Source of the DNA: a virus
Reading direction: 5' to 3' (one strand)
Virus record (IMG/VR): IMGVR_UViG_3300020156_000043
Span: 1-45,494 of that record
DNA length: 45,494 nucleotides
In this document: piece after piece, positions 1-45,494 of the stretch
Position numbering within the stretch: the first letter of the stretch is position 1
Layout: each line of letters starts with the position of its first letter
Translations under genes and position numbers: made by a program
Notes under the pieces: generated by a model
Database searches by the model: none
What the model was told of the DNA's origin: nothing
Seen by the model: only the letters and a program-made list of their open reading frames with translations

Positions 1-1193
1 CGGTGGTCGCATTCTCGAATGAATATGCTAAAAATTTACCACCGAAAATTGAACTGAATGGACAGCTTCCAGCTTTACCTGAAGTTATCAGAAAATATTC
101 ATTCGACCGCAAAGTTTGGGAGCTGTTTACAAAGGGCGTAAAGAACGATAGATCAGCGGGGTTGATGGCGCTAGGCTATCACCTTGCTGAAATGAATCTC
201 ACCAATATAGAGATATTAGCTCTCCTCCTTGATGCTGATAAGAGGTGGGGTAAATTTAAAGGGCGAGATGATCAGCTCAAGAGATTAGGTGAGATTGTCA
301 CTCACGCTAGGACTAAGTACCCTTATAGGGTAGACACAGATAAGAACGAAACTGCTCTCGTTGCTATCGGTGACTTAACCCTTCGTTCTACAGAGGTAAA
401 GGTAGATTGGCTAGTCAATGGTCTTCTGCATCAGACAGGGTACTTGCTTTTAACTGGGCACACTGGCGTTGGCAAGAGTCAGTTTTGTGGCGATCTCGCA
501 AACCATTTAGTACTTGGGCAAGACTTTTTAGGAAGAGAGGTTACTACAGAAAAGCGTGTGCTGTTTATCTCGTTAGAGATGGGTCTGGTAGAATTAAAGT
601 GGCTTCGGGGAGAACAGCTCAAGAACTTGTCAGAGCAGGATATAGCTACTTTAGACAAGAACCTTAAGTTCCTCCCTGTAGGATACCCCATCTATTACAA
701 CCGAGATGAGAATCGCAAAGCTCTTGAAGAGCTTATTCAAAAGGGCAGCTTTGATGTAGTAATCTTCGATAGCCTTGGCTCTATGACTGAGCAAGAGCTA
801 TCTAAGGAGACAGATGCGAAGCTTCTTATGGATTGGAACGACCATCTGCGCGTTGAGTTTGGTATTAGTACTATTATCATTCATCACCATAGAAAAGCAC
901 AGACTGGCAACAAGCGGCCTAATTCGATTGCCGATATATACGGCTCTCATTACTTTACTGCTCGGGCTAGTACTGTTATGACCTTATGGGACCCAAAGAA
1001 GTCTGGCCTTATTGAAGTGTCGTTCCAGAAAATGCGTATGTCAGCGCCAGAGAAGCCTTGGGCAATTCAGCGCAAGGACGATTTGACTTTCCAAAAACAC
1101 TCTGGTAGAATAGATATGATCTACGATGACACCGATAGTGATGTCGATGTAACTGATGGAGCTACAGAGATCGTCGAGGAATTTGAACTGTGA
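1..1193 (+). CDS. Primase-helicase, C-terminal part (gene wraps from 44815)
   Basis: This is the 3' part of a 580-residue gene that starts at GTG 44815 and crosses the contig join; the frame is continuous through the 126-bp end overlap. This part holds the RecA-like helicase/ATPase domain: Walker A GHTGVGKS (full-length residues about 336-343), Walker B VVIFDSLG (about 436-443) and a following IIIHHHRK strand. This layout fits RepA/AAA_25-type replicative helicases, which unwind DNA ahead of the fork. The stop overlaps the polymerase start by four bases, so the two are translationally coupled. The C-terminus ends in an acidic tail, TEIVEEFEL, almost repeated in the 66-residue protein at 34898-35098. 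The first four bases of the window do not match the copy at the right end and are probably an assembly edge. Confidence 0.9.
   Translation, partial: VVAFSNEYAKNLPPKIELNGQLPALPEVIRKYSFDRKVWELFTKGVKNDRSAGLMALGYHLAEMNLTNIEILALLLDADKRWGKFKGRDDQLKRLGEIVTHARTKYPYRVDTDKNETALVAIGDLTLRSTEVKVDWLVNGLLHQTGYLLLTGHTGVGKSQFCGDLANHLVLGQDFLGREVTTEKRVLFISLEMGLVELKWLRGEQLKNLSEQDIATLDKNLKFLPVGYPIYYNRDENRKALEELIQKGSFDVVIFDSLGSMTEQELSKETDAKLLMDWNDHLRVEFGISTIIIHHHRKAQTGNKRPNSIADIYGSHYFTARASTVMTLWDPKKSGLIEVSFQKMRMSAPEKPWAIQRKDDLTFQKHSGRIDMIYDDTDSDVDVTDGATEIVEEFEL
5..130. repeat. Left copy of 126-bp terminal direct repeat
   Basis: Bases 5-130 are identical to 45369-45494. The repeat lies inside the primase-helicase gene and keeps its frame. 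A repeat inside a gene, close to a common assembly k-mer length, is most simply read as the overlap of a circular or circularly permuted assembly. A true short terminal repeat of the packaged genome is the alternative. Confidence 0.9.
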
Positions 1194-2944
1194 CACTCAT
1201 CGACAAAACTAAGTTTGAGCGAGCATTAGAAATCATTGCTCAAGCTGAAGAAATTGCTATCGACTGCGAAACGTACTGGACTAAGTCATGGGAAAATAAA
1301 AGGATAATTGGAGTAAGCATATATGGAGAAGCTCTGGGGAAGCGCTTTAACGGATACTTTCCGTTCAGACACGAATGGGAAGAAGTCGAAAACTTACCTT
1401 ATGATTATTTGGAGAGACTCACAGAGAAACTCAATGTCGTCCCTAGCCATACTTTCCACAACGCGAAATTTGACCGCCAGCGATTTGTTTTGGAGGGCTT
1501 GCGGCTAACTAGTACGTTCTTCTGTACTATGGTAGCAAGCCACATGCTAGACGAAAACTCTAGTCATGAGCTTGAAGACTTAGCTGAACATTATGGCATT
1601 GATCCTGATGCTAACAAGCGTAAGCAGCACTTGCATGACTTACGGGAACACATTGTATGGCATAGAATTCCGTCTGAAGTCATGGTACCTTACGCTTGTG
1701 GTGACACTCGTAATACTTGGCATCTGAAGCGTAAACTTATTCCTAGATTAGAGAAGCAAGAACTCATGCGTCTGTGGCCTACAGAGGAATCATATTCTGA
1801 TTGCCTTATGGAAATGGAAACTGTAGGCATTCCGATCGACTGTAATAAAGCTGAGCGCTTAGCTGATCAGTGTACTAAGCGTATGGTGGCAATAAAAAAG
1901 GAGCTTGGCTTTGATCCAGCCAAACCCCTACCTTTAGCACTTAAGTTGTTCAAGGACTTGAAGCTCCCTATCTATGAGATAGGTAAGCCGAGTAAGCAAT
2001 TCCCAAAGGGCCGTCCGAAGATGGACGAAGGGACCTTTATTAAACTAGCTAAGGATGTTAAAACTCCTGAAGCTAAGGCAATAATGGATCTAGTTCTGGA
2101 GTTTCGTGGGCTCCAGAAAGCTAAGTCTACCTGGTACGTTGGCTGGCCTGAATTAGTAGATTCAAAAGACAGACTTCATCCAAGCTTTCAACAGCATGGG
2201 ACAGCTACTACTAGGCTTTCTTGTAACACACCTAATGTGCAGCAGATCCCTCGTGAAGAGGAATTAGAGGGAGAGATCCCTTTAGATAAGCAAGTCAAGA
2301 AGCTACTGACTGCACCTAAGGGTTATGAGCTTTACGAGTTGGACTATAATCAAGTAGAATATCGGCTTGCTGGGGTTCTCTCAGGAGACCCTGTTATCCT
2401 CGATGCTTATAGAGCGGGCAAGGATATGCACTCGGCAACCGCTGAGAGGTTAGGGCTAACTCGTCAGCAAGCTAAGACTACAAACTTCCTTTTTATCTAC
2501 GAGGGAGGTCCTGGCAGGTGGGCTGAAGTATTTGGGCAGCCACTAGATAAAGCTAAAGAAGTCTATGCAGAGTATCATAGAGTGTATCATGTTATGTTCA
2601 AGTTCGCTGCTAGAGTAAATGCGACAGCGGGTCAACGAGGCTACATAAAACTTTGGGATGGACGGCGCCGTCACTTCCGCTTCGCTTTCGAGACTAAGAA
2701 AGCTTGGAATAGTTATGTTCAGGGTGGCGCAGCGATCCTAATAAAACACGGAATGACTAGGATTCATAAGGACCAGACACTCTTATCTAAAATGGTAAGC
2801 CAAGTTCACGATTCTATCTGGTGTTTAGTACCTGAATACGCAACTCACACTGAGCTAAAGAAGATAGCCGAACACTTGGAGTGGCCTTCTCGTGATCCTC
2901 GGTTTAAGATTGATTTCCCTGTAGAGGTTAAACGATTAGTATGA
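1190..2944 (+). CDS. DNA polymerase I family replicative polymerase
   Basis: A 584-residue A-family DNA polymerase that copies the phage genome. The N-terminal 3'-5' proofreading domain shows D25-x-E27, HNAKFD with D95, and Y168-x3-D172 (DEDDy type). The polymerase domain shows motif A ELDYNQVEYR (D385), motif B RQQAKTTNFLFIYEGG (425-440) and motif C QVHDS (H540, D541); the usual HDE is HDS here. There is no 5'-3' exonuclease domain, as usual for phage enzymes. Starts at ATG 1190, overlapping the helicase stop (ATGA-type). The last 34 residues (551-584) have a diverged second copy downstream of the HNH gene (3372-3488), suggesting the present 3' end was swapped in by a homing event. Confidence 0.96.
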   Translation: MTLIDKTKFERALEIIAQAEEIAIDCETYWTKSWENKRIIGVSIYGEALGKRFNGYFPFRHEWEEVENLPYDYLERLTEKLNVVPSHTFHNAKFDRQRFVLEGLRLTSTFFCTMVASHMLDENSSHELEDLAEHYGIDPDANKRKQHLHDLREHIVWHRIPSEVMVPYACGDTRNTWHLKRKLIPRLEKQELMRLWPTEESYSDCLMEMETVGIPIDCNKAERLADQCTKRMVAIKKELGFDPAKPLPLALKLFKDLKLPIYEIGKPSKQFPKGRPKMDEGTFIKLAKDVKTPEAKAIMDLVLEFRGLQKAKSTWYVGWPELVDSKDRLHPSFQQHGTATTRLSCNTPNVQQIPREEELEGEIPLDKQVKKLLTAPKGYELYELDYNQVEYRLAGVLSGDPVILDAYRAGKDMHSATAERLGLTRQQAKTTNFLFIYEGGPGRWAEVFGQPLDKAKEVYAEYHRVYHVMFKFAARVNATAGQRGYIKLWDGRRRHFRFAFETKKAWNSYVQGGAAILIKHGMTRIHKDQTLLSKMVSQVHDSIWCLVPEYATHTELKKIAEHLEWPSRDPRFKIDFPVEVKRLV

Positions 2945-3375
2945 TATGCAACGTTGAAGGGTGTAATAAAAAGGCTAGAGCTAAAGGGCTGTGCCGATCG
3001 CATTATATGAAGCAGTACAGGTACGGTGATCCCCTGGCACCTAAACCTAAACACAGGTATAAAGGCACCTATAATGAAATAGGGCATAATTATAAGGACG
3101 GCAGAACAGCTCATCCTCTATACTATAGATGGAAAGCAATGATTAGAAGATGTAACGATCCTAATGATGCATCTTATTGGTCTTATGGAGGAAGAGGAAT
3201 TACTGTTTGTGAAGAATGGGAAAATGATTTCTGGCAGTTCGCAACAGATATGGGCCCGTGTCCTGGTGGATTTGTACTCGACAGAATAGACAACTCCGAT
3301 GGATACAAACCATCCAACTGTAGATGGACCGATAGAATAACATCTAGTAATAACCAAAGAGGTAGAAACGAATGA
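2941..3375 (+). CDS. HNH-type homing endonuclease-like protein
   Basis: A 144-residue protein. It has an N-terminal zinc-knuckle-like part (C3, C8, C18 and H21 in the CNVEGC...GLCRSHY pattern), then the block common to free-standing phage HNH enzymes: HPLYYRW, YGGRGITVC, LDRIDNSDGY and KPSNCRW near the C-terminus. Such enzymes cut one DNA allele and spread their own gene. It starts in ATGA overlap with the polymerase stop and is followed, again with overlap, by a spare copy of the polymerase C-terminus. That placement fits an inserted mobile gene. Catalysis is not proven from sequence alone. Confidence 0.85.
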   Translation: MICNVEGCNKKARAKGLCRSHYMKQYRYGDPLAPKPKHRYKGTYNEIGHNYKDGRTAHPLYYRWKAMIRRCNDPNDASYWSYGGRGITVCEEWENDFWQFATDMGPCPGGFVLDRIDNSDGYKPSNCRWTDRITSSNNQRGRNE

Positions 3376-3488
3376 ATGATCACGCCTCTCATACTGAGCG
3401 TAAGAAGCTAACTGAGCATCTTGAATGGCCTAGTTATGATGAGCGATTTAAGATTCCTTTCACTGTAGATTGGACTAGGCTAGCATGA
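3372..3488 (+). pseudogene. Displaced copy of DNA polymerase C-terminus
   Basis: A 38-residue reading frame starting at an ATG that overlaps the HNH stop. From the fifth residue it aligns without gaps to polymerase residues 551-584, with 22 of 34 identical (shared EHLEWPS, RFKI and RL). The simplest reading is that this is the original 3' end of the polymerase gene, cut off when the HNH cassette arrived with its own version. It overlaps the next start (ATG 3485), so it may still be translated by coupling, as a short peptide of unknown use. Confidence 0.85.
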
Positions 3489-3790
3489 ATAATGAAGAAC
3501 TGTATTTTCATCTAGACAATATCGCTCATCACTTATACCAACATCTTGAAGAGACTGGTCGTTTCAATAGACATAGTAATCCTGTCTTACCAGCAATATT
3601 AGAAGAAATCTACAAACCTCTCGTAAAGCGTATGCAGGATGAGCATAATGCAGAAATGAAATTAGCTCTTGAAAAAATTAGGCAGCTTGAGGTAGAAGTA
3701 GTAGCGGCTAGAGATGAATCCGCCTACAGGGTGGCTGGAGAAGTGAACGGTAAGATTTTATACGCCAGAAAAGATGGGATTGATGGCTAA
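3485..3790 (+). CDS. Unknown protein, helical C-terminal half
   Basis: 101 residues, not recognised. The N-terminal half is rich in His and aromatic residues (HLDNIAHHLYQHLEE). The middle (about 45-75) is a charged, probably coiled-coil helix. ATG 3485 overlaps the stop of the polymerase remnant, and the gene overlaps the next one, so it sits in the tightly packed operon behind the polymerase. A role beside replication is possible only by context. Confidence 0.75.
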   Translation: MNNEELYFHLDNIAHHLYQHLEETGRFNRHSNPVLPAILEEIYKPLVKRMQDEHNAEMKLALEKIRQLEVEVVAARDESAYRVAGEVNGKILYARKDGIDG

Positions 3791-4052
3791 ATATCGCAAG
3801 AAACCTGTAGTAGTTGAAGCTCGACAGCTAACAGATGATATGTCTGTGTTTGAAGAAATAGCGGAGTGGGCTGGTGCTGATTATGTGTGGGATGAGGATG
3901 GTCCTCCCTATATGATTATCAATACCCATGAGGGAGATATGAGAGCTATGATAGGAGACTGGATCATCTGTGGCATCAAGGGCGAGTTCTATCCCTGTAG
4001 GCCTGACATCTTTGAAGCCACTTATGAACGAGATTACGTAGATGAAGATTAG
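3783..4052 (+). CDS. Small PGDYG/phage accessory family protein
   Basis: About 89 residues. It begins KYRKKPVVVEA and carries MIGDWIICGIKGEFYPCRPDIFEATY, the signature of a very common small phage protein family of unknown function (often named for its (P)GDW/Y motif). A start at ATG 3774 (three residues longer) is also possible. ATG 3783 puts the family-typical MAKYRKKP at the N-terminus. Overlaps both neighbours by a few bases. Confidence 0.85.
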   Translation: MAKYRKKPVVVEARQLTDDMSVFEEIAEWAGADYVWDEDGPPYMIINTHEGDMRAMIGDWIICGIKGEFYPCRPDIFEATYERDYVDED

Positions 4053-4245
4053 AGTTTGGTTTCCAACTAGAGGTGCTGCTGGACCTACCCACAACCACTA
4101 CGATTATAAAGTAGAAGGCTGGGAGATAACTAGTGGTGGGGTGCTTCTTATATACGAACAGCCAGGAAAGATACAGTATTGGTTTAAAGACTGGTCATGG
4201 GCTGAGAGGATAAATGAACTTCAAGAAGAAGATCAGCAAGCTTAG
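4042..4245 (+). CDS. Unknown small protein
   Basis: 67 residues, not recognised. The sequence has alternating short beta-like stretches (KIRVWFP, WEITSGGVLLIYE, IQYWF) and an acidic end. It overlaps the stop of the preceding gene and the start of the next, showing translational coupling. Confidence 0.7.
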   Translation: MKIRVWFPTRGAAGPTHNHYDYKVEGWEITSGGVLLIYEQPGKIQYWFKDWSWAERINELQEEDQQA

Positions 4246-4579
4246 TATAGAGTACGAAGATGGCACTACTTTTTTACATGAAGGAGGAGTCCATAACGCT
4301 TCAAGTAATTGGAGAACTAACAAAGGTAAGATTTATGCTGAGTGGGAAGAGCATGTAATTACGTTCCACAAGGAACCTGTAGTTCCCGAATACTTAAAGG
4401 TAGCCGTCCCAAAGAAGGAAGAAATAGCACCGGAAGAGAAAAAGCTAGATGCAGACGAGCTTCGTAAGAACCCGCTCTTCGCTGGAATTGCAGATAACAA
4501 AGTCTTCTACAGGAAACCTCCTGTGGAGTGGGAAGACTTCTTCGGAGAATGGATAACTAAACCAAATGGACACTCTTAG
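4214..4579 (+). CDS. Unknown basic/acidic protein
   Basis: 121 residues, not recognised. It has a basic start (MNFKKKISKLS), a middle rich in Glu, Lys and Pro that is probably flexible, and a C-terminal part rich in aromatic residues (EWEDFFGEW). The 32-base overlap with the upstream gene in another frame is typical of this packed operon. Confidence 0.7.
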   Translation: MNFKKKISKLSIEYEDGTTFLHEGGVHNASSNWRTNKGKIYAEWEEHVITFHKEPVVPEYLKVAVPKKEEIAPEEKKLDADELRKNPLFAGIADNKVFYRKPPVEWEDFFGEWITKPNGHS

Positions 4580-4892
4580 AGAAGCGACTCAGAAGGATTT
4601 ACCAAAAGGTGCTGAAGCTCAATGCGTACTATGCTGGAGAATTTTTGGAAGTGATTCTACTTGTGAAAAGCACAAGCCTTATAAACTTCCAGTAACTACT
4701 GAATGCAAAGATCCAATTAGTATTGGCCTAATTGCTAAAGAACGGAGGGGGCTACGGATTTGGGCCGCTCCTCCTTCAGAACGTATGGCGCTTTGGCTAG
4801 AGTCTGTGGGAGGCTCTGAGGCGAGCAGCGCAGGCTCTGAGGTCGATCCCAGTGAGCGCCCCGGAGCCGAGTGGGGCCTCGACGGATTCTGA
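4566..4892 (+). CDS. Putative zinc-binding protein of actinophage FDXHR-like type
   Basis: 108 residues. The CVLCWRIFGSDSTCEKHK segment (about 20-37) supplies C-x2-C and C-x2-H pairs. It is followed by CKDPISIGL and a Trp-containing strand, the layout of the small zinc proteins that are common in actinobacteriophages; their role is unknown. The 3' third (from about 4740) is clearly GC-richer (around 60% by eye) than its surroundings and encodes a Ser/Gly/Glu-rich tail, suggesting exchange with a higher-GC relative. Confidence 0.75.
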   Translation: MDTLREATQKDLPKGAEAQCVLCWRIFGSDSTCEKHKPYKLPVTTECKDPISIGLIAKERRGLRIWAAPPSERMALWLESVGGSEASSAGSEVDPSERPGAEWGLDGF

Positions 4893-4931
4893 CACTCGGT
4901 GACAGGTTAGTAAAGCAAGGATCGAATTACA

Positions 4932-5354
4932 TTGCTAGAACCTCCTAAGGAAATACTTGCTATTGATCCGGGTAAGCATTGTGGCTACGCAAGATTCGTG
5001 AATGGTTTACAAGTAGAGGTGGGGACTCTGCATGACGAAGAACAAATCTGGCCCTGGCTTATTAAGCAGAATCCTGGCCTATTTGTTGTTGAGGACTATA
5101 AAATCAGGGACGAAAGACACAAGGGCTTTGACCATAGTTTTCAATCCGTCTTCCCCGCCCAAGTTATCGGAGCTATCAAATTCTATGCAGCTATACGAGG
5201 AATCCCAATCTGTCTCCAGCAACCAACAATCAAGTCCGCAGCTAGTGCAATGGTAACGAAGCAGCCTTATCAGAAGCGAGCTAACAAACATTACTGGGAT
5301 GCCTTCTTGCATGGAGCGTATTACATTAAGAAGAATGGGCTAAAGTATGAATGA
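4932..5354 (+). CDS. RuvC-like Holliday junction resolvase
   Basis: 140 residues with an RNase H/RuvC fold pattern: AIDPG near residues 10-14 (first catalytic Asp), FVVEDY (about 51-56, catalytic Glu), then LQQPTIKSAA and HYWDAFLHG (Asp about 124). This class cuts branched DNA made during recombination or replication, often just before packaging. The start is TTG 4932 behind an AAGGAT site. Upstream (4893-4931) is a short gap with no feature. Overlaps the next gene by eight bases. Confidence 0.85.
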   Translation: MLEPPKEILAIDPGKHCGYARFVNGLQVEVGTLHDEEQIWPWLIKQNPGLFVVEDYKIRDERHKGFDHSFQSVFPAQVIGAIKFYAAIRGIPICLQQPTIKSAASAMVTKQPYQKRANKHYWDAFLHGAYYIKKNGLKYE

Positions 5355-5553
5355 GGAATCAACCTATCTTACGAAGGAAAAATTAATAGCAGCTTCTAAG
5401 AAAATAGAAGAGGACAGTAGACATCTTAATCCGCATCAGCCATTAATACTGCATCCTCAACAGTATGCTGAAGCCAAGCGTAGAGGATGGATTACACAAG
5501 AAGGCCACCTTGACTGGGCCAAAATTGTAGAGGATATGAAAAAGGAGATATAA
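5347..5553 (+). CDS. Unknown small helical protein
   Basis: 68 residues, mostly helical, with no recognised motif. It begins inside the end of the resolvase gene. Its 3' end (KKEI stop) contains the AAAAGGAG ribosome-binding site of the next gene, so the two are linked in expression. Confidence 0.7.
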   Translation: MNEESTYLTKEKLIAASKKIEEDSRHLNPHQPLILHPQQYAEAKRRGWITQEGHLDWAKIVEDMKKEI

Positions 5554-5826
5554 ATGAAAAAGCTAGCCGCCACGATTATCGCAGCGACCAGCCTTATTCC
5601 TACAGGAGCTTTAGCAGACCACGAGTATGAAGAGCGCTGCGGCCGTTACGGTTGCAACGAGTACGATTATGATTATGGCAATCGTGGGGATAATTCTCGG
5701 GGACGGGAACGAGGAGCGTTTTCTCCTGGTCCTTTTGACCGCTCCCCTGTTGACTTTAGCGGCTCTTGCATCAGCCTTAACTGCTCAGGAAGAAAAGATC
5801 GTCAGGAGGAGCAGCCGCCCGAATGA
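5554..5826 (+). CDS. Secreted small protein with signal peptide
   Basis: 90 residues. The first 21 form a classic signal peptide: MKK, a hydrophobic core, then GALA before the acidic DHEYEE, suggesting signal peptidase I cleavage after ALA. The exported part is short and rich in Tyr, Asp, Arg and Gly, with four Cys (CGRYGC and CISLNC) that could form disulfides. Strong AAAAGGAG site. It is near the end of the rightward arm, facing the lysis genes. A surface, exclusion or lysis-related role is possible but unproven. Confidence 0.75.
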   Translation: MKKLAATIIAATSLIPTGALADHEYEERCGRYGCNEYDYDYGNRGDNSRGRERGAFSPGPFDRSPVDFSGSCISLNCSGRKDRQEEQPPE

Positions 5827-5830
5827 CTAA
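5627..5830 (+). other. Nested hydrophobic ORF in another frame
   Basis: A 67-codon frame inside the secreted-protein gene encodes two hydrophobic stretches (TIMIMAIVGIILG and FLLVLLTAPLLTLAALA) and a basic tail, a holin-like shape. There is no good ribosome-binding site before its ATG at 5627. It could be a nested lysis gene, or only the frame-shifted image of a Gly/Arg/Asp-rich gene. Confidence 0.25.
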
Positions 5831-6149
5831 TACTCCAGGCTACGACCATAAGCATGATTTAAACTGCACTTGTAATGATAAACTTTGGGATGCACCAACT
5901 AACGCCCAGCTGGCTGAACGTGTTGACGGATTAGAGCACCAATTACAAGGTTTACGAGAACTACTATCAGACCGATTTGCTCTGCATCTAGATCAAGCCC
6001 AAAAGTTACAGCAAGAGCTAGAGCAGATGCGAGAATCTCTCCGTACATTGTCGGCTCGGGTCGACCGGTTGGAGATGGTAGACGTGAAAGAAAAGTTAAC
6101 GTCTTACCAAGCAATCCAAGAGCCATCTAATCCCTCCCAGGAGCCCTAA
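5823..6149 (+). CDS. Coiled-coil protein, antisense to a holin-like gene
   Basis: 108 residues. A short N-terminal part (HDLNCTCND) is followed by a long heptad-rich coiled coil (about 30-95, LAERVDGLEHQLQ...LSARVDRLE). ATG 5823 overlaps the previous stop; the AGGAGG site is 13 bases upstream, which is rather far. It is last in the rightward arm and lies opposite the gene at 5899-6126, so one of the two may not be real. Confidence 0.55.
   Translation: MTNTPGYDHKHDLNCTCNDKLWDAPTNAQLAERVDGLEHQLQGLRELLSDRFALHLDQAQKLQQELEQMRESLRTLSARVDRLEMVDVKEKLTSYQAIQEPSNPSQEP
5899..6126 (-). CDS. Probable holin-like membrane protein
   Basis: 75 residues. The C-terminal half reads ASALALAVTFGLDLD, AEQIGLIVVLVNLVIGALI, then RQHVQP: two hydrophobic segments joined by the D-AEQI turn found in many actinophage holin-like proteins. 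Holins open the membrane so the amidase can reach the wall. ATG 6126 follows the upstream stop directly and has an excellent GGGAGGG site six bases before it. It is last of the leftward lysis cassette and is entirely antisense to the coiled-coil ORF 5823-6149. Confidence 0.7.
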   Translation of the reverse strand: MALGLLGKTLTFLSRLPSPTGRPEPTMYGEILASALALAVTFGLDLDAEQIGLIVVLVNLVIGALIRQHVQPAGR

Positions 6150-6555
6150 CAAAGCCGCACTTAGTTAAGATATCACTACGAGTCTGAGCATCAGGACCAG
6201 TAAAGATTTCAGTTACAAAGCAAGTAATAGAATCCCTGAAAGGCCTTTGATTTTCTTCATACCTGTCGATCTTAGTCTTAACTTCGCCCTGGTTTCCGAC
6301 TACGATCCATTGCCCCAGCAGCAAAAGAAAAAGCAGAGCTGCTACAGCGATCTTGAAAAGAAGGTCACGAGTTTCTCTTAGATCAGTACCATTATGGGGC
6401 TGAGAGACTTTATTCACAGCAGACTCAATAGCTACCTTAAGAGGGTCTACTCTGCGTCTTTCCGTACCATCCCAGTCTCCGGTATCCATCTCACTAGCAG
6501 GAATTCTAGAAGCTGGAGTGTCTACTACAGGAGGGGTTGTGGGAAGATCTTCCAT
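6127..6555 (-). CDS. Single-pass membrane protein of the lysis cassette
   Basis: 142 residues. A Pro/Thr-rich N-terminus with WDGTERRR (about 28-35) is followed by one strong membrane segment near residues 68-87 (LLFKIAVAALLFLLLLGQWI) and a C-terminal domain with two Cys. Position between amidase and holin-like genes suggests a lysis accessory (second holin or spanin-like). No family recognised with certainty. Confidence 0.75.
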   Translation of the reverse strand: MEDLPTTPPVVDTPASRIPASEMDTGDWDGTERRRVDPLKVAIESAVNKVSQPHNGTDLRETRDLLFKIAVAALLFLLLLGQWIVVGNQGEVKTKIDRYEENQRPFRDSITCFVTEIFTGPDAQTRSDILTKCGFVRAPGRD

Positions 6556-6821
6556 TAATGCCTCCCTAAGACAGTGATGGCTAGGAAAATGGCTTGAGAG
6601 ATAATACCTAAGAAAGCGCCCACTAATAACTTGACTGCTGCACTCAAGCTGTTTTCTAAATCTTCTAACCTTTTGTTCATGGCTGCAACTTCAATAGTAT
6701 GCGCTGCTTTCTCCGCCGCATACACGTCAGCGCTAACTACCCTGGCATCCATTCTATCTTCTAATCTTTGAACTCTCCTAGATATCTCTTGAATGCTTGG
6801 CGTATAGTCTGTCATTGTCAC
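6555..6821 (-). CDS. Coiled-coil membrane-anchored protein, holin-like
   Basis: 88 residues: a coiled coil (about 10-60, ISRRVQRLEDRMD and MNKRLEDLENSLS) followed by a C-terminal membrane segment (LLVGAFLGIISQAIFLAITVL). Proteins of this shape commonly sit beside lysins in actinophages and related phages. It overlaps the amidase stop by four bases and the next start by one base. Confidence 0.75.
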   Translation of the reverse strand: MTMTDYTPSIQEISRRVQRLEDRMDARVVSADVYAAEKAAHTIEVAAMNKRLEDLENSLSAAVKLLVGAFLGIISQAIFLAITVLGRH

Positions 6822-7480
6822 GGGGTGGGGTCCTCGCTCCTTCCATAAAACTTCACCTTCTCCGGATCTCCATAAGCGTGGACTTCTCCTGTCTTAGTAC
6901 CGAAAATGTAATAGCCAGTACAAAAGCCATTAGAGTCAACGATTGGATGAAACGAGAGAGGTCCTTCAATGTCGTGAAGATCAGGATTGCCGGCCACAGG
7001 AATCTCCCAAGGTTGACGAATTAAAGGAAGCATTGCATACAGATTCTTACCAGGACAGAGATTGCTAGCTTCTTTATCTCTATGACCAAATAGCTCGTAG
7101 TTAGGGAGTAATACGCCTCGCTCAATAAGGGACAGAATCAACCATTGATTAGCTTCAAGCTGAGCTTTGGTAGGATTACGTATTTCATAATTACCAATAT
7201 GAACTACACCGAAGCTGTTGCTGTTCTGACCTCCAGTATGCGCACCTCGTTGAAGCCCACAGCCTTCTAAGATATCTCCATTAGGATGAATAGCATAACT
7301 ATAAGAGAATTGACCAAACCTCTGTAAGCCAATAGTCTCGACAGTTCGCATATCCTTATATGGATCATCTGTAGGGTCTGTGACTGAGTGGTGTACGTAT
7401 ACCCTCTTAGCAGGCAATACCATAGCTGCCCTAGGTAACGACCTAGGATTAGCTCCCCAGACTGTACGAGCGATGATCAT
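6818..7480 (-). CDS. Endolysin, N-acetylmuramoyl-L-alanine amidase (PGRP fold)
   Basis: 220 residues. The PGRP/amidase_2 domain fills about residues 3-150: VYVHHSV (H30/H31), GAHTGG (H81) and FGHRDKEASNLCPG (H133, C142) give the zinc ligands H...H...C. It would cut the bond between muramic acid and the stem peptide at the end of infection. The C-terminal 60 residues (GYYIFGTKTGEVHAYGD...FYGR) resemble single blades of the GYW-V--DGGVF-FGDA--YGS repeats of actinobacterial wall proteins and may bind the wall. The start overlaps the stop of the upstream internal virion protein gene. Confidence 0.93.
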   Translation of the reverse strand: MIIARTVWGANPRSLPRAAMVLPAKRVYVHHSVTDPTDDPYKDMRTVETIGLQRFGQFSYSYAIHPNGDILEGCGLQRGAHTGGQNSNSFGVVHIGNYEIRNPTKAQLEANQWLILSLIERGVLLPNYELFGHRDKEASNLCPGKNLYAMLPLIRQPWEIPVAGNPDLHDIEGPLSFHPIVDSNGFCTGYYIFGTKTGEVHAYGDPEKVKFYGRSEDPTP

Positions 7481-10224
7481 TGGCCTAATGCCTTCTTGCG
7501 GGCCTTCTCTCGAATGCCTCGAATAATAGCTTGAGTCTGATCCTCTTGCCTTCTAAGTTCTCCAGCAACTTGACCTGGAGTAACTTCTTGAATACCTAAA
7601 CCGCTAATGTAGTTGGCACTCTTCCAAGATAGAGGATCTTGCTTCCCTGTAGCAATATTGTAGATGTTGCGAAGCAAAGGGTTTTGACCAGCAAAGTATT
7701 GACCAGCTGGACCAGCATTAGCTCCTGAGAATACCTGCTTACCTGTAGCTCGCTCAAAGGGAATACGAATAGCAGGAGTAGCTTGACTAGCGAAATTCTG
7801 CCAGAGGCCTTGCTCTCCACCTTCAATGTATCGTGAGATATCGTGGAAGGGAAGAGCGGGTACCCAGTAAATACTATTCTTTCCTTCGCCTTCGCCTCGT
7901 AGCCTGATAGGTGCCATCTCTTTTAGCCATTTCGGTACTGTATCCAAGTCACCGAAATTGGCGTATCCACCCTCATCAGTTCCCATAAATCTTTGAATAG
8001 CAGCCTGTCCCTTAGGAATGACTGCGACTCTACCAGGACGCATAGCAAGAGCTTCAATTTGAAGAGGGATATTCTTTCTACTCCAAGTATAGAAAGGAAT
8101 AGCTCTCTTCATTACGTTGCGCTCAAAGTCAGTGACGTCACCGTAGTCGATGTTCCATTTACGAACCCGAGCAGCTGCCTTGCTAGCAGCCTCTCTTAAA
8201 TCATCTAAGTTTTTAGCTTTAGACCCCTCCTTCTTAAGAGCATCAATGAAGTGAGCCATTCTCATATACTCTTCACGAGCTTCTGAGACTTGGTTAACCT
8301 TTCCTCTAAGACCTTTAATTAAACTAGTCTCATTTCCAAGAAGCTCTGTTGAAGTGAAACCAGGCTTAGCTCCAGAATTGACATTGAGCTCTTTAAGAAG
8401 ATTGCGATCGACAGTTACGTTTCCTACACGAATCTTGAAGCCATCGTCCTTGCCCCATAAAGCTCGACTAGCTTGCTGATAAGGGATAGGAGAATCGACT
8501 CCATCCACAAAGTTATTCCATGCGTCACCAATAGTGTTACGAATATGGTGACCTGGGTTCATACTAGTAGCGCCAAACTTCCAATAGTTCTGAGCTTTAT
8601 CAAAGACCCTGATAAATGAGTTATAAAGCTCATCATTGTCATGAGCATCTTCAAGAGTCTTAAGGGACCTGGCAATGTGCTCAGGGAAAACAGTATCCTT
8701 AGGAACATAAGGCGAGTCTACTTTAACTAAATCAGAGCCTTGCTTCTTAAGACGAGTAGCTTGCTTACTACCAACTTTGATGCCGTACTCTTTGACTACA
8801 GCATCAACGTAGTTAGCTCTAGCTACAGCTTGATGGTGCCGACCGATACGCTTTGCTAAGATGTCATCAATAGCTTCTACCGGCTTAAGACCGGCAGCCT
8901 TAGCCTCACGTAAAGATGACAAAGACCTTTGCTTAGTGAAGCCTGGAGTTTCTGGGCCTACAGCAAGTCTACGAGCGTTCTTGAACTTCTGCCTGAGAGC
9001 TTTATTGCCGCCTTCATAATAGTGATAAACGTAGTTATCGAGAAGGTAATCATCAGCAGTCTTTCCGCCTTTAGCTCGGAAGACGTTTCTAGAAACTTCG
9101 CCTTCACCCATAGTACGGAAAGCATTAGTAGCAAACTCCTGGTAATCTCCCATATCTTTACCGGCGGCAGACGTTAAGCCTCGAAGATCCGTTCCGTCTT
9201 CGATAGCGTGGGAGAGCATTACCTTCTCTTCTTTGGTGAGGTCCTTAAAGAAGTCTCTCATAGACTTCATTTCTTGCTCAGCATGAGCGATACCCTTAAG
9301 CTCGACTTCTCGCCTAAAGCGATTAGTCAGCTCAGGGAACTTAGCGGCATTGCGAAAAGCTAAGTTAAGGTTCTTACCTACCTCTGTAGAACCAACAACC
9401 TTACCTAGATTAGCCATGCCGTTGTAAATCTTGGTAGATTCAGCAACAGTTTTTCCAGCAAATTTAAGTTGAATCTTACCAGGCTGGGCTGCAATAGTGT
9501 CAGCCATCGCAGCCTTTCCTACAGTGGAACGAGCTTCATCGAAAATCTCGTTCCTCTTCTCTTGCATAACCTTGGCAGCCTTCTTGTCTGCAGACTTGGC
9601 TACATCTTCAGCAGTCTGCATTTCGCCAGACTTTTTCTTAAAGGCTCCTCTCTCAAGACGAGCCAATCTGGCGTTTTCTCCAGCCTCCAGAACCTTCTTA
9701 ATAGAGTCAGCATTCTCTACTACTTCTACAGCAGCACGCTCTCCGGCTACTCTAGCAGCTCCCTTACCTGCACGAGCAGCTACTCCAATGCCAGTATAAG
9801 TAAGTGGATCAAAAGCAATAGAACCGGCGAGGCCAGCGCCAGCCCTAAGATTAAATCTGTTCTCCCTAATAGGTTTAGATAAAAGAGAGTTAGGATCAGC
9901 AATAGCAGCGCGATTAAGAGTTTCACCGAAATCAGTCTTATGCTTTCCCGCTAATCCTCCAGCAATTCCTCCAAGAATGTCTGTTGCTGCGTTCTTTCCT
10001 TTTCTTGGATTTGCCTCTCCTACATGCTCAGATGCTCGTGCAAGACCCTCACTGACGCCATACAGTGGACGACTAATAACATCAAAAATACGACTAAGAA
10101 TAGAGGGACCACCTTTCTTAGCAGTCCCCCCCAAAGCTTGAGCTCTCATTTGACCAGCGTGAACCTGTTGTTTCAGGCGCTGGTTTTTTGTTTGCTCAAT
10201 AAGCTTATTGATATCGACTGCCAT
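7477..10224 (-). CDS. Large internal virion / minor structural protein
   Basis: About 915 residues, start taken at ATG 10224 (MAVDINKL), directly after the upstream stop, rather than 13 codons earlier inside that gene. Long Ala/Lys/Glu-rich helices dominate. A central segment contains NPGHHIRNTIGDAWNNF and a later IPFYTWSRKNIPLQ, seen in large virion proteins of other phages as I recall them. By size and place between head-tail genes and the lysin it is a candidate ejection or internal core protein. No enzymatic motif was found. Confidence 0.8.
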   Translation of the reverse strand: MAVDINKLIEQTKNQRLKQQVHAGQMRAQALGGTAKKGGPSILSRIFDVISRPLYGVSEGLARASEHVGEANPRKGKNAATDILGGIAGGLAGKHKTDFGETLNRAAIADPNSLLSKPIRENRFNLRAGAGLAGSIAFDPLTYTGIGVAARAGKGAARVAGERAAVEVVENADSIKKVLEAGENARLARLERGAFKKKSGEMQTAEDVAKSADKKAAKVMQEKRNEIFDEARSTVGKAAMADTIAAQPGKIQLKFAGKTVAESTKIYNGMANLGKVVGSTEVGKNLNLAFRNAAKFPELTNRFRREVELKGIAHAEQEMKSMRDFFKDLTKEEKVMLSHAIEDGTDLRGLTSAAGKDMGDYQEFATNAFRTMGEGEVSRNVFRAKGGKTADDYLLDNYVYHYYEGGNKALRQKFKNARRLAVGPETPGFTKQRSLSSLREAKAAGLKPVEAIDDILAKRIGRHHQAVARANYVDAVVKEYGIKVGSKQATRLKKQGSDLVKVDSPYVPKDTVFPEHIARSLKTLEDAHDNDELYNSFIRVFDKAQNYWKFGATSMNPGHHIRNTIGDAWNNFVDGVDSPIPYQQASRALWGKDDGFKIRVGNVTVDRNLLKELNVNSGAKPGFTSTELLGNETSLIKGLRGKVNQVSEAREEYMRMAHFIDALKKEGSKAKNLDDLREAASKAAARVRKWNIDYGDVTDFERNVMKRAIPFYTWSRKNIPLQIEALAMRPGRVAVIPKGQAAIQRFMGTDEGGYANFGDLDTVPKWLKEMAPIRLRGEGEGKNSIYWVPALPFHDISRYIEGGEQGLWQNFASQATPAIRIPFERATGKQVFSGANAGPAGQYFAGQNPLLRNIYNIATGKQDPLSWKSANYISGLGIQEVTPGQVAGELRRQEDQTQAIIRGIREKARKKALGQ

Positions 10225-10225
10225 T

Positions 10226-11503
10226 TTAAATCTTTGTCCCGATCTTAGAAGCAGGACCGACATTCTGGAAGCGAGCAGTCAAAGCGGCCAGCAGAGTAGG
10301 CAGATCAACCATGTAGTCCTGCTGCTTGTACTTAGACCCAGGAGTAACAGGAAGCTTAACCAACCCAGTCTTAGGATCAATACTGCCACGAGCTAAGTTA
10401 GCAAGAATAGTAGCAGGATCTGTGGTATTATTGACACCGCTAAGAGCAGTAGCAGGAAGATTTTGATTAATGAAATTCTGGATTCCTGCGTGCTGCGTTC
10501 CTGAGATTTTTCCAGAAGTAGTATCCTGCCTATTAGCTCGAACGATGCCGTTCAAGAAGGACATCAGGTTGGCATTACCCTCTGTCTCTGAGAGATATTT
10601 CAAAGGCTGATCTTCAAGACCCTGTAACTTTTCAGCAAGAGTAGCTTGCTTAATTTGATTGTCGACAGAGTTAGGGTCTTCTTCTCTCCTCATCTTTTCA
10701 ATACTAGCAAGAGTCGACATCGTATCAAGCTGATCCTTAATAGCTTGACGTTCAGCATTAGACCTAGCTGAAGCAGCTTGACCAATTAAGGTGCGGAACG
10801 TAGGACCAGCAACTTCAGCTAGAACAGAGTATTTATCAAGCTGTTCCATGATAGCTTGCTGACCATTAATACGAAGGTTACTGATACTCTTGAGAACATC
10901 AGTCTGAACATCAGTTCTCTTCTGAGCGTATTCTCGTTGACTGTCTCCTACAGCTTTCTGGGCGATTGACTGGAGCGTTGTCCCAAGCTGTGCAAGATTA
11001 GCCTGCGACCCAGCTTTAGAAGTATTAAGCCTAGTTTCGGCTCCAGCCTGCTGAGCAAGTAACCTAGAGATCGGATCATTGCCATATGGATCAGCCTTTA
11101 GAGCGTGCTCCTGACCGAGTGCATTTGCACCTTGAGAAAGTCTATCTCTTAATGTACTTCCCGCAGCCTGCGTTGCTTGAATCCCTTGATCGTAAATATT
11201 CCCTACTTGTTGAGTACCAGCCTGATAAATATTACCGATGGCTCCTACGTTGTTCTGAAGCTGACCGGCTAACTGTTCCCCAACTTGAGCAATCTTCTGG
11301 TCAGCAATCTGACCATACTGCTGCTGAGCCTGAATATCTCGACCAAGAAAATCCTGAATAGTATTAATGGTACTGTGAATAGACATCTCCTGTGGAGCAA
11401 GCTGGATTGCCATCTGATCTTTGGCAGTCTGGACATCGCCAGCGTGTGCTCCAGGAGCAGCAAGACTTTGTAAGATTGAGGGAAGCTTAATTCTTTCAGC
11501 CAT
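10226..11503 (-). CDS. Internal virion protein, helical
   Basis: 425 residues, rich in Gln, Ala, Asn and Ser, largely alpha-helical, with repeats such as GNIYQAGTQQVGNIYDQG. It matches the low-complexity helical style of phage ejection proteins but has no family I can name. It is followed without a gap by the 915-residue protein; the two probably form one internal complex. Confidence 0.75.
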   Translation of the reverse strand: MAERIKLPSILQSLAAPGAHAGDVQTAKDQMAIQLAPQEMSIHSTINTIQDFLGRDIQAQQQYGQIADQKIAQVGEQLAGQLQNNVGAIGNIYQAGTQQVGNIYDQGIQATQAAGSTLRDRLSQGANALGQEHALKADPYGNDPISRLLAQQAGAETRLNTSKAGSQANLAQLGTTLQSIAQKAVGDSQREYAQKRTDVQTDVLKSISNLRINGQQAIMEQLDKYSVLAEVAGPTFRTLIGQAASARSNAERQAIKDQLDTMSTLASIEKMRREEDPNSVDNQIKQATLAEKLQGLEDQPLKYLSETEGNANLMSFLNGIVRANRQDTTSGKISGTQHAGIQNFINQNLPATALSGVNNTTDPATILANLARGSIDPKTGLVKLPVTPGSKYKQQDYMVDLPTLLAALTARFQNVGPASKIGTKI

Positions 11504-11505
11504 GA

Positions 11506-12435
11506 TTACGCCCTGTTAGTTCCACCCATACCACGGATATCACCTCTCGGAGTAAGGCCCTGCAATCTATTCCAGATATCACCATTAATATCTCCAGTAG
11601 CAGGCATACCCTGGGATTGCTTCCATCTAGCTAAAGCAAGCTGAGTCTTCTTACCCATAATTCCATCAAGAGGACCAGGATCAAAGCCTAACTCCGCAAG
11701 GATCTTTTGCATATACTTAACATCAACTCCAGTATCAGCAGCTTGCTGTTGAGGAGTCTTAGCAGCAGGAGGCGGTACCTGCGCTAATGCTTGCTGCACA
11801 ATCTGCTGAGGCGGAGGGGGAGGCTTAAATTGACCTGTAGGCTGAGGTTGAGGTTGAGCTAAACTAGTAAGCCTAGTAGTTATTTGCTCCATCCAAATAC
11901 GCTGATTGTTAGCCATATCATTAGCAGCCTGAGCCTGCGCTTCAGCAGCAGCTTGCTCTTGCTCCCTAGCAGTTTGTCTCGAAGCTCTATCCGCTTGAGC
12001 TGCACCTAATGCGTTCTGCCACTGAGCAGCTTGATTAGCGCTATCAAAAGCTAAATTCTCCAGCGACCTAGTCTTACCGGTGTTAAGTTCGTTAAGAGCC
12101 CTGCCATAATCTTCACTAAGACGGCCTTGCTCTTGTACGTTAACACCAGAGAAAGCAATACCTTGGTTAGCTAGCTTATTCTGGAGAGACTTTTGATTCT
12201 GCTCATTAATTCGTCCAGCTTGTTCAACATTCTTAGTATAGTCTTCACCAACACGTTGACTAGCTAACTGATTATTAGAAGTCAACCGAGCAATGTTATT
12301 ATGAATAGCATTAGTAGCAGCTTCATAGTGAGGATCATAAGCCCAGTTAGAAGGCGCCTGATACTTACCGATAGACTCGCTAAGCTTTCTTAATGATTCG
12401 TTAGGATCTACTACTGCGGGAGTAGCATCAGCCAT
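11506..12435 (-). CDS. Virion protein with peptidoglycan-binding domain
   Basis: 309 residues. The N-terminal 190 are Gln/Asn/Ala-rich helices. A Pro/Gln linker (PPPPPQQ) leads to a PG_binding_1 domain at about 235-295 (VKYMQKILAELGFDPGPLDG, then TQLALARWKQ and GDIWNRL). A wall-binding domain on an internal or tail-tip protein suggests it contacts peptidoglycan during DNA entry. The start overlaps the upstream stop (TAATG). Confidence 0.82.
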   Translation of the reverse strand: MADATPAVVDPNESLRKLSESIGKYQAPSNWAYDPHYEAATNAIHNNIARLTSNNQLASQRVGEDYTKNVEQAGRINEQNQKSLQNKLANQGIAFSGVNVQEQGRLSEDYGRALNELNTGKTRSLENLAFDSANQAAQWQNALGAAQADRASRQTAREQEQAAAEAQAQAANDMANNQRIWMEQITTRLTSLAQPQPQPTGQFKPPPPPQQIVQQALAQVPPPAAKTPQQQAADTGVDVKYMQKILAELGFDPGPLDGIMGKKTQLALARWKQSQGMPATGDINGDIWNRLQGLTPRGDIRGMGGTNRA

Positions 12436-12854
12436 TACCTACCCCTTTTATTCCTCTGCTGAAGCTTTCTCTGAGCCGCAATTTGCATAGCCCTATTAAG
12501 CTTTGTTGCGACAGCCTCGGCCCTGGGATTAGCATTAACTACAGAGCCTTGAGGAGCGCTCGTTCTAGCCCTATCTTGCAACGATCTCTGTAAATCCTGA
12601 ACTTGAGGATTGACTGCGGGTTGAGCTTGCTGCATTTGAGTGCCTTGTTGAGCAGCATGTAAGTTTCTAATGGCTTGAGCGGCTTCTGCTGGAATAGCAG
12701 TAGGGGGACGCCCAATATCGGGACCCCCACCAGTCCTAGCCTGTGATCCTCCAGGGTACATATTTTTACCCCGAGCTAACTCCCCAATCTTGCCTCTCGC
12801 ATCCTTAATACCCTGTAATCTTTTCATTACCTCTTCTTGAGGATCAACAGCCAT
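12435..12854 (-). CDS. Small basic, Gln-rich virion protein
   Basis: 139 residues, rich in Gln, Arg, Ala and Pro, basic C-terminus (QRKLQQRNKRGR). No family recognised. It lies between the collar protein and the wall-binding protein genes and overlaps the latter's start by one base, so it is probably a minor virion component. Confidence 0.7.
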   Translation of the reverse strand: MAVDPQEEVMKRLQGIKDARGKIGELARGKNMYPGGSQARTGGGPDIGRPPTAIPAEAAQAIRNLHAAQQGTQMQQAQPAVNPQVQDLQRSLQDRARTSAPQGSVVNANPRAEAVATKLNRAMQIAAQRKLQQRNKRGR

Positions 12855-12861
12855 GTTACTC

Positions 12862-13626
12862 CTAAGTTTTAATGAACCAGTTGACTACTCTATACGGCGG
12901 AAGATTATTAGTAGAAGAGATATCACCAGCAGGCTGAATATCTGAATTCCCTACAGTGCCATCACTCACTGAGCCTGCAGAATGTCCATGATCATATCTA
13001 TGGGTATGGTTTTGATATACAGAGTTATCGTCGAGGCGACAAACTCCTCCGAGGACACCTGCATACATTAAAGCCCCACCACCATGATCACTGGAACGGA
13101 AAGCATTATGGACGTTCCAAGCCGACCATCCCTGAACATCAGAAGCACTAGCATTTCCTGCTACTGCGACTTGGTGTGAGTGATTATCAGATTGTCCACC
13201 AGAACTAACAGCTCCTGTACCACTTACAGAGATAGAATGACTATGAAAATGAGTATGACCGTCATCTGCATGATCGTGGTGCGGAATACCTTTATGCCCA
13301 CCAGTTTCACCTAAAGCGTCAAACTCAACCTGACCAGCATCTCTACCTACTAATACCCTTCCTCTGTAATCAGGCAAGACATTACTATTCCCTAAGTAAG
13401 CATAAAGATCAGGGTACAGGTTAGCGTCAAAAGTCCCACCATTACAAAGTAAATGCCCTACAGGAGCTGTAGCTGTCTCTAATCCAACAATAGCGCCTGT
13501 AGGAGTAGCTCGTTCCTGCAACAAATTAACATAGTCTTGAAGCTTGTTGAGCTGAAGCTGTAACGAGCTACGAAGAGACGCTAAGTCATCAGTAATGTAA
13601 AGAGGGTCAAGGCTGAGCTTTTGCAT
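12862..13626 (-). CDS. Tail collar-domain fibre protein
   Basis: 254 residues. After an N-terminal helix, the phage tail collar signature appears: GHLLCNGGTFDANLYPDLYAYLG (about 57-79), then LPDYRGRVLVGRD. A long His/Ser/Gly-rich region follows (HDHADDGHTHFHSHS, HNHTHRYDHGHS), as in tail fibre tips that hold metal ions in a trimer, ending with LPPYRVVNWFIKT. It probably attaches to the tail and helps contact the host. Confidence 0.88.
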   Translation of the reverse strand: MQKLSLDPLYITDDLASLRSSLQLQLNKLQDYVNLLQERATPTGAIVGLETATAPVGHLLCNGGTFDANLYPDLYAYLGNSNVLPDYRGRVLVGRDAGQVEFDALGETGGHKGIPHHDHADDGHTHFHSHSISVSGTGAVSSGGQSDNHSHQVAVAGNASASDVQGWSAWNVHNAFRSSDHGGGALMYAGVLGGVCRLDDNSVYQNHTHRYDHGHSAGSVSDGTVGNSDIQPAGDISSTNNLPPYRVVNWFIKT

Positions 13627-15134
13627 TAAGGAGTCCCAGAAGCTAGAATCGGTACCTTCCTACCGAGATGGAGATTAGCTCTATAAAATTCAAATGGACT
13701 AGTATGTGCATAGCTAGCTCTTAAGGCAATGCCCCTAGCTCTATGTCCTCCAGACATCTTGTAGCCTTTAACTTGAGTAGCATTAAAACCAGGACTCTGA
13801 ACAGAACTCAGTGCATCATCCACTCTCCACTGGAAGCTAGGACTAGAGTGAGCAATATACTCAAGTCCAGCAAATTTCAGCCTAAGAAAGTCATCTACAG
13901 AAGAGGTGAACTTCTTAGACTCAAATCTGCTAGAATAAGCAGACCCGGTTCCAAGAGTGTTATGCTGATGTCCGTCTGCAAAGGAATTGATGCCGGTACT
14001 TAAAAGGTAGCTATAGTTGTCAATAGCTGCATCAGAAGTGAAATAGAGGTGGTTACCCTTAGTAATCAAAAGCTGAGACTCATAAGGAGGACTACCTGTA
14101 GGAAGACCAAAAGCGTCAATGATAGGAGGATTACCTTCTAAAAAGTCCCAACTAGACCAAGCACCATTCCGCAAGTTATAAGCATACGCATAGCCGGTAG
14201 CTAGACCAGCACTAACGTATGCGTCAAAGTGACCAACGAGAATGAGATGGTCTGCGAACCTAGTAACTCTCCACATACCCTGCCCAGGATCAACCCCAAG
14301 GGTAAAGTTATTTTCTACAGGGTTCCAGACCTTCTCACTAAGATTAACAAAACTGCTACCGTTAGTCTTGTAGAGACCTGTTCTTGAAATGAAGTAAGCT
14401 TCGCCGTTATAGTAGTACGTAGAAGCGCTGCCAGCAGAGGGCGCAGCTCCAATACTACCGATCTTACGAACTACCCAGTCAGCAGCAGAGAAACCCTGAA
14501 CATAAAGAATCCAAGTGCTATTAGTCTTGAAGATGAGAAGCAAGTCTCCAAGAGAGATCAAACCTACAATCGGATCTGCGTCATCTACGCCGACGTCAAT
14601 TGTATCGGCAATAGCCCAGGTACCGAATCCTGTACCAGCTCCAGAGAAAGCAATACGCCCAGGAGCACTACTAACGCTAGCAAAAATCCTCTGCTTGTGG
14701 AATACTGCATGGTCCCCAGTAGGACTATTAGTGATAGGAGGATCAGTAATAGTGATGCCAGAAAGAGTACGAATTCCTCCAGCCCCAAAGCCGCCTAAAT
14801 AAGTAGTACCGTTAGCATATAGCATCCATCGAATACTGGCTCCACTAGGATTTGTCAAAGGAGTGACAACCCCAGTAATAAGTGACACTCTCCAAATAGC
14901 GTTAGATCCGAAACTCCTAACCAAAATCTGTGCGCTCGTTGGATCGTACCCTAAAATGACCGGAGAGAATGGAGTCATAGTGGTACCGCTAATCCTGAAG
15001 AATCCAGGACGTTTAGTTAAAATCTCGTTAGGGTACCAAAAGTTATGGCACTCAACCAACTCATGATCAGCGATCTGAGTTGAAGGATCTACAGTGTTTA
15101 AGCCTCCATTGAACTTCAGCTCAATATCAGCCAT
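13626..15134 (-). CDS. Tail nozzle / beta-propeller-like tail protein
   Basis: About 502 residues. The start GGLNTVDPSTQIADHELVECHNFW followed by LTKRPG is typical of podovirus tail tube/nozzle proteins, which form the channel at the tail tip. The rest is beta-rich with repeated G-x-W/Y strands. The start is ATG 15134, in TAATG overlap with the adaptor gene; a start two codons earlier is also possible. Confidence 0.82.
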   Translation of the reverse strand: MADIELKFNGGLNTVDPSTQIADHELVECHNFWYPNEILTKRPGFFRISGTTMTPFSPVILGYDPTSAQILVRSFGSNAIWRVSLITGVVTPLTNPSGASIRWMLYANGTTYLGGFGAGGIRTLSGITITDPPITNSPTGDHAVFHKQRIFASVSSAPGRIAFSGAGTGFGTWAIADTIDVGVDDADPIVGLISLGDLLLIFKTNSTWILYVQGFSAADWVVRKIGSIGAAPSAGSASTYYYNGEAYFISRTGLYKTNGSSFVNLSEKVWNPVENNFTLGVDPGQGMWRVTRFADHLILVGHFDAYVSAGLATGYAYAYNLRNGAWSSWDFLEGNPPIIDAFGLPTGSPPYESQLLITKGNHLYFTSDAAIDNYSYLLSTGINSFADGHQHNTLGTGSAYSSRFESKKFTSSVDDFLRLKFAGLEYIAHSSPSFQWRVDDALSSVQSPGFNATQVKGYKMSGGHRARGIALRASYAHTSPFEFYRANLHLGRKVPILASGTP

Positions 15135-15760
15135 TACCAAGTATCTCCAGCGATCGAACGAACTGAGGGATACGTCTCGGCATCTACAGTCTTAGCATCA
15201 TAAATAGTTTGCAACAAACGAGTATCATAATCCTGTCGAGCTTGCTGAGCGGCGCCCCATTGCTCGTCTTGCTGCAAAGCTCTCCATAAGCAATATTGAA
15301 CTAAATCCTCGTGATAAATCTCAGGAATCTCCGGGGTCTGACTAGAACCAGTCAGCTTCACAGCATTACGAATATATGCCATCGAGATACCATAAGCACT
15401 ATCAGGCACAGGGTAAAAATTGATGGCATTAGAAAAGTGATAGTAGTAGAGAGGCTTTCCTGTAGTAGTATTAGATTCCGCTTCAGGATACAGAACATTA
15501 ATACTCTGAGCGGTCTGCCTACGAAGAGTGATACCTTCTAACCTAATCCAAAGCTCTCGAATAAAGTTAGTTGGGCGAGCAAGAGAACTATCTGCGGCTA
15601 CAGTAGTTCCAGTCCAAATATCTTCTAAACACTCAGCTTTCCTACAAATATCAGTCTGCCCATCATTGATCCAATCAAGAATCATCTCAGGAGTAAGCTG
15701 CGCTCCTGCCGTATCACCAAAGATATTCTGAACTCTTGATTGAATCTCGCTGACGAACAT
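15134..15760 (-). CDS. Head-tail adaptor-like protein
   Basis: 208 residues. The N-terminus (EIQSRVQNIFGD, LTPEMILDWINDGQTDICRKAE) and middle FYPVPDSAYGISMAYIRNA match the style of gp11/tail-tubular-A-type adaptors that join portal and nozzle in short-tailed phages. Position, directly before the nozzle gene, agrees. Confidence 0.8.
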   Translation of the reverse strand: MFVSEIQSRVQNIFGDTAGAQLTPEMILDWINDGQTDICRKAECLEDIWTGTTVAADSSLARPTNFIRELWIRLEGITLRRQTAQSINVLYPEAESNTTTGKPLYYYHFSNAINFYPVPDSAYGISMAYIRNAVKLTGSSQTPEIPEIYHEDLVQYCLWRALQQDEQWGAAQQARQDYDTRLLQTIYDAKTVDAETYPSVRSIAGDTW

Positions 15761-16236
15761 TACTTCTCCTCAATTTTCCAGGAGGGCTTAGGATCGTCGT
15801 CCACAGTAACCAATTGACCGTCATCATTCTTGAAGCTATATCTACCTTTAGGTGAATCAATGATATGCTTAACGATGTCCTTAGCTTCTTCCATGCGTTC
15901 CTGAAATCTCCGTCCTTCTGCCTTTCTCAGTGACGCATTGTTAGATTCCACACCACCAAGAACATCAACCATATGACAATCAGCAGCACGAATTCGATCC
16001 AAAACCCTCGCATCCATCTGCCACGCATAAAAGATAACACGCCATTCACCATCCTTACAGCGTTCAATAATTCGCCAAGGGGCGTCACCTAAGGCAGCCG
16101 CTCGCTCTAAGTATTGAACTTTTAAGTTTGGATCGTAGGCATGTACCTGTTCAATAATACCAAGTACATCCCTATCAACCAAGCTCCCATCATCAAGCTT
16201 TACATAGCCTTCGGGGTTGTGAAGTTCGTCCCACAT
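15760..16236 (-). CDS. Unknown protein downstream of capsid gene
   Basis: 158 residues: NPEGYVKLDDGSLVDRDVLGI at the start, a central WRVIFYAW strand and a charged helical C-terminus. No family recognised. Similar small proteins lie beside capsid genes in other phages. Its start codon follows a 15-bp perfect stem (16243-16304), and its AGGA ribosome-binding site lies in the 3' arm of that stem. Confidence 0.75.
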   Translation of the reverse strand: MWDELHNPEGYVKLDDGSLVDRDVLGIIEQVHAYDPNLKVQYLERAAALGDAPWRIIERCKDGEWRVIFYAWQMDARVLDRIRAADCHMVDVLGGVESNNASLRKAEGRRFQERMEEAKDIVKHIIDSPKGRYSFKNDDGQLVTVDDDPKPSWKIEEK

Positions 16237-16242
16237 TTTAAT

Positions 16243-16304
16243 TTCCTACAGGAGAGTTACTCGCCGCTCGCCGAAGTAAAGGGGTTTTCACTCTCCTGTA
16301 GGAA
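16243..16304 (-). promoter_or_regulatory. Perfect 15-bp hairpin between capsid and next gene
   Basis: Arms at 16243-16257 and 16290-16304 are exact reverse complements (TTCCTACAGGAGAGT type), with a 32-base loop. On the transcribed strand it follows the major capsid gene, and the AGGA of the downstream gene is inside the stem. It lacks a T run, so it fits an mRNA 3' stabiliser, a processing site or a translation control better than a classic terminator. It shares CCTACAG/CTGTAGG ends with other intergenic hairpins in this genome. Confidence 0.8.
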
Positions 16305-16322
16305 CCTTAACCTTTCTTCTAG

Positions 16323-17552
16323 TTACCCTTCAATAATGTCGTTAAGAGCGCCGTGAGCGCTACGCTGATTAGTACCGAACTCGTAGTAAACCTTCATAAG
16401 ACCTTCCCAAGCATCGTAGTCCCGGACCCACTTAAGGACAGTTCCATCCTTGTCAGCCCAGTGCCACGGACGGTTACGGAAAATCTTAATCTTAGATTCC
16501 GTAATGAAGTACATACGGTTAGCAGGAGCATCAGTGTCTTCAACCATCGGAATTTCCTTAGCTCCGTAGTTGAAGGGAAGCCCCTGGAAACCACCAGCGT
16601 ATTCCTTAGTATCGGTGTAACGCCTCTGCTGAGTAAGCAGGTTGAAGTAAGCACGACGAACACCAAGGTTGGTAAAGATAGCAGAAGGACGTTGACCGGA
16701 CTTAGTACGAATAGCGTCCACAGTCTCGATCATAATACCTTCGGAAAGAGCCCGAAGAGTTCCAGCTCCAGCCGGGTTGTTCCGGATGGTAGCCTTCCAC
16801 TTGCTCTGAACAGCAGGATCTAAACCGTGAAGAACAAGAGTATCTGAAACCATATTACCGAAGCCAGAAGGCTCTCGCTTGGTACCGCCGACATAGTTAC
16901 CTTCACGGTAAAGACCTTCAGCAGTAGTAGCAGTAACGTCGCCAGCAGTACCGTCATCGTTAACGTAAGTAACGACGTTAGTAGATTCATTGATAGCAGT
17001 AATACGCTTGTTAAGACCAACAGCAGCGCCGTTAGCCCGAGTAAGAATGTCGAAGCGCATTCCCACTTCAAGGAACTGAATATTGTTTACGGTAACAGAA
17101 GAAGCTCCATCAGCAGTAACGCTAGCGAGAAGGCCGCTGGAGTCACCGTAAGTAATACGGTTCTCATCCTTAGCGATGTCGTCCTTAACTCGCGTCATTT
17201 CCTCATCAAGACCGCTAGCGAAAGCCTGAGCATTAGTTTCCGCTAACTCCATCACCTGACCCGTAATACGAGTCCTGGCGTAACCGTACTGAAGAGGAAC
17301 GTGAACAGAAGCGTAACCCTGAGCACCAGCAGCGGGGAGAATTTCCATCTCTCGCCGCCAACCAATACCGGTGTTACGAGTAACGTGAATAGGAAAGTCG
17401 ACATACTTACCGCCGACAGTTTCGACAACGCCTTCACTTGTTCGCTCAATCCGCTTACGAGCGACGTTCTCGTCATTAACCTGATCCTCAATACGACCTG
17501 CGTAAACCTCCTTCAGAATCGCATCAAGGGTGGTGAGTGTTGCCTGGGCCAT
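16323..17552 (-). CDS. Major capsid protein
   Basis: 409 residues. The N-terminal arm (LDAILKEVYAGRIEDQVNDEN) and the core with GRVIDFP-like YVDFPIHV, then FGNMVSDTLVLHGLD, RPSAIFTNLG and NRMYFITESKIKIFRNRPWHW, are those of HK97-fold capsid proteins. Residues about 143-220 form an extra beta domain (VTADGASSVTVNN...VGMRFDIL). A related domain makes up much of the neighbouring 171-residue protein (18990-19505). AAGGAG lies before ATG. Codon use is even and GC slightly high, as expected for a very highly expressed gene. Confidence 0.93.
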   Translation of the reverse strand: MAQATLTTLDAILKEVYAGRIEDQVNDENVARKRIERTSEGVVETVGGKYVDFPIHVTRNTGIGWRREMEILPAAGAQGYASVHVPLQYGYARTRITGQVMELAETNAQAFASGLDEEMTRVKDDIAKDENRITYGDSSGLLASVTADGASSVTVNNIQFLEVGMRFDILTRANGAAVGLNKRITAINESTNVVTYVNDDGTAGDVTATTAEGLYREGNYVGGTKREPSGFGNMVSDTLVLHGLDPAVQSKWKATIRNNPAGAGTLRALSEGIMIETVDAIRTKSGQRPSAIFTNLGVRRAYFNLLTQQRRYTDTKEYAGGFQGLPFNYGAKEIPMVEDTDAPANRMYFITESKIKIFRNRPWHWADKDGTVLKWVRDYDAWEGLMKVYYEFGTNQRSAHGALNDIIEG

Positions 17553-17565
17553 TTAACTTAGCTCC

Positions 17566-18450
17566 TTACATTCCAGCCTGATTGGTTTGACCAATCACGT
17601 TTGCGATAAGGTTCTTAATATCCTTATCGGGAATCGAGCCAAGGTTCTGTGGTCCGTTCTGAGGCACAGCACCTCCACCAGCAGATGAGAGAACAGCAGG
17701 AGGAAGATGCTCAGTAGATTGCTGCATCTTCTCAATATGCTGCTGTAACATGTTCTGCCAAGCTTTAACGGCAGCTTCCCCGTCTTCACCGTTAGAAATC
17801 TTAGTCAGAACATACTCGTCATCGAATTCCCCATACTCCTGCTTAAGCAGGTTAAGGTATTCGTCAAGCTCTGCGTCTTGCTGCGACTCAGTAGTTCTGG
17901 TATCTTGATCCATAACCCACTGAGCGAGCGCCGTAAGAACTTGCTGCTGTTGGTCGATCTGAGCTTTAATCTCAGGAGGTAACCCCTGGAACTCTTGGCT
18001 CGATTCGCCGATTTCGGACTCGCCAGTCTTTTGTGCCTCTTCTTCAATACCAAGCTCACTCTTTAAAACTTCATAAAGAGTTTCGGGCTCTTCGTTAAGA
18101 ATTCGATAAACCTCAGCCATTTGCTGAGTAGTCTCTTCATCCCAACCAAGAGGCTCGTAATGCTTGTATTGATTCTTCAGGTCCTGAAAGCGACGAGTCA
18201 CGCCTGCATCAAACTTCTTAATGTACGGCTCCATAATAGAAACGTGCTCTTTAGGAGCGTCCTTAAGAAGTTCCTGCACAAATGAGCTGTATCCAGATTC
18301 CTGGCCCTGGCTCTGAGATTCTTCTACAGAGTCTTCTGTACCTTCACCACCTGAAGCTCCACCACTCAATGATTCCGGGTTTGCTTCCCAACTCATTAAG
18401 GGGGAGAAACTCAGGTAGTGAAGGCCCTGGAAGGGCTTGCGGACTAACAT
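17566..18450 (-). CDS. Scaffold-like head protein
   Basis: 294 residues, acidic, rich in Glu and Gln, helical and with low-complexity stretches (GEGTEDSVEESQSQGQ; QIDQQQQ), directly upstream of the capsid gene: the usual place and style of a capsid scaffold that is lost during maturation. An AGGAG site five to six bases before ATG 18450 supports this start over the Met at residue 19. Confidence 0.82.
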   Translation of the reverse strand: MLVRKPFQGLHYLSFSPLMSWEANPESLSGGASGGEGTEDSVEESQSQGQESGYSSFVQELLKDAPKEHVSIMEPYIKKFDAGVTRRFQDLKNQYKHYEPLGWDEETTQQMAEVYRILNEEPETLYEVLKSELGIEEEAQKTGESEIGESSQEFQGLPPEIKAQIDQQQQVLTALAQWVMDQDTRTTESQQDAELDEYLNLLKQEYGEFDDEYVLTKISNGEDGEAAVKAWQNMLQQHIEKMQQSTEHLPPAVLSSAGGGAVPQNGPQNLGSIPDKDIKNLIANVIGQTNQAGM

Positions 18451-18504
18451 TTTAACTCCTAATTGTTATTGAGGCTGTTCCGAAAATTCGGTCCTGGCCT
18501 ACAG

Positions 18505-18990
18505 TTACTTACGCTTCCTAGGCTTAAACGGGTTATTCAGGTTCTTCTTAACAAAACCGCCAACAGCTTTCTTAGCATTTTCAGTTCTAGCAGCACTTCC
18601 AGCAGACAAACTCGCAGAGATATTAGCGAGAGGCTGAGTTACTTTCTTAGCACTCTCAACATTTCGCCTACCAAGAACTCGCTGTGCTGTACTCTTATTA
18701 ACCTTACGAGAAGCAGCAGCAGGAGCAGAAGCAGGCATCTTAACTTCCTTGCGATCTGCTCGCTCTCCACCTCGTTGCTGAGTGCCTCCAGCAGAAGTAG
18801 AAGTCGAACGCGTAGAAGCTTGCTTATTAGCCGTACTAGTAGCAGACTTCAAACGATTCTCTCCGTACATTCTACGGACACCTTCTTTAAACTCTTCGCT
18901 AGCATCACCTCTACCAGCTTGAGCTAAAGAAGCCGACATACCCTTCTTTTTGATCTCGTCAATAACAGCTTGACTAACTTTGATAGCCAT
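18505..18990 (-). CDS. Basic head-associated protein
   Basis: 161 residues, strongly basic and rich in Ala, Ser, Thr and Lys, ending NPFKPRKRK. It overlaps the stop of the upstream gene by one base. A DNA-binding or internal head role is plausible from charge and place, but no family was recognised. Confidence 0.75.
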   Translation of the reverse strand: MAIKVSQAVIDEIKKKGMSASLAQAGRGDASEEFKEGVRRMYGENRLKSATSTANKQASTRSTSTSAGGTQQRGGERADRKEVKMPASAPAAASRKVNKSTAQRVLGRRNVESAKKVTQPLANISASLSAGSAARTENAKKAVGGFVKKNLNNPFKPRKRK

Positions 18991-19505
18991 TACCTTACCG
19001 ATCCTGGTGCGTCTGCTAATCTAAGTGCATAGATCATATCATTTTCAGTCATTAAGTCTAATTGAGCATCTGAATACGTAGTAGCTGAGATAGCTTGAAG
19101 ACGAGCACGCATCTCGTCAATAGTTGAAGCGCCATATGTAGTAAATCCTGCACCCAAAGATTGACCACCATTTATATTAGTAGGCATGGACCTTTGGGCA
19201 GAACCAGCGTATAGCGTGCTATCTGCATAAACAGCGTGTGTACCTGGAGTCTGTGTTGTGTCAGCTCCAGAGTATGTAATAACCCCAGCAACATAATCTA
19301 CATTAGTAACAACTCTAAAGCTACCGTTAAGGCTGCCGCCCGTCTTATGGATAAAAGCAATGCGCATACCTGGCCTAAATTTACGCGCATCAGCTACAGC
19401 AACAGTGACGCTATTAGCACCGTCTGCTGTAATTTCAGCTAACTTTGAATCACCTCCACTCACAGCAGGCACGCCTAATCTATTACCGACTTGAGCCCTT
19501 GCCAC
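18990..19505 (-). CDS. Head protein sharing a domain with the capsid protein
   Basis: 171 residues. The N-terminal two thirds (ITADGANSVTVAVADARKF, RPGMRIAFI, then VVTNVDYVAGVITY) match in order and spacing the insertion domain of the major capsid protein (VTADGASSVTV... VGMRFDIL ... ITAINESTNVVTYV). The C-terminal part is helical (TIDEMRARLQAI). It could be a decoration or head-completion protein derived from, or giving rise to, the capsid insertion. Confidence 0.75.
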   Translation of the reverse strand: MARAQVGNRLGVPAVSGGDSKLAEITADGANSVTVAVADARKFRPGMRIAFIHKTGGSLNGSFRVVTNVDYVAGVITYSGADTTQTPGTHAVYADSTLYAGSAQRSMPTNINGGQSLGAGFTTYGASTIDEMRARLQAISATTYSDAQLDLMTENDMIYALRLADAPGSVR

Positions 19506-19626
19506 GCTTCAACCTCCTCTTCGCCGCCTTCTGAATATTACTTCCGTACTCTTTATCCCAACGTTTTGCAATATCAGGATGGTTTGCGTGCATAAAACGT
19601 CTTTGCTTCTCACTGCGGTAAGGCAT
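19483..19626 (-). CDS. Small conserved basic protein
   Basis: 47 residues from ATG 19626: MPYRSEKQRRFMHANHPD then IAKRWDKEYG, a very common small phage motif (function unknown, often beside portal or head genes). The longer reading frame back to 19683 lies inside the portal gene and lacks a better site. It overlaps the portal stop at 19610 and the start of the next gene. Confidence 0.75.
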   Translation of the reverse strand: MPYRSEKQRRFMHANHPDIAKRWDKEYGSNIQKAAKRRLKRGKGSSR

Positions 19627-21610
19627 TTTCTTGAGGTACACCTCCTTCAGGAGGGGCTCCATTGAGTTGAGGCTGGCTACCATTAGTCTGTCCTGGCATT
19701 CCCGGTTGCATAGGCGGGGCTACAGGCATACCTCTAATTAATGCATCGAGGCGAAGATCGCCTTCAACAAATTGATGACCTAGCATAGAAGCGTACTTCT
19801 GCTTATGCATAGTCATATGAGCGATGAACTTTTTCTTGATCTCGTCATCAAGATTTTCCCACTCTTGCGTCTTGCAATAATCTTCGTGAGTCTGAACATG
19901 AGAAATATCATCGTCAAAGATATTAATAGGAACATCTTGGCCTTCAGACATTCTCAAATTCTCACGTTGCGCATGACGAGTGTTCTTCTGCATATCCTCA
20001 TACAGACGGCCAGTTTCAGCCATATCAAGGTAACGCAAGCCCTGCTGAGGAGGAATCCACCCGTTCTTCATTAATTCAGTGATGAACGCTTGCTTAGCAG
20101 CTCTTGAGACGGGTGTAGCTGAGCCGGCCTCAACAAGATAATCAACGTTACCTCTAATGCTAGCTTTAGTGAATTGGTAGGATTCAAACTGTCCGTTCTC
20201 CCCCACCACTCGAACAGTGCGAGGGTGGTCCCAAAATTGCGAAACGTGGCTGAGGAAGTGCCGTCCAAGTCTTTCTACCCCTTCTTCGAGAGAAGAGATT
20301 GTAGAGCTGAGCTTTGAATCATCTTGTTCCTGCAAGAAGCTGATAGCAGTTGCTGCTGTAACTCCAGGAGGAGTCTGTCCTTTTGTGATTTCATGCTGAG
20401 AGGAAATATCATTCATATCCGCCTGAATACGATTAACCTCTTCCAACACATAGCTAGGCAAGCTTTGCAGCGGAATAGGTGTAGGCATCTGATATCCAGG
20501 CTGAACAAGAACGATAAGCCCTGGCTCAGAAGTGATACGATTAGGATCAACAGAACCCTTAATAGCCATTAACTGAGGCTTAGCCATACGATTCTTCGCC
20601 TCAATAATTTGACTACGAGTCCTGTTATATTCCTTCTGAAGCGACATCAAGTCTGCGATAGTAGACTCAGAATAGAAACGCCCTGTAGGAATATGATCCA
20701 GCTTAGTGAAAGGGAACTCATACTCATTAGAGTAATTATAGAGCCACCCTTCATACTTGTAAAGAACTTCATTACCAGCCCAAATTACTACAGCTCCGTT
20801 CTGGAACTTAGCGTTCGGCTTAATCCAGATTTCCTTAACAGACACCATATCTCTGGAAGCAGTTTGCAATCCAAGAGCATTCATAAACTTCTGCTCAAGA
20901 ATTCCACTACCACCAGATCCTGCATCTGGATTAATTTCCTTACCGAAAGTCTTAAAGATCCATTCAGGACTCTTCGCCATTACGTGAATAGCGTAAGGCT
21001 GGTTATCAATTTCCTCTTCTTGGATATCAGGAACAAGCAGGTGGAAGGGAGTTAATGGCTCTGCACCAATAGCACCCTTCACTCCTGTTTGATCCTTGCG
21101 ACCTCTATCATAATAATCTTTGATAAAGGAAGTACCACAAAGCAGTTCCCAGAATACAGCTCTGCGAACGACTTTATTCATGCCAAGAGTACGCCAAAGA
21201 AAGTCGTGAATAGACTGACCTGCACGAGCGCCAGCTAGATCCTCCTCTTCAGAAGAAGCCGGAAGAATAAAACCACGAGGCTTCTCTTTGGTAATCTTAG
21301 CAAGCTCTCCTCTAATAATGGGACGGATCTTATTAGATACAAGTCGGACCCGCCACGGCGGTACAGGCGGTTCGTATAACTTACTATAGGTAACATCGGA
21401 TTGATTTGCTGCAGCATCCAAAGCCGTAGTAGCCCACTGAGCATATTGCCTCCCAAAATAGAAGGCCATATTTAGATACCACTGACGCTCGAAGATAAGC
21501 CGTGGCGTCCGTGCTGTGTTATAGGCTTTATTGCAGTAATCAATAATCTGCTTGTCAGGGTTGCCGAGGCTGAGCCTGTTTGTTACCATATCCCTGACTG
21601 ATGTACTCAT
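19610..21610 (-). CDS. Portal protein
   Basis: 666 residues. The N-terminus (RLIFERQWYLNMAFYFGRQY), followed by VSNKIRPIIRGELAKITK and later EYNRTRSQIIEAKNRMAKP, GQTPPGVTAATAISFLQEQD and a C-terminal helical tail, follows the pattern of large portals of short-tailed phages. Twelve copies form the DNA channel and motor dock at one head vertex. The size fits the P22-like range. The last 50 residues are Pro/Gln/Gly-rich. Confidence 0.92.
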   Translation of the reverse strand: MSTSVRDMVTNRLSLGNPDKQIIDYCNKAYNTARTPRLIFERQWYLNMAFYFGRQYAQWATTALDAAANQSDVTYSKLYEPPVPPWRVRLVSNKIRPIIRGELAKITKEKPRGFILPASSEEEDLAGARAGQSIHDFLWRTLGMNKVVRRAVFWELLCGTSFIKDYYDRGRKDQTGVKGAIGAEPLTPFHLLVPDIQEEEIDNQPYAIHVMAKSPEWIFKTFGKEINPDAGSGGSGILEQKFMNALGLQTASRDMVSVKEIWIKPNAKFQNGAVVIWAGNEVLYKYEGWLYNYSNEYEFPFTKLDHIPTGRFYSESTIADLMSLQKEYNRTRSQIIEAKNRMAKPQLMAIKGSVDPNRITSEPGLIVLVQPGYQMPTPIPLQSLPSYVLEEVNRIQADMNDISSQHEITKGQTPPGVTAATAISFLQEQDDSKLSSTISSLEEGVERLGRHFLSHVSQFWDHPRTVRVVGENGQFESYQFTKASIRGNVDYLVEAGSATPVSRAAKQAFITELMKNGWIPPQQGLRYLDMAETGRLYEDMQKNTRHAQRENLRMSEGQDVPINIFDDDISHVQTHEDYCKTQEWENLDDEIKKKFIAHMTMHKQKYASMLGHQFVEGDLRLDALIRGMPVAPPMQPGMPGQTNGSQPQLNGAPPEGGVPQENALPQ

Positions 21611-21966
21611 TACTTAGCCTCGATTCCCAATTCCTTCAAGTCTTCACTCATATCTAACAATTCTTCGCCTACACCGGATACTTCTTGATACATTGCTGCA
21701 AATCTACGAAGTTCTTCTTCATCATTCATTCCTACAGAGGGCTGCTCAGAATTCGAGCTTGAAATCGGAATCTGACTCGTCTGAATGTAGCTCGTCCATT
21801 CCTTCGTCATGCACCGATTCAGTAATCTCTCCCTCTCCAGCTCCCAACTTTTCCGTTCGCTCTGATGGTTCAGTTCCTGGGATTTCCACAGTTTGATGAA
21901 AATAACCACCGTCACGAACCACACTACCGTCATTATTGCTGCGATACCCAGCGTTAGCCAAAGCAC
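21610..21966 (-). CDS. Membrane-anchored coiled-coil protein
   Basis: 118 residues from GTG 21966: a membrane segment at the N-terminus (LGIAAIMTVVWFVTVVIFIKLW), then a charged coiled coil. AGAGGAG lies seven bases before the GTG, a strong site. The first 73 codons overlap the end of the upstream gene in a different frame on the same strand. The arrangement recalls overlapping spanin genes, but the place (between terminase and portal) is unusual for these. Confidence 0.7.
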   Translation of the reverse strand: MLWLTLGIAAIMTVVWFVTVVIFIKLWKSQELNHQSERKSWELERERLLNRCMTKEWTSYIQTSQIPISSSNSEQPSVGMNDEEELRRFAAMYQEVSGVGEELLDMSEDLKELGIEAK

Positions 21967-22231
21967 GTAAACTCTCCTCTAACGCTCCAACTCGCTTGAT
22001 AAGCTCATAATTAATAGCCTCTAATTCTTCCTTAGCAGCACGAAGTTCCTTGTGCTCATCAGGAGAAATATAAGAGTACCAATGAGCCATCTCATTAACA
22101 CAGAGGCTGCAAACATAAAATGCACCCTCATAGTCAAGCGAGACTCCAGTATCAATGTAGGAATCTCTCTGCGCACCCCTACAAATAAAACAACACCCTG
22201 GGAGTGCTACAGGAGTGTAGACTTTCTCCAT
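21746..22231 (-). CDS. Zinc-binding, coiled-coil protein
   Basis: 161 residues: CCFICRGAQRD and YVCSLCVNE (about 13-44) give two C-x2-C pairs for a zinc ribbon, then a coiled coil (HKELRAAKEELEAINYELIKRVGALEE, about 70-96 in pieces) and an acidic tail. Starts in overlap with the upstream stop. Its last 73 codons share DNA with the start of the membrane protein 21610-21966. Confidence 0.72.
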   Translation of the reverse strand: MEKVYTPVALPGCCFICRGAQRDSYIDTGVSLDYEGAFYVCSLCVNEMAHWYSYISPDEHKELRAAKEELEAINYELIKRVGALEESLRALANAGYRSNNDGSVVRDGGYFHQTVEIPGTEPSERTEKLGAGEGEITESVHDEGMDELHSDESDSDFKLEF

Positions 22232-22626
22232 TAGAAATCAGCTAACTGCTCTTCGGGAGCCTTCTCTTCATTGTTCTCAGCTTCTTCCTCAAGCTGCTCG
22301 CCAGGCTCGGGAAGGTCCTGCTCTGTTTCTTCCTGAGGTTCACCAGTTTCTTCATCCATTGCAACATACTCCCCTTCTCCCTGACCAAGTTCATACTTCT
22401 CACGACGCTGCTCCTGAACAACAGCTTCGTTCTGGTCTAAGTAAGTTTCCACTTCAGCACGCTCATTAACTCGGATACGAAGCCAGTCATCAGTTGCCGG
22501 AGAGCCAATAGTAGTAACTTCACCACGAGCATTGGTAATCTCAATTCGATCAACGTTTAAAGTCTCAGCCTGAGACTCCCAGAGAGGCTCTTCCTGGTCA
22601 TTGATTAAAATACGAAACTTGCCCAT
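22231..22626 (-). CDS. Acidic protein between terminase and portal
   Basis: 131 residues. A small beta-rich N-terminal domain (KFRILINDQEEPLW, IEITNARGEVTTIG, WLRIRVNE) is followed by a very acidic Glu/Gln tail. No family recognised. Packed directly behind the terminase, so a virion assembly role is likely. Confidence 0.72.
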   Translation of the reverse strand: MGKFRILINDQEEPLWESQAETLNVDRIEITNARGEVTTIGSPATDDWLRIRVNERAEVETYLDQNEAVVQEQRREKYELGQGEGEYVAMDEETGEPQEETEQDLPEPGEQLEEEAENNEEKAPEEQLADF

Positions 22627-24147
22627 TTAAAAATCGTCTCCTAAGTTCGGGTCATATGCTGACGGTGTTCCTACAGAAGTTAATTCAGTATCTCTGTATT
22701 CATGGGGGTCAAGAATTGCCGTTGACGCCGCAACTGCATTGGGCGCAGATCTTTTTGGAAACTCCGTACCTGAATCGAACTCTGGCCTACTAGAGATAAG
22801 GTAACGGAGTGCATCGGCTGCGTGATCGTCTTTTTTGTGCTGCTCCTCCTTTGCATTTTTATCAGCTCGAATCTTTTTATTGGCCCATTGAGCCCATCTC
22901 AATCGTCCAATTTCTCTAATGAGGTTAGTGCAGTTCTCCGTAACAAAGAGCTGAGGTACTCCGTTGACTCCAGTAAGATATCTTGCAACTCGGTTAATTC
23001 CTGCTTTTTGATCGTTATTTCCGAGGACGATTGGGATTCCATACTCCTGATATTCAAGAAGGACCGAAGTACCAGTAATTGGGTCAATATTTCTGATAGA
23101 CGGGTCTCCAACATAGTACTCCGGGACCCGCCCATGCTCAGCGTTAATTCTGTGTATAGCTTGAGCATGATCTCTCACAATCTTTCCGGAAACATAGTAT
23201 TCATCGTAGATTACTACTCTTCCGTCCCCATTAACAGCAGCCCACAGAAAAGCTGTAGGGTTAGAGAAGCCATGATCCATTGCTGCTACATGCAATCCGC
23301 CTAAAGCTTCCAACTTGCTGTATGGAATCTCATCTATAACATGCTTGGCGGGATCAAACATTTTATAGATAAGACCACCAATTTGAACGAACTTACCGCT
23401 CTTACGAATAAGCCGCTCTTCCTCTGTTAAGCCAGACAGAATAACTTGAGCTTCTCCATAGTTGATATGAGGGTTATCCTCCATATCAACTTCAACACAT
23501 TTAATGCTAGTATCCTCCTTAGCCTGAAGATACAATTCGTCATACAGCCAACCACTCATTCCCTCAAGAGGGGTGAGCGTCATCCAAAAGGACCCGTTAA
23601 CGTCAATAAGTCGTTGCAAACATTCAATGTAAATGTCCCGTGGTGGTTCCTCGTCGAAGTGAATGAAATGTCGAGAAGTTCCTGCGAACTTATCAACATC
23701 TTGATCATATGACATAAATTCAAGAGTGCTTCCATTGGCTAAGGTAAGAATGCGAAACTCTTTATTATATGCCTTCTCCCACGAACCGCCGGAGAGGGCG
23801 CTAGCTGGCATCCATCTAGCAAATTCAGGCTTAACAATTCTTTCGACACCGTTGAGAAAGTCGACACTAACACAACGTCCGCGTACAGGTGGTTTCGGTG
23901 TTTGTATATATGGGTGCTTTCCAGTGAGCCACCAAATAGATTCTGTAACCCCTCCAACAGTTTTACCGGACCTGTTGCCTCCAAGGAATAGACGCTTCCT
24001 TGCGCTTGAAGAGTGAAACTCAATCTGCTTTTCGTGTGGCTCGTACCCGTAGATATTTGGTCTGACAACTTGGGCTCGCATTCCCTCCGCTAATACGCGA
24101 AGAGCAGACTTAGTATCTTTAATCTTAGAGGTCTGATTACGCGGCAC
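22627..24147 (-). CDS. terL: Large terminase subunit
   Basis: 506 residues: the packaging motor and nuclease. Walker A GGNRSGKT at 56-63, Walker B with catalytic Glu in FIHFDEEP (161-168), and an RNase H-like nuclease domain starting AAMDHGFSNPTAFLW (Asp 291) with DDHAADALRYL near 445-455. It pumps DNA through the portal and cuts it at headful or site. The start overlaps the end of the receptor-binding protein gene by 11 bases. Confidence 0.95.
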   Translation of the reverse strand: MPRNQTSKIKDTKSALRVLAEGMRAQVVRPNIYGYEPHEKQIEFHSSSARKRLFLGGNRSGKTVGGVTESIWWLTGKHPYIQTPKPPVRGRCVSVDFLNGVERIVKPEFARWMPASALSGGSWEKAYNKEFRILTLANGSTLEFMSYDQDVDKFAGTSRHFIHFDEEPPRDIYIECLQRLIDVNGSFWMTLTPLEGMSGWLYDELYLQAKEDTSIKCVEVDMEDNPHINYGEAQVILSGLTEEERLIRKSGKFVQIGGLIYKMFDPAKHVIDEIPYSKLEALGGLHVAAMDHGFSNPTAFLWAAVNGDGRVVIYDEYYVSGKIVRDHAQAIHRINAEHGRVPEYYVGDPSIRNIDPITGTSVLLEYQEYGIPIVLGNNDQKAGINRVARYLTGVNGVPQLFVTENCTNLIREIGRLRWAQWANKKIRADKNAKEEQHKKDDHAADALRYLISSRPEFDSGTEFPKRSAPNAVAASTAILDPHEYRDTELTSVGTPSAYDPNLGDDF

Positions 24148-27100
24148 TCTCTACCCACTCCCAAGCTGATCCTGCTACAGTCCATACAGTAGGTGTTTCT
24201 ACAAGAGAGATGCGATCTACGTAAAGAATCTCGCCACTAGCAAGACCTTCAAACCGCACCAGCGTCTGTACTCGATCTATGTTCAAGCCCGTCGGGATAA
24301 CCAATGTGAAAGTAACGACGGTCCAGCCAGTCGATCCGACCGCAACAAGCGCCGGGCCTTGGTTAGCCACGAAACCGCTCGGTGTGTGGGTGTTGATTTC
24401 CATTCGGACGTTACGTGTACCCGACACCGAAGTGTCGGTGCGGACGTATGCCGTAGCCGTGTAGGACTTACCAGGGACGACAGGAATTTGAGTATTCAGC
24501 CGAGCCTTCGCCGCTACAGCCCCAGTAGAGGTGACGGCGAGCGATTGTGTACCGTCAAGGGCTTGTGCCGCAGACTGGGCAATTGTGCTGTTCGCACTAT
24601 CAGGGGCCCAGCCCGAGACGGAAGTCTCGAACGAAGCGTCATTGGCGCTGAGTAGGTTCGGTGAGCCCCCCGGCTGTACTGTACTAGCAGGAAGTCTAGT
24701 TCCAAGCTTAGCCACAGCACTAGCATCAAAGCGAGCTACAATTGGACCATCAATTCCATTACGAACTTCTGCGTAAAAGATTTTACCGCCAAAACGATTA
24801 ATCCCGACAGCATCAGATCCAATAGCAAGCTCTGAGTTACTATTAAAAAGAGAAACCACTCCAGCAGATACATTAGACTGAATAATAGTCCAAGTAATCC
24901 CATCATCTGAATAATAAAAGGTGTTAACTTTTTGACCTGCACCATTATCTACATCAAGAGTCCACCGAAGCCATCTCGGCTGTCCGTCAATAAAACCATA
25001 ATCAGTTAAAGGATTAGATGTACTACTTGAAAGTGCTGTAACCCCATCTGAGGAATAGTTAGCCGCAATCTGACCGCTAATTCCAATCAACATTCTATAA
25101 GAGCGCTGATTAGCATTAATGTTATACTTCGTTACAAGAGATTGAGTAGCTCCTGTATTCCAATTATCAGCAGCGCATTTGATACGAATATCAACATCAC
25201 CAGCAATATCAAGAACCGCTGCATCTGGCGTAGAGATATAATTTCCAGAAGTCCCAGGAGTTTGCCAAGCAATCTCAGGTACAGCAGGAACATTAGCTCC
25301 TTGCCAATTCCAACCAGAACCAGAAATAGTCCAAGGAGTTTGAATGTCACGAGCATCAAAAGAAGCTACTACAGTGCCACTAACTTTAACTTCTGCATAA
25401 TAAATCTTGCTAAGCAGCTCTCGACCCGCTACTTCCAAATCCGAACCAATAACTAATCCAGAACTACCTACAGAATTAATTGAAGTAAAGCCAGAAGCAG
25501 AAGGTGTATTTAAAGGAGTCCAAGTAACACCATCAACAGAAGCAAAAAGTGCTACGAAACCCGTTCCTGCTGTATAGGTAAATCTATACCACTTATTACC
25601 CGCAGGAGTATCAGCACTTGCAGAAATTCCTACACTACTGCTACCATTCTGTGAAAGAATTAACTCTATACGATTAGCAACAGAAGCTGAATGACGTAAA
25701 AGCCAAGCCCTATTACCGCCCGTTATGCCCCATTTTCCAATAATACCCTTAGCAAGTGTGCTAGTGTTGTCATCATCCAGTTTAATCTTTACATCCAAAT
25801 CTCCAGTAGGCTGTACTGGACCGTATGGATAACTTAAATAGCCGCCCGCTGCCCCAGTGAGTCTCACATAATCAAAATCAAGATTAGGATTAACGGCACC
25901 ATTTAAAGTCCAGCCATTAAGCTCTGTAGGACTCTGCTGACCAGAAACTTGAACTTCACTAGCGTCGAACTTAGCTACTACAGGGCCTTCGATACCGTTG
26001 CGAACTTCGGCGTAATAGATATCACCGATAAACTTTCGCCCCAAACCATCGGTAGTTTCTGCGCCCAGATACAACGGCATAGTATTGTCAGAAATATAAG
26101 TAACACCGGTCAATACCTGAGTAGTGCCCAGCTGAGTCCAGGTGATGCCATCAAGAGAAGTGTAATACTTACTCTCACTCTGGCCGTTACCATTATCTAC
26201 ATCAAGAGTACCACGAACCCAAAAAACATCCCCCGGTCTAAACCCAGCCCCGACTATAGAACCAGCATTAGTACTAGTAGACTTTGTAGTACCGCCCTCT
26301 CTCCACAATAAGTCTAAGGTACCATAACCGCCGATTCTAAAACTGTAACCCCCATTACCATCTCGTTTACCAACTAACCCAAAAACACCGCCAGCTAGAG
26401 CAGCCGGTTTGACCTTAACCCTAATGTCAATATCGCCTGTAATAGAATTAAGCACAGAGTCTGCCATAGACACTGTAGTAGCTGGATAAATTCCATAGTT
26501 CCAGTTAGTACCGTTCATAGTCCAAGCTTCAGAGGTAATGCCCATACTTCCTGAGCCAATAGCTGAAGGACTACGAACACCTGTTACGGAAATACCAGTA
26601 GCAGAAAATACTGCTGCGATTGCTCCATTAATTCCGTTACGAATCTCGGCGTAGTAGACCTTGCCCTTAAAAAGCGAGTTTGTTCCAGCAGTATGCCCGC
26701 CAACTTCAAGTGGTGCAGTACCATCAAAAATAGCAGTACCAGGAGCTACTGTTCCTGAGCCCGAGGTAGTCCAGGTAATACCATCATCAGAATAGTATAC
26801 TGTAGTTAATCCAGAACCCTGAACCCTAGTAGCTCTAATCCATTTAATTTGCCCGTCAAGAAAATTTAACGGAGGAGAAGCATACTCAGGGAAATTAGAT
26901 CCGTTAGTAGAAACAATAAACACCACGCTACCGTTACTACCAATACGAACCATGAAACTGCGTTGATTGTCCGTAACATGATATTTCGCTATGGCAGTTT
27001 GAAAACCTCCACTAGCCCAAGTATCGGCTGCAAGTTTAACTCTAATATCAATATCGCCAGTAATACTGGTAGCAGCAGAATCCGGCGTAGAAGCATAATT

Positions 27101-27394
27101 TCCAGGAGTTCCATCAAACTGAACATACTGCTCATCAAAATGTAAAGCAGACTTCAATAACCCACGGTTAAAGAAGTCATACATTTTATCTTGAATAGAA
27201 GAACCCTGCGCACCAGCTAAATTAAGCCGGTCGAGCAGGGTTGCAGTAGTCATCTTTGAGGTATAGCCTTCAGCGGTCCACCACCTATTTAATAACTCTT
27301 GAACAGAGCCCACGTCCTGGCCCTGTTCAGTAGCTACACCATAGATAGGCCCTAATCGCTCTAAAATTAAGTCATTGACTGACGGGCTCATCAT
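24137..27394 (-). CDS. Large LamG-repeat receptor-binding/tail fibre protein
   Basis: 1085 residues. An N-terminal helical part (about 1-90) is followed by four related beta-sandwich modules (about 92-305, 306-510, 511-705, 706-915). Each has the pattern I-GD-DIR-K...GK...R...YYSDDGITWT...G-IYYAE(V/I)RNG, as in concanavalin/LamG-like sugar-binding folds. The last 170 residues look like a carbohydrate-binding jelly roll (LNTQIPVVPGKSYTATAYVR ... ILYVDRISLVE). Multiple lectin-like modules suggest binding of surface sugars. The 3' coding end (about 24240-24680) is near 60% GC against about 40% upstream, so this tip was probably acquired recently. ATG 27394 or the adjacent ATG 27391 is the start. 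Confidence 0.85.
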   Translation of the reverse strand: MMSPSVNDLILERLGPIYGVATEQGQDVGSVQELLNRWWTAEGYTSKMTTATLLDRLNLAGAQGSSIQDKMYDFFNRGLLKSALHFDEQYVQFDGTPGNYASTPDSAATSITGDIDIRVKLAADTWASGGFQTAIAKYHVTDNQRSFMVRIGSNGSVVFIVSTNGSNFPEYASPPLNFLDGQIKWIRATRVQGSGLTTVYYSDDGITWTTSGSGTVAPGTAIFDGTAPLEVGGHTAGTNSLFKGKVYYAEIRNGINGAIAAVFSATGISVTGVRSPSAIGSGSMGITSEAWTMNGTNWNYGIYPATTVSMADSVLNSITGDIDIRVKVKPAALAGGVFGLVGKRDGNGGYSFRIGGYGTLDLLWREGGTTKSTSTNAGSIVGAGFRPGDVFWVRGTLDVDNGNGQSESKYYTSLDGITWTQLGTTQVLTGVTYISDNTMPLYLGAETTDGLGRKFIGDIYYAEVRNGIEGPVVAKFDASEVQVSGQQSPTELNGWTLNGAVNPNLDFDYVRLTGAAGGYLSYPYGPVQPTGDLDVKIKLDDDNTSTLAKGIIGKWGITGGNRAWLLRHSASVANRIELILSQNGSSSVGISASADTPAGNKWYRFTYTAGTGFVALFASVDGVTWTPLNTPSASGFTSINSVGSSGLVIGSDLEVAGRELLSKIYYAEVKVSGTVVASFDARDIQTPWTISGSGWNWQGANVPAVPEIAWQTPGTSGNYISTPDAAVLDIAGDVDIRIKCAADNWNTGATQSLVTKYNINANQRSYRMLIGISGQIAANYSSDGVTALSSSTSNPLTDYGFIDGQPRWLRWTLDVDNGAGQKVNTFYYSDDGITWTIIQSNVSAGVVSLFNSNSELAIGSDAVGINRFGGKIFYAEVRNGIDGPIVARFDASAVAKLGTRLPASTVQPGGSPNLLSANDASFETSVSGWAPDSANSTIAQSAAQALDGTQSLAVTSTGAVAAKARLNTQIPVVPGKSYTATAYVRTDTSVSGTRNVRMEINTHTPSGFVANQGPALVAVGSTGWTVVTFTLVIPTGLNIDRVQTLVRFEGLASGEILYVDRISLVETPTVWTVAGSAWEWVESAA

Positions 27395-27404
27395 AAACCT
27401 CTTC

Positions 27405-27440
27405 TACAGGAGTCTCAATGGGGGTGTTAACAATCCTGTA
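27405..27440 (-). promoter_or_regulatory. Weak inverted repeat TACAGGA...TCCTGTA
   Basis: Seven-base arms at 27405-27411 and 27434-27440 in the gap between the coiled-coil gene and the receptor-binding gene. It is just upstream of the latter's start on the transcribed strand and uses the same core word as other hairpins of this genome. Confidence 0.4.
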
Positions 27441-27444
27441 AAGA

Positions 27445-27831
27445 TCAGCTATTAGTTCCAGAAGCGCTTGCGCTTGCTCTCTGTTCACGTCTCTGCTCTT
27501 TCCATTTCTTCCAACCAGAAGCTTCGTCAGTTGCTTCTAGTTCAGCTACAGCTTTAGTTAAGCCAGTAGCGATGACGTTCATCTCATCAACAACACCATC
27601 GTATCGACTCTCCATCTCGTCAATACGAGCGCTGTTATTCTTAGCATAAGTCTCTAACTTACCAAGACGGTCTTCCGCACGCCTAGCAGCAATCTCTGCC
27701 TTAAGTGCATCAAAGTCTGCACGAAGAGTGTCGTGCTTAGTCATCAAGTTATTAATGGCATCGATGAGCGGGTTTAAGTCAGTGAGCTTGGCTGTACTAG
27801 TTCCTGTTAACTTACTAAGAAGAGGACTCAT
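27445..27831 (-). CDS. Coiled-coil structural protein
   Basis: 128 residues with heptads over most of the length ([48 protein letters not shown]) and a basic C-terminus. Lies between two fibre genes with a four-base overlap to the upstream one, so it is probably a trimeric fibre shaft or connector. Confidence 0.72.
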
Positions 27832-29270
27832 ACCAGCGCCACCGTTCCGTTCTTAACAGTCCCATCAGAATACTTAACCTTGAAGCTCAAAGTGTTACCA
27901 GCTTCGTTAACCCAAGCACTCCACTGTGAAGTAATAAGATTAGCGTCTGCCGGAGCAGAAGTAGGCGCACCAGCAAACATCCTCATACGACCAATATTAA
28001 CCTGAGAAGCATCGGTAGTAGTGCTACCAGAACCTAATGCTACGCTATATGCATGAGGAGCTGAAGCTGTACTACCAATAGCTACAGAATAATGACCAGC
28101 AGACGAAGCTCCTGCTGTAGAAGAGGTACCACTACCAATAGCAGTAGAACAAATACCGCCAGCTTTAGCTCCGTTTACTCCAGAAGCAGCAGCTCCACCG
28201 ATAGCAATTGCACCTTGCGATGAAGCTGTAGGGCCAGCAGTATTATTCTGCCCGCCACCAATTGCGATTCCTTGAGTTCCAGTCAGAACTCTGGCTCTAG
28301 ACCCAATAGCTACACTCTCAGAAGTTGTTGCAGAAGCTACAGTACCGATAGCTAAAGAGTTAATAGCAGAAGCTGCAATACTAGGAGAGTTACCAATAGC
28401 GATACCGTTTGTAGCTCCAGCACCAACGCTAGTGCCAGAACCAATAGCTACGCCAACATCTCCAACAACGTTAGACAAGATACCTATAGCAACAGCCTGA
28501 GATCCAGCAGCAGAAGCGCCTGCGTTAGAGTTACTTCCAGAGCCAATAGCAATTGAGTTAGCACCAGTAGCCCGAGTACCGTTTACTCCAACACTACCGC
28601 TAGGACCAATAGCAATAGCTCCTTGAGCCGTAGCCCTAGGAGAAGCTGTAGTATTAGTTGCTGCTCCAATCGCTATAGCGCCTTGAGCTGTAGTAGCTTG
28701 AGCGTTCCTACCAATAGCAATAGTTTCTGCGAAAGAGGCTGTAGCCGTATCTCCAGTGTTTGCTATAGCAATAGAACCAGTACCAGTTCCATCTACAGAA
28801 GCTCCACCAGTTCCCGGTGCCCCTTGCGGACCTGGTATTCCCTGTGGACCAGCAGGACCAGTTAAACCAATAGGGCCTTGAGGCCCAATTTCTCCTTGTG
28901 GACCTGGAGAACCTGTAGGACCTTGTGGACCGGGAGGCCCAGTAAACCCAATAGGAGGCGAAGTAGGGTTAGTGTATTCAACCTTAACGTCGTCTACAGT
29001 AGAATTGGCAGCAGGAACGATAATAGCAAATAAATTACCATTCTCGTTAACCTGGTAATAAGAGCCTACAGGTGAGACGTTGCTGGTCTCTTCGAGAGTT
29101 AAGCTCCAGCTTCCTGAGCCGTCTGTAACCGTACTTTCCTCAGCACCGATGACAGCTCCGTCTGAAATTCTAGTAGCCCCTTTAGGCACAATACGAGCAA
29201 TAACTCTCGCCCCAACTACAGGAGAGCCTGAAGGGTCTACTAAAGTTCCAGAGATAACGCTAGTCGGCAC
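27828..29270 (-). CDS. Fibre with collagen-like and YadA-like head repeats
   Basis: 480 residues from GTG 29270. Residues 1-100 form a beta domain ([17 protein letters not shown], the carboxypeptidase-regulatory-like type seen at fibre bases). Residues about 108-155 are some 15 Gly-X-Y triplets (collagen-like, trimeric). Residues about 165-425 are some twenty repeats of the form AIAIG-----A, the left-handed roll of YadA/Hep_Hag heads. The C-terminus is a short beta cap ([20 protein letters not shown]). All point to a long trimeric fibre for adhesion. Repeat DNA is rich in Ala/Gly codons and may be prone to recombination. Confidence 0.85.
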
Positions 29271-29272
29271 AA

Positions 29273-29362
29273 TTACATCCGTTCAATAAGCTTAACCGCT
29301 ACCCAGATAACGAAGATAATAATAAGAGCGTAAACTAAGAGGTACAGCGGGTCACGCCTCAT
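29273..29362 (-). CDS. 29-residue membrane peptide
   Basis: A short reading frame [20 protein letters not shown]... with basic ends (RRD; KLIERM) and one membrane segment. AGAAAGAAG lies nine bases before the ATG, and the stop is two bases before the next gene's GTG. Context and site suggest a real gene; function unknown. Confidence 0.55.
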
Positions 29363-29387
29363 AATGTAAAACTTCTTTCTAGTTAGA

Positions 29388-29516
29388 CTAGTGTTTCACT
29401 TTCGCGTTCTTACCGCCAGGCCCACTTTGGTGAGTCTTACCAGTAACGTCCCTACGCTTCTTGTAATGCTCGATACGACGCTTAGCAGCTTCCCTGTAAT
29501 CCTTAAATTCAGCCAT
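29388..29516 (-). CDS. Small basic protein
   Basis: 42 residues (MAEFKDYREAAKRRIEHYKK... ending GGKNAKVKH), very basic and helical. It starts inside the end of the 97-residue gene, whose GAGGAC lies upstream as a ribosome-binding site. Function unknown. Confidence 0.6.
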   Translation of the reverse strand: MAEFKDYREAAKRRIEHYKKRRDVTGKTHQSGPGGKNAKVKH

Positions 29517-29802
29517 TGTACAGGTAGTCCTCCACTAGAGCAACTAAGTCCTGAATGTGCTTTAGTTCGTAAGTCTTAATTTCAACCTGAGTCTCTCTGT
29601 AAGCTACAGTAGCTGTGTAAGAGACCCAAGAACCCGAAGGCTCTGCTAAAATGTTTTCCCCTACAGAGTCCGCTAAGTTAGCTTGCTGCTCAGCTTCATC
29701 GTAGTCTTCCCACTCATCACTCGGGCTCATATCCCTGCCTACCTTGTAGGGATCAATCATTTTCTGCTGCCCTAAAGAAATACAGTGCCCTAACCCCGGC
29801 AT
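29509..29802 (-). CDS. Unknown protein behind small terminase
   Basis: 97 residues. A DPYKVGRDMSPSDEWEDYDEAE start is followed by a beta-rich stretch (WVSYTATVAYRETQVEIKTY) and a helical end. The ATG follows the terminase stop directly. No family recognised. Confidence 0.7.
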   Translation of the reverse strand: MPGLGHCISLGQQKMIDPYKVGRDMSPSDEWEDYDEAEQQANLADSVGENILAEPSGSWVSYTATVAYRETQVEIKTYELKHIQDLVALVEDYLYNG

Positions 29803-30519
29803 CTAAGCTACCTCAGCCTCAATAACTGACTCTAACTCAGCAGCAATAGCGTTCATAACTTGAGGACTAACGTGCCGAGAAACGATTTCGATGACTTGAG
29901 TAAGAACAACGTCAATGTTGAGGTTCACGTTTACGTTCTTCTGGTAAATCCCCCGCATCGAGAAGAAGAGTTCTAACGCCTTGTTGTCTCCTGCTTTAAC
30001 GTTCTTGATGAGGGACTTATAAGCCTCGAAGTCCGCTGCAGAAAATAACGCTTCACCTCGTTTGCGGAGGAATTCAACGAACTGTGGCTGCCGTAACCAT
30101 GCACTGTACTGTTGAGGTGAAACTTGAATTTGTGCAAGCTTCTCACGTTCTGACCTCTTATCATGAAGGTTCAGCATCAAGTTAGCACAAATAATCTGCT
30201 TAGGACTTAAAGCTTTCGACTCTTTAATGAGCTTACCTGGGAACACAAGTTGCTCGGTATCCATTCCCCTACAGGCAACCTGGTTTCTAAAAGTCTCGTC
30301 CGCAAACCATTTCCTACAGGTAGCAACACTAATAGAGAGTTCCTCGCTACAAACCTCTGGCGTGGGGAGTTGCCCAGATTCCCAAAAGACTTGCTCAACG
30401 AAGTTAAGGAGAGTAACGGCTTGCTGGGAGAGCTTAGGCTGTGTTGCTGGTGCCGTTTCGATCTCTTGACGCGACTCATCACCATCATTCTTTAACCAAT
30501 CCCCTAAATCGAAATCCAC
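29803..30519 (-). CDS. terS: Probable small terminase subunit
   Basis: 238 residues from GTG 30519. An N-terminal helix-turn-helix (LPTPEVCSEELSISVATCRKWFADE, about 53-77 in parts) and a second HTH-like stretch (SPKQIICANLMLNLHDKRSEREKLAQIQVSPQQYSAWL) are followed by a helical domain (LIKNVKAGDNKALELFFSMRGIYQKN) of the kind seen in phage small terminases that recognise the packaging site. First gene of the leftward arm. Unusually, three to five fibre genes separate it from the large terminase. Confidence 0.78.
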   Translation of the reverse strand: MDFDLGDWLKNDGDESRQEIETAPATQPKLSQQAVTLLNFVEQVFWESGQLPTPEVCSEELSISVATCRKWFADETFRNQVACRGMDTEQLVFPGKLIKESKALSPKQIICANLMLNLHDKRSEREKLAQIQVSPQQYSAWLRQPQFVEFLRKRGEALFSAADFEAYKSLIKNVKAGDNKALELFFSMRGIYQKNVNVNLNIDVVLTQVIEIVSRHVSPQVMNAIAAELESVIEAEVA

Positions 30520-30674
30520 GATTCCCAGCCTTAACTAAAATTCTCTTTGATTTGACTTAATAATAGATCGCTCATCAGGAACTTTCTTTAATTTTTAGAA
30601 GTGAGTTTTTAAAGGTCCCTTACCCCGGTACCCTAAATCAGGGGTTGACCCTTACGCCCCAACGGGCTTGCCCC

Positions 30675-30705
30675 AGTATGGGCACAGGTATGCTAGTCCT
30701 GTCAA
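30675..30705 (-). promoter_or_regulatory. Candidate leftward promoter
   Basis: On the minus strand TTGACA (30705-30700) is followed after 19 bases by CATACT (30680-30675), pointing at the small terminase and virion arm. The -35 box is perfect, but the spacing is long, so this is only a candidate. Confidence 0.4.
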
Positions 30706-30726
30706 GGGGGATCTTTTGCACGAGCC

Positions 30727-30757
30727 CAGTAACCTAGAAAGGTGTTTTTAGTTACTG
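30727..30757. repeat. Inverted repeat CAGTAAC...GTTACTG
   Basis: Seven-base arms at 30727-30733 and 30751-30757, 17 bases apart. The arms carry the AGTAAC half-site of the tandem dyads 120 bases downstream, so the same protein may bind here. Confidence 0.5.
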
Positions 30758-30875
30758 TTTCTAGAAAGGGGGAAATCAAGCTGATTTAGGAAAAAAGTTG
30801 GAGCGGTAAACATTATTTCCCACCACCCCCCATACTCCACAATTCCGATCGACTTAGTCAACATTGGCGGCCGCT

Positions 30876-30943
30876 GAGTAACTGTTTACTTAGAGTAACC
30901 GCTTACTATGAGTAACTGTTTACTTAGAGTAACTGTTTACTTA
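30876..30943 (+). repeat. Four tandem 17-bp dyad repeats (iteron-like)
   Basis: Units at 30876-30892, 30893-30909, 30910-30926 and 30927-30943. Units 1, 3 and 4 are identical (GAGTAACTGTTTACTTA); unit 2 differs in the centre and end. Every unit keeps the dyad AGTAA-N4-TTACT. In unit 2 both central changes leave the arms intact, which argues for selection as protein sites. Such arrays serve as operators or as origin iterons. Confidence 0.9.
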
Positions 30944-30965
30944 GGAAATCTTTCTTCGGCTCTCC

Positions 30966-30987
30966 CCAAGAAACCCAAGATTCTTGG
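30966..30987. promoter_or_regulatory. Hairpin CCAAGAA/TTCTTGG
   Basis: Seven-base arms with an eight-base loop between the tandem dyads and the first rightward gene. An overlapping shorter palindrome (CCAAGA-T-TCTTGG) uses the same right arm. Possible attenuator or protein site; no T run. Confidence 0.45.
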
Positions 30988-31006
30988 CAGGAATCCCTAA
31001 AGTCCG

Positions 31007-31021
31007 CGGCGAACTATGCCG
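31007..31021 (+). promoter_or_regulatory. Leader hairpin 1 (CGGC-N7-GCCG)
   Basis: Sits in TAAAGTC..CGGC-N7-GCCGAT before the first early gene. The same pattern recurs at 31257-31273 before the second gene, so it is probably a shared leader element and not chance. Confidence 0.5.
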
Positions 31022-31060
31022 ATGAAGTAATCAACAGCGCACGACGAAAGGCGGCCCACA

Positions 31061-31252
31061 ATGGAATCCCTTCTTTCTCTTCTCTCCTCTTACGATGCCG
31101 GACTTGAGAACTGGGTTACCCCTAGTGCTAGTGGTGAATGGGCTATTGTTCGTACCTTTGACGTCAACTCTCTCGTTACATTCCTGCGCTCGAATGGATA
31201 CGGCTGCCACGCCAGGGGAATTTGCGTTCAAGTTTCTTTGAAGAATTCCTAA
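31061..31252 (+). CDS. Early small protein 1
   Basis: 63 residues, not recognised. ATG follows GAAAGGCGG, a variant of the GAAAGGGC site used by all early genes here. The sequence has a hydrophobic, Ser/Leu-rich start and a GYGCHARGICVQV strand. First gene of the rightward arm, so a host-takeover role is plausible by place only. Confidence 0.7.
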   Translation: MESLLSLLSSYDAGLENWVTPSASGEWAIVRTFDVNSLVTFLRSNGYGCHARGICVQVSLKNS

Positions 31253-31256
31253 AGTC

Positions 31257-31273
31257 TCGGCAGGAGATGCCGA
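31257..31273 (+). promoter_or_regulatory. Leader hairpin 2 (TCGGC-N7-GCCGA)
   Basis: Five-base stem and seven-base loop directly after the first early gene, in the context CCTAAAGTC..CGGC-N7-GCCGATAA. It repeats the leader found at 31007-31021. Confidence 0.5.
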
Positions 31274-31319
31274 TAAGAATGGCGAATAAGTAAGTACACC
31301 GAAACGAAAGGGCAGAGAC

Positions 31320-31487
31320 ATGAAGGTTTGGGTAGTCATCAATCTTGAGACCGGGAACTACTGTCGAGACGAGGCGGGTAACCAGTTCTGGTACACTGAG
31401 CCTGAGGCTAACCGTGTTCACAACCGTCTCGGTTACGCTAACGTCGCTACTGTGGTCGAGCAAGTCTCTATCTTTCCTGGCGCATAG
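31320..31487 (+). CDS. Early small protein 2
   Basis: 55 residues (MKVWVVINLETGNYCRDE ... VATVVEQVSIFPGA) with the GAAAGGGC site eight bases before ATG. Beta-alpha-beta look. The LETGNYCRD...WYTEPEAN layout resembles small phage proteins of unknown role. Confidence 0.72.
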   Translation: MKVWVVINLETGNYCRDEAGNQFWYTEPEANRVHNRLGYANVATVVEQVSIFPGA

Positions 31488-31491
31488 GGGG

Positions 31492-31520
31492 TTGACTTTC
31501 TCCTACAGGGGTGCTTTACT
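31492..31520 (+). promoter_or_regulatory. Promoter TTGACT-17-TTTACT
   Basis: A -35 TTGACT (31492-31497), 17-base spacer and TTTACT (31515-31520) with an extended TGC before the -10. It drives the gene at 31562. An inverted repeat (31500-31527) covers the spacer and -10, so it may be repressible. Confidence 0.65.
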
Positions 31521-31527
31521 GTAGGAG
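31500..31527. promoter_or_regulatory. Inverted repeat CTCCTACAG-N10-CTGTAGGAG, operator candidate
   Basis: A perfect nine-base inverted repeat overlapping the -10 of the promoter at 31492-31520. Its arms are the shared CCTACAG/CTGTAGG word. It may be a protein-binding operator, or, if transcribed from upstream, a terminator or stabilising hairpin for the preceding gene. Confidence 0.65.
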
Positions 31528-31561
31528 TTAGGTGAACTACCTAAACGAAAGGGCAACCACA

Positions 31562-31672
31562 ATGAACGAGGAAGTTTGCGAGGATTGCGGAGAGTATATG
31601 GAGGAGTTTGAGGGAGAATGGTATTGCATTCAATCACAAGGGTGCGAGCGAGACGTTTTCGAACTTCTCTAG
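31562..31672 (+). CDS. 36-residue zinc-ribbon peptide
   Basis: MNEEVCEDCGEYMEEFEGEW then YCIQSQGCERD: CEDC and C-x5-C pairs for one zinc ion in an acidic peptide. GAAAGGGC lies eight bases before ATG. A tiny early gene behind its own promoter; function unknown. Confidence 0.7.
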   Translation: MNEEVCEDCGEYMEEFEGEWYCIQSQGCERDVFELL

Positions 31673-31685
31673 TTGATTGAGGGTT

Positions 31686-31705
31686 TTGCCCTAGCAATAG
31701 GGCAA
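31686..31705 (+). promoter_or_regulatory. 8-bp hairpin with GCAA tetraloop
   Basis: TTGCCCTA-GCAA-TAGGGCAA: perfect stem and a GNRA tetraloop, just after the zinc peptide gene. No T run follows, so it is more likely a stability or processing hairpin than a strong terminator. Confidence 0.65.
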
Positions 31706-31736
31706 TTCCTCCAACTAACTAGAAAGGGCAACCACA

Positions 31737-31877
31737 ATGAACGTCTGCCGAGTAAACAACGAGCACTGTACAGCTTACCGTCTTACTGCCCTTCAAAGTG
31801 AGTACTGTATCAACCACTACCATTCCCGCCTGCGTCTTAGTCTTCCAGTCTTCTCTACCAAGAAAGGGCAGAACTAA
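31737..31877 (+). CDS. 46-residue zinc-binding peptide
   Basis: MNVCRVNNEHCTAYRLTALQ then SEYCINHYHSRLR. The C-x6-C ... C-x2-H pattern resembles the zinc knuckle at the start of the HNH protein 2941-3375. AGAAAGGGC site before ATG. Its own 3' end contains the AAGAAAGGGC site of the next gene, and the stop overlaps the next ATG. Confidence 0.68.
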   Translation: MNVCRVNNEHCTAYRLTALQSEYCINHYHSRLRLSLPVFSTKKGQN

Positions 31878-32068
31878 TGTTCATTTGCTTTGAAGTGACT
31901 ACAGGCAAGATGCTTCGTCTGGCTAGGTCAGAGTTCGCCGCTAACCTCTTTGTCAACTTCACGCCGGGCACTGATTACGTCAACGTCGATGATGAGTTTG
32001 ACTACCAGCTACGCAGCAACCCTGAATGGGAATTCATCGGGGCCAACTGGTACACCGAAGCGAGCTAA
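31877..32068 (+). CDS. Early small protein
   Basis: 63 residues (FICFEVTTGKMLRLARSEF ... EFIGANWYTEAS). The FEVTTGKMLR start resembles the VINLETGNY start of the 31320 protein, hinting at a common small fold. Start overlaps the upstream stop by one base. Confidence 0.7.
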   Translation: MFICFEVTTGKMLRLARSEFAANLFVNFTPGTDYVNVDDEFDYQLRSNPEWEFIGANWYTEAS

Positions 32069-32070
32069 CA

Positions 32071-32253
32071 ATGGAACTCTGCGAACACTACAGACTGACT
32101 ACTCATTGCGAATGGGAGCACAAGGACATTTCGGTCGCCTCTCTCACTTTCTCCTATACGTATAACGTTCCCGATATTGATTCCTATGGCACTATTGAAT
32201 ACCGTACTAATATGGGAAATACGGTTATCAAGCGGTCTATAAAGGAGTTTTGA
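32071..32253 (+). CDS. Early small protein
   Basis: 60 residues from ATG 32071 (MELCEHYRLTTHCEWEHKD...), two bases after the upstream stop. It carries one of the in-frame TTCGGTCGC words (ISVA at about 20-23). Several His/Cys near the start may bind metal. Function unknown. Confidence 0.6.
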   Translation: MELCEHYRLTTHCEWEHKDISVASLTFSYTYNVPDIDSYGTIEYRTNMGNTVIKRSIKEF

Positions 32254-32281
32254 ATACTTATTGGCATTTCAAGAATATGCC

Positions 32282-32335
32282 GGTACCGGGGTGTGGGGAC
32301 CGTAAGTACGGTCCCCCACCCACCCCTAGGGTACC
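32282..32335 (+). terminator. Long GC-rich stem-loop, possible terminator
   Basis: GGTACC-GGGGTG-(T)GGGGACCG, six-base loop, then the complementary CGGTCCCC-CACCCC-TAG-GGTACC. It is one of the strongest stems in the window. It ends the first early block, right before new promoters, but no T run follows, so termination would be factor-dependent or weak. Confidence 0.55.
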
Positions 32336-32355
32336 ATCCTCTGCCACACCCCCGC

Positions 32356-32385
32356 TTGACGGCACCCCCTCTGACCTGCTACGAT
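32356..32385 (+). promoter_or_regulatory. Promoter TTGACG-18-TACGAT
   Basis: TTGACG (32356-32361) and TACGAT (32380-32385) with 18-base spacing and TGC directly before the -10. This extended -10 (TGCTAC-AT) recurs in the promoter at 35121-35149. Confidence 0.55.
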
Positions 32386-32477
32386 ACGCATGCCTGAGAC
32401 AATCATGCCACAACTCACGCAACATCACACCCTCCTCTGCTACACCCTAAACCCAAACCGAATACCAAATAATTAGC

Positions 32478-32506
32478 TTGACTTGCAAGAAATAACGAAG
32501 TAAGAT
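32478..32506 (+). promoter_or_regulatory. Promoter TTGACT-17-TAAGAT
   Basis: TTGACT (32478-32483), 17 bases, TAAGAT (32501-32506). It would start RNA near 32513, about 77 bases before the 302-residue gene. Confidence 0.7.
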
Positions 32507-32540
32507 GGCACTACCAACTACAAACGAAAGGGCGTAGATC

Positions 32541-32557
32541 AAAGTACGAAGTACTTT
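32541..32557 (+). promoter_or_regulatory. 5' leader hairpin AAAGTAC-GAA-GTACTTT
   Basis: Seven-base stem, three-base loop, flanked by A and T tracts, in the leader of the 302-residue gene between an orphan GAAAGGGC and the real one. A 5' stabilising hairpin or weak terminator. Confidence 0.5.
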
Positions 32558-32589
32558 TGACTAGCCTCTAAATGAAAGGGCAAACTACA

Positions 32590-33498
32590 ATGTCGGATCT
32601 TCAGAACAACGATACCGAAGAGGAAATGAGCGAAGAAGAGAAAGAGGCTGTAGAGTCTTTTGACCTTCGTACTCTTGGAGTTGAGCCTATGACAACTCCT
32701 ATCTCTGACCTTATCAAGCTTTACCGAGAGAACCACTCAATTGTTAAGTCTTACACTGATTCTCTCAAGGCCGGGAAGGATGACCCTAACGACGTTGCTA
32801 CCAAGATCAAGCAGAAGGTTCAGAAGAGTCTTAAGTCTGACGAAGAGAACGTCAAGGCTACTGTAGGGCAGTACCGTACCGTTGGAGCTAACCTGACCGA
32901 AGCTTTCTTCAGTAAGACTCCAGTTACTAGTGGCCTTCTTCCTAGTGCTATTCTGCTTGAAGAGCTTGAAAACCTTCTTTCCCTTGCTAGGGAGGAATAC
33001 GCTTACCACTTGAACAAGGCTATCCAGTCAGAGAAGGACAGACTCGGCATTAAGGCTACTCCTAACGAGGCGGCTGTTACTGCCAAGCTTGCATGCGACA
33101 AGCTTAAGACGCTTATTGAAAACCGGTGCAACATTGCCAAGCTTATGGGTGACGAAGCTCAGATTCCTGCTAACCTCTATAAGACTGAAGGCCAACGTAA
33201 GGGATTCAATACCGACGTTCTTCCTCGCTCCCCTAAGCTTGCAATTGACGGACCTGTAGGGACGAACACTACACACCTTGTCTTTCGTTGGAAGGCTAAT
33301 GATGAGGAGGAGACAGTTACTTTGGGAGAGGTAACGCTTGCCGATGTTGCACACAACGTTGTTAGCAAGGGTAGCTACCGGGTGACAGGTAGCGACTTGA
33401 GTAAGATGCTGAAGAAGGCAGGCTACGGTATTGGGGCTACTGACATTGAGTGGTCTCTTGAGTTTAAGACCGGTACTCTCTACGGTAAGAAGGCTTAG
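32590..33498 (+). CDS. Abundant-looking unknown early protein
   Basis: 302 residues, start at ATG 32590 behind GAAAGGGC (an earlier in-frame ATG precedes the site). Acidic N-terminus (DTEEEMSEEEKEAVE), a long helical middle (about 40-190) and a compact C-terminus (THLVFRWKAN ... VTGSDLSKMLKKAGYG) that could be a small DNA-binding fold. Strong promoter, good site and biased codons (CTT, GTT, GCT) suggest high expression. Size and layout resemble the 297-residue protein at 40453. No family recognised. Confidence 0.8.
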   Translation: MSDLQNNDTEEEMSEEEKEAVESFDLRTLGVEPMTTPISDLIKLYRENHSIVKSYTDSLKAGKDDPNDVATKIKQKVQKSLKSDEENVKATVGQYRTVGANLTEAFFSKTPVTSGLLPSAILLEELENLLSLAREEYAYHLNKAIQSEKDRLGIKATPNEAAVTAKLACDKLKTLIENRCNIAKLMGDEAQIPANLYKTEGQRKGFNTDVLPRSPKLAIDGPVGTNTTHLVFRWKANDEEETVTLGEVTLADVAHNVVSKGSYRVTGSDLSKMLKKAGYGIGATDIEWSLEFKTGTLYGKKA

Positions 33499-33503
33499 TG
33501 CGC

Positions 33504-33540
33504 TTAGTCTCTTCCTCTCTAACCAGAGGGAGGGGCTAAG
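33504..33540 (+). terminator. Hairpin after the 302-residue gene
   Basis: CTTAG ... CTCTCT-AACC-AGAGGG ... CTAAG: nested complementary segments just after the stop. It is imperfect and lacks a T run, but its place suggests transcript-end formation or protection. Confidence 0.45.
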
Positions 33541-33589
33541 TACAAATAGGCCTAAATCGGTCGCATTCTACACAAGAAAGGGCAAACTA

Positions 33590-33733
33590 GTGCTTAACGA
33601 GAAAATGTGTCTAGCTTACGGTACACACTGTCCAAGCTTTATCGAGCGTAACGCACTACCTATCTCTATCCTAGTGGCTACACTGTTTATTTGTATTACC
33701 CTTATCCTTATCAAAAGGATGAGCAACAAATGA
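33590..33733 (+). CDS. Small membrane protein
   Basis: 47 residues from GTG 33590 behind AGAAAGGGC. A short Cys-containing outside part (MCLAYGTHCPSF) is followed by one membrane helix (ALPISILVATLFICITLILI) and a basic end (KRMSNK). Possible early envelope-acting or exclusion protein. Confidence 0.68.
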   Translation: MLNEKMCLAYGTHCPSFIERNALPISILVATLFICITLILIKRMSNK

Positions 33734-33783
33734 TTAAACACTGTAGGTGTATTCTTTGCAGACTACTCAAGCTAGGAGTCTAA
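33730..33783 (+). CDS. 17-residue Cys-rich peptide (tentative)
   Basis: MIKHCRCILCRLLKLGV, in ATGA overlap with the membrane gene stop and ending just before the next GTG. The GGAG of the next gene lies in its last codons. May be a real coupled peptide or only a leader. Confidence 0.3.
   Translation: MIKHCRCILCRLLKLGV
33761..33779 (+). repeat. 19-bp direct repeat, copy 1
   Basis: GACTACTCAAGCTAGGAGT, exactly repeated at 33950-33968. Both copies carry the GGAG ribosome-binding site of the gene that follows. Confidence 0.85.
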
Positions 33784-33784
33784 G

Positions 33785-33964
33785 GTGAAAGACTATATTC
33801 GTAGTAACACTGTACCTGACATACTTACTATTGCTAGTCATGCAGCTAGACTCTATCCTACAGAGTATGATGTTATTGACTTTACTGTACTTTGTGACCA
33901 TAGTGCTAAGGGTAAGTTTATCACTGGAGTGTTTAGGAACTATCAATATGACTACTCAAGCTAG
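33785..33964 (+). CDS. Early small protein
   Basis: 59 residues from GTG 33785 with AGGAG seven bases upstream (KDYIRSNTVPDILTIASHAARLY ... CDHSAKGKFITGVF in parts). Mixed alpha/beta and no known family. Its end lies in the second copy of the 19-bp repeat. Confidence 0.65.
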   Translation: MKDYIRSNTVPDILTIASHAARLYPTEYDVIDFTVLCDHSAKGKFITGVFRNYQYDYSS

Positions 33965-33968
33965 GAGT
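33950..33968 (+). repeat. 19-bp direct repeat, copy 2
   Basis: Identical to 33761-33779, at the end of the 59-residue gene; supplies the AGGAG of the gene at 33976. Confidence 0.85.
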
Positions 33969-33975
33969 TAAGTAA

Positions 33976-34152
33976 ATGTTCATTCCCGCTATCACTCCTC
34001 AAGACATTCGCAATAGGATGACTAAGGTTTGGGCACTAGCTAATGCGCTCTATCATAAGAACGCTTTTATTGGAGCTAGCTATTGGATGAAAGAGTACGA
34101 TTACCTTTCTAACTACCAAAGGGACGATTCTGTTGTGTACTGTAGTTCGTAA
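33976..34152 (+). CDS. Early small helical protein
   Basis: 58 residues (MFIPAITPQDIRNRMTKVW ...) from ATG 33976 behind the AGGAG of repeat copy 2. Mostly helical; no family recognised. Confidence 0.65.
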   Translation: MFIPAITPQDIRNRMTKVWALANALYHKNAFIGASYWMKEYDYLSNYQRDDSVVYCSS

Positions 34153-34291
34153 ATGTCTAGCTGGACATAAGAGTATCAAGCCTACATGCGGTTTTTGTGG
34201 ACTCAAGAAGAGCGAGCAAATTTCGGTCGCAAATGCCCGAATTAGGAGGATCTGTGGCATTACCAAAAATACACTCACTAACGGAAACTGA
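34133..34291 (+). CDS. Zinc-ribbon peptide overlapping both neighbours (tentative)
   Basis: 52 residues from TTG 34133 (CTVVRKCLAGHKSIKPT, CGFCGLKKSEQISVANARI). CGFC plus upstream Cys/His give a zinc site. The SEQISVA stretch is encoded by the repeated TTCGGTCGC word in the same phase as in other genes, which supports this frame. AAAGGG lies nine bases before the TTG. It overlaps the genes on both sides. Confidence 0.45.
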   Translation: MCTVVRKCLAGHKSIKPTCGFCGLKKSEQISVANARIRRICGITKNTLTNGN

Positions 34292-34901
34292 CGTTAAGAT
34301 ACTGCTAAGTTTAGTACAGAAACAAACTATAGAGGAACTAACTAGAACTAGTGGAGTACCTTACAGTTACCTAAGAAATAGAATCTCTAAGCTTAAAGCT
34401 AGAAACTTTATACAGATTGTCGGTAAGGATGGTCCGGCTCCACTCTATCAGACTGTACGCTTACCTGAAACTGAGCCACTATTTGAGTTAAGAGCTACAG
34501 CTAGCCCTAACGGCAACCTCTACAGGATACCAAGTTTTTATGGACAAAATCTGACATTTAGAGAAGCATTAGCATTTGTCACTAACAAGAGAAATGAGCT
34601 TAAAGGAGCAACAAACAGTTTGAGGGAAGTTACAGCAATAGCAATTGCATTAATTAAAGTACGATCCTATAGAAGGCATACTGGAGAGATAGCAGTACAG
34701 CATCCCCACGAACAGGAGATGAGAGATATACTCTTTCAGCATATCCAGCAAACTGAAAGAGAGTTAAGACTAGCCAAGGAATTATATGAGACTGAATTTC
34801 TTTGGCGAGGTCATGAAAATATCTGGCAAGTTATTTCTGAAGGCGAGCCTAAGCCGGGTACTATTGATCTTTACAAGAAAGCGAATAAGATATTCTCATG
34901 A
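34254..34901 (+). CDS. Winged helix-turn-helix regulator candidate
   Basis: 215 residues from GTG 34254, chosen for AGGAGG four bases upstream; a GTG 19 codons earlier lacks one. Residues 8-55 form a wHTH (LTETDVKILLSLVQKQ, IEELTRTSGVPYSYLRNRIS, KLKARNFIQIVG). The C-terminal half is helical with charged stretches and ends KPGTIDLYKKANKIFS. It may control phage or host genes and is a candidate binder of the dyads at 30876-30943. Confidence 0.75.
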   Translation: MALPKIHSLTETDVKILLSLVQKQTIEELTRTSGVPYSYLRNRISKLKARNFIQIVGKDGPAPLYQTVRLPETEPLFELRATASPNGNLYRIPSFYGQNLTFREALAFVTNKRNELKGATNSLREVTAIAIALIKVRSYRRHTGEIAVQHPHEQEMRDILFQHIQQTERELRLAKELYETEFLWRGHENIWQVISEGEPKPGTIDLYKKANKIFS

Positions 34902-35098
34902 ATGAGCAGGAGTTAAGGGATATCCTTAAAATTGTTCGTCAGTTAGAGCATTATATTGAGCGGTGTCTAAGAACAGAAAAAGAAAAGAACGAAGAAAGAA
35001 TTAAGAAACAACTAGAGGGCACTAGAGTACTTGTGTATGACTCTGAAGAAGAGTATGTAGATAGCACTACAGAAATAATAGAAGACTTTGAATTATAG
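34898..35098 (+). CDS. Coiled-coil protein with FEL tail
   Basis: 66 residues. An N-terminal helix (LRDILKIVRQLEHYIERCLR) and charged coil are followed by an acidic tail, DSTTEIIEDFEL, nearly the same as the C-terminus of the primase-helicase (GATEIVEEFEL). Starts in ATGA overlap with the regulator. The shared tail suggests both bind the same partner. Confidence 0.7.
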   Translation: MNEQELRDILKIVRQLEHYIERCLRTEKEKNEERIKKQLEGTRVLVYDSEEEYVDSTTEIIEDFEL

Positions 35099-35120
35099 TT
35101 AGAAGAACCAAAGAAAAAGC

Positions 35121-35149
35121 TTGACAACGGGAGGCCGATATGCTACCAT
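35121..35149 (+). promoter_or_regulatory. Promoter TTGACA-17-TACCAT with extended -10
   Basis: Perfect TTGACA (35121-35126), 17 bases, TACCAT (35144-35149) preceded by TGC. Predicted start near 35156, about 26 bases before the secreted protein gene. Confidence 0.78.
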
Positions 35150-35181
35150 GAGCTTATCGGATAAAGAAAGGGCGAAGCGAA

Positions 35182-35496
35182 ATGCGACGGATTGTTGTTG
35201 GCGCAATTATGATGGTGGCTCCTGTACTGGCAGGAGGTACATATAGTGCAGCCTCTAACGGTGTAGATACTAATACTACTTGTTACGAAGATATGCCTTG
35301 CTGGAACTGTGCCGAAATGGGGAACAAGATTTGTGGACCTACTCATGTAGATGACCTTACTGATGCGGAATGGGAAGGTCTTAGTATGAATGAGCAAGAG
35401 CAGATTCGTATTAATAGTGATATGCCTACAATTACAACTACTACAACTGCGTTGATTGCTCCTATCACCCTGGAAATTCTCCCAAGGACTAACTAA
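35182..35496 (+). CDS. Secreted or surface small protein
   Basis: 104 residues behind AGAAAGGGC. N-terminal signal peptide (MRRIVVGAIMMVAPVLAGG, likely cut near TYSA-AS). Two clusters of Cys (CYEDMPCWNC; KICG) in the exported part, then a Thr-rich stretch (PTITTTTTALIAP) that may cross or contact the wall. Own promoter. Could act outside the cell, for example against superinfection; unproven. Confidence 0.72.
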   Translation: MRRIVVGAIMMVAPVLAGGTYSAASNGVDTNTTCYEDMPCWNCAEMGNKICGPTHVDDLTDAEWEGLSMNEQEQIRINSDMPTITTTTTALIAPITLEILPRTN

Positions 35497-37502
35497 TGTC
35501 TGACTTCGATTTTAGTGAATGGCTTAGTGCGGAGGAAACTCCGCCTAAGTCAGAAGAAGAGAATTACTGCAAGATTCATGATGTTTTCAACTGTTGGTTT
35601 GCTCATGAGGAAGAAAAAGTTTCGGTCGCCGAAATTGATCCTCGTGAAGCCGCTATGCAGGACTTGATTAGGCGGGTAGAGGAGCTGCAGACTAAGGTTA
35701 ACCATTTCGATACTGAGCGGATTAACCCTCTGCAAGCTGCTCTTACTAATATCCACAATCAAGAGACTGAGGCTCGCCGTACTTACGAAGAGCTTGTTAA
35801 GGAACTTCGTAGTCAGTATTCTGAGCGTCAGAAAGAATTGTACGATGCACGTAATGAGCGACGTGAGCTTCAGTATGAGCTTGAGAAGATTACTAGAGAG
35901 CAGTCTAACCTTCTTAAGTCTATGACTACAGAGAAAATGCTGAAGGACATCGAAGACAAGATTGACAATCTTATTATGGATGCGCCGTGGGGAATGTCGG
36001 CTCGCAATTATCAGCTGATTGACCTTAAGTATATGCTGGCAGCATTCGAGACTGGAAAGACTGGCGTTCTTAATGCTAATGATATGGGTCTTGGTAAAAC
36101 CTTCGAGTCAATCATGTTGGATTATTGTCTGCAGCACCTCTTTCCCGCAAAGTACGATCGTATGCCACTCGTATTGTGGGTTACCACTCCTAGCCTTATT
36201 AAGCAAACCGTTCGTGAGATTAAGCGCTGGAACCCTGGGCGCAGAGTTATTCCGATTGAAGGATCTTGGAACAAGGAAGCGCGTGAGTTTGCAGCTAGGA
36301 TGGCAATCGAAGAACTAGCTCTTGTAGTCTGTAACTATGAGCAGTTGAACACTAACAAAGTTCTTATGAACACTGAGTGGGACATCATCTTTGCTGACGA
36401 GGTTAGCAAGCTTAAGGGTGGAGCCAATCCGGGTAAGCCTACTAAGGTGTGGCTTAACTTTAAGCAACTCCTTTGGGAGACTAAGCCGGATCGGTACGGT
36501 GTTCCTCAGTACACTGACGCGTATGATCCTACTCCTAGGGCTAAGTTCTTCATTCCTCTGTCTGGTACTCCTATTCAGAACAAGCCAGGAGATATGTGGG
36601 CTTATCTTCATCTCTTTAAGCCTACTAGCTTTCCTCGCTTGAAAAACTTTGAGCGTGAGTATGCTTATGGTTGGCCTGACGTTAAGGTTAACTTTGAGCG
36701 ACTGATTAATGTGATGTCTGATCAGGTTATTAGACGTAGTAAGAAGGATGAGCTTGATCTTCCTGCTAAGGTTTATGAGATGCGAGAGGTAGAGCTTAAA
36801 CCTCAGCAGCGTAAGATTTATGATCAGATGAAAGCTGCATTCTTTGCATTCCTTGATGGTAAGGGTGAACAGCAGATTAGTGCCACTGTAGTCATCGAAT
36901 GGATCATCAGGCTTTGGGAGCTGGCGCTGTATCCTGGTATCATCAAGATTTTTGATGAGGATATGAATCAGATTCCTGTAGAGTGCCAAGAGTCTGCTAT
37001 TCTTGACGAAGCAGAAGACTTGATTGAAGAGATTGTTGGAGCAGAAGAGAAGACTGTTGTATTCTCAGCTTGGTTCAATGGTCCACTACATGAGCTTAAG
37101 CGTAGACTTGATGAGAAGGGAATTAAGGCAGCTCTGTATACTGGTGATCAAAATACTGATCAGCGAGACGCAGCGGTACAAGGATTCACTGAAGGTGACA
37201 TTGATGTTCTACTATGTAACATGAAGGCTGCAGGGTATGGGCTTAACCTACAGAATGCAAGTCAAGCTATCTTCCTTGACTCATGGTGGAATCCCGCAGT
37301 TAATGAACAAGCAGAAGATAGGCTGCATCGTATGGGTCAGAAGGGAACTGTAGTCATTCACAAGCTTGTCGCACAAGATACTGTGTATGACTTCGTTATG
37401 AGTAAGGCAGCAGAAAAAGCAGAGATGAGCGCTAGTATTATGGAGTCTCGTGAGCTTCGTAAATCTAGCGATTGGCGAGACTACCTTGAAGGGATGATTT
37501 GA
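35496..37502 (+). CDS. SNF2-family DEAD/H helicase
   Basis: 668 residues. A short Cys/His knot (C24-x2-H-x4-C32-x3-H) and a long coiled coil (about 55-160) precede the SNF2 motor: NDMGLGKT (194-201), a DEVS box in IIFADEVSKLKGG, LSGTPIQNKPGDMW, and C-terminal QNASQAIFLDSWWNP with EDRLHRMGQKG. It uses ATP to move along duplex DNA and may remodel protein-DNA complexes or help replication. Carries one in-frame TTCGGTCGC word (SVA at 42-44). TAATG overlap with the secreted protein gene. Confidence 0.92.
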   Translation: MSDFDFSEWLSAEETPPKSEEENYCKIHDVFNCWFAHEEEKVSVAEIDPREAAMQDLIRRVEELQTKVNHFDTERINPLQAALTNIHNQETEARRTYEELVKELRSQYSERQKELYDARNERRELQYELEKITREQSNLLKSMTTEKMLKDIEDKIDNLIMDAPWGMSARNYQLIDLKYMLAAFETGKTGVLNANDMGLGKTFESIMLDYCLQHLFPAKYDRMPLVLWVTTPSLIKQTVREIKRWNPGRRVIPIEGSWNKEAREFAARMAIEELALVVCNYEQLNTNKVLMNTEWDIIFADEVSKLKGGANPGKPTKVWLNFKQLLWETKPDRYGVPQYTDAYDPTPRAKFFIPLSGTPIQNKPGDMWAYLHLFKPTSFPRLKNFEREYAYGWPDVKVNFERLINVMSDQVIRRSKKDELDLPAKVYEMREVELKPQQRKIYDQMKAAFFAFLDGKGEQQISATVVIEWIIRLWELALYPGIIKIFDEDMNQIPVECQESAILDEAEDLIEEIVGAEEKTVVFSAWFNGPLHELKRRLDEKGIKAALYTGDQNTDQRDAAVQGFTEGDIDVLLCNMKAAGYGLNLQNASQAIFLDSWWNPAVNEQAEDRLHRMGQKGTVVIHKLVAQDTVYDFVMSKAAEKAEMSASIMESRELRKSSDWRDYLEGMI

Positions 37503-37702
37503 TGGCATTCAAACTTTATAAATGGGATCAGAATCTACACAACCCTAATTCTGTAGGATATCGAGGTTTGTGCTCTACTTGTTACAGTAAAGCTACTTGG
37601 ACTATCATCCTCTCTGTAGGTTACCAGAGAATTTGGGCACGATGCGATAAATGCCTTATTAGAGGATTGGATGCTGGGCGCAATCCTAAGGTGGTAAGCT
37701 GA
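37502..37702 (+). CDS. Zinc-ribbon protein
   Basis: 66 residues from ATG 37502, overlapping the helicase stop. LCSTCYSKATWTIIL ... RIWARCDKCLIRG: two C-x2-C pairs spaced for one zinc ribbon. First of a long run of small zinc proteins. Confidence 0.75.
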   Translation: MAFKLYKWDQNLHNPNSVGYRGLCSTCYSKATWTIILSVGYQRIWARCDKCLIRGLDAGRNPKVVS

Positions 37703-37863
37703 TGACTGATGAAGACATTAAAGAGATGGTAAGGAATCTCAAGTCATTCATCTCATCAGAGTTAGAAACTCTTCATGCTCGAATGGATTCTATGGAGTCT
37801 GGAGTTATGAATGAGCTTAGGTCCTTAGCTCGAAGAGTAGCTAGACTTGAGGAGACAAGGTAA
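37702..37863 (+). CDS. Small coiled-coil protein
   Basis: 53 residues, all helix with heptads (IKEMVRNLKSFISSELETL; LARRVARLEET). Overlaps neighbours by one base each (TGATG and TAATG). Probably an oligomerisation or partner-binding peptide. Confidence 0.68.
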   Translation: MTDEDIKEMVRNLKSFISSELETLHARMDSMESGVMNELRSLARRVARLEETR

Positions 37864-38033
37864 TGCCTAATTCCTGCCCCGAATGCGGTGAGTACGAATT
37901 CATTACTAAACCCGACGTAACAGAGATGTTTAGAGATTCACTCTATCCTCACAATGATATAGTGTGCGAGAATTGTGGATGGACAGGGTATGCTGATGAT
38001 CTTAGTTGGACTGATAGTAAAGATAGAGACTAA
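37863..38033 (+). CDS. Zinc-ribbon protein
   Basis: 56 residues: NSCPECGEYEFIT and DIVCENCGWTGYADD form a complete C-x2-C ... C-x2-C ribbon of the transcription-factor style. TAATG overlap with the next gene. Confidence 0.75.
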   Translation: MPNSCPECGEYEFITKPDVTEMFRDSLYPHNDIVCENCGWTGYADDLSWTDSKDRD

Positions 38034-38524
38034 TGGATAACTGTACGATTTGTGGGTCGGAACGGCTTTTAGAAGGTCCGGCTTATGACAGAACAGCTTA
38101 TAGCTGTCTCGATTGCGGCTCTCAGTTTAATCGTGAAGTTAGACGAGAGCCCGAGCCAGAGCAGATTTCGGTCGCTATTTCAGAGGAGGGCCTAAAATTT
38201 CCAGACGGAGGATTTAAGACTCCTGAGGAGGCAGCAGCGCATTTAGCAAAACTTAAGGAACTCACTAGGAATCTAAGTAAAACTAAAGAAGATCGACCTA
38301 ATCAACCTAAGCGTAAGAAGCACCCAGAGTCAGATATTGATCCTGGTTTGGTCTATGCGGTATATCACTTCTATCAAAGAAGTGGCGAATCGTGGCAAGA
38401 AGTGCTAAGTTCTGGAAAGGGCGAAAGGGCTGTTAGGAATTTCAATACTCTCATATGGGTGCACAACCACACTGTAGGGCGAGGTTGTACGGCTACTTGC
38501 AGGGAGCTGCTAAGCGATGGATAA
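38033..38524 (+). CDS. Zinc-ribbon protein with basic middle
   Basis: 163 residues. N-terminal ribbon (CTICGSERLLEG ... YSCLDCGSQF), then the SVA word region (EPEQISVAISEEGLKFPDG), a basic helix (KEDRPNQPKRKKHPE) and a C-terminal domain (AVYHFYQRSGESWQEVL ... CTATCRELL). The last part might bind nucleic acid; no family named. Confidence 0.72.
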   Translation: MDNCTICGSERLLEGPAYDRTAYSCLDCGSQFNREVRREPEPEQISVAISEEGLKFPDGGFKTPEEAAAHLAKLKELTRNLSKTKEDRPNQPKRKKHPESDIDPGLVYAVYHFYQRSGESWQEVLSSGKGERAVRNFNTLIWVHNHTVGRGCTATCRELLSDG

Positions 38525-38675
38525 GTGTCATATGTGTGAAAAAAATCTAGATGAGTATGACGCAGTAATTCCTGTAAGGTCAATGGAACATCCCAGTAAT
38601 AAGCTCCTCCTCTGTAGTAAGAAATGTTGGGATACTTACCAACTTCTAAAGAAGAGAGATACTTATGGGGGATAA
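38517..38675 (+). CDS. Zinc-binding small protein
   Basis: 52 residues: CHMCEKNLDEYDAVI ... LLLCSKKCWDTYQLL, two C-x2-C or C-x3-C pairs in the treble-clef/MYM-like style where the second pair opens a helix. Overlaps both neighbours. Confidence 0.7.
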   Translation: MDKCHMCEKNLDEYDAVIPVRSMEHPSNKLLLCSKKCWDTYQLLKKRDTYGG

Positions 38676-38895
38676 CATCTGCGCAGTATGCAATAGAAGG
38701 ATCAGCGCCCATAGTCTAGAAGAAGTTAAGCAATGCACTGAACAGTGGGATTATGTTGAACTCGAACGAACAGCTAATGAACTCTGTATCTCCTGCGGAG
38801 ATCCATCTGATATCGTTGATCCTGCTACTAATAATTACTATTGCCACGGATGCTTTATGTGGATGGCGCAACTTAACGACGAATCGAAAGATTAA
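38665..38895 (+). CDS. Double zinc-ribbon protein
   Basis: 76 residues: ICAVCNRRI, then LCISCGDPSDIVDPA and YYCHGCFMWMAQL, three Cys pairs and a His. Overlaps the previous gene by 11 bases in another frame. Confidence 0.7.
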   Translation: MGDNICAVCNRRISAHSLEEVKQCTEQWDYVELERTANELCISCGDPSDIVDPATNNYYCHGCFMWMAQLNDESKD

Positions 38896-38908
38896 AGGAA
38901 TAAATGAA

Positions 38909-39043
38909 GTGAGTGATAAGACAGTTATAGTTTGGGTATTCGGAATTGTAGGAGTACTAATGTTTTGGGGACTTATCCGAGGTATTGCGCCTGAACCTAA
39001 TGCTGAATGCGATAATACTCAATATTCTGGTCAATCATGCTAA
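38909..39043 (+). CDS. Small membrane protein
   Basis: 44 residues from GTG 38909 (AAAGGA nine bases upstream). One membrane helix (VIVWVFGIVGVLMFWGLI) and a short outer end with two Cys. Function unknown. Confidence 0.6.
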   Translation: MSDKTVIVWVFGIVGVLMFWGLIRGIAPEPNAECDNTQYSGQSC

Positions 39044-39522
39044 TGAGATTTAGTGGAGCGAATGCTAAGCAGAGACAAGAGAAATTTGATATATTAGTAT
39101 CTGAAATGGGCGGATGCTGTGTTGAGTGTGGTTCTGATACTGATCTAGAGTTTCATCATTTAGACCCTAAGCTTAAGAAGTTTGACATTTCGGGTAACTT
39201 AACTAGAACTATCAGTGTGCTGAGAGAAGAAGCTGAGAAGTGCATACTGCTTTGCTATAACTGTCACAGAGTAGCTGGCAGTAAGTATAACGTAAGAGTT
39301 GGTCATGGTTACGGCGCTTATATAGCAAAAAGATGTGATTGTGATATATGTAGGCAGTCATACTTAGACTATTATACTAGAATAAATAGAGCAAGAGGCA
39401 AAAAACCAAGGGCTGTAGCTAAACACGGCACTCGATCTATGTATACTAAAGGGTGTAGGTGCGATTTCTGTAGACAAGCTAATAGAGATTACAATTACTA
39501 CAGGAGACACCCTAATGACTAG
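39037..39522 (+). CDS. HNH endonuclease with zinc-finger tail
   Basis: 161 residues. The HNH core is CVECGSDTDLEFHHLDP ... CILLCYNCHRVAG, with the metal-binding HH and Cys pairs. Two repeats follow (HGYGAYIAKRCDCDICRQ and HGTRSMYTKGCRCDFCRQ), a repeat seen in many phage HNH-associated proteins. A nickase in homing or packaging is possible. Confidence 0.85.
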   Translation: MLMRFSGANAKQRQEKFDILVSEMGGCCVECGSDTDLEFHHLDPKLKKFDISGNLTRTISVLREEAEKCILLCYNCHRVAGSKYNVRVGHGYGAYIAKRCDCDICRQSYLDYYTRINRARGKKPRAVAKHGTRSMYTKGCRCDFCRQANRDYNYYRRHPND

Positions 39523-39826
39523 AAATGACGACAAGATTAAGGATTGGAGAAGTACTGGTAGAAAAAGGGCGAGAGCTGTTCTTCAAAAATTAGTACAAGA
39601 AGGCGAAAGAGATTACTGTTGCGCAGTATGTAAGTGGACGCCTAGTGAACAGAGTAGGTCTGATTCCTTAGACGTAAATCACAAGAATGGCGACTATAAG
39701 GACAATGATCCAAGTAATCTAGAATACTTATGTCGGACTCACCATTATGAGTATGACCGTAAGACTCGATTAGAGAAAGAAAAGACCGGGGAGCTAGACG
39801 ATTACGGCTATGGAGAATACTATTAA
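39515..39826 (+). CDS. HNH endonuclease
   Basis: 103 residues with a compact HNH motif: CCAVCKWTPSEQ, LDVNHKNGDYKDNDPSNLEYLCRTHH. Overlaps the previous HNH gene by eight bases. Two adjacent HNH genes of different types suggest separate arrivals. Confidence 0.85.
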   Translation: MTRNDDKIKDWRSTGRKRARAVLQKLVQEGERDYCCAVCKWTPSEQSRSDSLDVNHKNGDYKDNDPSNLEYLCRTHHYEYDRKTRLEKEKTGELDDYGYGEYY

Positions 39827-40025
39827 GAGGTGCCTATTATCTAGGACCCAGAATGTTATTCGCCTACAGGGAAAGAATTTTATCTATCACATAAGAAATC
39901 CCTTGACACAGAAATCAGTATGTGGTAAGCTATACGTACCGCACAGCAAGAAAATGACTTACACAGAACTTCATAACGCAAAGGGCATAGCGAGGCTTTG
40001 TAATGACTGTTACTCAAGGGAGTAA
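39810..40025 (+). CDS. Small Cys-containing protein
   Basis: 71 residues, basic, with KSVCGKLYVPHSKK and ARLCNDCYSRE, as in small treble-clef-like phage proteins. Overlaps both neighbours. A promoter (39903-39931) lies inside it. Confidence 0.68.
   Translation: MENTIKRCLLSRTQNVIRLQGKNFIYHIRNPLTQKSVCGKLYVPHSKKMTYTELHNAKGIARLCNDCYSRE
39903..39931 (+). promoter_or_regulatory. Promoter TTGACA-17-TAAGCT
   Basis: Perfect -35 TTGACA (39903-39908), 17 bases and TAAGCT (39926-39931), inside the 71-residue gene, pointing to the genes at 40003 and 40453. Confidence 0.65.
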
Positions 40026-40395
40026 AGTTTACTGTCAATGCAAAGATAAATACTCAGAATTTTATGGTTTAGTTGGAGCCGACGAAACAAAGAAGAACAC
40101 CATACAGTGGGTTCACTGGCCTTGTGGGAAACCAACAGAGATGGTGTGGCGCGAGTGGCTGGCACCTTGTGCCATTTGCTTGTCCCTCTTTTCCTCCCCT
40201 TGGAGCATCGTCTGCAAGTCCTGCCACCGTGAGACGGGCTCGTCTGATCCGTTTCATGGGTGGGCGTGGGCCCGAAAGCAGGACCAAGAATTCCGCAAGA
40301 AATTGCTTGACTCCTCTCTACGCCTTTGGTATCGTGAAGGAGTCGGGACGGAGACCGGCGGGCCGGTCACGCCCCAAGGACGCACCCCGGAATAG
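40003..40395 (+). CDS. Zinc-binding protein with GC-rich 3' half
   Basis: 130 residues: CQC, then HWPCGKPTEMVWREWLAPC, AICLSLF and VCKSCHRETG give several metal pairs. From about 40140 the DNA is 57-68% GC by eye, far above its neighbours, as if the 3' half came from a high-GC actinobacterial source. Ends in a Gly/Pro/Thr-rich tail. Confidence 0.65.
   Translation: MTVTQGSKVYCQCKDKYSEFYGLVGADETKKNTIQWVHWPCGKPTEMVWREWLAPCAICLSLFSSPWSIVCKSCHRETGSSDPFHGWAWARKQDQEFRKKLLDSSLRLWYREGVGTETGGPVTPQGRTPE
40307..40335 (+). promoter_or_regulatory. Candidate promoter TTGACT-17-TATCGT
   Basis: TTGACT (40307-40312) and TATCGT (40330-40335) inside the end of the zinc protein gene, about 115 bases before the abundant-looking 297-residue protein. 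Confidence 0.45.
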
Positions 40396-40452
40396 CAGAA
40401 GTAAAGCGAAACACCAAATTAAAAATAATAAACAGAAAAGGAAATAAATAAA

Positions 40453-45494: not shown

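Follow-up and report, generated by a model that had tools for sequence, protein, structure and literature searches.

Gene order at the left end of the window

The window, meaning the whole 45,494-base viral record that we analyzed, carries genes for phage head, portal, terminase, tail fiber, helicase, and exonuclease. At its left end, all on the plus strand, a gene for a DnaB/RecA-like helicase or primase-helicase (positions 3 to 1193, 396 amino acids, with PHROG DNA helicase and primase/helicase matches) is followed by the frame of a family A DNA polymerase (1190 to 2944, 584 amino acids). The body of the polymerase gene, codons 1 to ~548 (1190 to 2832), matches Pfam DNA_pol_A (2.7e-55) and a 3′-5′ exonuclease model (3.1e-16) and is part of a full-length alignment with the polymerase of a relative, L002. 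The rest of the gene, residues ~549 to 584 and the stop codon (2833 to 2944), resembles L002 less than a second copy of the same end located downstream does, and we infer that it is a replacement 3′ end that arrived with the gene that follows. That gene (2941 to 3375, 144 amino acids) encodes an HNH-type endonuclease by its PHROG profiles. Next comes a frame of 38 amino acids with its own ATG (3372 to 3488), whose homology to the polymerase tail and to the L002 polymerase end starts at ~3378; it is probably the leftover native polymerase 3′ end. A gene of 101 amino acids (3485 to 3790) has an orthologue in L002 (41 identical of 97 aligned residues), and the gene after it (3774 to 4052, 92 amino acids, phrog_419) is also conserved there, with 41 identities.

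Start and stop codons overlap as ATGA at each of the three joins around the HNH gene and the small frame (2941 to 2944, 3372 to 3375, and 3485 to 3488), and ATGA or GTGA overlaps link the genes of the left end up to 3488. The polymerase and HNH genes also share a pattern at their ends, AGAGGT..AAACGA..ATGA (2923 to 2944 and 3354 to 3375), perhaps a ribosome site or junction homology. On the plus strand between the two copies, a search for terminators and promoters returned nothing above chance except a promoter-like match within the HNH gene.

A second contig, L001, is 99.7% identical to the window over 8.5 kb and has the same arrangement, so this is not an artifact of assembly. L001 is not an independent case. 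Half of the 24 differences between the two over these 8.5 kb (12 of 24) sit in 46 bases of the polymerase gene, 1999 to 2044, and this cluster looks like a small gene-conversion patch.

Two versions of the polymerase 3′ end

A preliminary description of this DNA had reported that polymerase residues 551 to 584 align with the small frame without gaps, 22 of 34 being identical, and that the HNH gene lies exactly between the two copies with start/stop overlaps on both sides. Both observations held, the matching part of the small frame being its residues 5 to 38. The local alignment score is 119; when the small frame was shuffled 5,000 times and aligned to the entire polymerase, the highest score was 53, and 20,000 upstream/downstream pairs mismatched among other HNH loci all scored below 119. 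The observed similarity is real and not due to chance. The local alignment also takes in residues 549 and 550 (EY/DH), so the true boundary lies at codon 549 to 551. Homology between the copies runs from about codon 549 through the stop codon, and the two copies are preceded by unrelated sequences, the polymerase body in one case and the last part of the HNH gene in the other. This defines an inserted unit of ~544 nucleotides: 36 codons of polymerase end, a stop codon, and the HNH gene. Motif C (HDS, residues 540 to 542) remains in the resident gene, and the unit supplies all that lies beyond residue ~548. Judging from solved relatives, whose aligned region extends past motif C, a family A polymerase probably requires this last part.

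We then considered which of the two ends is native. Our scans contained only two close polymerase relatives, L001 and L002; all others were at most 35% identical, too distant to align well in the tail region. L002 is the sole close relative without the HNH gene, and its polymerase, ~61 to 62% identical, aligns over the full length, in agreement with the earlier suggestion that the insertion kept the enzyme whole. The same description had predicted that relatives lacking the HNH gene should end like the copy at 3372 to 3488. Indeed, the L002 polymerase ends as the downstream copy does (...SYDSRFKIKFPVDWTRLA): L002 reads ...EYAIHTEQARITRHLEWASYDSRFKIKFPVDWTRLA, the downstream copy ...ASHTERKKLTEHLEWPSYDERFKIPFTVDWTRLA, and the present polymerase ...ATHTELKKIAEHLEWPSRDPRFKIDFPVEVKRLV. 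We saw no HNH-free relative with a polymerase ending in ...SRDPRFKIDFPVEVKRLV; the only close one is L002, with the end just given. The leftover shares ..SYDxRFKIxFxVDWTRLA* with the L002 polymerase end. Identity to that end is 24/34 for the downstream copy and 20/34 for the present tail, and of the 12 residues that distinguish the copies, L002 agrees with the downstream copy at 6, with the present end at 2, and with neither at 4. This 6:2 count is modest, since it rests on one close HNH-free polymerase relative, 61% identical. Taken with the L002 end, it makes 3378 to 3488 most likely the displaced native end and suggests that the tail before the HNH gene arrived together with that gene. Both genes 3′ of the downstream copy have L002 orthologues, although L002 has extra sequence in between; together with the L002-like end, this indicates that the downstream copy occupies the original position and most likely has the native sequence. 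The leftover is still an open frame and matches L002 at 24 of 34 residues, but 12 of its 34 residues differ from the tail, so the divergence of the tail probably predates its arrival.

Recurrence of the layout

To survey other loci, we used a protein scan, two further HNH queries, a YGGRGI-type DNA pattern, and a few genome contigs. Near-copies were collapsed, leaving 200 distinct related HNH frames, around which we looked for a gene whose stop lies close to the HNH start codon and whose end is matched immediately past the HNH stop codon. Five of the 200 loci scored at least 60; the next best reached 37, and 20,000 mismatched pairs gave at most 54. In addition to the polymerase of the window (score 119), the host genes are a DNA methylase-like gene in L050-L052, whose relatives are annotated as DNA methyltransferase (117), a homologue of phiKZ gp42 in L221 (79), a XerC/D-like tyrosine recombinase in L276 (67), and a gene fragment at a contig end in L020 (60), the least secure of the set. 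The units measure 506 to 1,090 nucleotides. In all five, the elements lie on the same strand, the right boundary is the 3′ end of the HNH gene, and unrelated sequence precedes both copies. The five nucleases are 34 to 52% identical to one another. On a tree of 187 homologues, in which many branches are weak, the cases require five changes, no fewer than shuffled labels do; by this measure, the five enzymes do not group as a clade.

Several candidates were rejected. On the minus strand of L300, paralogous zinc-ribbon-like ends (VRCxECxY...DDFCSYG) flank an HNH gene, and these are separate genes with no leftover; the matches in L021, L046, and L216 were low-complexity and out of frame. Eight GenBank phages with related HNH genes had no duplicated ends. 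Two further arrangements came up in the survey. In L331 (Shewanella phage SFCi1), an HNH-like region lies inside an annotated DNA polymerase frame and looks intein-like. On the minus strand of L261 (reverse-complement 3603 to 3627 and 4077 to 4101), a direct repeat of ~25 bases (AATAATGAGCGAGAGCG.ATAGGAG) bounds the HNH gene and may reflect the same process acting at a leader.

Polarity could be read in one more locus. For the methylase, compared with six GenBank relatives that are not mutually independent, 8 diagnostic residues favor the downstream copy and 0 the upstream one, which places the leftover nearer to the family than the tail. Residue comparisons of this kind have shown polarity for two of the five genes, polymerase and methylase. 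The remaining three lack a close HNH-free relative. The protein copies of L221 are identical at 15 of 16 residues, so protein comparison gives no polarity there; for the L276 recombinase and the L020 host gene, we found no close HNH-free relatives, and a direct protein search of GenBank phages with the L020 host fragment returned no match. In L276 (7960 to 8042), the unit starts right at the codon of the tyrosine in DVKVSQMY, which in this family should be the catalytic tyrosine of the recombinase. The unit would then supply an active-site residue. The L276 tail and HNH gene have a lower G+C content than the leftover (GC3, 0.60 in the tail versus 0.92 in the leftover). In L221 (1001 to 1090), a strong terminator-like hairpin (AGTAGGTCTTCGGACCTACTTTTT) follows the replacement tail and precedes the HNH gene, and the leftover's own hairpin lies downstream.

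The layout in four unrelated genes and the L002 end support part of the reading in the preliminary description. Its statement that the polymerase 3′ end had been recoded was too strong. The two polymerase copies use the same codon at 12 of 22 identical residues (0.55), compared with 147 of 358 (0.41) between the polymerase and that of L002; since codon sharing is higher between the copies, ordinary divergence explains the polymerase tail. Elsewhere, the same-codon share is 3/15 in L221, where 12 of the 15 identical residues are synonymously changed, and 2/14 in L276. These two tails are more like deliberate recoding, yet saturated divergence would give the same picture. Only L221 looks strikingly recoded at the codon level.

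The HNH protein

The product of the HNH gene matches two HNH endonuclease profiles, phrog_3377 (1.1e-34) and phrog_374 (4.4e-34). It had no match to a Pfam nuclease model, a sequence search against solved structures found none, and Foldseek gave no significant match. The predicted model contains, at high pLDDT, a strand at residues 111 to 115, a strand at 127 to 131, and a helix at 132 to 143, a putative beta-beta-alpha core. The best aligned solved chain was that of the HNH restriction enzyme PacI, with a Z score of 6.2 over 77 residues, within the range of chance matches; I-HmuI scored 2.1, also in the chance range. The site where the first histidine is expected reads LDRIDN, as located by eye, and R115 is near-invariant among 34 homologues. 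In this putative nuclease, the usual first H-N-H histidine thus appears to be replaced by arginine.

Proposed mechanism and alternatives

We propose, with a probability of roughly three in four, that the 3′ part of the polymerase gene was invaded by a mobile HNH gene that brought its own version of the last ~36 codons, taken from a related polymerase, and left the native end behind. No donor lineage for the tail was found; this, the arginine at the place of the usual first histidine, and the small number of close HNH-free relatives weigh against the proposal. The mobile unit, tail plus stop followed by the HNH gene, would have inserted so that the tail was fused in frame to the resident body, giving a hybrid but complete enzyme. 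The ~36 codons with which the gene originally ended would now come immediately after the HNH stop codon and would still contain the start of the next gene. The nuclease may act in mixed infections, nicking or cutting an unoccupied allele near codon 549, just past motif C, and repair from the occupied copy would install the unit. Neither the new tail nor the interrupted site would then be cut again. With such a design, homing genes could occupy phage genes that are essential and overlap tightly, and would need no intron or intein.

The serious rival is a local duplication, in which the polymerase 3′ end was tandemly duplicated in this lineage, the copies drifted, and the HNH gene landed between them. 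This would fit the DNA identities, as tail and leftover agree at 68 of 102 positions, more than either does with L002 (56 and 62 of 102). However, through drift of that extent the leftover could hardly have stayed open and L002-like unless it was under selection. Furthermore, five genes have the HNH 3′ end exactly at the boundary, so the same two-step accident would have had to happen five times, and the tails of L052 and L221 differ from their leftovers mostly at synonymous sites. Weakened by this recurrence and by the open, L002-like leftover, duplication followed by insertion seems to us unlikely. Another explanation makes the HNH segment an intron or a bypassed insert, with splicing of the RNA or hopping of the ribosome giving a true polymerase that ends in the leftover. 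In the literature, group I introns in phage polymerase genes often carry HNH endonucleases, but a search of 2400 to 4100 found no group I or II intron, Rfam being empty both at the gathering cutoff and up to E = 1. An intron would not need the polymerase upstream of the HNH gene to be complete and intact, as it is here; with the enzyme already whole, splicing is unnecessary, and we consider this explanation very improbable. We also discarded an insertion of the genes-in-pieces type, as in Aeh1 nrdA, where both gene parts are needed: compared with L002, the polymerase frame upstream of the HNH gene lacks nothing, and profile matches extend to its end.

The 38-residue frame may instead be a functional small protein or a translated leader, retained as the carrier of the next gene's translation start. 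Its open frame begins with an AUG that overlaps the HNH stop, AGAGGT lies 9 nucleotides upstream, and its stop overlaps the next gene's start as ATGA. Given the AUG and AGAGGT, the leftover in the window may be translated, as the preliminary description supposed in calling it a scar that can still be translated. This is not a general feature, however, because in L221 the leftover lacks a start codon and leads into a hairpin. The frame belongs to no PHROG or Pfam family, and a search of 50,697 phage records gave no match. We think a small protein quite unlikely as an alternative, and it can be compatible with the replacement of the polymerase end, as a reason for retention. In three of the five cases, namely the window, L052, and L020, the stop codon of the leftover and the start codon of the following gene overlap, and hairpin-like sequence lies 3′ of the leftover in L221 and L276. 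Leftovers may thus persist because they hold either the start region of the next gene or a native terminator.

Relation to known homing systems

Mobile open reading frames that form gene hybrids are known from fungal mitochondria, in atp6 of Allomyces macrogynus and in atp6, atp9, cox2, and nad3 of Glomus (PMC3630166). There, as in the phage locus, an endonuclease ORF lies downstream of its host gene, on the same strand, between two versions of the 3′ end; the host gene has a foreign C terminus, and the native C terminus follows the ORF (PMC3630166). The native mitochondrial copy is closer to insert-free relatives (PMC3630166), as is the phage copy, at 24/34 versus 20/34 with few relatives to compare. 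The mitochondrial cases involve LAGLIDADG or GIY-YIG enzymes, and their mobility and transcripts have been partly tested (PMC3630166), whereas ours involve an HNH enzyme in phages and are known from sequence only.

Among phages, free-standing HNH/mob homing endonucleases have been described in T4 and others, and they resemble the present case in that an HNH gene sits beside an essential replication gene (PMC2988022; PMC10448857). In the parts of these sources available to us, such genes are inherited by repair of the cut allele with co-conversion of the flanks, which is only proposed here; they lie between genes with no duplicated 3′ end, and no replacement of a gene tail is described (PMC2988022; PMC10448857). 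In the collaborative homing of F-CphI with the psbA intron, self-cleavage is avoided by an altered site in the host gene, as we propose here; there a group I intron blocks the site (PMC6083498), whereas here the substituted gene end would do so. The phage reviews and surveys that we consulted cover free-standing HNH genes close to essential ones, as well as co-conversion, introns, and collaborative homing (PMC2988022, PMC10448857, PMC6083498). In open-access full text, we found no phage report of a carried replacement gene end; an earlier report may exist elsewhere.

In engineered home-and-rescue gene drives, a homing nuclease carries a changed 3′ end of its target gene, so that the gene works in carriers and is not cut. 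Those drives are designed, RNA guided, and used in animals; the phage units, natural and with a putative nuclease, may be their natural counterpart. Homing genes must occupy conserved essential genes without breaking them. The usual answers are introns, inteins, and intergenic insertion, and a carried replacement end would be a fourth. That it is found with several phage genes, in unrelated host genes, and with scattered nucleases suggests a general solution, repeatedly invented. We find it rather probable that these loci represent a recurrent, undescribed phage class of HNH homing units that carry a divergent rescue 3′ end. As natural home-and-rescue drives, they would have independently invaded polymerase, methylase, recombinase, and other genes, letting selfish genes settle among overlapping genes. 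If so, the ends of phage genes beside HNH genes may be of foreign origin, with consequences for gene trees and annotation, and short "orphan" frames that follow such genes may be remnants of native ends. Most likely, this is a phage variant of the strategy known from mitochondria, in another class of genome and with another family of nuclease.
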